From Haliotis asinina (Eukaryota; Mollusca; Gastropoda; Lepetellida; Haliotidae): 64,000 nt of DNA. The notes under the pieces were generated by a model. The model had not been told where the DNA came from. It worked only from the letters and a program-made list of their open reading frames with translations, and ran no database searches. Below, piece by piece: positions 1 to 64,000 of this stretch (its first letter is position 1; each line of letters opens with the position of its first letter). The stretch is from contig NC_090281.1 in the NCBI RefSeq assembly GCF_037392515.1, positions 49,700,645 through 49,764,644 on the forward strand, written 5' to 3'. The position numbers were made by a program, and so were the translations under genes.

Positions 1-354
1 GGGGTGAAAACAACAAAAACTAAACTTTCTTAGCTAAAGCCTTAGTATGGAAAGACGTTGAAAGAACAGAAAAATGTAGTTACGTGAGGAAAGTGTTTCG
101 TTGACAGGCAATTGTGTCATATATAATATATTGCAAAGCTGTATCGGTGGTTAGTGGTGGTGTCGATGTCAAACCCCCTGAATCGAACCCCATTGCACGT
201 TGATTGTAATATTGCTAAAACTATACACGTTATTTAGGTAAATGTAAAACGTGTTAAGAACGTATCGTACCTATGATGTAACCTCCACATGGCCATTTAT
301 ATCCATATTATAATTACTTGTGTTTGTGTGAGAGCAGTGAAGCATTGGTTATAA
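1..354. other. No recognised gene
   Basis: AT-rich sequence without a credible coding region, RNA gene or clear repeat that I can identify. Open frames here are short and overlap the SINE that follows. Confidence 0.5.
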
Positions 355-582
355 GCAGCCAATGTTTGCCACAGAAGGCGACTATACTTGCCGTAAAAGG
401 CTACTAACGGGATCTGGTAGTCAGGTTTACTGAATTGGTTGACATGTATCATCGGTTCCCAATTGCGCAGGTTGATGCTCATGCTGTTGATCACTGGATT
501 GTGTGGTCTCGATTATTTACAGACTGCTGCCTTAAAGCTGGAATATTGCTAAGTGCGGTGTAAAATCAAACTCACTCACTTG
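355..582 (-). repeat. SINE-like interspersed repeat, core type, antisense
   Basis: Read on the minus strand it runs from a head with 'tttacaccgcacttagcaat' character, through a 'ccagtgatcaacagcatgag' core, to a segment about CCCGTTAGTAGCC. The same order recurs at 9857, 23855, 34535 and 52640. The plus-strand end is a short run of actcactcactt. This is a dispersed repeat, recognised from its copies in the window. Confidence 0.75.
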
Positions 583-784
583 TTCGTATGCTAATATTGA
601 CTTTTTGGGCGCACCATACATTGATTTTAGGCGTCAACGTGCTACGATCCAAGGCGTGCATCATGTGCAATAGGTGCAGTTTTGAGAAAACTGCTCGATA
701 ACTTGGGAAATCAGCTGATTTCATTGCTGATAATGACAATATGAATATGATAATATTGGCATGCAGACTGCTGGCATGATATTG

Positions 785-1806
785 TAAGAGATGTTGGTTG
801 TCTGTCATCCTTCGACTATCAGACGACTGACAAGAAAACACCAGCGAATTATTGACGTTATGGGCAGTCTGGGTTCAGGTCGAGCACGAGTGACAACTAC
901 TCGGGAATCACAGGACTTCTTCCGTTCATGTCTAGTGGCGTGTCAGAAACAGAGCGGCTTCCACATCGTCGATTGTCCAGCAGAAATCGATTATGGAGCC
1001 GGACGACCTTTCAGACATCCGTTGTTATCTCCAGGGACAAGCACTAATCAGCACCACTAAGTTGGTGTCAATCTGCAAGTCACTGGAATTTGAGGTCACG
1101 GGGAAGCCTCTCTTGCTCGGACGAAGGCCCATTGCTTTGGTTCTGAACTAATGGCCGAGCTTGTGTTTTACGCCGCAGAAACACTACATATGCACAAAGT
1201 AATATTTTGGATCAAGTGCCTCTTTGGGGGAAGGGGGTAATGTAATGTCGGGTTACATGACCCCACCCCAACCCTGACTTTGTGGCATCCTAGACAAGGT
1301 TGTTGCAGCCAGCGTACGAAATACTTTCCACATTTGGCTGTCAACTAGGCATAGCTATACCTGAAAGTTACTATAGCCCGCAAAATAATTCACTTGCCCG
1401 AATTTTGAATGTAGACACGGGTTTCATCATTAGGTGCTGATATGATGAATATTTTTATCAGGCAATAATCTTGCATGATTTAAAAGTGTATTATAATAAG
1501 TCGGTTATAGTGACAACATTACAAAATGACCCCATGAACATTTACTAGTCAGTCGGGCCACTGACTGTGGAGATTTACTTCCACGACTGGATTTTTACTA
1601 GCGACAGGCTATTTGTCCAGTGGTTAATAATTCCCACAGTGATTGTACCACATTTTGATCATCATCCTCAGAACACAAGGTTGGTCTTCATGGACGACAA
1701 TGCTTGGCCACATCGTACGAGTGCCGCTGGTGATTTCTTGCCCCCAGAGGCGGAGGCAACCCTAACGTGGCCCGCCAGGAGTCCAGATCTCAAATCACCA
1801 GACTGA
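785..1806 (+). mobile_element. Degenerate Tc1/mariner transposase relic
   Basis: Two pieces of a Tc1-type transposase lie in the same orientation. The first (about 791-900) reads CHPSTIRRLTRKHQR and GRARVTTTRE, matching the end of the paired-like helix-turn-helix and the start of the linker. The second (about 1640-1806) reads VPHFDHHPQNTRLVFMDDNA then PARSPDLK, the region around the second catalytic aspartate of the DDE/D domain. The sequence between them is too worn to read and no open frame spans both. I could not find terminal inverted repeats. It is an old dead DNA transposon, not a host gene. Confidence 0.75.
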
Positions 1807-2450
1807 GGTTAAATTTCTTAGCTATTTTTAATGGGAGCATAATGATACTAAGAAAAATATGGGCTGTTATCATTCTTTTCCAGGTCCATGTTGTTATCAG
1901 TAAATATGAATGCTTGTGGACAAAATAACCGTGAATCATATACAGTGGGAAATGTTAAGTAATGAAAGCTAACATCGTATTTGGTCATTCGTCTTATCAA
2001 TGTTTCGTCAGAACAGATTCAGTCTCTGAGTGTGGCGGAAAACCAAACTCACTCACTCACTCTGGGAGGGTTGGGGACTAGCCCGCACCTGATGACTGGA
2101 GACACAAATAGAAAGATTAAGTTGCAACTCACTTTCTTCCCTGAAGAGCTACGTCATTCAAACTGCCACCCATAAAATGACTATGTTCAATTAAGCATCA
2201 CTGAATATGAAGGTTCTTCCGGACGCCTGTAGAATCCTGCACGATCACATGAAACTTGCCTTCGTCTGTGAACAGCAGTGTGATGTATCACCTTGTCTCT
2301 GCAACTCAGACGCTGTCTATTCACCAAGTTGGGCGTACCTGAATGTGACACAAAGCAAAATGGAACGTATGGCAAAGTTGATGCAACAACCAAATTTCCG
2401 GAATGCAAATGAGTTTTCCACCTTAAAAAATAATCCATAAAGAAACAGTT
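1807..2450. other. No gene; short SINE tail
   Basis: No coding region is supported. At about 2028-2072 there is a short SINE tail (gtggcgg then aactcactcactcact). The rest is unassigned. Confidence 0.45.
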
Positions 2451-2454
2451 GACA

Positions 2455-2790
2455 TGTTCACTTGAATGCACAATAACAACATACATTCATCACATCAGTT
2501 GCAACATATACGCAGCTGACACATGTCCACAATACTATGGTACCTACAACAGTGAGGGATATGAAAAGCTCTCTTGGTATACCTACCAAACCTGTTAAAT
2601 TCTGTAATGCAGACAGCAAACAGTCTCTCACATTTGTGACTATTACCTCAGTGATCATTAATAATTTCAGTGTTGAAACAGGTTCAACGCAACAAATGCT
2701 GAACCTATCATGGGGATTCAAAGCTAGAATAGGTCTCCCATAACACACATACACAGACTCAAAATTGACCAGCCATTGTTTCATACCATA
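2455..2790. repeat. Segmental duplication block, first copy
   Basis: This block resembles 10850-11400 and 20880-21430. All three share a start near 'tgcacaataacaacatacat', a run with 'gttgcaacatatacgcagct', and an end near an 'aggcagggaaacaa' motif. This copy is the most diverged. It lies just beyond the 3' end of the first, broken zinc-finger gene and marks one end of the duplicated unit. Confidence 0.6.
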
Positions 2791-3027
2791 ATGTCAAGCC
2801 CCAGGCAGGGAAACAACAAGTATCACATTTAGTGTTGTGCGATATGGTGCCCTAAGCTATCAACCCAACGACCTAATGTGGTCTCAGTCTGATGACAGTA
2901 ATGCAGGTTATATTCCTCTAAGAAACTTACAAGTGTAGAACTACAAGACTGTGGAACTTATGGCAGTCACTCAGACTCAGATGCACAGACATTGACAGAA
3001 ATATTTAGCATTCATGGAACAGACAGA

Positions 3028-4016
3028 TCAGTTCAACTCCTCTTCAAAATCAGGTTCTTTCTTGATTGGAACAAGTGGAACTACTTTTAAAGACCCCACA
3101 ATTGCTTCATAGAATTTCTTCTGATAGTCTTAAAGTTTATCAGAGGGCAGGTTATCCTCATAACCATCAAGATTCTCTTTATTTTTTGCTGGCAGATCCT
3201 CTTGAAATTCACTTACAGAACTAGAAGACAAATCTGCACTATGCATACAAGGATTGTCCTCATCTTGGTGGTCCTCAAGGATGTCCTCATTAGATTCATT
3301 TTCCTCTTTGACAATAATATCTTCATCAAATGCTTCACCATCTTTACCATTATTTGCTTCTTCTGTCAATGTTTGCTGTTTTCTAGCTTTCAACAGATGC
3401 ATATGTTTGAAGAGTGGGACAGATTTGTACCTTGGTGGTTTCACAAACAAGGGACGTGGGACCTCCCCTCCTATCTTATCTCTGTGTACCTTCATATGAG
3501 CGTGGAGATTTCCAGCTGTTGCGCAGGCCTTAGCACATGTGACATTTGTGGGAACGTTCTCCTGTGTGAGTACGAATATGTGCGGTCATTGTGCATAAGT
3601 CAGCAAAACCTCGAGCACAGTATTCACAAATATAGGGTTTTTCTCCAGTATGAATACGCATGTGTCGTTTGAAAGTAGTAGAACTAATACAACCATGGCC
3701 GCACTGATCACACTGCTATTCCCGTTTGTCTCCATGAGTCTTCAAATGGTACCTGAGTTTGTGGAAGTGTTTGAAAGTTTTACCACACTCAGTGCAAACG
3801 AAGGGTATCTCCTCGCCAGCACATTCTAGCCATGATTGATCTACGGTCGGGATGATCCAAGGTCGCCCTCAGCGACCCTGTTGTTTTTAACTTATTGACT
3901 AATCGGTGAATTGTACTCTGAGCTGTTTTCATTTTTTTAGAAACTTCATACTGGGAGTAACCTTTGTCTAACATTTCCTTCACTTCCACTCGCTCTTCTT
4001 TAGACAGTCGAGGCAT
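3028..4016 (-). pseudogene. Broken copy of transposase-HTH/C2H2 zinc-finger gene (copy 1)
   Basis: This is a paralogue of the intact genes at 15896-16918 and 26348-27376. The start MPRLSKEERVEVKEML and the helix-turn-helix are intact. After TGS, about 17 bases of the RTGRPR-encoding region are missing and the frame shifts. Further in, the link between fingers 1 and 2 has a stop codon (E then TAG then QCDQ), and finger 4 has lost bases around its second cysteine. The downstream piece MKVHRDKIGGEVPRPLFVKP continues to a stop after SDKL. Beyond it, a readable remnant of the IKKEPDF tail reaches a TGA at 3028. Several independent lesions make a working protein unlikely. A splice acceptor about 20 bases before the ATG matches the other copies, so this was once a spliced host gene and not a processed copy. 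Confidence 0.85.
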
Positions 4017-4345
4017 CCTAGGTATCTTTAAATGAGTCTGTGAACAAAGAGAACTCAAGAATTAAATTTCTAAGCGCAGCAAACGGAATTAAAATGTTAC
4101 TGCTGTTTATCATAAAGAACAAATTCAACTTATGTGGAAGAAGAATATGGTGAAGTTCAGATTCGTTGAAAAAAGAGAAGTATGGACTCACTGGGCAGTG
4201 AGTAACCCTGATTTTTGCCCCATATTTTTCATATTGATATGCAGGAGTTTATGCATTATGGTTGTGAAACAGTCAAGATCTCTATGACAAAAAGAACATT
4301 TGTAGAAGATCAGTGCAGGAATTAATAAGGATCTACTCTGAGGGA
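4017..4345 (-). repeat. Duplicated 5' flank of zinc-finger copy 1
   Basis: The region upstream of copy 1 (to its right) aligns by eye with 16919-17215. Both contain 'gtttatg(c/g)attatgg' followed by a stretch near 'gaagatcagtgc(a/g)ggaat'. A splice acceptor (tttgttcacag) sits at 4038-4039 on the minus strand. The shared flank shows that the duplication included intronic or 5' UTR sequence as well as the coding exon. Confidence 0.6.
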
Positions 4346-5780
4346 GATATCTGGCCTCAGAATGAAAAAATAGTTTTCCCAATTCAAGTAATAACGATTA
4401 ACACATTTTAAGTCGCTGGAGAATATTGTATTGAATGCGAACTCATAAAACAGTGCTGAAACATACATAAACTTATAAAACTTCTAAAATCCCAGAGTTG
4501 AATAAAACTAACAATGTTTGCTAGATTACAGGTCAGTGGCATTCAGGTTTGAATTCCTCTGGATTTGCCAATGCATCTCTGTCCTTACTGCCATAATCAA
4601 TAGTTTTGTTATATACTGCTACTATAATACCTTTGTGGTGATTTATATTAATTTGTAAACTTCATTAGTTTTAGAGAACAATTGTGAAATTATTAGTATT
4701 TAGTACTATAAACTGAATGAATTTATGGCGGGAATGTGAAGCTTCAATTATATTAACTTCCTCTTGAGTGTATGCAGATGCATGACATCTAGCCCAACAT
4801 CATCAAATGAATGTATAATGTCATATGCCATTATTTTTCTGTTGGTAATGCCGCCTTCATATGTTGTTCATCTTTCACCCACCCACTAACCCCTTTTCAA
4901 CATTTCAACATTTCACTTTCTCTTTGTTTTCCACTCCAGCTGTGCACACCAGTGTCATTATTCTTGGTAAGTATGTGTATTCATCCTACTGGAACAAAAC
5001 TGTCTAGGGTAGCAGGGACTCCTGGGCTGCTGTTATATTATTCTGTACATTTAATTTTGCACTGTTAGGGTCTTCCTGCCTTACAGCAAGTAACAGGTAT
5101 ATTTGCTCTGATTTACAGCAGGTGACTAGGATGTGCTTTACAACTGTTAACTTGGCAACTGTTATATATTCAGATTTGATTCCATGACATGACTCCATTA
5201 AACAATTCCACATTATGACAAACAAACTTCTGTACTTCAACATTAAAGCCAGAAAACTACCAGTCACATCATATGCATGATGCCATACATTAATTGGCAC
5301 GTAGTTGCACACAGGCAAATCTAATTTAAGTGAACAGGATAAAAGTTATAACATTAACATTAGTTGTCCTGGCTGATTATTCTTCTACATTCAGTGACTG
5401 GCAACAGTAGTGCCATGGCAAGGGTTTCCTAGTAATGGTAAGAACAACGGTAGCTCCAGGTGCATTATCATTACTATGAATTTATCAGTTCTCGAGCACC
5501 CTCGCTCTCTGGACCTGGGGGGCAAAGTATCTCCTGTTATAAATCACATTGCTTTGGTGTTTGGTGGTTTCACAACAAACTCTTTCATGGACACATACCT
5601 AGGTAACTGTTAGTTTCAACACATAACAAACAGACTTTCTGTAATCACACCAGAGTTTTACCCTGACCCTGACATCCATACACATCAATGGGAATATGAG
5701 GGGCCCATGAAGCATTGAAACTGTCTTGTTTAGTACTAACTGTACATTCAGATAATTATTTCAGAGCCTGGATTTGAATC

Positions 5781-5782
<2 letters not shown>
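4346..5782. other. No recognised gene
   Basis: AT-rich sequence with only short open frames that lack domain signatures. Nothing was identified. Confidence 0.45.
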
Positions 5783-5817
<35 letters not shown>

Positions 5818-5836
5818 GCGCGCGCGTGTGTGTGCA
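5783..5836 (+). repeat. (TG)n microsatellite with CG run
   Basis: A run of about 18 TG units grades into TGCG and CGCG units and back to TG. Confidence 0.9.
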
Positions 5837-6281
5837 CACTATTGAGAAAAAAGGGGTACAGACTGCATTTTCCCTGAGTTTCAATGGTCATATCACAAAA
5901 TTTCAGGACCTCAGGATCCACCTATGACTGATGGATGAAATAACACACAGATAATTTCTCTTGAACTTGACTCTTGATTTGCTATTGGTATGTTCTCTGT
6001 ATTTTGTGTATATCTCCAGATGTACACACTAATCAACTCAGCTGTGGTCAGACTGGTCAAAACTGGTGTACTTAACAAATGTCATCCTAACCCTGTAAAT
6101 TGATGTTCATACTATCAATCACTAGATTGTCTGTTCAAGGTTTGTTACTGACACTAGTGTTACCTAATAGTGTAGATTTGTACCAAACTGACTTCTCTAA
6201 GTTACTTCACAATTACTTTACGAATATTCAAAGATGACAGCATTTGCATATCAATTCCAAGCCAAACCTGACACTGAAGTT
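5837..6281. other. No recognised gene
   Basis: Unassigned AT-rich sequence. Confidence 0.4.
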
Positions 6282-6365
6282 GTTCAGCTAGCTAAACGTC
6301 GCGTTTCTGCCAAGGCAGGTGTCGGTGTATGCCTTGGCAGGAACACGACGTTTAGCTAACTGAAC
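6282..6365. repeat. 84-bp near-perfect hairpin
   Basis: Two 36-base arms (left starts GTTCAGCTAGCTAAACGTCG; the right is its reverse complement) enclose a 12-base loop. The arms differ at three positions. Either a solo foldback MITE or a small-RNA-type hairpin would look like this. I saw no second copy in the window. Confidence 0.7.
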
Positions 6366-7839
6366 TAACACTGTTGGAGTGCACTTTCGATAGTCGCAAA
6401 CAAAGTGAGAACAAAAGCACCGTCTCAATCCGGTAACATAAAAAATCAGACCCACATCTATGCAAATGTACATACCCTGTAAGTTCAAAGACTTGAAGAC
6501 GGATGTGCGGTATAGAAAAATGAGCGTCCAAGTCAAGCAATCACAAAAGCACAAAGTGTAAACGCTCGGTCCTGTCCCCCCGTACAGGCAAATGTCGATG
6601 GCTTTGAACGAATAGATGTGTTTGGTTCGATTCTGTTGACAGTGCTGTCTTCGTCTGCTAAAATGCTTGCACATCGCTGATATCATCGGTCGAGTTGTTC
6701 TGTATATCCTCGCGTCATGACTTTCCGTGGTATTAAGAAATTTACGACAATGAGCGTGATCGCTAACATTGACAAGTCACATAAACATAATATAGTGTTA
6801 GACTACATACCTTTGTATCATTTAATGTCAAACAAACCCTTTTGTCATTCTGAAGTTCATTGTTTATCAGGCGACAGGCAGCCATTGAGCACAAGCTCCG
6901 GTGACGTCACATGTTTCCGTGGTTTTCCCCACTGATGAAACTACGGGCGCTCAGCACATGCCCCAATCACACGTGTTGGCGACGTCCAGTCCAGAAGTGT
7001 CAATGTAGGTTTACAGTAACAAGTGAATTTGGAAAAATGTAACACAATCACCAGCTTTAAAGAATTGAAACAGTAGTTTCATTTTTTCGTCATGATTTCC
7101 AAATATGTACTGCTGAACAACGGAATACGGAAAATGAATTCAACAAGAACAGTAAAATTCGTGGCGACGGCGAAGGAATGATGTCTTACAAAAATAACTT
7201 TAGAACAGGGATAGGTCACTCGCTTGCTTTCTTTACCATTTGTACTAATTAACGCGTGCCTCGTCATGCTCCAACGCACCGTGGCAGTGACTTAGCTCGT
7301 TCTCAGTGCTGCTTCAGTTGTGTTTAACCAGGGAGTCTATATAGAGTATACGTTGTAGATTATCCCTAGTTTAACAACTTCAGCCAGTTTATTGTATCAG
7401 TCGGAATTTTTCAATGAATGATTGAATTATAGTAAGAATTTAAGAGCAAGAATTATGTGAATGAAAGAACGAAATAAAGAAAAAGAATAAAAGAAATAAG
7501 TACATATGTGAATGAATGAAAGAATAAATGATACACCGCGGCCTTCCCTCCCAAATCATTTTAAAGAAAGCAAAAGTATCGCGAGAACACGTGTTAACAT
7601 CAGCTGTCCGTTTAAAAAATCTACTTTGAAACATTTTTGTTTACATTAATAATTAATTCAGATATCTTATTGCATGTGGGGAATGGAATGGACATTAACA
7701 AAATGTTATCTGACACTATCACACTGCCCTCAAAATTAGTGCAAAACTCTCACAAAGCGTTCTAAAACACCTGTCCAGTTTTGTCAAATAATAAGATCAA
7801 CAAGAAAGAAAGAAGTTATGGAACTATAACCCTCAGGTA
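6366..7839. other. No recognised gene
   Basis: Mixed sequence without domain-bearing open frames. Around 6840-6990 it is richer in CpG (for example gtgacgtcac near 6901), which could reflect an untranslated exon or promoter. I cannot support either from sequence alone. Confidence 0.4.
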
Positions 7840-8400
7840 TCAATGGCAAATCAGATCAGATCGGCAATATGTCAATTTTTTCTCACACCTCAAATACACC
7901 CTAACATTTTGTTTTAGATTATGGAACTATCACTATTACTTGCAAACACATTTCACCTGATAGTATATTCCCCTCATAAGAATTAAAGGTGTATGTAAAA
8001 GATTTTTTAAAGTAATTACTAGAAACACTCAAACAACGGCGTATAGTATTTCAAAGGCAGATCAGAGCAGATCGGCGATATGGCACATTTTTCACACACC
8101 TCAAATACATTTAATATTCTTTTTTGGATTATGAAACTATCACTATTACTTGCAAACACATTTCACTTGATAGTATAAGGTGAAATGTGTAAAGATGTTT
8201 GAGGAAGTAACTAGGAATACTCTAACAACGGCGTGTAGCATTTCAATGGCAAAATGTCATATTTTTCACACACCTCAATTACACCCTAGCAATTTGTAAG
8301 TCACAAAACTGTCACTATTACTTGCAAATACCTTTCAACTAAAGGTATGTTCTCCTTCTAAAAATTAAACGAATGTGTGAAAGAAGTTTTTATCGGCACT
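7840..8400. repeat. Tandem repeat of about 180-210 bp, nearly three units
   Basis: The motifs 'gcagatcggc(a/g)atatg', 'tcacacacctcaa' and 'ctatcactattacttgcaaa' recur in the same order at about 7860, 8070 and 8250. The copies diverge by scattered substitutions and small indels. No coding frame is conserved between units. Confidence 0.8.
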
Positions 8401-9856
8401 ATTTAGTCTATCTTCGCGGTGAATCGAGAATAGAAGCCAGTGAGCTATAACATAGCGACTTGAAACTTTACTACAAATCTGCTGTCCTAATACGGACACT
8501 AATACCAATTATTTGACTTAGCCTGAAGTGACAAAATAGTTACCCTATCTTCTACATGTTGGCTTTCAGTTGTTGCAACACTCAGCGAACTTAATCTGCT
8601 GTTGAAAATAAACGGGCTCAATCTTAAATACTACGCTGCCACCACATTGGCTACACTGGTTACGTAACGACCCGAGACATACGTTCAGCGGCTTTTCGAG
8701 GAGTTTTTTGTCCCATTCCATATGGGCTCCCTGTTGAGACGAACCCAGTGCTCAGTCACGAAACTTGCACTGACCCCACTTGACAACAGACGAGCTATGT
8801 TTGGAAAACTTTGAAGCTGAATAAGTTTGTAGAAATGTTTGTAGAGACCGCATAAAATGTGCATTATGTGCCAGACATAAAGTTAATTAATTTTTAATAT
8901 TGGGTGACAGTACTTACGCATTTTTTGCTCGGGACCGTGACGATCGACTGATTAATGTAAACAATCGGTAGGTAAACAATCGGTATTGCGTCATTAAAAA
9001 GTACCAGGGAAACGTGAGCTCACGTCGGAATCGTATGACAGCCGGAAAACGCACACTGCCATGTTCACACTCAGTCACAGTAACAGCATTGTACACCATA
9101 CTTGTGATAACACATTGGTTCAGTCACACGACAGGCTCGTACTCATTCGTTCTTTAACAGATAACTGAAGGTAACTGCAGTTCACTACCAGACACTAATT
9201 AACCCTGGTAATTTGCATATCATGTGACTGCACATACCTGTTGTTTGTAAACACAGGTATATTCGATTTTAAGATATATATAGGGAATACTAAACGACCT
9301 TTCGTTCAATACCATTTTTTCATCTAACGAGTGAATGATTTTTGTATCAAACAAGCGAAAAAGTAGTGTTCACCCCACCCATCCATGGTATAATGCACTG
9401 TGGAGCTGTTGGTTTCAAGTGATGGTAATCGAAAGCAGATGGAATTTGGTTAAAATGGGGAGATAAAATATGGGAAATCAAAATGTATAATTTTAGTTGC
9501 CATTTTTGACAACATGGCGCTCAATGTTAAGGGGAATATACTTGACAGACACTCCAGTAATTTGGCTCGCAGTATTAACAATTTTGAAAGGTTTGGGGTT
9601 TTTTCGCCAGCGGACAGACCCCACACCAATATGATAAAAATGTATGTCACCACACTTTGAATAAAGGTTTGATTAAAAACGGTCATCATGCTTTTGTCAG
9701 TAGAAAGTTTCTAAAGCAGAAAAGAAAATAAAGTCACAGCTGGCCTTGTTTGTAAATGAGATCGATCCCCATCGAGTCATATGACAATGTAAAACAATGG
9801 TTAAATCATTTGGCAGTAGAATTTATTTTTCATGATATAGGATATCTTCTCAATTA
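8401..9856. other. No recognised gene
   Basis: Nothing identified. Short open frames on the minus strand at 8914-9099 and 9450-9689 have no recognisable domain. Confidence 0.4.
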
Positions 9857-10115
9857 ATGAGTGACTTGAGTTATACACCACACAATATTCCAGCTACATG
9901 TCAGTGGTGGTATGTAAGTACATGTATTTAAATCTGGACCAGACAATTCAATGATCAATAGCATGAGCATCAATCTCCGCAACTGGGAACCGATGGAATG
10001 TACCAAGAAAGTCAGCAAGCCTGAACACCTGATCCGTCAGTTGTCTCTTAAGACAAACGTGGGTAGCTTGTACTCAGTCATAACCCACATGTTCATCAGT
10101 CTAAGAAGGCCTAGG
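9857..10115 (+). repeat. SINE-like interspersed repeat, core type
   Basis: It starts with a worn head (acaccacacaatattccagc), continues through 'tctggaccagacaattcaat' and the 'gcatgagcatcaatct' core, and ends near 'gtctaagaaggcc'. It is the same family as 355-582 on the opposite strand. Confidence 0.75.
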
Positions 10116-10299
10116 CTCTCTATTATTCTTTCCACTGCAATAATACTTAAGTTTATTTAGACTGAATCTTGAGGGATATTTTGTTACAAGATCATTTGTG
10201 ATTCCTAGTTGTCTAACGGTGTAGTCCTCATAAAATATTAAATCCATATTTATAAAGGATGTAATTTGTTGAGTGTAGTCCAGGCAAAAATGTGTGATG

Positions 10300-11640
10300 C
10301 ATGTGTAGGATGGGAATCACAACATGGAAGTGGATGTCATGTTGTCACAATTGTGTACTGAAAAATGAATTAATTCATTTCCAATTAAAATTTACAGGAA
10401 ACACATTTTTTTTTTCAAATGAGGACAGCTCTGTCATCACTTCTTCCAGAATGCATCTGTTGCATGTTACATCTGTGATAAAACTTTCTCAGTAAAGTAC
10501 ACATTCCACTTCAGTTGTAAGGTTGAGTGCCATCTGAGAATCACAAGTGAACTAGATACCAGGGGCCTGGTTTCATGAAACTCTCGTAAGCCTAAGATCT
10601 CGTAACTTTTCTCATAGCATCATACCTCCTGTACTGTAAAATAGGAAGTAGGAATGCTATGAGAAAAGTTACGAGACCTTAGGCTTACGAGAGTTTTGTG
10701 AAAGGGGCCCCTGAACAGTAATAAAAACTGTACTCTGCTGATAAAGTGTAATCCCAGATAGATCATATCTTACATCTGACCATATTCTAATGAACTGAGT
10801 ATTCAGTATTTGCAACTACTGAAATAATGCACAAACCAACAGATGACAGATTCACTTTAATGCACAATGAAAACAAGATACATACATTATATTAGTTGCA
10901 AAATATACACATCTCACACGACATGTACTCAGAAAAACAAAGTCTTGAATCACCAATAACAAGGAAGTCACCATGGACATTAGAGTTAAATGCCCAGTAT
11001 ACTGAAACTCAATCTTATCCATATACAGTGCGTCACCATCTGATGATAAACAACTTAACACTCAGGTGATTTGCATTTGCAAATTTTAAATCCCATCTTC
11101 ATGATCAACAATTAAGTGAATACAAAACAAAACCAAAAAATTAAATAAATTATGACACTTCAAGCATAAATATTTAGTCAAAAGAGTATCTGATCAATGA
11201 CCATTATGAACAGTTGGGCTATTTCAACTAACCCATAGTAATGTCATTTGTATACAGCTAGTTAACTTCGATTCCCTTCCAAGGTTTAACATTGATACTC
11301 TACTTGGTGAACTAACCATGAGCTGACCAACCCTTGTTTCATCTCCTTAATGCCAGTAACCAGACAGGGAAACAAGTAACATCATTTAAGGTGAGGCAGT
11401 AGATCTGTCAGATACTCTCCATCTATGCACAAGATCACACTCCACAAGCATCACCCTGATGGACACAGAACACACGATGTACACCTGTCTGAGACCCCTT
11501 TCGTGGTAAAGAGTAGGATTGCATGTTAATAACAGCATATCACAATACACTTTTCAAGAGATACGCATTGCAATATTTTTTTCTAAGAACTGGAATATTA
11601 GGTAAGAACATACAAAGTTTTTGTGATTATTTTTATGGTT
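10300..11640. repeat. Segmental duplication block, second copy
   Basis: This copy aligns along its length with 20447-21710. The core (about 11045-11400 against 21065-21430) differs at only a handful of bases by eye. The outer parts are more diverged. There is no open frame of note, so the similarity reflects recent duplication or gene conversion and not coding constraint. A MITE at 10561-10712 is present only in this copy. Confidence 0.8.
10561..10712. mobile_element. Palindromic MITE, copy 1
   Basis: The ends are AGGGGCC and GGCCCCT. The long arms contain 'aaactctcgtaagcctaaga' and its inverse, separated by a short non-palindromic centre. The same element occurs at 28804-28955 and 44982-45132. 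It is a non-autonomous DNA element. It is absent at the matching place in the duplicated block near 20750, so it arrived after the duplication. Confidence 0.85.
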
Positions 11641-12394
11641 TAAATTTAAAATCTACAGAGACTTTCACTCACAACATTTCATTTCAATGACAAAACGGCA
11701 TACTATACTCTTAAAAAACGTAGGGGAACCTGAACTTTCAAATTGGATAGGAAGTGTAAAAGTTAACAAACGTTTCAAGGACAAACATCTTATGAACACA
11801 CCACCATTTCCCTCTATTACCACCCCTCAACACAACAAATGATATGCGCGTGCACAATACAGTAGCCCCATACACGTGCATGGGGTACCATTCTTGATTT
11901 TGACGTTTTTTCAAGAAGCTCGAGAAATCACTTAGAACATTAATTTTGACTCATTTTACATCATACATTTGTTAGTGTTTGTTACTAGTCGTTTGTTCTA
12001 AAATGAAAATCATATACATGCAAATTACATGCCATACACCAATCATTTTTCAAAAGCGACTACATTCCAAATAACAATGGTTGTAAGGAAGTGCAAATGG
12101 TGATGCACTCTCAAAACATTCAATAATATATCAACATTGATTGATTCCGATAAATCTCCTAAATATTTTCAATCGTTAATAAAAAATGTTCCCCTGCTTT
12201 TTTTAAAGGGTATATTATACAATAAATTGTACCAAAACAGAAAATAGAACCTAATTTTGAGATTGCTGTAATCAGAACCACACCATATATGTTCACTGAC
12301 TTATATATAGAAAACAACATTGACATGTGCAATTAGTGCTGCTCACTGTAAAACAATTCCTGAATCAAAATATATTGCAATACAACAAAGCCTC
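11641..12394. other. AT-rich sequence without gene
   Basis: No supported feature. The sequence is strongly AT-rich. Confidence 0.45.
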
Positions 12395-12455
12395 AGTATT
12401 CAGGGTTAGAATAGGTACCTAGCAACCTGTGCTGGTCCTACTGCGTGGATTCAGG
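12395..12455 (+). repeat. 51-bp minisatellite, left part
   Basis: About one unit of the minisatellite that continues at 14771 (ttcagggttagaataggt, then cagcaacctgtgctggtcct). The array is split by the retroelement at 12456-14770. The bases tgcgtggattcagg occur on both sides of the insert. Confidence 0.85.
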
Positions 12456-12507
12456 AGTAAAACTGACGGTGGGCTCCGTCGGAGTGGGATAGACACTTGT
12501 TTTAGTA

Positions 12508-12557
12508 GCAGGGGGGTGACCGGTTTCGTTCTAAGTGAACTCATCAGACCATTCTGC
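12508..12557 (-). ncRNA. Hammerhead ribozyme (type I) in the Penelope-like element
   Basis: Read on the minus strand, the conserved core CTGATGA (12547-12541) is followed by a perfect 4-bp stem II, GTTC/GAAC, with loop ACTTA. Then come GAA, the self-complementary stem III ACCGGT, and the cleavage-site C at 12518. Stem I forms from GGT with ACC beside the core, then an AAT/CCC internal loop, then GCAG with CTGC. All core bases are present. Such ribozymes, with a very short stem III that favours dimers, are known in the pLTRs of Penelope-like elements. Confidence 0.85.
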
Positions 12558-12571
12558 ATTGGCTGTGCAGC

Positions 12572-12582
12572 CCTTTATATAC
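12572..12582 (-). promoter_or_regulatory. TATA-like box upstream of the ribozyme
   Basis: The minus strand reads TATATAAAGG about 25 bases before the start of the ribozyme fold. This spacing would place a transcription start at or near the ribozyme. It fits an element promoter but is inferred from sequence only. Confidence 0.4.
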
Positions 12583-12677
12583 TCTGTGTGTGTGGCTGTT
12601 GTGTGATGTCACAGTGGGCAAGTGTTGATGATTGACGTTATGACATCAGCAACCATTGTGTGTGTTTTGGCAGTGGT

Positions 12678-13313
12678 TCAACTGCCGGTGGGGTTCTGCC
12701 GGTGTCGCTGGCAAGGCTCCAAGTTATTTGGTAGTTCTGTGTTTTTGCTGGCAGAGTTATGGAAAGCGGGTGGCTTGACCTTATGATGCTCGGCAGGTGT
12801 ATTTATATTGTTATAAAGACTGGCCGATATATACATCGAAAATTGTGCTTGGTACACCGGCCATGGCTCAGTGACTAGATCCTCTATGGTGAGCTGTGGA
12901 TCCTCCCAGTTGGTGAAGGGTGGAACGGGTATGGGCCTGTAGTATATGGAGTCAAATGGCCCGTGTTGCCAGTGATGATTTGGCGTAAAGTGGGTTACTC
13001 TAGGTTCTACTACGGCATCTGGCTGTGTAGTGGTCGGGGCCCTTTCCAGTGGAGGAATTCCTCTGTTGTGAGTGGTTGTGACCATGGTTAGATCCACGAA
13101 GGTAATGGGGTTGTTCGACGTGTATTATTGGTGCTTTTGGCGGAAATGTTTCAGCCAATCGTCTTTGTGTTTGTAGACCTTGCTACAGATCAGGCATTCA
13201 AATCTGTTGTTGCCATGTTAAGACCTCAGATGCCTTGTGAGACTGTCTTTTCTAGAAAAAGTTCCTTCACACAGATGGCAGCTGAAGGTAGACATCGTTA
13301 GACTGCTTCCCAT
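12678..13313 (-). pseudogene. Zinc-finger ORF remnant in the inverted part of the retroelement
   Basis: From an ATG at 13313 the frame reads two C2H2 fingers, FSCHLCEGTFSRKDSLTRHL and then FECLICSKVYKHKDDWLKHF followed by RQKH. After these comes a proline-rich stretch (for example RPIPVPPFTNWEDPQLTIED) that is open to a stop at 12678. The frame is interrupted between and after the fingers, so no product is expected. It lies upstream of the hammerhead motif on the same strand. I do not recognise the proline-rich part. It may be an N-terminal or accessory protein of this Penelope-like group, or part of another element fused at the junction near 13375. Confidence 0.55.
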
Positions 13314-13382
13314 TGTTGCTGAAAACGTTAAGACTCGGTGGATGACGTCATGGAGTTGCGTCATAGAGGGACCGCGTCATAG

Positions 13383-14720
13383 TGACTGTGGGTGACTTTG
13401 TCTTCAACGGCCAACACTACCTACAGGTAGGAGGCACAGCTATGGGCACTAAACTAGCACCATCATATACCAATATATTCATGGGAGAATTAGAAACTAA
13501 ACTCCTCTGACTATATGCCAACCAACCACACATCTACATGCGGTTTATTGACGATATTTTCCTAATATGGACACTAGGCCAGTCCAGCCTAGAAGCCTTC
13601 ATAAAATACCTCAATGAAGGTCATCCCACCATAAAATTCACAGCTGAATTTTCAACCAACAAGGTAGCTTTTCTAGACACATGGGTAAGTCTAGAAAAGG
13701 AGAACAACAAGTTATGTTTCTCTCTATATTGCAAGCCAACCAACACACTCTTACCTGTTGTATACGTCATGTCACCCCAGACATGTCAAAACTAAGGGCC
13801 CATACAGTCAGTTCCTTAGACTCTAACACATCTGCTCCTCCACTGAGGAGTATGAAAAACAGTCTCAACCTTATAAACTTCTACCTCAAACGAAGATATC
13901 CCATGAGACTGATACAACAGAATAAACACAAGGCTGACGGCAAGGACAGGAAGACCCTCCTGACAAACCCTACATGACCATCTAAGACCAAACAAAAAGC
14001 TATGGTCTTTGTTTGCGATTTCAACCCAATGAACATGGAGTTCAATGTCATTATCCAGAAGCAATGGCATCTGCTATCCGGATCAGAAATATGCCAAAAA
14101 AGTGTTAAATACTCTCCACATTACTGCCTACAACAGGAACAAAACCCTGAAGGATTATCTAGTATGCACCTCACTAGAATACCCCAGAAATATGCTAAAA
14201 AGTGTTAAATACTCTCCACATTACTGCCTACAACAGGAACAAAACCCTGAAGGATTATCTAGTATGCACCTCACTAGAATACCCCAAGAACACGCTACAA
14301 GTCAGTGGCCGGGTAGTCACATTCCTTGACGACCCATGTAACAAACAAAACTGCAAAATCTGCATCATAATCAATCATTCTGACACTTTTTACAGTACAG
14401 TATCTGGTGTCCAATACCGTAAACGACAGTATAAATGCACCAACAAAAATGTGGTCTACCTACTCACCTGCAAAAAATGCAAAAAACAATATGTAGTGGA
14501 AACCAAAAGGTGTTTCAAAACGAGACTGAATGAACACTATGCTGACATCACACACAACAGAGACAAACCTGTTGCACTTCAACTCGGAAAAACATTGCAA
14601 ATCCGATCTCACTTACGAGATCATCGCACAACTCAGACAGGACCCTAAGCTTGTTAGCAAAAGAGGAGATCACTCAAACTTAGGTGGATATTTAGACTTC
14701 ACACGTTCACCCTGCAAGGC
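13383..14720 (+). pseudogene. Reverse transcriptase and GIY-YIG remnant of the Penelope-like element
   Basis: This is the 3' half of the element's single large gene. The order is [20 protein letters not shown], the catalytic FIDD region at about 13540-13560, 'HPTIKFTAEFSTNKVAFLDT' (13621-13680), and a long linker. The endonuclease-type region with its CKKC motif follows at about 14450-14560. The N-terminal part of the reverse transcriptase is absent. It is broken in several places and contains a 101-bp internal duplication. It is a dead copy. Confidence 0.8.
14086..14287 (+). repeat. 101-bp tandem duplication inside the retroelement
   Basis: The segment starting 'agaaatatgccaaaaaagtg' and running to 'cactagaataccc' is present twice, back to back, with almost no differences. 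The near identity indicates a recent slip or unequal exchange, younger than the insertion. Confidence 0.9.
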
Positions 14721-14770
14721 CTCAATGACAATATAGTTGGCTAAGGTATCCCCCTAGTCTTATTTATCTT

Positions 14771-15020
14771 TGCGTGGATTCAGGGTTAGGATATGTCCCT
14801 AGCAATCTGTGCTGGTCCTACTGCGTGGATTCAGGGTTAGAATAGGTCCCCAGCAACCTGTGCTGGTCCTACTGCGTGGATTCAGGGTTAGGGTATGTCC
14901 ACAGGAACCTGTGCTAGTCCTACTGCGTGGATTCAGGGTTAGGATATGTCCACAGGAACCTGTGCTGGTCCTCCTGTGTGGATTCAGGGTTAGGATATGT
15001 CCACAGGAACCTGTGCTGTT
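14771..15020 (+). repeat. 51-bp minisatellite, right part
   Basis: About five units repeat with an exact 51-base period ('cagggttag' at 14781, 14832, 14883, 14934 and 14985). Each unit contains 'cagcaacctgtgctggtcct' or a variant. The family also forms the array at 21770-22430. The open frames it creates on both strands are repeat artefacts. Confidence 0.9.
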
Positions 15021-15895
15021 CATGAGATATTACCAAATAGATCAGATGTTGCTGTATCTTTGCATGTAAATGTCCTCCATATGTACATAAACGTAAACAT
15101 GTCATCAACAAAATCTGATTACAGCACAGTGATGTGGTGAATTGTTTTTTTCCATTATCCATATAGCATTATCAGCATTTTTTACTGATATAGCAAAATG
15201 TGCTGACTGCTAACATTATAGAACAAAGGCTGTTTTCATACAAGGTTTAATACTTGATATTAGGCTCTTTTTTCAAGCTTAAACATCAAGTCTATGACAA
15301 ATCATTTTCTGATAAACCTCTCTCTACCAGAAGAACTGACATCCACTTCATGGAACTTGGAAGGTCCTTGGAATCTCTGATCAACCATTACATTGGACAC
15401 TACTTTCATGCTTAAATTTCAAATTCTGGTAAACAATTTTTATTGACTAGTTCTTTATGTAATGCCATTTCGAAGTTAATTACTCGTCATGTCACCATGC
15501 TTGACTAGAGAACCAGTTGCCATGAAAACTTTGTAATGCATAGCCTGGAAGTATAGGGTTTTAGTTACAACGACTCAGAACTGACTAGCCATTAAACCCA
15601 TTATACCAAGCTTCAGGCAGGATAACAGTAAGTATCACCTTTAATTATGAGAGGTATGGGGCACTAGGCTATCAACAAACTGACCTTCCTCTTCCTGGGA
15701 GGGGCTGTTTTCCACTAGACCAAAGAGGATGTCTCAGATATAGCCTCAGCTTAATTTTCAATTACATCCTTAGCATTGCAGGTCATACACCTCAAAGAAA
15801 CCCACAAGCATTGAACTACAAGACTGTAGAGCTTATTGCTGTCATTCGGAACTAGATACACATGACCAGAGCAATGTTTGGCATTCATGTACAGG
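15021..15895. repeat. Duplicated 3' flank of zinc-finger copy 2
   Basis: No gene is supported. The stretch from about 15170 aligns with 25390-26347. Examples are 'caaggtttaatacttgatat' in both, and later 'agtatc(a/g)cctttaattatgag'. It is probably 3' UTR and downstream DNA of the minus-strand gene at 15896-16918. Confidence 0.65.
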
Positions 15896-16918
15896 TCAGT
15901 TTCTTTCTTCATCAAAGTCAGGTTCTTTCTTAATATGGTCAACAGGAATAAGTTGTTCCCCATGTGAATATACTGCAATTGCTTGACAGAATCTTTTCTG
16001 AAAGTCCATGTCTTTAGGTTTATCAGAGGACAGATTATTCTCAACACCATCAGGATTTTCTTCAACTTTTGCTGGCAGATCCGCTTGAAATTCACTTACA
16101 GAACTGGAACTCACATCCGCACTGAGCATATGGGGATTGTCCTCATCTTGATGGTCCTCTAGGCCATCCTCATTAGATACATCCTCTTCTTTGGCAGGCT
16201 TAACTTCATCAAATACTTCACTATCATCAGCATTATCTGACTCTTCTTTCAGTACTTGTTGGTTTCTAGCTTTCAACAGTTCCATCTGTGGAAAGATAGG
16301 GATAGATTTGTACCTTGGGGGTTTCACAAATAAGGGACGTGGGACTTCCCCTCCATTTTTGTCCCTGTGTACCTTCATATGAGCGTGAAGATTGCCAGCT
16401 GTTGTACAGGCTTTGCCACAAAGGTGACATTTGTGAGGACGTTCTCCTGTGTGAGTACGAATATGTGTCTTCATTGTGCACAAGTCAGCAAAACCTCTAG
16501 CACAGTATTCACAAATATAGGGTTTTTCTCCAGTATGAATACGCATGTGTCGTTTGAAAGTAGTAGAACTAATAAAACTCCGACCGCACTGATCACACTG
16601 GTACTGATGTTTGTCTCCATGAGTCCTTAAATGGTACCTGAGATTGTGGAAGTCTTTGAAAGTTTTACCACACTCAGTGCAAACGAAGGGCCTCTCCTCA
16701 TCAGCACATTTGAACCATGTCTGATCTTCGGTCGGGATGATCCGAGGTCGCCCTGTGCGTGGGAGGTCGTCAGTTGACCCTGTTGTTTTTAACCTACTGG
16801 CTAATCGGTGAATTGTACTCTGAGCTGTTTTCATTTTTTTGGAAACTTCAGTCTGAGAGTAACCCTTTTCAAGCATTTTCTTCACTTCCTCTCTCTGTTC
16901 TTTGGATAGTCGAGGCAT
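15896..16918 (-). CDS. Transposase-HTH/C2H2 zinc-finger protein, copy 2 (340 aa)
   Basis: An intact open frame in one coding exon, starting at MPRLSKEQREEVKKML. Residues 1-48 form a Tc1-type paired-like helix-turn-helix (STIHRLASRLKTTGS), followed by RTGRPRIIPTED with the GRPR motif at 56-59. Four C2H2 fingers follow, with first cysteines near residues 80, 108, 136 and 164 and C-x2-C-x12-H-x3-H spacing. After a basic VPRPLFVKPPRYK stretch comes an acidic, serine-rich tail ending in IKKEPDFDEERN, whose IKKE fits the SUMO consensus. I infer a nuclear DNA-binding regulator. The DDE catalytic domain is absent, so it is not a transposase. A splice acceptor (tttgtttacag) lies about 24 bases before the ATG, implying a spliced 5' UTR. 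It is paralogous to 26348-27376 and the broken copy at 3028-4016. Confidence 0.88.
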   Translation of the reverse strand: MPRLSKEQREEVKKMLEKGYSQTEVSKKMKTAQSTIHRLASRLKTTGSTDDLPRTGRPRIIPTEDQTWFKCADEERPFVCTECGKTFKDFHNLRYHLRTHGDKHQYQCDQCGRSFISSTTFKRHMRIHTGEKPYICEYCARGFADLCTMKTHIRTHTGERPHKCHLCGKACTTAGNLHAHMKVHRDKNGGEVPRPLFVKPPRYKSIPIFPQMELLKARNQQVLKEESDNADDSEVFDEVKPAKEEDVSNEDGLEDHQDEDNPHMLSADVSSSSVSEFQADLPAKVEENPDGVENNLSSDKPKDMDFQKRFCQAIAVYSHGEQLIPVDHIKKEPDFDEERN

Positions 16919-17360
16919 TGCAAGTCTCTTTCAATATACCTGTAAACAAAAATAACTAAGGAATTACATTCTGAAGCATGCTAAATGAAATTCCAATGTT
17001 ACTTCTGTTAACACTACTTATCATAGACATGTTCAGAATGTAAAGAAGTGGAGTGTGTATAGACTCACTTCGCAGCGACTGATCCTTGATCTACCCCACC
17101 CTTCATTTCACACTGACAAACATAAAGAGGAGTTTATGGATTATGGATGTGAAACGGTCAAGATCACCATTACAAAAAGAACATTAGTAGAAGATCAGTG
17201 CGGGAATGTCTTAATACAGTTTTCAAATATACATGAACCTATAAAACTTTCAAAATTTATATTTTTACCCCCAAATTACATGCACGTGGCACTCAGGTTT
17301 GAATTGGAGAAAAATACTTGTAGAATGTTTGTTTACACTGTACAATTTATCTTTTTAACT
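16919..17360 (-). other. 5' UTR junction and intron flank of zinc-finger copy 2
   Basis: On the minus strand, a pyrimidine-rich tract and AG end just before the 24-base leader of the gene. The leader (GTATATTGAAAGAGACTTGC) matches that of copy 3 except for its first bases. The rest aligns with 4070-4340. Open frames here are not convincing. Confidence 0.55.
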
Positions 17361-18355
17361 ATTTAAACCAAATGTTATTCCAAGACTAAAACCAGCGTCG
17401 ATTCAGAAACGTATAACACATATGGGCTCACAGTGACAGGGGGCATGTAAAGCTAAAAACTGCCATCAAGGTATATTCCGTCACGGAAAGACTTCCGCCC
17501 GTATCCCCACTTAAATTACATTCTTGTCAAATATAGCCACCGGAATATATATCCGTCATCTTATAAAGAACGACCCTAACATGAAAGTTGAAATGTTGGG
17601 GTTTCGGGAGATAAGTCTTACCTTTGTAGCGTTTGTTGGTTGTTTGTGTCCTGGCCGATTTGTTCAAATACGTGGCCGTTTACAGGTCCCTAACTCTAAG
17701 CAGTGTTAATATCGGGATAGTAAAATGAATGAAGAAATGGTGCAAAGTATTAACGCTATAAAACATACGTGACTCAGTCGGTTCGTGCGGTCGATTCTGA
17801 AACGTCTGTGTTGTTTGAAAACCCCACTCTACTACCCAGAGTTCCGTGCAGACAGCCGAGAATGTTATGCTAAATCATTCAAGTGCTGCGACAGGCGTCG
17901 GGAAAACCCAGGAAGTTAACGACGCGCATACGGAGCCGGAAACCAGTTTGAGAACATGCACGCTCCCCCACGTGTTCAAGTCCAAATGCGATGACAACAT
18001 TACACGCCATATTAGTAATAACACATTGGATTACCCCCAGGCAGGACTGGTAACCATAAATTCTTTACCCTATGTGCTAGGTTCGTGCAATTAAAAAACC
18101 CGGATGATCGGGGCACCAGTCATTAATTTGCATATCACTGCATCACTGCACTTTTCTGTTTGTAAACAAGCTGTGTCAAATGGAAGCTATCCAGTGTGCC
18201 ATTAATGTTGTTCGTATTATTTTGCAGAATTGAAGTTAAGAGTACCCCCCAACTCCCCATTCCATGTAATATTTATAAATTGGTGTATACTAGAATTATT
18301 AACAAAACCTAAAACAACAATATGTAGTTGCTGTACTGCAGTACAATATCACTTG
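17361..18355. other. No coding gene; candidate 5' UTR exon donor
   Basis: No protein gene is recognised. On the minus strand, 'gctacaaag|gtaagactt' (junction 17622/17621) is a strong splice-donor match upstream of zinc-finger copy 2. It could end that gene's untranslated first exon. The stretch 17630-18000 is richer in CpG than its surroundings. This is inference; nothing else supports the exon. Confidence 0.3.
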
Positions 18356-18359
18356 TTAA

Positions 18360-20305
18360 AGGGGCACTGATGCGGAGCGAATAATGTTTCTCGCCAACGG
18401 TCGAATTACGAAACCAAACCGCAAATTGGTCAGCGCCCGCTCCTTCGACCGTGACGGACAAAGGAACTGGGCTCCTGTCCATATTAGCAGAATTTCTTCA
18501 CCTTAACAGTCAGGAGGCCTGATGCCCATCATATGCCATTTGTTCAAAAATATCCATGGTATTCCTTGTCTGATCGTAACCAAATATCCCAGCAGTGTAG
18601 TTCTTTTCGGATGCTTGGATGGTATAGTTACTGATCCAATTTGATCCTATTTCTGTGTTTTTAACCTCGATATTTAATCATGTTACATGAAAATATGATG
18701 TCTACAGGCACGTAGCAAGCCATTTGTTTCAGTACGGAAGATTGCAAAGCTTTATATATATAGGTAGTTTTGAGTGTTGGCTCAGCTGTGATAGCAAATA
18801 TCATACGTAAATTTTGGTAGCTATGGTAGCTACAATGGTTTATTATTTATGATAATAAAAACACACAGTTGATTTATTTGAATTCGTAAACAAAAAACGA
18901 TGACTTTGCCTTTGGTAGAGAAATCTGAATATTTTCTTACGTAAAAAAAAACCTTATTTCACCTATTTACCCAAGTACACAGCAAATGCCTGTGTGTATT
19001 CCTTATGTAACGAAATTCCGTTGGTATCCTCAGAACAGTTTCGGCCCATAAGTGTTTTCAGGCTGCATGCGACACAGAGATTACATCCTCCTTGCTGTAA
19101 CTCGCGTTTGATGGTGTAAACCTACACGTGTTATTTGTCATCATTCTCTGGATGGTCAGTTAATGAATTAATGTCTGGAGTAAATACTCAACATTACAAA
19201 TTAAGGTCTGTAATGGCAAATGTATTGTATGTTATGTAATATGTGCATGTAAGTGATGCAAGAGGGTTTATCAGCTGAGTTACAAAAACAAACATCGATC
19301 AAAGGATTAACCGATAACACACTGATTGATTAATTACTTTTATCTTCTAGCGGATTTGTCAAAAGGCAGTGTGTGTAGATGACTACACCCTGTCGTAAAG
19401 AGTGAGTGCAAAAACAACATCCTCCCTTCAAAGAATGAACCACCCTTGCGTTGATTAATTGATTGCTCATTATTGGTTAACTAAATTACTTAGAATAGTG
19501 GACATCATACAATTAGATGCCAGGTGTGCTATCTTGGGAGACCAATGAGAGGTTTATCTGGTTTTCACCAACGTAAGACGTGAAACGATGTGTTACTTTT
19601 TCGCAAATGAGACAGTTGTAAGACACGCGACACAGAGCAGGAATATGTACCAGCTGCAGATGAATGGAATACGATTTCTTTTACGTGGATATTGATGGAT
19701 ACATTCCTGAACAAGGTAGTAGCCTGACATTGTTGTTATACAATTAGTCTGCTTTACATTCATTATTTGCATTTTGTTTTAATTTATTTGTTGTAGCATT
19801 CAGCAGAATCTGTATGACAGAAAACACACACTAGATCGCGTATGTGTGTGAAATAGGATCCACATTGGCAATCTATACAATGTGTAAATGTTGCTGTTAT
19901 GTTAGAAATTTATTATGAGTATAAGCAGATCGTGTGTTCTTTTATTAATTTTCAGAATCATACAAATATGCCAATAAACCAATTAGGGTTATGAGACAAA
20001 ATATCGAGACGTACATTGGCTTCGTTACTTTTCCGTCCTAATAGTTTTTTTACCATTTCTACCATTGGCAGATGATTAACCTTCAAAGTGTTTCATTTGT
20101 TTTCATAATACATTTGTTATGAAGTAAAAATGACTTCACCTAAGTTGATCTGTCAATAATTAAACTATCAATTGCGCTTACGGAATGCGCAGCAGAGGTC
20201 ACGAACCAGTCACGAATTCTGGGATATCATCCGGGTACGCATGGGAGAAAAACAATAACAAAAGTTTACACCAGTCCACGGAAATTGCTCCGCATCAGTG
20301 CCCCT
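18360..20305. mobile_element. Non-autonomous DNA transposon with 19-bp TIRs and TTAA target duplication
   Basis: Perfect 19-base terminal inverted repeats, AGGGGCACTGATGCGGAGC at 18360-18378 and its complement at 20287-20305, are flanked on both sides by TTAA (18356-18359 and 20306-20309). The 1946-bp interior has no open frame of note, so it moves with enzymes made elsewhere. TTAA duplications are typical of piggyBac and Kolobok elements. The purine start of the TIR points to Kolobok, but I cannot settle it. It lies between zinc-finger copies 2 and 3 and looks structurally whole. Confidence 0.88.
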
Positions 20306-20446
20306 TTAAATTCGCAATGGAAATAGTATTTTGGGATATTTTCTCAATGAAAGATAATCATGTGTGACTCGTAGTTAGTAAAATCTGTATAAGTTATGGA
20401 ATTGATAGAGTGAAATCTATATAGAAACGTGGAACGTGTGCCACAT

Positions 20447-21710
20447 ATGTAGGTTAGGAATCACACCCTGAAAGTGGATGTCATGTTGTTATGAATAGAT
20501 ATTCTTTTCAAATTAACAACAAATATGTTTGATTCCATGTGTGCTCATTTGTTGTTGGATTCTAAAGGCAGGCCCAAACTTGACATGGAGCACAAATTAT
20601 TTTCTGGATATTGTCCCAGTTCTGTGGACAATCACCACCTCCGGAATGCAAATGGTGTATGCATTTGTAGCATGTTAAATGTGTGATTACACCATCTCAG
20701 TAAAGTACAAATACTACTATTTTAGTTAAGTCCCATCGAGGAATACTGGACTAGATCGGATAATAGTAATATAATCTGTACTCTGCTGTGACAGTGTAAA
20801 CCCAAATATAATATGTACACATCTGACCACTTTCTAAAAGAATTACATTGACTGAAAAATAATCCACAGCCATAGACTTGACAGATTCACTTTACTGCAC
20901 AATGAAAACAATGCACATACATCATATCAGCTGCAAAATATACACATCTTACACAACATGTACACAAAAAAAACAAAGTCTTGATTCACAAATAACAAGG
21001 AAGTCAGCATGGACATTAGAGCCAAATGCCCAGTATACTGAAACTCAATCTTCTCCATATACAGTGTGTCACCATCTCATGATAAACAACTTAACACTCA
21101 GGTGATTTGCATTTGCAAATTTTAAATCCCATCTTCATGATCAACAATTAAGTGAATACAAAACAAAACCAAAAAATTAAATTGAAAATTAAATAAATCA
21201 TGACACTTTAAGCATAAATATTTGGTCAAAAGAGTATCTGATCAATGACCATTATCAACAGTTGGGCTATTTCAACTAACCCATAGTAATGTCATTTGTA
21301 TACAGCTGGTTAACTTCGATTCCCTTCCAAGGTTTAACATTGATACTCCACTTGGTGAACTAACCATGAGCTGACCAACCCTTGTTTCATCTCCTTCATG
21401 CCAATAACCAGACAGGGAAACAAGTAACATCAGTTAAGGTGAGACAGCAGATCTGTCAGATACTCTCCATCTATTCACAAGATGACACTTCACAAGCATC
21501 ACCTCGATGGACACAGAACACACAATGTACACCCGTCTATGACCCTCCACTTACCCCTATAATTGGGACCCCCTCTCTGCTGGTACTACTTTGGGTACTG
21601 GCTTTTCAAATGATACATGTTGCAATATTGTTTCTGAGAAACAGTATACTGCGTCAAGAACAAAGTTTTTGTGATTGTCTGTATGCTTTAAACAGAAATA
21701 GGACTGACAT
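20447..21710. repeat. Segmental duplication block, third copy
   Basis: This block is collinear with 10300-11640. The closest match is at about 21065-21430, where only a few bases differ. It lacks the MITE present in the other copy. No coding frame is conserved. Confidence 0.8.
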
Positions 21711-21769
21711 CCACAATTAGTGCCACTCTGTCAAACATATAAGGTCCCAATATATCACAACACTGGTAC

Positions 21770-22430
21770 CGGGTATTCAGGGTTAGAATATGTCCCCAGC
21801 AACCTGTTACTGGTCCTACTGTAGGGATTCAGGGTAAGAATAGGTCTCCAGCAACCTGTGCTGGTCCTACTGTGTGGATTCAGGGTTAGAATAGGTCCCC
21901 AGAAACCTGTTACTGGTCCTACTGTAGGGATTCAGGGTTAGAGTAGGTCCCAAGCAACCTGTGAGGTCCTGCTGTAGGGATTCAGGGTAAGAAAGGTCCC
22001 CACCAACCTGGGCTGGTCCTACTGTGTGGATTCAGGGTTAGAATAGGTCCCCAGAAACCTCTGCTGGTCTTACTGTGGGGATTCAGGGTTAGAATAGGTC
22101 CCCAGCAACCTGTGCTGGTCCTACTGTTGGGATTCAGGGTAAGTGTATGTTCCCAGCAACCTGTGCTGGTCCTACTGTTGGGATTCAGGGATAGAACAGG
22201 TCACCAGAAACTTGTCCCGGTCCTACTGCCTGGATTCAGGGTCAGAGCTGGTCCCCAGGAAATTGAGCTGGTCCATCTGTGGAAGTTCAGGATTGAATAG
22301 GTCCTCAGCCACCTGTGCTTGTCCCACTGTTGGGATCCAGGATTAGAATATGTCCACAGCAACTTGTGCTTCCTTCTGTGAGGATTCAGGGACAGAATAG
22401 ATTCCCAGAAACCTGTGCTGTTCAGAAGGG
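21770..22430 (+). repeat. 51-bp minisatellite, second array
   Basis: About 13 units of the family seen at 12395 and 14771, with period about 51 bases and more sequence variation (cagggttag, cagggtaag, and cagggatag forms). Open frames in it are repeat artefacts. It holds the same place relative to its flanking block as the first array, so both were duplicated together. Confidence 0.9.
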
Positions 22431-23169
22431 ATGACCAAAAGAATCAGACGTTGCTGCTTCTTTGCACATAATTGTCCTAAAAAAATGTGTACAAATACCC
22501 ACAGTACCGTTCACAGTTGTGTGGTTCAGTCAATTGTTTACAGACTAGCGAGCTTGAATATTGAATATTGCTGAAACCATGGCATGACCTTATTTGACTG
22601 GGAAGTCTGGTGGACACGAGACACTATCACTTTTGAAAAGCATCAGTTACACATTAAACTGGCCTTCATGAAGTTAAGTCAACTTGTATTTGTTGTTCAC
22701 TCAATTTACAGACCTATGTGTGGTGATGATAAAGGTGGTGATACTACGTGACAGGATACATGAGAACTTTACATAGAGGGCAATAACCATCACACTAGAT
22801 TGTAATTGTACTGACAGGGAGAAACAATTCTACAATATATTCACAAAGTGCTATATATTACCTCTGTCAATAATCATAACAACATAGTATCCTTCATATC
22901 TAAGAAAAATCCAATCTCCAATATCAATGTAATGATCATAACATGTCAAGTCATGATTTGGCACACAGTACATAGCACACAGTACATGATACATGTCATA
23001 CAGGGGAACAGGGTGTCAGACATCATGGTTACTGATTAAAGATCACCCAGCACTGATGCCACATTTATTGGTAAGACTTCCTGAAAACCATGGTCCACTT
23101 CACATACCATGCTATTGATTGTGGTGGGGTAGACAAGTGGTTACAGCCAGGTGAGGGGCTTGAGGTACT
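22431..23169. other. No recognised gene
   Basis: No supported feature. From here to about 25390 the sequence has no counterpart beside copy 2, so it is an insertion here or a loss there. Confidence 0.4.
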
Positions 23170-23240
23170 CATTAGTGGCTTGAAGTGAGTTTAGTTGTAC
23201 ACCTCACTCTGCAATATTTCAGCTATATGGCAGTAGTGGC
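23170..23240 (+). repeat. SINE head fragment
   Basis: A short piece with 'gtgagtttagttgtacacct' and 'gcaatatttcagctatatgg', which is the start of the core-type SINE without its body. Confidence 0.6.
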
Positions 23241-23854
23241 TTGTAACAACAGGGGGCCAGAGGAACGATGCTCCTGGAAACACTCGAAGGCATCATTCTG
23301 TGAACCCGAGACCAATTGATTTACTGTATACAGTTAATTATCTTACCTCACACATTAATGCCAATTTCTGATTGGCTGAGCATTCTTATATTATTTTCAC
23401 ATACGTGCTTATAAGCAAGTAACATTTGCTGTTATTACCAGCTGGGAATGCTGAACTCTGGGAATTTATTTGGTACTTTGTGTTAGTAATTCTCTTTCTC
23501 AAATAATTGAGTCACATATTATGTACAGAAATTACCAATGTTTTGCAAACGTAAATCAATGGAAGGGTGATCACTCCAAATATGTTTTTGTTGTTGTCTT
23601 GTAGATTCTGTGTCACCTGAAAATCTAGTATTGGCTAAGTGCCAAATTCTGGTACTCCTTATCATTATTCGATACCCATGCTTGAAACAGTTCAAAATTA
23701 ACACTGAGATTTGAGGTGCTCAGTAAGATAAATACAATGTTCATTGGTCACTTGAGATGTACGCACTATTTTAGTTTATGTTGACTTTCGGGTTCAGGGA
23801 ACATACACAAACATGCATGGTACAACATCCTATGTCCCCCTCATGACCCGTGAA
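23241..23854. other. No recognised gene
   Basis: Unassigned AT-rich sequence. Confidence 0.4.
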
Positions 23855-24065
23855 CAGCTTATGTCACACTTCACAATATTTTAGCTATATAATGGTGATC
23901 TGTAAATAATCAAGTCTGGACCAGACAACCCAGTCATTGAGCTCATGAGCATATATCTAAACAACTGGGATACAATGACATGCAGCAAGTGAGTCGGTGA
24001 GTCTGACCACCAGATTATGTAAACTGCCTCTTTTGGACAAGCACAAATTGCAGGGGACCAGCCCT
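23855..24065 (+). repeat. SINE-like interspersed repeat, core type
   Basis: It contains 'ttttagctatataatggtga', 'gtctggaccagacaacccag', 'gagcatatatctaaacaact' and 'gagtctgaccaccagattat' in the family order. Confidence 0.75.
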
Positions 24066-25389
24066 GGATCTTTACTCTTCATATATGCATATAATCACAG
24101 ATCATCAGGTGGGATTAGAATACACTTTTGCATGCAGGCAAGTTTTAAAAAAAACTCTTTAAATCTTTAAAGCTAGTATAAATGCTAAGTATATTTATAA
24201 AAATAAGAACTTTCAACTCATAACACACACCACCCTTACCGAATCACATGTATTCTATTCAGTGATATGGACATCCCTGTCAAAACATCAGATGGCTATA
24301 CAAGTTCTTGAAAAGGCAAAAACTTTCGAAAATATACACAGTTCCTTAAACATTGTGAAAACAGATCAAAATCTCCTGTGGATGTTTCTTGACTCAATAT
24401 ATTATCAACAAATAAAGCCTTAAGGCATAAACTGTAAACATGAAACAAAATTTCTCATATACTATCATTCTCATCAAAATAGAAATCTAAGACACTTTCT
24501 TAATCAACAGTCTTTAAACTTCATGTACATTGGCTAGTTTGAACATACTCAGTTGTACAGAGGATGAACTAAGTCTAGCAGTGGTAGACACTAATCAGAC
24601 TTACAGGCAAAAAACACTTTGGTGTTATGACTGTAATCCTGTCATCTGGACTTAGTTCTACATGCACAACTTTGCTATGTTATGATAAAGAATCATAGTC
24701 ATAATTGTCTAAATGCAAGAATGTGCAATGATGCCCAGAGCCCACTTTGACAAAGTGATCTAAGCGCTAAGGTGACTGTAACTCCAATATTCCAATAAAG
24801 ACATAGTTGTAGCACTAAGATGACCTGGACACACATGATAATGTCTCATGTAATGACAGCACATCAATGTGAAACACTGACCATGTCATCAGTGGCTGGT
24901 TTGAATATTCCAGACAAGCTTATTAAGAGATGTTTGTGACACTGATGGAATACATTGGTCTGCTGCTCAAAACAACAAATAACAGACACACTTTCAGCGA
25001 TTAAATGTCCTTAATCCTTCAAAAAACTGTAATCCTTCAAAACACCATACATTTCACCAAAGTGGTAATTATCCGAGACATGCATCACTTTGAGCTCAGC
25101 TCCCTCTATAAGATGACATTAGGTCAATAACGTGGCATTAAAAGTCACCCATGCAACAAAAACAAACGAGATAATCCTCGGGCACACATACTCATACATT
25201 CTGATCTTGAATAATATCTATCATTAGTATCAATGTGTATCTGCAATAAATATGATAAATCTATCCAAAATACAACCAGTAATCACAACAAACACGACAA
25301 AGAGTAGCACAAATAAAATCAACCACCTCCAAATCTCTGATTATGGAAAAGCAATGAGGCGAATTGTCTTCATCCCTTTTTAAAATTGC
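24066..25389. other. No gene; one weak MITE trace
   Basis: A very AT-rich stretch with no coding signal. At about 24752-24820, 'agtgatctaagcgctaaggt' and an inverted 'gcactaagatga' resemble a worn relative of the element at 45136-45501. Confidence 0.4.
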
Positions 25390-26347
25390 ATGATCTATAT
25401 TTTTGACTGAATTAGCCAAACATGCTCACTGCTAACATTCTGGATAAAAGGTTTCCTAGCAAGGTTTAATACTTGATATTAAGCTCTGTTTTGTTATATC
25501 ATGAGAAAGAATACACAATTTTAAATTTTAGATCCATAACCCTCATAGAAGTCAGATCATTCCCTGATAGTAACTGTCTTTGCCTCAGTGAGTGAGTAGG
25601 GTTTTACATTGCTTTTCATAATGTTCCAGCATTATCATGTCAGGGAACACCACAAATGGGTTTCACACATTATACCTGTGTAGGAAATCAAGCCTAGGCC
25701 TTGGGAGTGACATTTTCTATCTGCAAACTTGATATCCCCATCATAGAAGGTCCTTAAAATCTTTGATCAGCGATTAAAGTGGTTGCCACACTTTCATGAT
25801 AAAATTCATATTTGACTAGATAGTTATGTAATAAACTTTGATTTTGATAGCTTTGTTTAGAAATGCCTTAAATTGCATTTCAGTCACACAAGGCTAAAAA
25901 ATTGGGGTATTCAAATTCAAAATGCCATATTCAAAATTATTGCACTTCCCTAGCCATGTGTAATATATCTGTGCAACACTGCTTGTACTTGTCAGGACTA
26001 ATGGCTGATCATAATACTAGCCCAAAGATACACCACTGTTAACAGGGACACCACTAGACACAGTACACTGACTCAGAATTGACCAGAGATTGTTTTATAC
26101 CCAAAAAGCCAAGTAGTGGGCAGGGCAACAACAAGTATCGCCTTTAATTATGAGTGGTATGGTCCACTAGGCTACCACTATGCTCTCTCGTCACGTTGAG
26201 AGGGTCTTTTCCACTAGGCTCAACTCAATGTTTTATTTCATCTTAAAGAAAATCACAAGCATTGAAATACAAGACTCTCAAGCTTACTGCAGTCATTCAG
26301 ACCTAAACAAGTATGTATGATCCATGCAATGTTTGGCACTCATTGTG
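25390..26347 (-). repeat. Duplicated 3' flank of zinc-finger copy 3
   Basis: It aligns with 15170-15895. On the minus strand an AATAAA signal (26232-26237) lies about 110 bases beyond the stop codon of the gene at 26348-27376, a plausible end for its transcript. Confidence 0.6.
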
Positions 26348-27376
26348 TCAGTTTCTTTCTTCGTCAAAGTCAGGTTCTTTTTTGATATGGTCAACAGGAA
26401 TAAGTTGTTGAAATCCCCCATCTGAAGATACTGCAATTGCTTGATAGAACCTCTTCTGAAAGTCACTGTCTTTAGGTTTATCAGAGGACAGATTATCCTC
26501 AAAACCGTCAGGATTTTCTTCAACTTTTGCTGGCAGATCCTCTTGAAATTCACTTACAGAACGGGAACTCACATCCGCACTGAGCATATGGGGATTGTCC
26601 TCATCTTGATGGTCCTCTAGGCCATCCTCATTAGATACATCCTCTTCTTTGGCAGGCTTAACTTCATCAAATACTTCACTATCATCAGCATTATCTGACT
26701 CTTCTTTCAGTACTTGTTGGTTTCTAGCTTTCAACAGTTCCATCTGTGGAAAGATTGGGATAGATTTGTACCTTGGAGGTTTCACAAATAAGGGACGTGG
26801 GACCTCCCCTCCTTTCTTGTCCCTGTGTACCTTCATATGTGCATGGAGATTGCCAGCTGTTGTACAGGCCTTGCCACAAAGGTGACATTTGTGAGGACGT
26901 TCTCCTGTGTGAGTACGAATATGTGTCTTCATTGTGCATAAGTCAGCAAAACCCCGAGCACAGTATTCACAAATATAGGGTTTCTCCCCAGTATGAGTAC
27001 GCATGTGTCGTTTGAAATTGGCAGAACTAATAAAACCCCGGCCGCACTGATCACATTGGTATTGACGTTCATCTCCATGAGTCTTTAAATGGTTCTTGAG
27101 ATTGTGGAAGTGTTTGAAAGTTTTACCACACTCAGTGCAAACAAAGGGTCTCTCCTCACCAGCACATTCTAACCAAGTCTGATCTTGAGTCGGGATGATC
27201 CGAGGTCGCCCTGTGCGTGGGAGGTCGTCAGTTGACCCTGTTGTTTTTAACCTACTGACTAATCGGTGGATTGTACTCCGAGATGTTTTCATTTTCTTAG
27301 AAACTTCATACTGGGAGTGACCTTTTTCTAGCATTACCCTCACTTCCTCTCGCTCTTCTTTAGACAGTCGAGGCAT
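26348..27376 (-). CDS. Transposase-HTH/C2H2 zinc-finger protein, copy 3 (342 aa)
   Basis: Intact single coding exon. Residues 1-48 form a Tc1-type helix-turn-helix (SRSTIHRLVSRLKTTGS), then RTGRPRIIPTQD with GRPR at 56-59. The fingers have cysteines/histidines at 80/83/96/100, 108/111/124/128, 136/139/152/156 and 164/167/180/184, joined by TGEKP and TGERP linkers after fingers 2 and 3. The tail is acidic (DHQDEDNP) and ends with IKKEPDFDEERN; IKKE at 331-334 fits the SUMO consensus. The likely role is a sequence-specific nuclear regulator. Compared with copy 2, changes fall at predicted base-contact positions of fingers 1 and 2, while the segment coding fingers 3-4 and the tail is almost identical. 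A splice acceptor (ctaattcacag) lies about 24 bases before the ATG. I do not know a named homologue. Confidence 0.9.
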   Translation of the reverse strand: MPRLSKEEREEVRVMLEKGHSQYEVSKKMKTSRSTIHRLVSRLKTTGSTDDLPRTGRPRIIPTQDQTWLECAGEERPFVCTECGKTFKHFHNLKNHLKTHGDERQYQCDQCGRGFISSANFKRHMRTHTGEKPYICEYCARGFADLCTMKTHIRTHTGERPHKCHLCGKACTTAGNLHAHMKVHRDKKGGEVPRPLFVKPPRYKSIPIFPQMELLKARNQQVLKEESDNADDSEVFDEVKPAKEEDVSNEDGLEDHQDEDNPHMLSADVSSRSVSEFQEDLPAKVEENPDGFEDNLSSDKPKDSDFQKRFYQAIAVSSDGGFQQLIPVDHIKKEPDFDEERN

Positions 27377-28774
27377 TGCAAGTCTCTTTCAAAGGGGCTG
27401 TGAATTAGAAACATACCGTTTAGCTAAATGTTATGATTGGTAAACATGAACTCATGATAAACTACATTCAGACTGTAAAGGCAAATGAAACCTGTGCATT
27501 GTTGCCTTAATGAATGGTGACAATCTTTTTTCAAATAAAAACTCCTGAGTAAACAGGTGAGTTTAAATGGAAATTTGGTCCAATGTGGCACTCTTAAAGT
27601 TTAATCAAAATTTTCAAATGGGGACTGATACATGTCAAAGCATGACATGGCTGAAGAAGTCAAAGTAAACTTTCTCAGAAAAGTGGTGATTTTGTACATA
27701 TATTTTTGCTACCCTTTCACTAACAGTCAAAGTCCGCAAGTGAATGAAATAGGAAATTAGGACAGTTTAGATAGTATTTAAATTACGACAAACCTTCACT
27801 GTCATTTATTGTCAATGTTAAAAGTCAAGTCCAGAATCGTTTCAAGACAGTAAAATTGTATGTCTGTTTGAAATAACGAAGTCGTCACATTACTGTGTGA
27901 CTGATGCGGTCTTTGTGCTTGGCCTCCAGTCTTAACCATCACCACTAATTAACAAGTCACTAAGTGCACATTGTGGGTATAGTTCCTTACTAGTGGACAA
28001 GTTGCGACTGATACTAAAAATATAAACCTGTAAACAGAGAACATGTAGACCAGTATACAATCTTTGGTATAAACATGAATATTAAAGTGTCACCGCTGCG
28101 CTATTGTCTGCTTGAAATATGGCTACATTCAGGTCTACCGTTTGAATGAAACTCCTTCAAAACACACATATACATCAAAACAACTTAAAGCACAGACTAT
28201 TAACATAATGCTTACCACTGAACAGATACGTTTCATAAGGTGACTTGCCAGTGTTTGCAAGTTGACTGCTTGACAGGTTCGTCTGACAGCGATGCATTAA
28301 AGGGGACGTAACTCTAACTTCTAACTATGGGTAGTGCCAAAATGTGGCTGTCAAATGAGGAAACGGACGTGGTATCTCGAAGTACATGTTTTTATAGACT
28401 GGGTCGTGTAAATTTATACACTGTATTATATGTGCATGCAGAATCTATTCATGTGAATGACGAGGTAATATGTTTCCAAGCATATATTTAAGTAATTTAC
28501 CGCGTTACACATGTTTCACATGTGTGAATTTTTAGAGAATTTTGGATGAGCAGTTGTAGGTTAACAAAACAGTACCCACCTCTCCGGGTGTCATGGTCAA
28601 TTGCTCAGGCCGGACGTTTTTGTTTTAATAAATTAATACTTCGCAAGAACCATTCCTTGACACAAAATTTTACAAGAGCAAACTGGATTATTGTGGATGA
28701 AGTTCAAAATGGATCTTTATTTGTGTTAAATGGCAAAAGGTTATAATTACTGATACACACATGCCAAAAGAATG
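27377..28774. other. Upstream region of zinc-finger copy 3; no coding gene
   Basis: The minus-strand 5' UTR junction lies at about 27400. Further up, 'tcagtg|gtaagcatt' near 28208 is a possible donor for an untranslated first exon, but this is weak. No protein gene was found. Confidence 0.35.
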
Positions 28775-29325
28775 GACATTTATTACTCGCCCGTGGAAGA
28801 TACAGGGGCCCGTTTCACAAAACTCTCGTAAGCCTAAGGTCTCGTAAGTTTTCTCGTATCATTCCTGCTTCCTATGTTACAGTATAGGAGGTGCAAATGC
28901 TACGAGAAAAGTTACGAGATCTTAGGCTTACGAGAGTTTTGTGAAACGGGCCCCTGAAGTGTAATATTTTTGCGGCAATATTACACTAGTGTAATAATAC
29001 CTCTTGACGTATGACGTCAAAATGGTTCAAAGTTGTGACGTCACAATGCTAATGTTGATGTCGCGATTTTACTAGACCTTGCTTGACTTGAAAGCTGGGA
29101 GTCCTCACACTGTAAGCAATTTCGCCGCAGTTTCTGTCAATTTATGTTGACGAGCAATAAACAGAATACTAAACTCGCTTCCGTGAAATACCATTTTCAT
29201 TAAACTCGTTAAAGATTTAATATCAAACTCGCTTTCGCTCGTGTGATGCCAAATCATTAACTCGTTTAATAAAAATGGTATTACACGTAAGGTCGTTTTT
29301 AGTATCCTCTATGTAGTAAACGTAT
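28775..29325. mobile_element. Non-autonomous element (family also at 50845-51135), with nested MITE
   Basis: Aligned with 50845-51135, both share 'tgacgtatgacgtcaaaatg', 'ttactagaccttgcttgact' and 'ccaaatcattaactcgttta', and both end near 'tagtatcctctat' or 'gtatcctctat'. The two ends are loosely inverted (gaagatac...gtgtaata against its complement). The MITE at 28804-28955 interrupts it near its left end. It has no coding capacity. Confidence 0.75.
28804..28955. mobile_element. Palindromic MITE, copy 2 (nested)
   Basis: Ends AGGGGCCCGTTTCACAAAAC and its inverse. It is nearly identical in layout to 10561-10712 and 44982-45132. It sits inside another element, whose uninterrupted form is seen near 50860. 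Confidence 0.88.
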
Positions 29326-29394
29326 TTAAGTGTACTTAAGTCTTTTAAGCTTGAACAATGATGAAGGAAATTATAATAATATGTGTTGTCATTG

Positions 29395-29895
29395 TCAGTT
29401 CACCAACTGCACATGTGTGGACACAAGGGGGCGTTCAGGTCAGTACCTGGTGACACTACCCCTTGCGGGCACCAGTCGTTCGCTGTTAGGCGCAAAGCGT
29501 TCGTGTCGACATTGATGGACACGTACGTTGTCTGCCATCGAGTCGTTGCAGGAGGAAACGCGACTCCGAATCGCCGAACCAAAAACGCGTGGCCACTTCC
29601 CTAGGTTCCACGCGGGAACCCAGTTGTACCATTGAAGACATCGTCCTCGGTATAGTCGTGTCAATTCAGGTCCAACTTTTGATCGATCTGCCCGAATTCC
29701 CACTTCTCTCAGATGATTCCTTAGTGTTTGGTATGAAATCCTCGAAGGTCAGGCACCTGTCCTGCAGTGTCCGTTTCTGTAGCAAATTGGTGACATAGGT
29801 TAAACACCCGGATGAATCAGTCATTTTTTGTCGGTCTTCCCGATTTCTGGAACGATCTTGGGTCGAAGTGACGCGGGCCCAACAACAACGATATG
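29395..29895 (-). mobile_element. Degenerate Tc1/mariner relic, antisense
   Basis: On the minus strand the pieces RVTSTQDR, 'LRNHLREVGIRADRSKVGPE', LQWYNWVPAWN and then SRFLLQRLDGRQR follow the order of a Tc1-type transposase, up to the DESRF-like region before the second catalytic aspartate. Pieces lie in different frames. No terminal repeats were found. It belongs to a different lineage from the relic at 785-1806, judging by its motifs. Confidence 0.7.
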
Positions 29896-30069
29896 ATTAA
29901 AGGGATTCAAACATAGGAATCGTCCTAATGAATTCTGTCAAAGTATATCCAAAGGGTCAGCGCCCGAGCGTTTCTCCATTTTAAGGGTTTAATTTAAAGG
30001 ATACACCTGTCAGCTCCTACAAATTTGGTGAATGTATGTAGGGATATATTTCGAAACTCGGGTCTCCAT
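29896..30069. other. No recognised feature
   Basis: Short unassigned stretch between two repeats. Confidence 0.35.
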
Positions 30070-30320
30070 AGATAGACCGTCCTTCTAGTCTAGAGGACAG
30101 GGCGTCTGCTTGGAGAGCATAAGATCGGATGTTCGATTCCCTGGCCGGTCAAATCGAATGTCTTTAAAAGATGCAGTAAACCCGTTTGACCCGTCAGCTG
30201 TAAGTGATAGTCGGGCTGGAGTCAGCTTGTCACTTAGCGAATGAAGCGTCTGTTAAATGACCAGTATTGACGAATATCGGGCGTTTGATGCACTTATCAA
30301 TATTTGTATGAGAATTATTA
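30070..30320 (+). repeat. tRNA-headed SINE, second family
   Basis: The first 75 bases resemble a tRNA. They hold an A-box-like tagtctagaggacaggg, a B-box-like atgttcgattccc, and near-pairing ends gaccgtc and gccggtc. The anticodon arm does not pair well, so it is not a working tRNA gene. A body of about 170 bases follows. No second copy is in the window. Confidence 0.55.
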
Positions 30321-31064
30321 TGAGCGTTGTGTGAAATGCAGGTGTATATTCTTTGATATGTGGCAAATTAAATGTTCAGTGTTACTCCGTTGTAATGATA
30401 TGTTTCTCTATATACTCCTAGGCCAAATGTAGAGATGTCATGAAAATCAGGAAATATGATACACCCAGCCTCATTGCCCATACTGCATATCTTGACTATG
30501 TTGAACACCAGTGCTTCTCACCACACATTAGACAATGTGATCAATTCTCAAGCAGTTTGTTTATGAACACGTGGGCACTGTTTCAATTCAATTACTGAAT
30601 AACGCGTTTACTGCTGCTGAGAGATCCTAAAAATAGGGACTTTTCAAGCATTTGGCCTAGGACTATACATAACTAATCTACACGCTGAGTTTGCTGGTTT
30701 GCCACACCTTTCACAGCTTCTCATCCATTTGCTCTTAAATCTGAAGCAGAACCATTTTTTACAAGCATTATCCAAGACAATGTATTACACCATCACGGTT
30801 ATTGAATCATAGGTCGCCAAATAACAAATGAGAAAGTTACAGGAATTTATTATCACAGAAAAACTGGGATTAAAGGATTAATACTGAACTCAAAACTGTT
30901 AAATGTAAAAGTATTATACCACATATTTAAATGGAATATGACGTTACAGTGACATGTTTCCATGGTTTTCGCAGCGCATGATATAAAACAGCACCAAGAC
31001 CTGTTCTGTAATATATGTACGGAAGCCTAATACTGCCACTATAGCAGCAATAAAATATATTTTC
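30321..31064. other. No recognised gene
   Basis: Unassigned AT-rich sequence. Confidence 0.4.
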
Positions 31065-31530
31065 AGGGACGATTCTCGATATTTCAATAATTTTCCCGTT
31101 ACTTCGAGTATTTTCTCGAGGCTGAAGTTTCTTTCAAATCGAATGATTTCTCGTTCCTACGAGGATTTTCTTGTCACCTCAATTAATGTTTCGTTGCTCC
31201 GATTAACTGCTTGTTGCTTTAAGTATATCTCGTTACTTCAAATATATTTTCATTGCTCCGATTAATTGCTTGTTGCCTCAAGTACTTCAATTATTTTTTC
31301 GTTTCTACGATTATTCTCTCGTTGCTTGAGTATTTTCTCGTTCCTTCAACTTTCTATCAAAAACTTGAAGTAAGGAGAAATTACTCGAGGCAACGAGTAA
31401 ATATAAATTTCAAGTACTGGACAGAAAATAGTCCAAGCAACGGGAAAATAGCTGAGGCGACGTGAAAACGATCGAAACAACAAGAAAATAGTTGAAGCAA
31501 CGAGAAAGTAAACGAAAAGGTATTCGGGAA
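31065..31530. repeat. Foldback array of about 20-22-bp units
   Basis: The left half (31065-31350) repeats variants of tctcgttgcttcaagtattt. The right half (31370-31530) repeats the complement, such as gaaaatagttgaagcaacga. The two halves could pair as one long imperfect hairpin with its centre near 31360. Confidence 0.75.
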
Positions 31531-31727
31531 CTTTCGCTGACAAAAATATTTTACGCTACAAAAGTGTCAGCATTAGGCTTTAGTAAATATGTAATAAGCA
31601 CATTATATTTACAACTTTTATATCTATAGATAAATATGGAATTACGTTCCGAGCACACGAGGAATATATACACATTTATACAACGTTTGGTATTTATATA
31701 CGATCGGGCAGAAGCAATTCTGGGAAA

Positions 31728-33805
31728 TTATTTGTAAAGGAGGGCAACAAAAGCGGTGACGACAACGCCAGATATGGACGCTGACATGCGCAGACCGTTG
31801 TTGCAGTAGTCGGAGTTGCATGTGCAGCCGTAGACGTCAAGGCCGTTGTGTTGGGTTTCGCGACACTCATCGACTGACTGTTGGGGCATACAGCCTCGTG
31901 TGATTTCAACCATCTCACCTACATGAGCTGAAAGTTAAGAATACTCCGATGAATACAGAGACAAACATTACACCTTTTCATAAATGCCATAAAAATACAA
32001 CCAAAAAAAAAAAAAGAGATTATATATCTGAATACATCTCATTCCGTCACCCCTGAATGATCTCGATCCAATCAGAACGGCTCTCATCTGATCAAAATAT
32101 TAAGCCTCAATTGAACTGCGTGTTAGTACTCCGAACGACAATGTCAGTCTGTATCCTTCCACTGATTCGTCCGCCATCCCACCCACTCTCCGCAAGATTG
32201 GTGTTTGTATGTCAGCAATTTTTGTCAGTATTTTTCGGTACGTATATTTTACGTTCTGCAAGTGTAAAATGTGTAGAAGAAAATTTTAACAATAATTGAA
32301 TACAATCAGATAGAAAATATGTTGTACTTACTTGGTCTTACGCCTCGGTACTTGACGCAACTTCCGGTACATTGTTGAGCGGCCGCACGCGTCACCTGGA
32401 AGTCATCAGCACACCGGAAGTCATGCATACTTGAACAAGTGTAGCACTGAATAGCTTCCCCTGAAAGATATAAATTCACCGCTACTGAGTGAATGAGTGA
32501 GTGAATGAACGTTGTTTGGAACAGTATTCCAGCCATATCACCGATTTCTAAACGCCACTCAAACAAGATACCACATGTATGAGGCATTTATTACTTCACT
32601 GTCACCAATACTCGCCCATTGGCCACAAACCTTGAAAATAATTTCGGAGAACTGGCATTCAAACCCTCAATGTGAGATTGCTGGTATGCCAAGGGAACGC
32701 CAAACTGAACAGCTAATTGACGCGACTTAGAGGATAGGCCACCCATTCCCACTTTACAAATACATTGCACCGCATAAAATTCCCAAATGACACGTTTTTC
32801 AATCTTTTCACCAGTATATAACGGATTAATTCCCTGAAATGTTACTTCTCAAATATTGGGCAACGGTGAGGCATCCCAGTTGTTGAAGCGTTCGCAGGTA
32901 TCGCTCTTGATCTGGTTCGACTCCCAGTGTAAGCACACGTGATGAAGACCTCCCTTGTTTATGTTCTAGCGTTGCACGGCTTTTATGTTGCATATAAGTA
33001 GCATAGAAGTCTACGTACTCATTACTAATTTCGGTTTAATCTTGAATCTTAATCTAGGAAGGATAAGAAAAATGAATGGGTTAAATAAATTGACGGGTTT
33101 CTAATGATTCACGGTAACAACTATCATGTGACACTTTCCATGTGTTTTACGTAACGAATCATGTAAGGAATGTCAAAGAGAAAACAGTATTCCAGTATGG
33201 GACACCGGAAAAATCTGAGAGTGAATGATCGAGTGAGTTTAGTTTTACGCCGCACCCAGCAACATTCCAGCTATAGAGCGAGTAAATACGAGTAATTAAG
33301 TTTGCACCAGACAATCAGGCGAAAAGAGGCAAACACGTGAAAGTGAAATTGGATCCAAAATTTGTATATAATTATAAATGTTATTAAAAATATGTCAGGC
33401 AAGAGTGAATGATTGAGTGAGTTTAGTTTTACGCCGCACCCAGCAACATTCCAGCTATAGGTCGGCGGTCTGTTCACATACGCGAGTAATTAAGTTTGCA
33501 CCAGACAATCAGGCGAAAAGAGGCACACACTTTAAATTTGTTCCAAACTTTGTATATAAACGTTATTAACGAGAAAACAAAACACAACCAACTTAAGGTC
33601 CCAACAACAGCTAACACATCGATATCAATTAAATATATAACCCTTAAAATATTTCTTGTTTCTTTCCTTTTTAGTCACCATCATGAGTGTAAACGTCTTT
33701 ATTAAACACTAATTATTCGAGTAAAAAACAGTAACACAATCACTTACCTTGGTGCACACAAAGGAAACCCACAACTACGAAAATACACAAGTGTATTAGA
33801 GTCAT
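31728..33805 (-). CDS. Ly6/quiver-type three-finger protein, GPI-anchored (128 aa, 3 exons)
   Basis: Exons at 33748-33805, 32332-32460 and 31728-31927 join with consistent phases (1, 1) and gt...ag borders. Residues 1-19 are a signal peptide (MTLIHLCIFVVVGFLCVHQ). The mature part has ten cysteines at 25, 28, 36, 50, 54, 75, 84, 97, 99 and 104, including QCYTC at the start and CTCNSDYCNN at the end. This is the hallmark of the Ly6/uPAR three-finger fold, and the length fits the family. The C-terminus ends in a hydrophobic run (ISGVVVTAFVALLY) after small residues, as in GPI-anchor signals. It is probably an extracellular membrane-tethered protein; arthropod relatives such as quiver/sleepless modulate ion channels and receptors. 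Its own ligand is unknown. A TATA box lies about 60 bases upstream of the ATG. Confidence 0.9.
32500..33224. other. Intron 1 of the Ly6-type gene, left part
   Basis: Non-coding. A worn SINE head (gaatgaacgttgtttggaac) is present at about 32485-32560. Confidence 0.45.
33225..33320 (+). repeat. SINE head, first of a tandem pair
   Basis: It begins with 'gagtgagtttagttttacgc', continues with 'cgcacccagcaacattccag', and ends with 'gcaccagacaatcaggcgaa'. It lies in intron 1 of the Ly6-type gene. Confidence 0.8.
33405..33530 (+). repeat. SINE head, second of a tandem pair
   Basis: The same sequence as 33225-33320 with a slightly longer centre. The flanks 'tttgtatata' and 'gttatta' also recur, so SINE and flank were duplicated together, with a period of about 184 bases. 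Confidence 0.8.
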
Positions 33806-33865
33806 GACTGGAGTCAGTATGTTAGGAACCTGGTTTGGTTGTGTCCACATTCTCTAACTGGGCAG

Positions 33866-33873
33866 TATATATA
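33866..33873 (-). promoter_or_regulatory. TATA box of the Ly6-type gene
   Basis: TATATATA on the minus strand, 61 bases before the ATG at 33805. A start site about 30 bases downstream (near 33840) would give a 5' UTR of about 35 bases. Confidence 0.65.
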
Positions 33874-33879
33874 CACATA

Positions 33880-34307
33880 CCTAGTCTGGTTCTGCATGAC
33901 TTCACCGCTTGTCCCTATCACGGAAGGTGGAGCGACGGACACTTCATCATCAACACATGTAATTAATTAACATGTATGGGACTGGATGCACCACGCCAGG
34001 GGCACATCGTGTGATTAATGGTTGATTATTTTGTAATGGGAGGTTGGATTACTGTCGCTTGCAGAGGCTGGGGACACATCGGTCCGTCATGTTACCGGCA
34101 TCCGGATTTTTAAATGACTTATCAATTAACTATGGCCGATGTCTGAAGCATGCTCCGTACAGGTTTTTGAAAGGATGCGGGTAATTCTTTCACTGCATGG
34201 GATCTTAGGGTGACATTCCTTATGAATATACCATATTCTGCATTCATTAATGCTTAGCAACAAGTGTGAACGTTTGAACAGTTCGTTTTTAACGGATGTA
34301 AAGAGGT
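33880..34307. other. Upstream of the Ly6-type gene; no gene
   Basis: Unassigned. It may include upstream control sequence of the minus-strand gene. Confidence 0.35.
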
Positions 34308-34470
34308 GAGTGAGTTAAGTTTTGCGCCGCTTTTAGTAATATTCTAGCAATATCACGGCGGGGGACACCAGAAAATGGGCTCACACATTGTACGCATGTG
34401 GGGAATCGAACCCGGGTCTTAGGCGTGACGAGCGAACGCCTTAATCACTAGGCTACCCCACCGCCCATAA
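34308..34470 (-). repeat. tRNA-headed SINE
   Basis: The minus strand reads 'gggcggtggggtagcctagt' with an A-box, then a B-box ggttcgattcccc, then 'acaatgtgtgagcccatttt', and a tail giving actcactcac. It is one of the best-preserved copies in the window. Confidence 0.85.
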
Positions 34471-34534
34471 TGAGTGTGAATGAAGAAGTACCTGGCCCAT
34501 TCGTTCTTGAACAAGATGGTTTGTTTGTTGTTTA

Positions 34535-34725
34535 AGCCAGCACTCAGATATATTCTGGTTAATGCAAGTCTGTAAGCAATCGAATCTGAACCCGACAACC
34601 CAGTGATTAACACAATGAGCATCAATCTACGCAACTGGGATAGTATGATATGAGTCATCCAAGTCAGCAAGCCTGGTCATCCGATCTCGTTACGACAAGC
34701 ATGGGCTGCGGAAGAACTATCTAAC
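34535..34725 (+). repeat. SINE-like interspersed repeat, core type
   Basis: Shows the family order from agccagcactcagat through 'acccagtgattaacacaatg' to 'acgacaagcatgggctgcgg'. Confidence 0.75.
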
Positions 34726-35217
34726 CCCGATGGTAATGGTTCTTGAACATCCAGTATTTGCATAAACTGCCGACAAATTCTATACGCAATTCTTTTCATG
34801 CGCCCTCAGTTACAGTGTATTAAATAATTTTTCATGCTAAATTTGTATTTTTAAAAAATAAACACAGTGTTTATATACACAATCACAAGGTTCAGTACAC
34901 GTGATTGGGATGCTCGAGGGCTTACGATTAAAAATATTTGATGAATTTTTAAGAATGTGGAGAATTCTCTTGATTCAAGTCTTTATCATCTGACTATCGT
35001 GATAGCTATGCGGGCATTCCAAATCACGAGCACGTGTATCTTTGATGCTACTGACCGTGTATATTTTGTAAATTTGTATTAGTGTGTTGATGCCTTGGGT
35101 GGTTTTAAACGTACCAGATGAAAACAGTTCTGAATTTTTCACTTTGTGGGAGAATGTTAACTCACGTTTTTTTGGAGGATGTACGAAGTCAACACCAGAA
35201 TCGACCTCAACACCAGA
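34726..35217. other. No recognised gene
   Basis: Unassigned AT-rich sequence. Confidence 0.4.
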
Positions 35218-35396
35218 ATCGGGGTGGTGGGGTAGCGTACTGGTTAAACTGTTTGATTGTCACACCGAGGAGCAGGGTTCGATTCCTAACGTGGGTACAA
35301 TGTGTGAAGCTCATTTTCTGGTGTCCGCTGCTGTGATATTGCTAGAATATTGCTAGAAGAGGCGTAAAACTAAACTCACTCACTCACTCACTCAAC
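35218..35396 (+). repeat. tRNA-headed SINE
   Basis: It starts 'cggggtggtggggtagcgta', with a B-box gggttcgattcct, 'acaatgtgtgaagctcattt', and a tail of 'actcactcactcactcac'. Confidence 0.85.
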
Positions 35397-35851
35397 GCCA
35401 GAATCAAATTTGTCGGCAAGGAAATGAAGAGGATTTTACTCCGCTTCTAACGATTCCCAGTCCTCAAAAACAGTTTAGAAGATTCGTCAACGGCCCAAAA
35501 TCTCTTCTCTAAAATATGCCAAAAGAAACTTCTATAATATTTAAGCAACAAACTGATCACAACTGTCCCCATTTAAGTGCGGATTAGCGTGCTCTGTAGT
35601 CTTCTGGGTGTAACGATTGACTAGGGGAATACTATTTCAATAATGGCTGCCAAAATCAATTCTCACGGTTGCAGCCAGGAATCTAGACTTAATGTACATC
35701 TCCGGGAACAATAATAATTTGAAATTGTTGACTTTAGAGGCTTTGGTTCAGTAAACGTACAGAGAATTACCCTCATTCAATGTATCAGTGAACAACCCAT
35801 AATGTCGTTAATGGCGACTAACGGATTAGGATGGGAGACCCGTTGATCCGG
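35397..35851. other. No recognised gene
   Basis: Unassigned. Confidence 0.4.
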
Positions 35852-35958
35852 GTCTAGATTTTCGAAGCTCTCTCAGCACTATGATAGTCGTAAGTTATGT
35901 TAATGAATGGCACTTACGACGATCTTAGCGCTAAGAAAGTAACGCAAATCTAGGCCCT
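35852..35958. mobile_element. Short palindromic MITE, about 107 bp
   Basis: Inverted ends GGGTCTAGATTT and AAATCTAGGCCC, with inner pairs such as 'gatagtcgtaag' and 'cttacgacgatc'. The single copy in this window is recognised from its structure. Confidence 0.6.
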
Positions 35959-35984
35959 GGCTGATACATGTCATCGTACGCAAA

Positions 35985-36125
35985 CTAGATCGGTGCTCAT
36001 GGTGTTGATCACTGGTCCACATTCGATTATTTACAGACCACCAGTATATAGCTGGAATACTGTTAAGTGTGGGTGACCAAACTGGAATGCTCTTAAAAGC
36101 AACGCCAAGCCCATCTCACTCACTC
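35985..36125 (-). repeat. SINE-like repeat fragment, core type
   Basis: The plus strand shows 'gtgctcatggtgttgatcac', 'gattatttacagaccaccag' and 'atagctggaatactg', which is the complement of the family's core and head. Confidence 0.7.
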
Positions 36126-37041
36126 TGCTCAGTCACGTGTGTGATTTTGCATCTGGTATGACCAGATATGAGAGCTAATTAACTATTACAGTTAATTAAC
36201 AGGGGCACAGCTAATCCAGCTTTATGACGTTTTAGTGAAGCTACGTTCCTCGCGGATAACGATGGTTGATTAGCGGAACTAACAACATCTCCTGTAGAAG
36301 TTGTTTTGTTAAACACCTTTCTGTTAAGGTTGCCATTGGTACCTGCTAACTATCTTGTCGTGACATTATTTCCAAAGTTGTCGTTAGGAATATGCAGCTC
36401 GAATAATAAACTACCGTTCCTGCCAAAAGAAAAGGCCTTCATTATACCTTCAAAAACGACCGCCGGTCCAACATCCTCTGAGCATAATGAGAATATTTAT
36501 AACGCGCATTTTCCTGGCTAGATGTCCCGCTCAAAGCGCACTATCTGGTCACTGTTACCCAGGATAACTCAAGCTGCCTGTTAGACGATAGAGGTATAAT
36601 AGTCTCACGACCTATTTCACCGGGTACCCTTTTTCTGCTGGGTGGACAAACTCACTTGTCTCAGGTGAGACCACATGTGTGCACCATATGTGCTTCGTTA
36701 TTGGGTAGGAATGAAGTCCCAGGAACTTTCTATTCCAATCACGGTCCCCAATCCAAGGACTTTCCGCTGCACAATAACCCTGTTGAGGTGCAGAAACCAA
36801 ACAATCCCCGGGTATATAGGTACACTTCGCCTTCTGCCCATTAATAAGGACGGGAGGTCGAGAAATAGGAGTTATTTCCCTTCGAACACTCGTCACGTCG
36901 TGGCTTCTTCGTTGTGTACAAGTGGTTGTCATTCCACAGAGTCCCATTTAATTATGTGTGCGCGAGCGCGTGCGTGTGTGTGTTCAAACGTTACATATAT
37001 TATTTCGTGATATGAGATACTCGTATTAAAAACAATTTGAA
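36126..37041. other. No recognised gene
   Basis: Several overlapping open frames (up to about 110 aa) occur on both strands at 36612-37010, but none has a domain or splice context I can support. A short TGCG microsatellite lies at about 36957-36982. Confidence 0.4.
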
Positions 37042-37203
37042 GAGATGGTGGGGTAGCAGAGTGGTTAAAGCGTTCCCTCTCCACGCTTAAGGTCCGGGTT
37101 CTATTCCCCACATCGGAACAATGTGTGAAGCCCGTTTGTGGTATCCCCTGCAGTTTGATATTGCCGGAATATGTCGATTAAACGATTAAAACCCACTCAC
37201 TTA
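37042..37203 (+). repeat. tRNA-headed SINE
   Basis: It has 'gatggtggggtagcagagtg', then 'ggttctattccccacat', 'acaatgtgtgaagcccgttt' and a tail 'cccactcactta'. Confidence 0.8.
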
Positions 37204-37616
37204 AGACAGGTCGGATATATTATGATGCTGACGTATTTGAAAGCGATGTGTTGGGGTGTTGTTGTGGTTGACTGTACTGAAAGTATTCATTGTTACCTTA
37301 ATGCTTGACATGAAAAGACAAGTTGAAAAGGTACCGACTCTTCGATCAATCTCAGGCTTTACTTTTTAACTCCAATTTAGAGTAAAATAGCAACACTAGT
37401 TTGTTCAAGAAGGCTTTCGTTTCCATTAACAGAATGAAAGTAATCACTTCTGGCCTATTAAGATAGAATTAATACAGCATTGTACTAAACAAGCCATAGA
37501 AGACTATTACTTCCAGTGACCGCATCAGTTTGTTGCTGTGGTTTCTTCTTACTGATCATGAACTTACCGATCCGTTTAGAAATCCCCGCAATGATTGCGT
37601 GCTATTCAGTGTCTGC
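37204..37616. other. No recognised gene
   Basis: Unassigned. Confidence 0.4.
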
Positions 37617-37912
37617 GTATATGCCCAGGTATTCTGTATATTCGCAGGTATTCTGTATAAGCCCAGGTGTCCTGTGTATTCCTAGGTATTCTGTAATATG
37701 CTCCGGGTATTCTGTAGTTTCCTAGGTATTCTGTATATGCCCAGGTATTCTGTAGTTTCCTAGGTATTCTGTATATGCTCCGGGTATTCTGTAGTTTCCT
37801 AGGTATTCTGTATATGCTCCGGGTATTCTGTAGTTTCCTAGGTATTCTGTATATGCTCCGGGTATTCTGTAGTTTCCTAGGTATTCTGTATATGCCCAGG
37901 TATTCTGATGCT
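37617..37912 (+). repeat. 39-bp minisatellite of two half-units
   Basis: The alternating half-units 'ggtattctgtagtttccta' and 'ggtattctgtatatgctccg' give a 39-base period. Later units are almost identical and earlier ones are diverged. Open frames on the minus strand across it are artefacts. Confidence 0.9.
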
Positions 37913-38621
37913 TAAAGCTGGTCACCTTGCGGCGTTGTGTCATCGTATTAATGTATTCGCCCTTTGATATATTACCCATGAACGATTGCTTCAACTGATC
38001 TTGCACAGTCGGAAAGTGATGACATACGTTGCACTCGTCACAGAAACAAACCCTGGCCAGAAACTGATTGTAAACCATGGCTACCCTCCATAAGTATTGC
38101 ATCAACTGATTGAAGTACAACTTGGCAATCACGAACGTATTTCCCATTGATGATTTTATTTTGTGATAAAGTAATTCATGCAAACGAGCGCGCATAATTT
38201 ACGTGACAAGAGTGTTTCTCCTTATACAAATGGCTGATAACATGGGAGTACGGAGTCCGTTTAGGAAGGATTATATTTGTGACTGATAGAGAATTAAATA
38301 ATTATTTCATTTATCGTATGTATTTAGTAATTATTGAATGTACTTGTGGTTACGTAGCTTTTATTCTAAGCTTTCTCACAGTCCCCGAACCACATTATTT
38401 TGCCTACTACCAGGCCTTCTCTGCAATGCTAAAGCATTAACGGAAGTAGGGAATTTCTGGTCTCCTGGGCCTCCTTTTCAATTAAAATGGTTTTGTTTGT
38501 TACCATGAAAATATATTCAGAGACTAAGCCTTAGCCTACTTTTATTCAGCAATACACCTTTTCTGGACCAGCGTTTAAATAGCAGTGGACCCATAAGAGA
38601 CACGTTGCCGTGGGCAAATAA
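37913..38621. other. No recognised gene
   Basis: Unassigned. Confidence 0.4.
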
Positions 38622-40455
38622 TAAACTAGCGTCCAAAAGAAAAGCCACCACAATAAATCCTGTAAATTGTAAAATAATTGTCAGTCTGTTTGAAAATAGC
38701 TAAAAACACATCTCTCGAACAGAACATGTGTATTCCCAGTGAACATGAATTATCACGAATGAAACGAAATTGTGCACAAAATTACCCGTATATATAAGCT
38801 AACCAGGTTTATTCTCTGACATCATTTTAATGAATTGACATCCAGGAACATGCCCCGCTTAACAGGAGAGCAGAGGCAGAGAGCCATCGGTGTGTTACAG
38901 ATGGAATAGACACCAGAGCTGAGGCAGAGAGCAATCGGTGTGTTACAGATGAAAGAGACACCAGAGCAGAGGCAGAGAGCAATCGGTATGTTACAGAGGG
39001 AACATACACCAGAGCAGAGAGCAATCGGTAAGTCACAGATGGAACAGACACCAGAGCAGAGGCAGAGAGCAATCGGTATGTTACAGAGGGAACAGACACC
39101 AGAGCAGAGGCAGAGAGCAATCGGTATGTTACAGAGGGAACATACACCAGAGCAGAGAGCAATCGGTAAGTCACAGATGGAACAGACACCAGAGCAGAGG
39201 CAGAGAGCAACCGGTATGTTACAGAGGGAACAGACACCAGAGCAGAGGCAGAGAGCAATCGGTATGTTACAGAGGGAACATACACCAGAGCAGAGAGCAA
39301 TCGGTAAGTCACAGATGGAACAGACACCAGAGCAGAGGCAGAGAGCAATCGGTATGTTACAGAGGGAACAGACACCAGAGCAGAGGCAGAGAGCAATCGG
39401 TATGTTACAGATGGAACAGACACCAGAGCAGAGGCAGAGAGCAATCGGTATGTTACAGAGGGAACATACACCAGAGCAGAGAGCAATCGGTAAGTCACAG
39501 ATGGAACAGACACCAGAGCAGAGGCAGAGAGCAACCGGTATGTTACAGAGGGAACAGACACCAGAGCAGAGGCAGAGAGCAATTGGTATGTTACAGAGGG
39601 AACATACACCAGAGCATGAACACACGTAGGATGCTGCAAATCCATCATCGGAAGACTTGTCACACGTCTACGACAGACTGGCAGTGCTGAAGACAGGCCA
39701 AAGAGCGGTAGACCGAAGGTCACTACACCAAACAAGAACACCGGTATTTACGCTTGTCTCACATGAGGAACCAATACGTCACAGCTCCAACAACATTGGG
39801 CATCCAGTCAGCAGACAGAATGTGGCCTGACGACTCCCCATTCATGGTCTCCATGCCATTCGACCTCTCAAGGGCATGACGTTGACGTGCCAGCACCGAC
39901 GTGCGAGATTGAGATGAACCGGGACTGTGCAACACTGTAGCAGCGAAACTGGCGAAGAGTGAATTTTGGTGACGAAAGCAAGTTCCAGCTCTGCAAGATC
40001 TGTCCCCAATGGAGCACTTCTGGGAATATAACTGGAACGTCATTTTCGGAAACGCCAAAATCAGCCATTGATGAGGAACGCTTTGGCAGTTGCCATGCAA
40101 AAGGAATGGTGTCGGATCCCTAAAGACTCTCCTACTCAGTTCGACGTCGGGTTCGGGCCTGCAACACTGCTGGGAGTCGCCACACCCGGTATTGAACAAT
40201 CTGTGCTACCCAGAAGGTTGCAAAAATTCCCAGTCGCTTCTGCATTGGTGATCGAATACTGTATAATGCACCCCAGTGTCATTTATGTGATAACAGTTCA
40301 AGAGCTATGTCGTGTTTCTTCTTATTATCCATTAAATACTGTTGCTGAATGATGGCTTTTTACAATAAAACATTTAATGTTACCATATATTGTTTAAGTT
40401 TTGTTTTAGACCAGAACAAAGTATTTGGTGGCGTTTCTTTTTGACGTTAGTTTGT
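38622..40455 (+). mobile_element. Tc1-like transposon with expanded transposase start
   Basis: Terminal inverted repeats AAACTAGCGTCCAAAAGAAA (38623) and the complement of tttctttttgacgttagttt (40434-40453) match over about 28 bases with four differences; TA precedes the left end. A transposase begins at 38850 (MPRLTGEQRQRAIGVLQ) and resumes after the repeat array at about 39648 with IGRLVTRLRQTGSAEDRPKS then GRPKVTTPNK. Later comes VNFGDESKFQL (about 39958), around the second part of the DDE/D domain. Many interruptions make it dead. The roughly 1.83-kb length exceeds the usual size because of the internal minisatellite. Confidence 0.85.
38868..39622 (+). repeat. Coding-frame minisatellite (48/42-bp units) in the transposase start
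   Basis: About 16 units alternate between a 48-base form (TPEQRQRAIGMLQREQ) and a 42-base form (TPEQRAIGKSQMEQ). Both lengths are multiples of three, so the frame persists. The unit is clearly a copy of the element's own first codons (GEQRQRAIGVLQME). A higher-order pattern of 48-48-42 recurs. The long open frames on both strands here come from this repeat. Confidence 0.9.
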
Positions 40456-41289
40456 CTGTCTAACATTTGTGCTCAAGTTGGTCCATTATAAAGACTCTCT
40501 CACTGCCTCACTGACTGACTGACTGACATCCCTTACTAAACAGCCGAGCCAATAGAGAGTGCACTTAAAATATGAATTCGACCTCAAAAATTCAAAAGTT
40601 GTAAAAATATGTTCGCCAAAAACCCCTAACTGAATGCCTTAAGAATCCAACTATGTTAGCGTATCACATGTATCGTCACTGAATAACCATTCCTTTCCTC
40701 TAAATCCAACACAAAACATTGGTGTATACTATCTTTTGCCCCTCAGTTGACATTCGCTATCCTTGTCCTTCCTCAGATCCAATTTTGACTTCAGCCCACG
40801 TTGTTGTAAACCTATTTAATCAGCATGACTTTGGTGTTAAACCGGTATGTACGCTCATAATAACCCAGTACACAAGATCAAGATTCCAAGCTGTTTACCT
40901 GTTGCCATGGAAACTGAAATATCCATTAGGCTCGCATTGAAAGGCGACACTAATTAATGCCGCGGTTTCTGAAGCACCTGATCATCTGTTGGTAGCCACT
41001 GCAGCCCGAGTGTTGTCCATCGCTGTCAGCCTGGCTTTGCTTTCTCACCATTATTGACGAGGCACGGAGTGTGTCTATTGCTCGTCGGTTACAAGTCACG
41101 AAGCAAAACACGCGATATTGAAACTCTTACTGGCATACTTAAATTTTCCTGTTTCTTTTTCTTACGGTATGCTTCCAATTAGTGATGGAATTTACAAGGC
41201 ACTACACGTTTTAATGACAAGTTATGCAACCAACTAATTATAAGAAGATTTATGCCTGACCGTAAAGGAGTACTTGGGACATAATCGCT
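40456..41289. other. No recognised gene
   Basis: Unassigned apart from a short 'ctgactgactgactgac' run near 40510. Confidence 0.4.
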
Positions 41290-41745
41290 AAAGGCAAGGG
41301 TAGCCTCAGTCGGGACAGCATCTCTACCAAGATGGGTGGGTGTATGTGAGATCTCAACTCTGCCAGGATTGGGTGAGTGTATTTGTGATCTCATCTCTGC
41401 CACTGTGTGTACGAGTATCTGTGATTTAATTTCTGCCAGAATGGTTGGGTGTATTTGGGTTCTAATCTCTGTCAGGATGGGTGTGTGTATTTGTGATCTA
41501 ATCTCTGCCAGGATGGGTGGGTATATTTGAGATCTCATCTCGGGCAATGCAGGAGTGTGTATTTGAGATCTAATCACTGTCAGGATGGGTTGATGTATTC
41601 CTGATCTCACCTCTACCAGGATGGGTGTGTATGTGTCTTTGGGATCTAATCTCTGCGATGATGAGTGTGTGTATTTGGGATCTAATCTCTGTCAGGATGG
41701 GTTGGTGTAGTTGTGACCTAATCTCTGCCAGGATTGTACAGGCAA
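41290..41745 (+). repeat. Minisatellite of about 36 bp
   Basis: Units contain gatctaatctctgccagg and atgggtgtgtgtatttg, with about 12 diverged copies. The 36-base period gives 12-residue repeats on the minus strand, which is an artefact. Confidence 0.85.
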
Positions 41746-41814
41746 CTTCATGTTCACATAAAGAGCACATCAAATGTATACAGACGGCTAGAGGATATAC
41801 ATAAGTAAATACCA

Positions 41815-42112
41815 TTGTGAATGTGAATGTGAATGTGAATGTGAATGTGAATGTGAATGTGAATGTGAATGTGAATGTGGCTGTGGCTGGGGATGTGGCT
41901 GTGGCTGTGGCTGTGGCTGTGGTTGTGGCTGGGGATGTGGCTGTGGCTGTGGCTGTGGATGTGGCTGTGGCTGGGGATGTGGCTGTAGCTGTGGCTGTGG
42001 CTGTGGCTGTGGCTGGGGATGTGGCTGTGGCTGTGGCTGGGGATGTGGCTGGGGATGTGACTGTGGCTGTGGCTGTGGCTGTGGGGATGTGTGGCTGCGG
42101 ATGTGAATGTGA
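41815..42112 (+). repeat. Hexanucleotide array in two blocks
   Basis: About ten GTGAAT units are followed by about 37 GGCTGT/GGATGT/GGCTGG units. Because the period is six, all frames stay open. It is not the animal telomere repeat. Confidence 0.92.
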
Positions 42113-42524
42113 ATGTGGATCCACGCATGTCCACGCAGGGACATGTGTCAAATCATTCTGCCCTCAAACGACAAGTTATGAAGCAGAACTTCACGGATCT
42201 GTGACGCTATATGATTGGGGATGTTCAAACAGGTAGGAAGGTGCCAGTCCATTAACAATGGAAGCATGCCATTAGAGACCTGATTGGTATGTAGTCAGGT
42301 GACTATGCATGGGTAAGTTAAGGTAGATGAGAAGGTGTGGGTCAAATAACACTACATTTTATAAAATTGTGGAACTGATTGAACATATGTAGTTTGATTA
42401 AATCACGTAATCCCTACGGCACTTACTGACAGACTTTTCAAAGGCGAAGAGTAATAGATATTTTGACAGGTATGAGGCTCCCGCTTTTTGTGATGTTGTC
42501 CCACTTTATGTATGTCTTCGTGTA

Positions 42525-42640
42525 AAATGAATGTTGTTTAATGCCGCTGTCAGCACCGTTGTCTGGCTATATCGCAGCGATATGTAAATACTCGAGTCTG
42601 AACCAGACAATCCAGTGACTGGTTGTACTGACAGTCACCG
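42525..42640 (+). repeat. SINE-like repeat fragment, core type
   Basis: It contains 'tgttgtttaatgccgctgtc', 'gtctggctatatcgc' and 'gaaccagacaatccagtgac'. Confidence 0.7.
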
Positions 42641-42702
42641 TGCTAATGAACAGTCACAGAACATGCCCACACCCCACATTAAGTTGTGCTGTCAGATCCA
42701 GG

Positions 42703-42850
42703 GACGCTGGGGGTAGCCTAGTGGTTAAAGCGACGTTGAAGATCAGGCTTCAATTCCTCACATGGATACATTGTGTGAAGCCCATTTCTGGTGTCCCCCG
42801 CCGTTGTATTGCTGAAAGAGGGGTAACACCATGCCCACTAACTCACTCAC
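42703..42850 (+). repeat. tRNA-headed SINE
   Basis: It contains 'gggggtagcctagtggttaa', 'acattgtgtgaagcccattt', 'ctggtgtcccccgccgt' and a tail 'actaactcactcac'. Confidence 0.8.
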
Positions 42851-42854
42851 TGTC

Positions 42855-42930
42855 TGATCCAGACTTAAGTATTCACAGACGGCCTTCATATAGCTGCAAT
42901 ATTACTGAGCGCGGCGTTAGCAGCAAACAA
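42855..42930 (-). repeat. SINE head fragment
   Basis: The plus strand shows 'cttcatatagctgcaatatt' and 'actgagcgcggcgtta', the complement of the core-type head. Confidence 0.6.
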
Positions 42931-44981
42931 GCAATGACACCGGTCAGCACGGTTTACGGGGTCATGACCCCCGCATGTTTCTCCACCTCAAGACAAATTT
43001 GACACCGGAAGTGAATGAAAAGTTTATTTCTGATTAAACTGATACATACTACGCGCTGTATCGCGTAATGCATGAATCTGAAAATACCTTTAAAATGTTT
43101 TAACAATGGCGCTTGAAATAAAACGATAAAAGAAGATGATCGGGAGTTCATTACAGACAACTATGAGTATTGGAGATCTTCATGAGCAATAACTATGGAA
43201 TTCAATAACTTCTAATCCTATGTCCAGGAATTTGGCAAAAGTGACTGACTTCATGAAGTGCATCATGGACACGATCATGGTCGACTTCGTATCCGTCATG
43301 GTTACATGACAGGGCAGAGAATGAAAACTCCAACTTTGGATGCAATAGCTTCAGTTTCTCGTGGTCTGTACAATCGAAGCTTTAATAGTCAAACAACGAA
43401 TATCTGAATAAGAAAAAAGAAACTAACAAGGATAAAACTCTTCACTTACATTGCACTCAGTACACAGTACATTAATTACCCGCAAATGTACTAGATGCAC
43501 ACACGTTCATAAACTGCCATTGTATCCAGGGTTTCCCAAAAGCATGGATTTATTTCTGTAATTGTACCAATAGGCAAATCTCGTTTACAGCGAGATGTTC
43601 TTCTTAAAAGAAGTTAAAGGTTTTATCAAAACAATATTGAAAAATGAAAGACTCATTAGAACGCCGAGCAGAAAAAAAAATCATCAACGATACATATCCT
43701 CGTTCGGGGCAAAATAAATGTTTTCGCGCTGGGTTTAACAGTAATAGAAAAATATTTTCGAATGGTTTTCAAAAATAAGATCCCTGTCTACCGATGATGT
43801 TAGTGTCCTTTGATTTCGTTAATGTTTGGGTGATGTTAGACAGCATAATTATACCCATGTTCAGGGCTGGTTGAAAGTCAAATACAGATTTCTCATATTC
43901 AAAGCACTTTCTTGTGTAATCAGAACGCAGTGCATGAATGTAATCTTCTTCCGGGTCAAGAGATGACACATTGTCTTAATTTTGTAATGGTTAGAATATA
44001 ACAGAAATAATTACTGAATGAATTTGTAGTTTCAAGTGGCACGAATGTGTTCAGGGAGTTCCGGTAGTGAACACGGTATAATATTTGGACACCAATGTCA
44101 ATCGTTAAAGTACACGGAAAGATCGCCAGAGAAACCATTTGGAGAATTCAATGTTAACGATCACTCAAATCTACTTGGGTGACAGCTGGTGCAAGAGACA
44201 ATATGTGGCTCGACATATAAATACATAAACGATATATAACCTGGTTTGGGGCTGCTGTGAAGAACATCGACCCCGTAACGAGGATTTGTATGATGAACAT
44301 TCTGGGTGATACAGGCAATATCGACTCGTAATCAATGTCACACGTCAATCATGTTGTCACTCACGCTGATATAGATGTATATGGACGGGCCCTAAATACA
44401 TTGTTTGCTATAGTCTACAGTCTCTGCTATCTCAGAGGGTAACAAATACGTCAAAAGACCGAGTTCAACTGACATAACAAACACACATGACTTCATTTAC
44501 AAGCATCAGAGACTCACGCACAGGTCAAACAAGCGTTTAAAAGAAACTAGATAGTGATACCGTTTTCTTAACACTACACAACAACCTTTGCTCCAGATGA
44601 GATCTGATGCTTGCGTTTCATTTTGTTTTCCCTCACTCGTTGACTGTAATTATAAATTTATACACAGTAAGGGGAAGTAATCGCGTTCTGTCAATCATGA
44701 AAACACCTTATGGAAAACTAATAATAGTCATAACCTAGCTTTAGCTTAGCTTGAATTCCTGAACTAAATTTTTTAACAGAAAAAATCACAACATGAAATA
44801 ATAAATCTTTAACTAATACAACTTTGAAACATGAACTTATACACTAATTGAAATAAACATTTTTCTGCACCTGCAAATGATACTTAATACAAATGTTGTG
44901 AGGTTTTGCTAAATGTACACGACTCGTGAAAAGACTTGGGATCTTATCAAAATGGGGCATTGGCTTATACAACAAATGACC
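42931..44981. other. No recognised gene
   Basis: About 2 kb of AT-rich sequence with short open frames only. Nothing assignable on either strand. Confidence 0.4.
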
Positions 44982-45132
44982 AGGGTCCCGTTTCACAAAA
45001 CTCTCGTAAGCCTAAGATCTCGTAACTTTCCTCGTAACATTTCTACCTGGCATACTGTAACATAGGACGTACAAATACTAAGAGAAAAGTTACGAGATCT
45101 TAGGCTTGCGAGAGTTTTGTGAAACGGGGCAC
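44982..45132. mobile_element. Palindromic MITE, copy 3
   Basis: The arms contain 'cgtttcacaaaactctcgta' and its inverse near the right end. It belongs to the same family as 10561-10712 and 28804-28955. Confidence 0.85.
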
Positions 45133-45135
45133 AGG

Positions 45136-45501
45136 GCCGCGATGTACAAAACGATCTTTGGGCAGAAGTGACCTAACTTCCATACCTTAACACGGGTTTA
45201 AGGTAGTCTTAGCGTTAAGGTGACCTAACTCCCATATCTTAACACAGGTTTAAGGCAGTCTTAGCGTTAAGGTGACCTAACTCCCACACCTTAACACAAG
45301 GGTTTAAGGTAGTCTTAGCGTTAAGGTGACCTAACTCCCATATCTTAACACAGGTTTAAGGCAGTCTTAGCGTTAAGGTGACCTAACTCCCACACCTTAA
45401 CACAAGGGTTTAAGGTAGTCTTAGCGTTAAGGTGACCTAACTCCCATACCTTAACACAGGTTTAAGGTAGTCTTAGCGTTAAGGTTGTTTTGTACAACGG
45501 C
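45136..45501. mobile_element. MITE with internal 52/54-bp tandem expansion
   Basis: The outer inverted ends gccgcgatgtacaaaacgat and the complement of gttttgtacaacggc enclose six tandem units. Each has gtgacctaactccca, ttaacacaggtttaagg and agtcttagcgttaag. Unit starts at 45168, 45220, 45272, 45326, 45378 and 45432 show an alternation of 52 and 54 bases late in the array. Confidence 0.82.
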
Positions 45502-47391
45502 ACTCAGATCATTTAGCGTTTGGGGTTATCAATCATTAGCTATCAAGTTGGTTATAAATAAAATAACCCCCAGTTTTCGTCGGTGAGGAATGAAGAAAGT
45601 ACAAAAAACCCCAGAAATCTAATGGAAATAAATACAAAATAACATTAAAACAAGCAAACAAAAAAATAATGTTTTGGTTATTAAATTCTTGAGGTAGGGT
45701 GTAACAAACTGCACCTAGACTAATGGATTCATTCCTTTAACAAAACGCATGTGGTACCTTCTGGCAATAAAACGGTAATCTGGGGTATTTTCGATCGCCC
45801 TTGTTTACTGTAATAATACAAACTTTTGAATGAATTCTATCGACAAGATAGAGGAGCGAGGTTTGTCAAAGGGAAAGGCATTTGGAAAATTTGCTTAATA
45901 GTCCGTATGGTGGATCGTCTCAATATGGGAGGAAATCCCGGAATACTGTGTTTGTGTACTAGGTTGGTCTTGTCAAACGTCAAAGAACAATACTGGCGAA
46001 CCGGGATTCAATTCAAATCAACAACCATATCTAACTGAGGTTAGTAGAATACTCAGGTACGTGCAATACCACTCCCCCACCCCCTATCCCACCCCCACCC
46101 CCCACCCAATAAACAAAAAACAAAACAAAACCAAAATAAAATTAAAGCAACAACCCCAAAACAACACAAAAAGACAAAAATGGAAAGCAAACAAAACAGC
46201 AAAAGAACAAAAAACAAAACATTTAATGCTTATCCATTAGGGCGGTTCCAAAACATAATCGTGTAACAAACTGTATGTTTAAGTATATCAATATTCTACA
46301 AACATCACAGATATTAGCTAAATGCTTGCGCTTGAAAGCCAAGCACGAATTCGACATATAGATCAACCATGATTATAAAACTGCGGGTTCATTTATACTC
46401 TTGTCTGATTCTCCTCCTCTTTTTTTCTATCTTTCTATCTCTCTCTCACACACACACGCACGCACACAAACACGTACACTCTGGTTCTGCCATTGTCAAC
46501 CGCAAGTACATAACACTCTATATTGCAATAAACGTAACACCTATATACAAGAAATGTACATGTACAAATGAAGATTATATCACATTTTGTTTATCTAAAA
46601 CTATCAAGAATGAATACATGAACCATCCTTAAACTACAAAGTTGAAACAAGAAGACTTTATAAAAATAGGAACAGGTGATTTTCTAAAGATCTCTATCTA
46701 GACGTGAATATGGTTGTAAAATAAGAAATAGACATGAAATGGAAATGAAATGGTAACATATATAGGAAAAACACAAATAAATATGTATACACAGCTTAGG
46801 TGGTCAGTTTCAAGAGTAAGCTCGATTGGGGCTTGGATGCATATGCATTGGGCCACGTCGTCATATGGTTAACACATGTGGTCATTTTGTGGTCAAGGTG
46901 AACATAGTATGGGTGGTGTTATAACGAAGGCGATGAAAATGACGTCACGGTCACCTGTGGCAGCGAAGAAAGGACACGGTGCAGGGTATTACGTTAAGGT
47001 ATTTGAATATCGGGTTCATATGATTAATGTTTTCACAAACGTGACAAATGTTGGTATGGACAAATTTCACAGAGCTGCAAGTGACACTACAATATCACAA
47101 TAACTGGTCCATTGCCTACTGATGTTACAACTGGTTAGCTGACTAAGGATATCAAGCAATGAATAATGGTCATCAGAAAAACAACAACAAAAAACCCATT
47201 ACGACAGAAGCGGTAGTGATGGAATTGGTTGGCATTAAACGTAATAGTTTTTGATTGTTTGTGTTAACATAATATCGCTGCTGGACATTTGCTAAAATGA
47301 CCCTCGAGGATTATGATAATAGCCCTGTCAGAATTAGGAAAAAACCGAAATGATAAATGTCTACGCACGAGATAGTTCGGACACAATGACA
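45502..47391. other. No recognised gene
   Basis: AT-rich. It includes a C-rich run (about 46070-46105), an A-rich stretch to 46220 and a (CA)n run near 46446. Open frames at 45826-46038 and 46369-46632 are unsupported. Confidence 0.4.
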
Positions 47392-47660
47392 GTGCCTGTG
47401 AGTGAGTGAGTGAGTGAGTGAGAGAACTTAGTTTACCACCGCTGAGCAGTGCAAGCGGACTTGATTTACCAGTATTTGTCTTATACCGTGGCGTGTCAGC
47501 TTGAGTGAGTGTAGTTTTACGCCGCTTTCAGCAATATTCCAGTAGTATCACGACGCTGGATACCAGAAATAGGCTTCAGACCCCTGTGGGGAAGCGAACC
47601 TGGTTCTTAAGCGTGACTAGCGGACGCTTTAACCATTAGGCTCCCAAACCGCCCTGTGTC
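47392..47660 (-). repeat. tRNA-headed SINE with adjacent (GAGT)n
   Basis: A 'gtgagtgagtgagtgag' run at about 47400 is followed at 47500 by an antisense SINE (plus strand 'gtagttttacgccgctttca' to 'aaccattaggctcccaaac'). Confidence 0.8.
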
Positions 47661-47997
47661 GGGTTGATATAAGTTGGAAGGTTTCAGACGAGTACAACGT
47701 GAGTGGAGGTTTAGGGTACACTGCTGACAAACATAGAATCGGCATTCGAACCAAGTATCATAAATTTCCCAAGGGAGCTAACTACGTACAGGTACCTATA
47801 CCGAGGGTGGACGCATACAGACATTTCTTCTGGTCTAAGTCGTCCTATACTTCCTCCACTACCAATACATAGGATAAAACAGAAATTCTATTTAAATGAA
47901 ATCCGTCCATTCAATCTTATTTTGAAATGATATTTTCAGGATTTCAGGAACCTTTAGATTCGCTGACACAGTTTTAAAAAAAAGAGACCTCACAACA
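47661..47997. other. No recognised gene
   Basis: Unassigned. Confidence 0.35.
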
Positions 47998-48150
47998 ACA
48001 CTTTGGGTCAGTGGGTAGTCTAATGGTTAAAGTGTAAACCTGGCACCTGTACACCCGGATTCGACCCCACACGGTGACAGTAAGTGCGGCATGAACTCGG
48101 CCTCCCCCTAGAGTACTGGTAACATAGGAACAGCCACTCACTCATTCACT
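47998..48150 (+). repeat. Worn tRNA-headed SINE
   Basis: It has 'gtgggtagtctaatggttaa' and 'ggattcgaccccacacg', then a poorly kept body and a trace of 'actcactcattcac'. Confidence 0.6.
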
Positions 48151-48189
48151 GATGACAATGCACAATAGCCTACAGGTTGCCAATATAGG

Positions 48190-49262
48190 AACAGTTTCTG
48201 CGAGGTGTTTAATATTTATTGAAAAAAGCCTTAAACAGCAATGAAATATTTCACTTCATCAAAGTAACACGACTGTTTAATGAAGGTGACAAGGGAACAC
48301 AGAAATTTACTTCATCTGAAAACACATTAAATCGCTTCAATGCAATCTGAAACGATAAAAGTTGAAATTCGTAGAACATATGAGTGTAGTGAATTTGAAA
48401 AAAACACTTTCCTTTGATCTTTCCTCCTTGGATTAGCTACCCCGTCAACAAATGATTATGAATGATTTGGCTCATCCTGTCTGGCGTTTAATGTTGATTC
48501 TGTCATGTACTGCATGAATTTCGTGTTTTGAAGCTGAGAGTTACTATCTAGATCCTGTATCCTGCTCCTACAGTAGCGTCCAGCGCAATGTTTGAAATGA
48601 ACCAGCACTCAAACGTCCAGGAAACCAAACTATCAAATCAAATGAAATTCAACAATAACTAACAGCATTTATCACAGAACTAAGTTTGTAATATAAAACA
48701 AGCATCAGTTATTGTAAAGCTGATTCTGTTGTTAACATCTCAGTTCTGCCCCGAGCTGTTATTCTATAATAAATAATCTTAACTTAACAAGTAAACGTTC
48801 AAAGACTCACAGTTTGTCTAAATGTCCCAGAGATTCTCATTCACCCTGGCACACGAACTACATCAGTCGAACATTGTTCTTAACACAAATATCCGATTTA
48901 ATCTTGACCAACCCACACAAGTATTCTATTTGGAACATATTTACAACTCTCAAATGAGTATTTTAAGATGGAGCTCACAGAGAGTTCCGGAGATATAGTT
49001 ACATCCATTGAACAACAGGAGGTCATCCATAGACTGTAGTCATCCAGTAACCGTTTCTGAGAAAATATATCCTGGCACTGTTCTAGGCTTGTGTTTTCTC
49101 GTAACATTCAAATTTGGTCATAAATATTTGATACAGTTCAAAATATTCTCCAAACTGCAATCAGAAACACTGTCAACAGTTCTAGACTCTGGTAACAAGG
49201 TTATTACACGAAGACATGTATATAAATCACAGAATAGAATATATCGAAGAGATACATGTATC
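48190..49262 (-). other. Probable 3' UTR of the channel gene
   Basis: The stretch follows the stop codon at 49263. On the minus strand AATAAA occurs at 48215-48220, which would give a 3' UTR of about 1.05 kb. No other gene is visible. The polyadenylation point is inferred. Confidence 0.5.
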
Positions 49263-50659
49263 TCATAACTTCTGATCCAACTCCAGTGCTGAAATATTCG
49301 AGAGGGCATCTCCGTCTCGAGCCAGAACCTTCTCCACTTTCGTAAGTCGTTGTTTAAGTCTTTGCTGAGTGCTGTTGAAGTCTGCTAGCAAGCGGGCAAA
49401 CCGCGTCTGGAGAGTATCCAGCCCAGAGTCTATTCTCTCCATCTTCTGTTCTGCAGTTTCCTGTTTCTCTTCTTCCTTTCTCATGGCATCCTCATCCAGA
49501 AGGTTGTCCTTCTTTAGGATCTGTCGTCCACATTCTATTAACTTCCTCTTAGCTTCCGGGTACTCACCTAGAGCATCCCACAAGTCGTCCTTAGAGAGAC
49601 AGAAGAGGTCACTGTAGCCTAGACTACGTACATTGGCTGTCCTTCTGTTGCCTGTTTTGTTGCCAGCAATGTTCAATATACTGACTTCACCGAAGACACT
49701 TCCTTCGCTTAACGTTGCAAACACCGTGTGGCCATCGTCTCCCACAACGCTTAGCTTACCCCTTTTGACAATGTACATTTCCCGGCCAATGTCACCCTTC
49801 CGACAGATGTAATCCCCGGGGCTAAACACCTGAAGTTTGAGCTTCAACACAAGCTCCACAAGAAGTCCGGGTTCACAGTCCTGAAAAATGCTGACACGCT
49901 TTAGTGTTTCCAAATGCACATGAATTGCCATCTCGGCTTTCAGTTTGTCTGGCAATGCTGCTAGTACCTCCTCCTCATTCAGTGATTGCTTGTTTGTCCA
50001 TAGATAATCAAACCACTTAATGACTCTCTCCTCGAGTTCCTTGCTGACTTTTCGGAACTCCATGTACTGTTTGACTCCGTCCATTTTTTGCTGGAACTCT
50101 GAACGAGCGGCGTTCATGTTTGTGATCATACTACCAACATTTCCCACAATGGTGGCGAAGATTAACACACCGATCAAGAAATCCACCACCACAAACAGAT
50201 ACTCTCCATCTCTCTCTGGTTGAGGAGTTTCTCCTATTGTTGTCAAGGTCAAGGTTGACCAGTAAAAACTGTATATATACTTCCGACTGAGCGGCTTGTA
50301 CTTTGGGTCACTTACGTTTCCGTACACCCAGCCGTCTGAACCGTAACCAATAAGCCCACTTATTGCAAAATATATACATGCATTCCAATGGATAATTATC
50401 AATATATACAACACAAGATGGAATATTCGGAACATATTGGTAAAGCTCGTTCTTGTCTCAGTTCGGTCGAAGAATTCCAGAAGCCGTTTCACTCTGAGGA
50501 GGCGATTAAATCGGATCTCCGGTGTATTCAGTCCTGTGAGGAAATAAAACAGGTCTGTGGGTAGGACACTCACAACGTCTAGGATAAATGTCCGCGTTTT
50601 CATGTAGTTTTTCCTGAGTTTGACAGGGTCGGTTACCATTAGGCCTTGTTCCAAGTAAC
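49263..50659 (-). CDS. CNG channel, terminal coding exon
   Basis: This exon carries everything from the end of S2 to the stop. The acceptor (gtgtcatttcag) is at 50661-50660 and the first full codons read YLEQGLM. An NVS sequon lies in the S5-pore loop, where vertebrate CNGA1 is glycosylated. The exon is long and uninterrupted, with no damage. The last part, [20 protein letters not shown] then [13 protein letters not shown], has heptad leucines typical of the CLZ coiled coil that sets subunit stoichiometry. Confidence 0.93.
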
Positions 50660-53600
50660 CTGAAATGACACAATACAATTACAAATATATTCCAAGTAAA
50701 AGATCGGGGCACTGGTGTGTTTACCCGGAGTCCACTAGTTACCTCGGATGTTAGATTCGGCCTTAGTTTGAACCTTGGTTTTTCTGCACCATGCTTCCCC
50801 TTACTAAGGTTACCAGAGTGCTAATCGTCTATAAGGGATATCATTACTCACCCGCTGAAGATACTGCAGTGTAATATTTTTACGGCATTATATTTTTACG
50901 GCAATATTGCACTAGTGTAATACCGCTTGACGTATGACGTCAAAATGGTTCAAAGTTGTGACGTCACAATGCTAATGCCGATGTCGCAGTTTTACTAGAC
51001 CTTGCTTGACTCGCGGAGAGCTGAGAGTCCTCACACTGTAGGGAATTTCGCGGCTTTCGCTCGTTTGATACCAAATCATTAACTCGTTTATTAAAAACGG
51101 TATTACACGGAAGGTCGCTTTGTATCCTCTATATATTTACCATTTCACTTCGTCAACATAGCTCACCTGTTCTGAATTGCACCCACATGTCCAGGAGATA
51201 AAAGAAGTCACTGAGATAGTCCAACGTGAGCCACAGAGACTGGAACCGCTCCTGGAGCTCCCAGAACACCGCCCGGGCGATGATGAAGACGAGGTTGTAT
51301 GTGACTGCCACGGAGATGAAGAACAGCCAGCGGTAGTAGAACCCCTCGGACGGGTCCACGTAGAAGTGTTTCCAGTACCTGCACCAGCAAAAAAACAGTG
51401 AATGAGTGAGTGGGTGACTTCGTGACTGGGTGAGTGGGTGCCTGGGTGAGTGAGTGTGTGAGTGTGTGAGTGAGTGCGTGGATGGGTGAGTGAGTGAGTG
51501 AGTGGGTGAGTGAGTGTGTGAGTGAGTGCGTGGATAAGTGAGTGAGTGAGTAGGTGAGTGAGTGTGTGAGTGAGTGGATGGGTAAGTGAGTGAGTGGATG
51601 AGTGAGTGAGCGGGTGACTATGTGAGTGAGTGTGTGAGTGAGTGGATGGGTAAGTGAGTGAGTGAGTGGGTGAGGGGATGAGTGAGTGAGTGGATGGGTG
51701 AGTGAGTGGGTGAGTGAGTCAGTGGATGGGTAAGTGAGTGAGTGACAGGGTGAGGGGATAAGTGAGAGGTGGAATGGGTGAGTGGGTGGGTGAGTGGGTG
51801 AGTGGGTGGGTGAGTGAGTCAGTGGATGGGTTAGTGACTGAATGGGTGAGGGGATGGGTGAGTGAGTGACTGACTGGGTGAGTGAGTGTGTAAGTGAGTC
51901 AGTGGATGGGTAAGTGAGTGTGTGACTGGGTGAGGGGATGAGTGACTGAATGGGTGTGTGAGTGGATGGGTGAGTGGGTGACTGGATGAGTGAGTCATTC
52001 TTACTGGACCACCTTCATATTACTGAAGTTCATTCATAGCATTTTCACCACATATTTGCCTTTAATTCCCCCAGGAATATATTTCGGCAGATATTCGAGA
52101 TCGTTCATTCTCTGTTGTTGACATTTTGAATTCCGTTTGTGCAACTTCATACAGACGCTTGTCATTTCCTAAGATTGCACAATAATACAGTCATCTGTTG
52201 TGGACAAAATTGTGTTGAATAAAGGAAATATACATGGCGACCTTCCTCTGATTCACCCTGGTGTGTGCACAAGGAAGAAACTCTACCGCTCCATCCAACA
52301 CCACTGTAATTTGTTTCTTTGTAGGGGGGTTATAAATATTCATATTCATACAATAGGGTTGTCACCAAAACTAATTCCACCGCCATGTATAGAATATAAA
52401 ATGTTATTTGATACATCTCCAATGTGTAGATAACGCTTCCCTCTGAATAACCGATTAATGACTTTCTAATTTTACAATATGGCGGGACGGACTTCTGTGC
52501 ATGTTTGACAACTGTCATGTGTGTTGATAATTTTGATCACACAAATGTCTGTGGTTATATATCGATAACGGTCGTGGTGTGGTAATTATCTGCATACATG
52601 GCTAAAGGCATATAGTTACACTTCTCATTCAATTTGGAATATGAATGAACGCCTCATTCGACAATGTTCCAGCTATATAGCGACATTCTGTAAATAATCG
52701 ATTCTGGACTAGACAATTCAGTGATCAACATAGCATCTATAGAACTGGGATACGATGACATGTGTCATGCATGTCTGCGAGCCTGACCACCAGATCCCAT
52801 TTCTTGCCTATTACTACAGGCATAGATTACTGATAGCCAAATAATATACACTCATGTTTGACGTGTGCTATTTGATGCATTGAGACAGGCACATAGTGGT
52901 GCTTTGGACCTTACAAGCACAACAGGAGAGGGTCCGGGATTTGGGAGAAGGATAGGGGATACACATAATACCTGAAATGGCACACATTTCGGACAGTATT
53001 CTGGCTTGCATCATATAGCTTAAGGCGCATGAATACACTACAGCTTCCTATTGATGCAATAAAAATCTTATTATCCCTTAAGACTTTCCTTAAATTGATA
53101 ATTGAAACTTGGAGGCGAACAGCTTCCAAACGGAAAACATTTGCCATACATGGAATGTAAACAATTGCTCAGTAGATCGAAAACAGTTGTCTGCGTTTGC
53201 CGAACTGGTTTGAAGGTGAGCGTCATTCAACAGCGCTCTGCAAGGGACATAACAATATGGGGTTAATTTGAAAAAAATGTTCAACGTTTCATTAATTCAT
53301 TTGAACGTTTTAATTTCATATTGTAGCCTAATTCATACCTACTTTGAAAATAAATTATAAGGTAGCTTCCCAATTAATAGTCTTATGAGAAAAACATTAT
53401 TTATTTTAAGAGAAGTGTGGTGTTACATAGTGCCTTTACATTAGCACTGTTTCGGTGTTGTTTTTTTTTGTTTTAGATAACGTTGTGGTAATAATAATAT
53501 CTTTAAAAATTATAACTTGAGTTATTACTTGAAGAGTTACGGGAGCCCTACGAGAGAGTAATGGGGTGTTACGGGAGTGTTACATGGGTGTAACGACAGT

Positions 53601-56600
53601 GTTATATGGGTGTTAAGAAAGTGTCACAGCGATGTTACGGGAGAGTTACATGGGTGTAACGACAGTGTTATATGGGTGTTAAGAAAGTGTCACAGCGATG
53701 TTACGGGAGTGTTACATGGGTGTAACGACAGTGTTATATGGGTGTTAAGAAAGCGATCACAGCGATGTTACGGGAGAGTTACATGACGTTATGGGATTGT
53801 TACGTGGGCGAAGATTCTGTTACACGGATGTTACAGGAATGTTAAATGGGTGTTACGGGAGTGTTACAGGGATGTTACGGGCGTGTTACATAGGTTTTAG
53901 GCAGCGTTATGGGGGTGACGTAGGCTGTTCGGGGACGATACTGGTGTTACGGGAGTATTTTGGGGATCATACGGGCGTTACGTGAGCGTCATGGGGATGT
54001 TACACGAATGTTACGGACAGTTACATGGGTATTACGGGAGTGTTACGGGACTGTTGAGAGGGTGTGTGGGGAGAGTTGTGGGGGTGTTAGAGGTCTGCTC
54101 CTAGCCTGTAAATAATCTAACCATGCAGAAAGCCAGAATTAAAAACCCATTGATCTTCCAACTGTTGATCCAGAAGCCCGGAATAATATTATGTTTGCTT
54201 CCTATGTAGTTATTCACATGGCCCGTGCCACATTCATCCAGCGAGTGTTTAACCTTCACTGACAATATTGTGGCAACAAGCCGCTGTTGAAAGCATGATG
54301 CACTGATAGATCGACGTTAGGACAATGTTATGCCAATAAATATTTGCACTGCAGGATCCTTTCCTCTTATTGACTCAAGCGACGAAGGAAACATCCCTCC
54401 TTAAAACAGACATATAGATGCATAGGGCCCCACATAACCTGAACAAAATTATTACAAATTATTTCAAGTGGAAAGGCACATCTGAGCAATGGCCGGCCAT
54501 TGAACTTGTGGCTCTATTTAAGAGTAGGTCTGTCACTGAAAGGCCGTGTAGATTTAGAGGAATAACAAACAGAAAGTAATTTTCTCACTTGAGCAAGCGC
54601 ACGTCAATAGTGAGGTTAGACCTTTCGCGCCGCCATGACACTATAGTTAGACGAAGGAAGACCAAGCGGAAGAGGTTCGTGACCATAGACCTAAGCGAAA
54701 CACTATCCTTGCTATCCCATGCTTAGACAAACAGAGTCTGTGCTATGGTTAAACTGCGTCGATACTAGATGAAGGAAATGATAAGTAAACAATGCCAACC
54801 ATAGGATTCAGCCCCCTAGAACGGCTGTGGCCATAGAGAACCATTTGGATGTGACGAGAGAAGGATTTTTCAACTGGGTTACGACTTGAGTAGCACCCTA
54901 TTTTACTTGGCGTCCTGTTGGCTGGGCTTACATCAAGCTTAGTCCCGTCTGGGGAATAATTGGTCACTTATCATCTAACCAGAATAAGATTAGCGCAAGT
55001 GTTCGGGGTTTAGATCGGCTCCCTTCTAACTTCCGATGTGAGGCAATCAATGGACACGCAGGCTCGGCCAAACCAAGGCTTGATTAAAGCTTGAAGATGT
55101 AGCGGCGATGGTGTTCTTCATGTCCTGTAGAGCCCTTTGCTTTCTGTGCCGTAATTTACTTAAGTAGACTTGCATTCAATCTGTAGGTGAACCCCAGTCG
55201 AGTGGTTTTTGCTGGTTGAACTAAGCTGTTCTTGAGTCTACATGTCAGCTTGCAGCACTCAGTGTTTCCAGTTCGGCCAAGTTCAAGGATTGTTTCTGTT
55301 ACAAACTCTGAAACGATCTGAATTCACATGAATAATTTTGCGTATAATGTCAAAGTTTGAAATACCTCATTTATTCTGTTTTTAACCCTTAATTCTGCTT
55401 ATCTACGCATGTGCACTTAAGTTGTCTTAGCTGAAATTATTTCTTTGGCGTTTAAGAGTAACTAAAGAATTGTTATGGCAGCAACCGACGTTATGTATAT
55501 TCTATGACAGTAGCAAATTGAAGGGGATTTTTACATACACTTTTATTACCACTTCAACAATAACGTATCCAGATACAAAAGTGAGTGAGTGAGTGGGTGA
55601 GTGTGAAAGAGTATGGGTTTACGTCGCTTTTAGCAACGTCGATCAGCAATATAACGGCGACACTAGAAATGGGCTTCACATAGTGTCCATGTGGGGAATC
55701 GAACCCGGGTCTTTGGCGTGACGAGTGAACGCTTTATCCACTAGGCTAACCCCATCGCCCCTCTATATGCAATAAACAAGGAACTGGTATCCATAAAATT
55801 GTATCCTTTCTTACAAATTCGAAAGGTCGTTTTGGGTAACCGAAACTGTGGTGTCACGCCGGGATACCAAACTCCATCTTCCTGGTAACTTGAAGAAAAT
55901 GGCACTGTGCAAATACTTCAAGAGTTTGTGTTAAATCGGGTTTCAGGCGCTCTGATAATCTAGTTAGCAGTTCGCACAAGAAAATAATCAGGAAAATTTC
56001 AAAAACTATGTTAATCAGTGACTGGATGAACGTTGAAATCCTCACGTTTATAGAGTTTTTGGAAGCTATCGAATGCCATTCCGTATTCCTTTCTTGATAA
56101 CCCATGCCATCTTTTAGACTTTCTGGCGCAATTGCAAACAAAAACGAATCATGACGTGCAGCCCCCGCAGAAGTTGGACAGTGAGATGGGCTCGAGGTTA
56201 GCGAAGTGAAGAACGCTACCGATAAAGGGGGCATAAAACTGGTGACCTTCCATGTTGGGTAGGCGGCATGCTTTAACCTTCAACTAGTCACTGTGGTCGT
56301 TCACCGGAAAAACGGTACAATTTGGCTTCCATGACTACATCACATAACTGAACTGATGGAATGAGTAGTCTTATGAACTGAAGCCTGAACAACAGTCTGC
56401 AAATGGACGAAGAAGAAAAGGGGTAATTTTGGCTAATTTTAATTCGGTGCATGATGATATGAAGTGGGCGCTACTATGCGTAAAACGCATGTCAGAGAAC
56501 GGTTACAATCACGTCTTCGGTTTTGTTACAGTCAAGCTTTGGACACTGGTTACAGTGAAGCTTTGGTATTGTTACAGTCACGCTTTGGATATTGGGTACA

Positions 56601-57016
56601 GAAACACCTTGGGATTTGGTTACAGTCACGCTTTGGTACTGGTTACAGTCACGCCTTGGGTACTGGTTACAGTCACGCTTCGGATACTGGTTACAGTCAC
56701 GCCTTGGGTACTGGTTACAGTCACGCCTTGGGTGCTGGTTACAGTCACGCTTTGGGTACTGGTTACAGTCACGCTTCGGATACTGATTACAGTCACGCTT
56801 CGGATAATGGTTACAGTCACGCCTTGGGTGCTGGTTACAGTCACGCTTTGGGTACTGGTTACAGTCAAGCTTCGGATACTGGTTACTTTCACGCCTTGGG
56901 TACTGGATACAGTCTTACTACTCACTACTATCACTAAGACTGCTATCGCTACTATTGCTAACGGTGCTTCTACTTACTGCTGTTTGTTACAACTGTTACT
57001 ACACTACTACCACCAT

Positions 57017-57054
<38 letters not shown>

Positions 57055-58106
57055 TTACTACCAACTACACAATTACTACTACTTACGTCTACCACTACAT
57101 ACTACTACTGATACAACTGATACCACTACTATGTACTACTACCACTACAACGACTACTACTATTGCTACAACTAACACATACCACATCCTCTACTTACTA
57201 CTTCTTGCAACAACTACGACTACTTCTACTACTGCTACTACCGCTAGGACCCACAAAACTAGCATTTACTCGTAGTCTGTATAATGCCTTCATGGTATCT
57301 GCAGACGAAGTCTGAAATAGGCCGGAGAGGTCCAACAATGTCTCCCCTCCACTTCCTACATACACGAGCATGCACGTGGCTATCTAAGCGCAATTAACTT
57401 GAACGTTGAACCTCTCACACATCACATCTAGTCTCAAGTCATTCGCAAACCATTATGTGCCACGGAAAGATATATCACCTCGTAAAAAATGTCTGGGGCT
57501 CTTCGGAGCCGGGAGGTAAATTCACATTGTAGTACTATTGCGAGACCACATAGCGTTTGGTATCGCCATTATAGTCCAAAAGTAAAATTCCCAAAAATTG
57601 GTTTCTATTTATTGCTACAGTAAAATTTCATCCATATACACAAGTAACTGCAGAAAATATGATTTATACATATTTTCATCACAGAAAACGTCCATATGAG
57701 ATATAGTAAACACATATAGACACAATCGTTTCTCATGAGCGTGCGTCGAGTCAGGGCGCTGATAAACACATTATATTGATCACGACGGGGAATTGTATAA
57801 ATGATTTCTGTCCCTGACTGTCGCAAGAATTGCTGGTGTGAAAAAACGATTTATTCGCCCGTATAATATGAATGGCATATGAATACTTATGAATTAAACA
57901 TGTTAACCGTCCTTGGTATACGCAGACAGAAACCATACATGGAACAATCGTCTTGAAGGAAGGTTTTGGTTTGGTTATATCATCTGACAATGCATCTTAT
58001 TGGATAAGAGTTTGTTTCGGTGAGAAAATACACACATATTGACTTGTCTCATATTTGAGAACTTATATTTTTGAAATAATACGAATTTGATTTCCAGTCA
58101 TGACAT

Positions 58107-58153
<47 letters not shown>

Positions 58154-61100
58154 GTGTTTGATTTCACAACTGAAGTATTTTCTGTAATGTTTTCAGAATA
58201 TATTCTTACCTAAAGTTTTGATGAATTTCTAATTTATTTTCTTAAATAAAATAAAAGGTTTGATTACATGGGTGTCCTTATTTGTTTCCAAATTGACTGA
58301 TCCAACAGTATTTCAACTATATGACGCTCATTTCTCGCACCACGTCTGTGCGACGTACAGTTTAAACTCACTCACTCACTCGACGGTGTTTCGTTAAGAA
58401 GGGCTTGTGTTTTGATTTGATTCACAACATACATTTGCCACTATTCCACGCGTGAATTCAGGTGCAACTCGAAGCTTCGTACCATGACGTTATATTAAAA
58501 GGGGATTCTCGTTATCATGTATTACAGGGGCTGTGGAGAAGTCCAGTGGTTGAGGCGTTCCCTCGCCACTCTGATCATTAAGTCCCGGGTTTGAATCCCC
58601 ACATGGGTACAATGAGTGAGGCCCATTTCTGGTTTTCCCCCGGCGTGATGCAGGAGAAATACTAACGCAGGGTAAATCCCAACTCATTCACTCACTCGTG
58701 AGTTGCACTTGGCTTGAGGTTATATGACAAGAAATGGTAGGAATGAGATGATGTATGCTGGCAAGCATGATAAAACCGGCAACAATTTGTCAGGGCTAGT
58801 ACACGCAGACACACACGCACGCACGCACCTGCTATATGAGTGCAACAATCTTGAAGTGAACCCCCATTTAGTGTCCCGTGTCCCGTGTCCCGTAGAGTGA
58901 TGTTAAAGTTTCATTCTTTTCACCATGACACGCAGTTTGCGTTGTTGCCTACAGCAAATATAACATCGTGTATTGTAAACACAATAAAAATGTAATCAGC
59001 CACACAATTTGGCCGACATTTTGACATTTTAGAGTTTTATAAACTAGACAATTAACCTTTATTTTGCTGGCATTTTGAAAGCTTTCCTTCCCACAAATAC
59101 CTAGTATCAAAGAATAACTTAATCATTAGAATCATTCTGTCAAGGCCATCCTGTGCTGCTCAAACAAACGCATGCAGTATTTCATGAACCGAGATATCTG
59201 ATAAAGCCAGCGTTCATCTGTCGCCCAAAAGCCTCTTCCGTGACAGGCACTTGCACTTGAACCCCAGCTTACGTCATTGAAATAACCTCCAACCAAAATA
59301 TTTGAACTTCACTCGACTTCTGTGGCCAAGGGTCCATGAGCCACTGGGGGAACTGAAGACAGTATGGAACGACTGTCTGTAATCGCGGCCCGGGCACATA
59401 GAGACATCTTGAAGGAATTTGGTGGCAATTCTTTTGAAGATTGATCCCGAATTTGTGGTAATGAAGCTTCTAAAGCAACAGGGCTCGAGAGTAATTCAAT
59501 GTTGGCAGCGCAGACATCTCGTTTCTCGCGAGATCAGGTTCCCGTCATCGATCGCCCCAGCATTTGAGCATCTATCACAATTTAAGGTGTGTACAGGCAT
59601 GAGGATAAGGGAAGATAAACCATGGCAATTAACTCTAATTTTATTTCACTGGACGCTAATACAGTTTCGTCTTCTTGTCCACGAGTTTTCAGTTTTGTTG
59701 CAGCAACTGGGCAAAGAAACACTTAATGCCGGGGTAATTATCTCATTGCTGGGAGCAGAGCCGCAATGGTTGATTGTATTTGAGCTAGGCAGGATTACAT
59801 TATCACATACGGTGGTAGCACACGTAATATCTGCAACGAAACGCTGGAATTTTCGTAAGGTTCCTATAAACCGTCTTCATGCACCCTCATTCTTACAGGC
59901 GCCAATTATCGTCCCCTTCATCTTCGCAAGTCCATATTGCGTGTCCTTCATGAAATTGAGGGACTGTGTAAGCAATATATCAGATCTCAACAATTTCTTC
60001 GATCCGTGATAGTGCAGGCTGCTTTAAGAATTTATTTAAACCGTGAGAGACGATCAGTTGCGAAATACCATGGAGGTCACTGGAAGAAATTTACTCCGGT
60101 GTTTGGAAGCACTAGGCGATCCGATTTCAGCCAATCAAATGATGGCCCCTTGCTAGACGCCGCCATTTTGATCAAGAGATCTTGTGAGAAGCAGAGTCAT
60201 GGATAGCAAGTAGACCTTGTTCGCTTTCATAGGCGATGAGAGATTTATTTAAAAGCCTCTACAAACCTGTCATTAGGTACCATGAAAGGTCACACGCTGC
60301 TAGTCTTTATAGCAACAGTTTTTGATCGATTTCTTCGGTGTCGATGTCTCGAGTTAAGGGCCACCGTTTCCTTTTGTAGGTATAATGTGTCGACAAGGGA
60401 TTTCAAATGTCAACGATATATGCATATGTAGACTTTAACCACATTATCTCCTCGTGTGATGTGTACTCGTAATTTGTATGTTGAGTCCCTGTTGGGGGAG
60501 GCGTTTCTAACAGCTCCACGTATAGGTATCAGATTCCAGGCCATTTGATTCGGCCTGTGAACAGAGGCCACGCCACAGATGTGAGTAGTTGTTAGCCAAG
60601 TTTGATTGTTAACTCTAAAGTTGGGTGTACAAGCAAATCGTGTGCTAAATACTGAATCGGTACTATAAATCACAATACCGATGACAAAGTTACAAGGAAT
60701 GAGTGAGTGTTGTGGGTTTGAATCCGTTTCGAGCATAATTCGATCGTGTGTGAGAAGAACTCAAAGTGATGTAGGTTATCGGACATATAGTGACCATGTA
60801 TAAAGTTGTGAACATGTGTCTAGTGACCATGTGTAATGTAGTGACCATGTGTCTGTGAACATGTGGAAAATAGTGAACATGTGTAAAGTGATCGCTGAAA
60901 ATATCAGCGATTGGCAAAACGGTTTCAAAAAACAGGCAGAGTTCTTGCAACACATGGTAAATTTTGGATAACACTTTGTCAGTAAAGCATGAATTCCAGT
61001 ACTTTTGATAGGCTGAGTCCTATCAGGGGTGACATTGTTTTCGTAGGGAAAGGTCTGCATCATCAACATCCCTGCATCATCAACATGCATCTATAGTGGA

Positions 61101-61261
61101 CTGACTTTGTTTATGTCTCGAACTTACCGTATATCTGAGATCTTCCTCTGTCGAACCCCAGGGTGGTGGTGCATGTCTTTGCCTCCCATGGCGAACCGCT
61201 CCAGGAACGAGTCGGGCCTCCGGGCAGGCCGGCGCCCCCCTTGTGCCCATGCTTTGATGAC
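49263..61261 (-). CDS. Cyclic nucleotide-gated channel, alpha-type subunit (3' part, 580 aa in three exons)
   Basis: Exons 61128-61261, 51167-51378 and 49263-50659 splice in matching phases (2 and 1) with gt...ag borders and give 580 residues to a stop. The order is a cytoplasmic N-terminal piece, S1 (about 61-84), S2, S3, an S4 with spaced arginines ([15 protein letters not shown]), S5, and the pore TTIGETP with its selectivity glutamate. S6, a C-linker and a cyclic nucleotide-binding domain (about 378-505) follow, with FGEVSILNI and [10 protein letters not shown] contact residues. A coiled coil near the end suits CNG alpha assembly. The GET filter and the leucine-zipper tail favour an A-type subunit (close to vertebrate CNGA1/CNGA3) and not a B subunit. 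It is a cation channel opened by cGMP or cAMP in sensory or neuronal membranes. The start codon lies in exons not identified here, probably beyond the right edge. Confidence 0.93.
50845..51135. mobile_element. Non-autonomous element in the channel intron
   Basis: Homologous to 28775-29325 but without the nested MITE and with an internal deletion. It fills more than half of the 507-bp intron between the last two channel exons. Confidence 0.75.
51167..51378 (-). CDS. CNG channel exon encoding S1 and S2
   Basis: The acceptor is tttgctggtgcag at 51380-51379 and the donor is ACAG|GTGAGC at 51167/51166. It encodes [20 protein letters not shown] and on through S1, then [20 protein letters not shown] of S2. 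The phase fits both neighbouring exons. The exon is GC-rich relative to its surroundings. Confidence 0.92.
51402..51998 (+). repeat. (TGAG)n-type degenerate microsatellite, about 590 bp
   Basis: Long run of gagtgagtgggtgagtgagt variants. It lies in the large channel intron, starting about 20 bases from the acceptor, so the transcript carries a CTCA/CACT-rich tract immediately before the splice site. Confidence 0.92.
51999..52639. other. Intron, no recognised feature
   Basis: Unassigned intronic sequence of the channel gene. Confidence 0.4.
52640..52830 (+). repeat. SINE-like interspersed repeat, core type
   Basis: It contains 'cgacaatgttccagctatat', 'gactagacaattcagtgatc', 'gaactgggatacgatgacat' and 'gcctgaccaccagatccca' in family order. 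Confidence 0.75.
52831..53529. other. Intron, no recognised feature
   Basis: Unassigned. Open frames on the minus strand have no domain support. Confidence 0.4.
53530..54085 (+). repeat. Compound minisatellite (about 68-bp and short units)
   Basis: Three near-identical units of about 68 bases (ttacatgggtgtaacgacag then gttatatgggtgttaagaaa) start at about 53580, 53647 and 53713. They are followed by looser short repeats of the type gggtgttacgggagtgttac. The whole array seems to have grown from a short GTTACGG-type unit. Confidence 0.8.
54086..55579. other. Intron, no recognised feature
   Basis: About 1.5 kb without a supported gene or repeat. Confidence 0.4.
55580..55765 (-). repeat. tRNA-headed SINE
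   Basis: The plus strand runs from 'gtgagtgagtgagtgggtga' and 'tttacgtcgcttttagcaac' to 'aatcgaacccgggtctttgg' and 'ccactaggctaaccccatcg'. Confidence 0.85.
55766..56504. other. Intron; unassigned 126-residue frame
   Basis: A minus-strand open frame at 55854-56234 has one hydrophobic run ([15 protein letters not shown]) but no recognisable family, start context or splice partners. I do not call it a gene. Confidence 0.35.
56505..56930 (+). repeat. 24-bp minisatellite
   Basis: About 17 copies of ggttacagtcacgctttggg and tact, with variants gcc, gct and cggata. The period of 24 keeps all frames open, which explains the long frames on both strands. Confidence 0.92.
57010..57245 (+). repeat. (CTA)n-type trinucleotide tract
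   Basis: A run of actactactactactac, first pure and then degenerate. Confidence 0.9.
57246..58104. other. Intron, no recognised feature
   Basis: Unassigned. Confidence 0.4.
58105..58153 (+). repeat. (TTTA)n microsatellite
   Basis: Twelve uninterrupted tetranucleotide units. Confidence 0.95.
58300..58385 (-). repeat. Worn SINE head
   Basis: The plus strand has 'gtatttcaactatatgacgc' and ends 'taaactcactcactcactcg'. Confidence 0.5.
58530..58700 (+). repeat. tRNA-headed SINE
   Basis: It has 'ccagtggttgaggcgttccc', then gggtttgaatccccacatgg, 'gtacaatgagtgaggcccat' and a tail 'actcattcactcactcg'. Confidence 0.82.
58701..59415. other. Intron, no recognised feature
   Basis: Unassigned apart from a short (ACAC)(GCAC) run near 58805. 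Confidence 0.4.
59419..60009 (+). other. Unassigned 196-residue open frame
   Basis: The frame opens at a GTG and its first ATG is at 59461. No domain, signal or repeat is recognised. It lies antisense in the large channel intron and overlaps a TCTCGCGAGA motif at 59524-59533. It may be chance. It is recorded because it is the longest non-repetitive frame in the window without a family. Confidence 0.2.
59524..59533. promoter_or_regulatory. TCTCGCGAGA palindrome
   Basis: This exact ten-base palindrome is known as a promoter element bound by BANP in vertebrates, usually at broadly expressed genes. A single site proves nothing, but it lies about 630 bases from the motif cluster near 60160. Confidence 0.35.
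60077..60166 (-). other. Candidate first exon with YY1-like start
   Basis: On the minus strand, CAAAATGGCGGC matches the YY1 consensus, whose ATG often doubles as the start codon of housekeeping genes. From that ATG a frame of 29 residues opens ([20 protein letters not shown]) before a stop. A possible donor (CCGGA|GTAAAT) lies at 60095/60094, before the stop. I found no downstream exon. It is a weak candidate for a gene nested in the channel intron. Confidence 0.25.
60210..61127. other. Intron, no recognised feature
   Basis: Intronic sequence up to the channel exon. A loose repeat of 'gtgaccatgtgt' units occurs at about 60788-60890. Confidence 0.4.
61128..61261 (-). CDS. CNG channel exon upstream of S1
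   Basis: The acceptor tgtttctggcag is at 61263-61262 and the donor ATACG|GTAAGTT at 61128/61127. The frame that fits the next exon reads [20 protein letters not shown] then [20 protein letters not shown], a basic cytoplasmic segment. Two other open frames overlap it, but only this one joins in phase to the S1 exon. The intron between them is about 9.75 kb. Confidence 0.85.
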
Positions 61262-63011
61262 CTGCCAGAAACAAGATGATAGTTCAGACAGATGTCACAT
61301 TGCAATAACGTGATGCCTTGGGACCCGGAAGTGTGCGCTCGTGTTAATATTTCGCTGACAAGGGGTTTCCAGTTTGAAAACACTGATATATTCGATCAAT
61401 CGACTTTTGACTATCTGAAACGGATTTTAAACAAGGCAACCATTATTCGATGGATCACTAAGAAACAGCGACAACACCAGGTTTTTGCGAAAAAAAAAAT
61501 ATTATTGCGTGGACCGTCCTGAACGTAATCCTTTCTTTGCACTATATATAATTGTATTGTGTAACATTGTCTCCAGATAATCCTGCAGTTCAAAACTCAT
61601 TTAGTTCTTATGCATTTTATATATCGTCAACTAATTATTGGAAAAATGGAATTCTTGAAATCACGCAATGTTTTGCGATCATGTGTTGCTTGTTTGGGAA
61701 CGTTTCAACGGTAACGAGGTCCTCAACCGGGTACCTAACATAAGGGATTGGTACATGATGCATCATCTAGGTAACCACACATATTCCAGACAAAAGACGA
61801 TCACTTTATTCAAAATGAAATACTTTAAAAACTGTTCCTGAGTCATATATTTTGAAAAATGCTTACGTACATGAACTTATACAACATCACTATCACTTTA
61901 AACGAACCACAACCTGAACTGATTCCTCAAAAGTTGTGTATGCTGCAACCCATCTCACCGACTATCTCAGTATTCTAGGTATTTCTCATCAACTATTCAT
62001 ATTCACTGACCATTGGTGACCCAGTCACAGTAAATATAAAGAAAGTGAAATCTAGAGAAAAACGAATTTGGATTGTCTGCCGAAACGTAATCCACGTGGA
62101 GAGAATAAGTATAGATCATATAAATCATATGGATCACCGAAGCCCAGATAACACCAGGTGTTCATGTGAAGGTAAACACGTGGTGCGTCAATTACTCACA
62201 ACATGGATAATCTGCGTAACAAGGAACTAATGTTTTCCTCACAGGGCGTATCGGGATCAATTCAAGGAACATCTGTGTATGTTTAACATAAGCACTGCGG
62301 GTAAGAGTTAGATAAAGCTGAACCCCCCATACAAGCGTTCGGTTAAACTCTGATTATATATAATTATACAGTGAACTATATGTTTCTAATGAACCTGCAC
62401 GAAAACAGCTCTGGAATATCGCAAACCATTAACTATGGAATCTAGGTTAATGAACACAATAGGCTAATATATCACACAAATATTGATGGGTTAAGGAAGG
62501 TACAGGCATTGTTAACAACTGAACTATATTCTGTGTGGGATCAGAGTTAATGCTTGTAAACCATGAAAATCAAGGCACCATTCTGCTTTGGAAAACCTAA
62601 ACATACTCTCGCTGACAAAACGGTCAGCTCGACAGCTTGCATATCTCAGCCATTACAAGTGACCTCGGGCCAGTTGGTCCGTGTTTTTATTTCTTAATCA
62701 ACTGGACTGGGAGACAAACCTTGCCCCTGGTGTTTTCCTCTTTAAACAGTTGTGAGCATGTCAATAATCAGTTGAATTGACGACAACCAGAACCAGCTAA
62801 CCTAATTAGAGGAAGGAGAAACGTAGAAATGGTTGAGTCTGGCGCCTATCATCGCCTACCGCGTGATCGGGGACACCAATCGGAGTGTGTTACGACTGGA
62901 GGTGAAAGCTTGGACAAGAAAATCACCAGGGGTGGGGATGTTGCTGTGATAATTACTTCCTACAATTAGGTACTGAAGCTTACCTTCGCTCGTATTTAAT
63001 TGTTGATTTGG
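61262..63011. other. No recognised gene; probably intron of the channel gene
   Basis: Unassigned sequence to the right of the last channel exon found. The earlier exons were not recognised here. Confidence 0.4.
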
Positions 63012-63140
63012 AGAGGTGGGTTAGCATAGTGGTTAAAGCGTTCGCTCATCAAGTAGAAGACTCGGGTTCCCCCATAAAGGTACAATGTGTGAAGCCGTTT
63101 CTGGAATAATGCTAAAAGCGGCGTAAAACCAAACTGATTG
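63012..63140 (+). repeat. tRNA-headed SINE
   Basis: It has 'gaggtgggttagcatagtgg' and 'ttaaagcgttcgctc', a damaged B-box, 'tacaatgtgtgaagccgttt' and a shortened tail 'aaaagcggcgtaaaacc'. Confidence 0.8.
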
Positions 63141-63494
63141 TTGATTTGATTGATTGTGGTTTGGTTTGTGTTTGACACCGCACTCGTACCGCACTGTATA
63201 ATCCTCTAATCTGATACTGTTTGTGTGTACGCTTGAAATACACCTGGTTTCTCATCTCATGGACACGTTAGCTAGGAAATGCACCCCAACATGCAGGTTC
63301 CTGTCGTTGGAGTGGACTAGATCAAGGGTCGGTTAACCATAATGTGGAAATAACTGTTTGCAATATTGTCTTATGATTTTCTTTGCCATTGGGTTTAAAT
63401 GAGCGTGTTATTGACCTACATAACGCAGTGGCTGGACTTCGTGACTCTTCTATCTAAAGACGCTAAAAGGTGGTACTTGTTCTCCCGCCTGGCG

Positions 63495-63680
63495 ATCGAC
63501 AATAAGGTGGTAAAAGAAGTCGTTAGAACAATAAAGTGGTAAAAGAAGTCGGTTAGAACAATAAAGTGGTAAAAGAAGTCGGTTGGGACAATAAAGTGGT
63601 AAAAGTAGTCAGTTAGAACAATAAAGTGGTAAAAGTAGTCGGTTGGGACAATAAAGTGGTAAAAGTAGTCAGTTAGGACT
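63495..63680 (+). repeat. 30-bp minisatellite
   Basis: Six units of acaataaagtggtaaaagaa and gtcggttaga, with variants ggga and gtag that alternate in the later units. Confidence 0.92.
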
Positions 63681-64000
63681 ATATGGTGGTTATTTAAATG
63701 GCAACAGGGTGTCTGAGGGTGTTAGTACGTCAAAACGATTAATAGTTGCTAAAACGGCTTAGTGAAAATCAGTGATGACTCCAGGTGTTCGAGAAAGAGT
63801 AAGAAAAGTAAGACTTTTTTGTACTGCAGTAAGTAACCTCAGTTGCTCGTTAACAAGTATGAATAAATACATATTACGTACCACAGCTATTAATTCTCAC
63901 ATAAATACGCAGATTAACATATGTGGTCGTTCCTATTTCGATTTTGTAGAATCATTAACCTGTGGGTCACACAGTTCTGCATTGAAAGTCGACTTGTGTT
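63681..64000. other. No recognised feature
   Basis: Unassigned to the window end. Confidence 0.35.

Follow-up and report, generated by a model that had tools for sequence, protein, structure and literature searches.

We analysed a 64,000-nucleotide stretch of Haliotis asinina DNA (the window), which carries two intact genes, C2a and C2b, with a Tc1-type N-terminus followed by C2H2 zinc fingers (Table 1). A preliminary description had claimed two such genes with the marks MPRL, STIHRL, TGS and GRPR, and both open reading frames were confirmed. They share one domain order, that is, a Tc1 first HTH with a GRP motif, fingers after about residue 66, an acidic tail and IKKEP. Pfam detected four C2H2 fingers in each gene, in agreement with the earlier reading, and the acidic tail with a SUMO-type motif was borne out by the residue count in C2a and by IKKEP in both genes. 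An in-frame TGA lies between the predicted splice acceptor and the ATG of C2a, and we infer an intron upstream of its coding exon; such an acceptor is predicted 2 to 21 nt upstream of the ATG in six of the seven family copies.

Table 1. Features of the fusion genes and of the comparison element in the window.
Feature	Position	Strand	Basis
Broken copy C2psi, frame changes and internal stops	~3031..4016	-	tblastn pieces
Intact gene C2a, 340 aa	15896..16918	-	ORF and motifs
C2a acidic tail, 37 D/E and 18 K/R in 154 aa	15899..16360	-	residue count
C2a IKKEP, a psi-K-x-E-P motif	15920..15934	-	motif match
C2a four C2H2 fingers, aa 80-184; finger 4 core F to C	16367..16681	-	Pfam, finger alignment
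C2a Tc1-type first HTH and GRPR linker, aa 1-66	16721..16918	-	collinear with Tc1 transposases from MPRL
C2a predicted 3' splice acceptor: polypyrimidine tract, then CAG 21 nt upstream of ATG	16919..16955	-	sequence
Intact gene C2b, 342 aa	26348..27376	-	ORF and motifs
C2b IKKEP motif	26372..26386	-	motif match
C2b four C2H2 fingers	26825..27139	-	Pfam
C2b Tc1-type first HTH and GRPR linker, aa 1-66	27179..27376	-	Pfam, Tc1 matches
Tc1 relic, comparison element, interrupted by 48-bp tandem array	38850..39991	+	motif and similarity matches

The broken copy, C2psi, consists of three pieces in different frames. It had been described as keeping the Tc1 N-terminus; MPRL, STIHRL and TGS are indeed present, but GRPW stands in the place of GRPR. 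The window also holds a Tc1 relic, with MPRL at 38850 and with IGRLVTRLRQTGS and GRPK from about 39638. Its position and motifs agree with the dead Tc1 element previously placed at 38850-39730, but its end does not, as similarity extends to 39991. The first helix of the relic has been expanded into the 48-bp tandem array, at 38867-39616. Two long minus-strand ORFs at 38822-39741, antisense to this array, gave only unrelated weak matches in Pfam and were rejected.

The family extends beyond the window. In the host genome, a third intact C2 copy lies 2.5 kb beyond its limits, and three diverged intact copies (C11a, C11b and C11c) with the same domain order lie on another chromosome. The C2 and C11 copies are 35-37% identical across the HTH, the linker and finger 1. 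All six intact ORFs, on two chromosomes, have the order HTH, GRP, fingers and tail with an in-frame fusion to a non-transposon domain, and PF00096 was found in all six proteins, with four fingers each. When C11c was used as the query (150 of 4342 candidates scored), the matches listed included no intact copy besides the six genes and a repeated block; in the next five candidates examined, similarity was confined to the HTH, and a pattern check showed no finger.

On the one hand, Pfam models recognize the HTH only in part. The general HTH model HTH_38 was listed at E 5e-5 in C2a, below the cut-off, and at E 9e-8 in C2b, above it; among the six proteins, only C2b and C11b exceed the cut-off. No Tc1-specific model appeared among the best 25 families for C2a or C2b, and the sole one listed for the family was HTH_SB in C11a, far under the cut-off. 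On the other hand, the 77-residue N-terminus of C2a, searched against the host genome (150 of 6062 candidates scored), matched eight family copies and 142 other places at E 1.2e-10 to 1.4e-8 with 36-51% identity. Because these 142 non-family places match at such E values, chance resemblance of the N-terminus to Tc1 is excluded. Nearly all of them start at residue 1 of the query, and at least one further Tc1 motif was present in each of 14 that were examined. By pattern, a downstream Tc1 motif was present in 17 of 19 Tc1-like places examined (all but L039 and L043) and a C2H2 finger in none of the 19. The Tc1 homology covers residues 1-66 and stops at the fusion point, and Pfam found neither a second HTH nor a DDE catalytic domain in the family proteins; the earlier claim that fingers had replaced both was thus well founded. 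A viral collection gave one weak match, of 46% over residues 3-41.

Whether the two clusters descend from one fusion was considered from both ends of the protein. No C11 copy was among the 150 places scored with the C2a N-terminal query, and therefore many Tc1s are closer to the C2 HTH than the C11 HTHs are. In a tree built from 66 columns, with 18 of the 19 examined Tc1s included, the clade of all six HTHs was weakly supported (62/80). From these two results, related zinc-finger genes could have captured a Tc1 HTH twice, once on C2 and once on C11, if the HTH evidence is taken alone. However, we consider two captures unlikely, since the junction, a linker W, the finger-4 signature and the tail motif are common to both clusters. 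The core F of finger 4 is changed to C in all six copies, compared with 1 of 127 other fingers in the loci examined, and the finger-4 contacts are TGNA in all six. The psi-K-x-E-P motif occurs in all six tails, and 0.3-2.5% of shuffled tails have one. A finger-4 query ranked the C11 copies at 58-62 bits and the next gene at 48 bits. When the fingers of C2b were compared, their identity to the C11 copies (48-50%) barely exceeded that to the next gene (48%), and the two differed in bit score only. A single old fusion behind both clusters is favoured by the finger-4 change, the identical finger-4 contacts and the psi-K-x-E-P motif in all six copies. A search by finger 4 for a donor gene with zinc fingers but no HTH found none at three of the next-best places: the frames read at L066 (C14), L068 (C12) and L069 (C1) belong to ordinary C2H2 genes, and no finger with C at the finger-4 core position was seen in them.

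The preliminary description had proposed dN/dS on the intact copies as a check, and the ratio is well under 1 (0.22-0.25 for three C2 pairs): whole-gene omega was 0.222 (0.13-0.38), 0.237 (0.16-0.32) and 0.245 (0.17-0.33). For the HTH only, the C2 pairs gave 0.305 (0.09-0.94), 0.196 (0.08-0.41) and 0.298 (0.14-0.63), and C11a/C11b gave 0.166 (0.07-0.38). Whole-gene omega for C11b/C11c was 0.31; in two of the three C11 pairs and in all three C2/C11 pairs whole-gene dS was saturated, so that omega has no value there. The family is under purifying selection, and the captured HTH is included in this constraint.

Considering the homology, the architecture, the constraint and the shared derived marks, we regard a domesticated host-transposase fusion gene family as the best explanation, with a probability of roughly 0.7. 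The fusion itself, as first proposed, is supported in the intact genes by the Tc1 homology and the in-frame join to the fingers. We suggest that the captured segment of a Tc1 transposase frame began at the transposase's start codon and took in the first HTH (PAI-type) and the GRPR linker, and that it was fused, most likely in a single event, to an exon encoding four C2H2 fingers, which would stand where the transposase had its second HTH and DDE nuclease. Having no catalytic domain, the product cannot transpose by itself. It would most likely be a nuclear protein that binds DNA sequence-specifically through two DNA-reading modules, the HTH with its GRPR linker and the fingers; the GRPR linker of Tc1 proteins has a role in the minor groove. 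Through putative SUMO attachment to the conserved acceptor in its acidic tail, the protein would probably act as a repressor or limiter of transcription, psi-K-x-E-P being a sequence motif and no proof of SUMOylation. Later duplication may have given rise to the two clusters, with the contacts of fingers 1-3 changed and finger 4 kept. We read the family protein as a putative domesticated transcription regulator, which is probably SUMO-dependent.

More speculatively, and with low expectation, this capture-born molluscan zinc-finger family may still read Tc1 ends, in a genome rich in Tc1 copies, and may use its two DNA-reading modules and SUMO tail to link scattered Tc1 remnants into a network for silencing or gene control. 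A related alternative is that the protein serves as a defence against its own source: the HTH would still recognize Tc1 ends, and the zinc-finger body, bearing SUMO, would silence the elements that carry them. This role would fit the large number of Tc1-like places in the host genome that have open frames, the constrained HTH and the SUMO-type motif in all six tails, but the HTH shares only 36-51% identity with the Tc1-like places among the matches listed and the C2 and C11 HTHs are only 34-42% identical to each other, and we consider it improbable.

It is hardly credible that the HTH is of Pax type or from another host protein and not from Tc1. Pfam lists PAX weakly, at E 0.008-0.009, in C11a and C11c only and over the first HTH, and a complete paired domain (PAI + RED) is absent. 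Among solved structures, the HTH profile matched Prd/PAX at E 0.005 to 0.14 (Prd 0.005, PAX6 0.04). Designed proteins scored higher than either of these and than the Sleeping Beauty PAI (E 6e-4), and so did bacterial HTHs, resolvase for example. However, this PAI outscores Prd and PAX, in line with the Tc1 origin proposed in the preliminary description, and the same-genome Tc1 matches, at the E values given above, share the MPRL start and GRP linker. In addition, a complete Tc1 from the host genome gives a PAX match of E 5e-6, and a match of this kind is therefore to be expected from a Tc1 HTH. A reading of the family as an independent mobile element, in which a transposon carries the Tc1-HTH zinc-finger gene, would agree with its multiple copies and transposon-derived HTH, but this very improbable reading was rejected, as none of seven pairs of inverted repeats of at least 12 nt found around C2a and C2b flanks these copies, the C2 copies are all on the same strand, there is no DDE domain, and the copies detected are confined to two local clusters plus the repeated block (counts that are lower bounds).

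It is accepted that new transcription factors can arise through capture of a transposase, and most of the described cases come from vertebrates. In bats, KRABINER reportedly arose by splicing of a KRAB domain onto a mariner transposase. Like the fusion family described here, it and other vertebrate host-transposase fusions combine a transposase DNA-binding part with a host transcription-factor module, whereas our molluscan family has the Tc1 first HTH only, in a one-exon join to C2H2 fingers. The Pax paired domain is akin to Tc1 transposases and likewise places a Tc1-type PAI HTH within a transcription factor, but Pax retains the two HTHs and in many cases also has a homeodomain, and the family has a single HTH with GRPR and zinc fingers. 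In Caenorhabditis, the multicopy F-box A2 family similarly captured an N-terminal Tc1/mariner HTH and then expanded, but its HTH is Mos1-like and the partner is an F-box/FTH protein, not a zinc-finger protein (PMC12062965). Vertebrate BTB/POZ-integrase zinc-binding proteins with zinc fingers, like the family, have an N-terminal mobile-element domain and a C-terminal zinc-finger array, but with an integrase zinc-binding domain and BTB and not a Tc1 HTH (PMC12062965). Among the matches listed from the open-access literature, we found no report of a Tc1-HTH with C2H2 fingers or of a SUMO motif in this architecture. The kind of event, a host-transposase fusion, is known, and the combination of a Tc1 first HTH with four C2H2 fingers is one for which we found no report there. 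The family adds an example from an invertebrate in which the donor superfamily is clear and present in the same genome, the fusion point is sharp, two clusters have diverged and constraint has been measured on the captured part, and it makes retention of old DNA targets by a captured transposase HTH directly testable.

In support of a molluscan host, two runs of eight haemocyanin units lie on the same chromosome as the window.

The window lies at C2:49700645-49764644 of the 1.143 Gb Haliotis asinina genome (G000). Its two intact genes, C2a and C2b, encode proteins with 90% identity, in both of which we read the same order: an MPRL start, a helix-turn-helix (HTH) with STIHRL, TGS, GRPR, four C2H2 zinc fingers, an acidic tail with IKKEP, and a C-terminal DFDEERN. 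The preliminary description had reported these two genes, a third broken one and this order of motifs as far as IKKE, all of which was borne out. Further intact genes were found outside the window, one on the same chromosome (C2c) and three diverged copies on chromosome C11 (C11a, C11b and C11c), in which an N-terminal extension is followed by the C2 order, with GRPK or RRPK in place of GRPR. Since our searches score the best candidates only, these copy counts are lower bounds.

Family genes and neighbouring features (window positions unless a chromosome is named)
Feature	Position	Strand	Remarks
C2a, intact ORF	15896-16918	minus	340 aa
C2b, intact ORF	26348-27376	minus	342 aa
Broken copy	~3031-4016		three pieces, internal stops
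C2c, third intact C2 gene	C2:49697078-49698154		358 aa; 2.5 kb left of the window
Three intact C11 genes	near 18.925 and 18.990-18.995 Mb of C11		348, 460, 360 aa
Repeat of the family array	G000:C2:53.030-53.133 Mb		compared with the window and its flanks
Tandem array inside the Tc1 relic	38867-39616		48-bp minisatellite of ~16 units built from the relic's first helix (EQRQRAIGMLQREQTP), the frame being kept in most
Second Tc1 relic	29491-29870	minus	
51-bp minisatellite family	14771-15018, 21771-22420, 12398-12455		near gene copies
ORF	14202-14648	plus	resembles, by motif, the GIY-YIG part of a Penelope-like element

Among seven copies compared, the three intact C2 genes, C11b, C11c and the broken copy have a polypyrimidine tract with a CAG 2 to 21 nt upstream of the ATG, which C11a lacks. 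Judging from the sequence, the coding part appears to be a single exon with an intron upstream. The predicted splice acceptor and the ATG are separated by an in-frame TGA in both C2a and C2b, so that MPRL is the likely start, as in Tc1.

A second copy of the array lies on C2 at a distance of 3.336 Mb; over 39 one-kb bins, which cover the window as far as 39 kb, the median mismatch is 0.3%. Between array and repeat, C2a differs by one base (N to K), the other two intact genes by none, and the broken copy by two mismatches and 11 gap positions. Over about 100 kb (L011 to L050), sampled in pieces up to ~39.6 kb of the window and again beyond ~61.2 kb, blast identity was 95.7-99.7% in the main matches; further out, the match of the pair L051/L052 runs through a tandem repeat. 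Either a haplotype that the assembly failed to merge or a recent duplication may account for the block, which we counted together with the original as one array.

The Tc1 origin previously claimed for the N-terminus was supported by the genome itself. With a 77-residue query from C2a, the best 150 of 6062 candidate places were scored; eight were family copies, the repeated block counted in, and the other 142 showed 36-51% identity (E 1.2e-10 to 1.4e-8). We examined 14 of these and five from a second search. By pattern, 17 of the 19 Tc1-like places have at least one downstream Tc1 motif (L039 and L043 have none), and none has a C2H2 finger. At locus L031 the transposase is complete and has both DDE_3 and HTH_Tnp_Tc3_2. 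In the alignment, family and Tc1 proteins share the MPRL start, HTH and GRPR collinearly and diverge at the expected beginning of the second HTH. Pfam HTH_38 was above its cut-off in C2b and C11b only, and HTH_SB was listed for C11a far under its cut-off. Comparison with solved structures gave 66 distinct matches (E no higher than 10); the HTH matched Sleeping Beauty PAI (E 6e-4) ahead of Prd (0.005), SETMAR (0.01) and PAX6 (0.04), which argues against the alternative named in the preliminary description, an HTH from a known non-transposon family; this comparison is supportive only, because designed proteins and bacterial HTHs, for example resolvase, score higher.

We favour a single fusion at the origin of all six intact genes, although the protein comparisons do not prove it. 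The core position of finger 4 is Cys in all six; in 127 distinct other fingers, from loci chosen by similarity and not a random sample, it is F in 122, Y in three, L in one and C in one. The contact residues of finger 4 (TGNA) are identical in the six genes, and fingers 1-3 are variable. Identity between C2 and C11 genes is 57-65% in finger 4, 34-42% in the HTH and 14-21% in the tail. When finger 4 was searched against the genome, the C11 genes scored 58-62 bits and the next gene 48; the C2b fingers gave 136-139 versus 117 bits, at hardly different percent identity (48-50% versus 48%). Two separate fusions, one for C2 and one for C11, are less favoured. They would fit the HTH tree of the six family genes and 18 of the 19 examined Tc1s (L041 was too short), where the branch uniting the six has weak support (62/80). 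They would also fit the C2a N-terminal query, for which none of the three C11 copies is among the best 150 of 6062 places, so that the C2 HTH has closer matches among Tc1s than in the C11 genes. However, the Cys core and TGNA contacts common to both chromosomes and the ranking of C11 genes in both finger queries speak for one fusion.

The preliminary description had proposed dN/dS of the two intact copies as a check, and the result is in its favour. By Nei-Gojobori with 500 codon bootstraps, whole-gene values were 0.222 (0.13-0.38) for C2a/C2b, 0.237 (0.16-0.32) for C2a/C2c and 0.245 (0.17-0.33) for C2b/C2c; for the HTH only they were 0.305 (0.09-0.94), 0.196 (0.08-0.41) and 0.298 (0.14-0.63), respectively. 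The fingers of the C2 pairs gave 0.119-0.156 and the tails 0.258-0.409. On C11, C11b/C11c is the only pair with a whole-gene value, 0.306 (0.20-0.43); HTH values were 0.166 for C11a/C11b (0.07-0.38, an interval based on the 465 bootstraps, out of 500, that were finite) and 0.145, without interval, for C11a/C11c, and C11b/C11c gave none. Whole-gene dS was saturated in the remaining two C11 pairs and in all three C2/C11 pairs compared, hence no whole-gene dN/dS.

The tails of the six genes hold 32-53 D/E versus 17-23 K/R. Each carries one psi-K-x-E-P (IKKEP in three, VKEEP in one, IKQEP in two), a motif present in 0.3-2.5% of shuffled tails, and in five of the six genes it begins at most 15 residues from the protein end. 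The C11b open frame (L010:2984-4426) runs 73 partly hydrophobic residues past IKQEP, a stretch that is perhaps non-coding. As the C2 copies are close relatives, the number of independent observations of the motif is closer to two or three than to six. We take it to resemble the SUMO synergy-control motif. A nuclease domain is absent from the family proteins, so they cannot transpose by themselves. Two putative DNA-reading modules, the HTH and the fingers, joined to an acidic tail of SUMO type, suggest that the proteins regulate transcription, and they would more likely limit or repress it.

In the available text of PMC10027918, on 788 transposon-derived factors across animals, C2H2 is absent and Tc1/mariner occurs in the reference list only. 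PMC12062965, in which about 10 million proteins were screened, describes the F-box family as its Tc1/mariner HTH family, and C2H2 is absent from its main text.

Elsewhere in the genome, many C2H2 zinc-finger frames are clustered on chromosome C1 at ~56-60 and 80 Mb. PF14830, the haemocyanin beta-sandwich of molluscs, has 16 matches on C2, arranged in two runs with eight units each, against none in the 14 control genomes, so that the host is very probably a mollusc; when one unit was compared with solved structures, all 14 matches at E up to 1e-50 were haemocyanins (3j32 first, KLH1 included).
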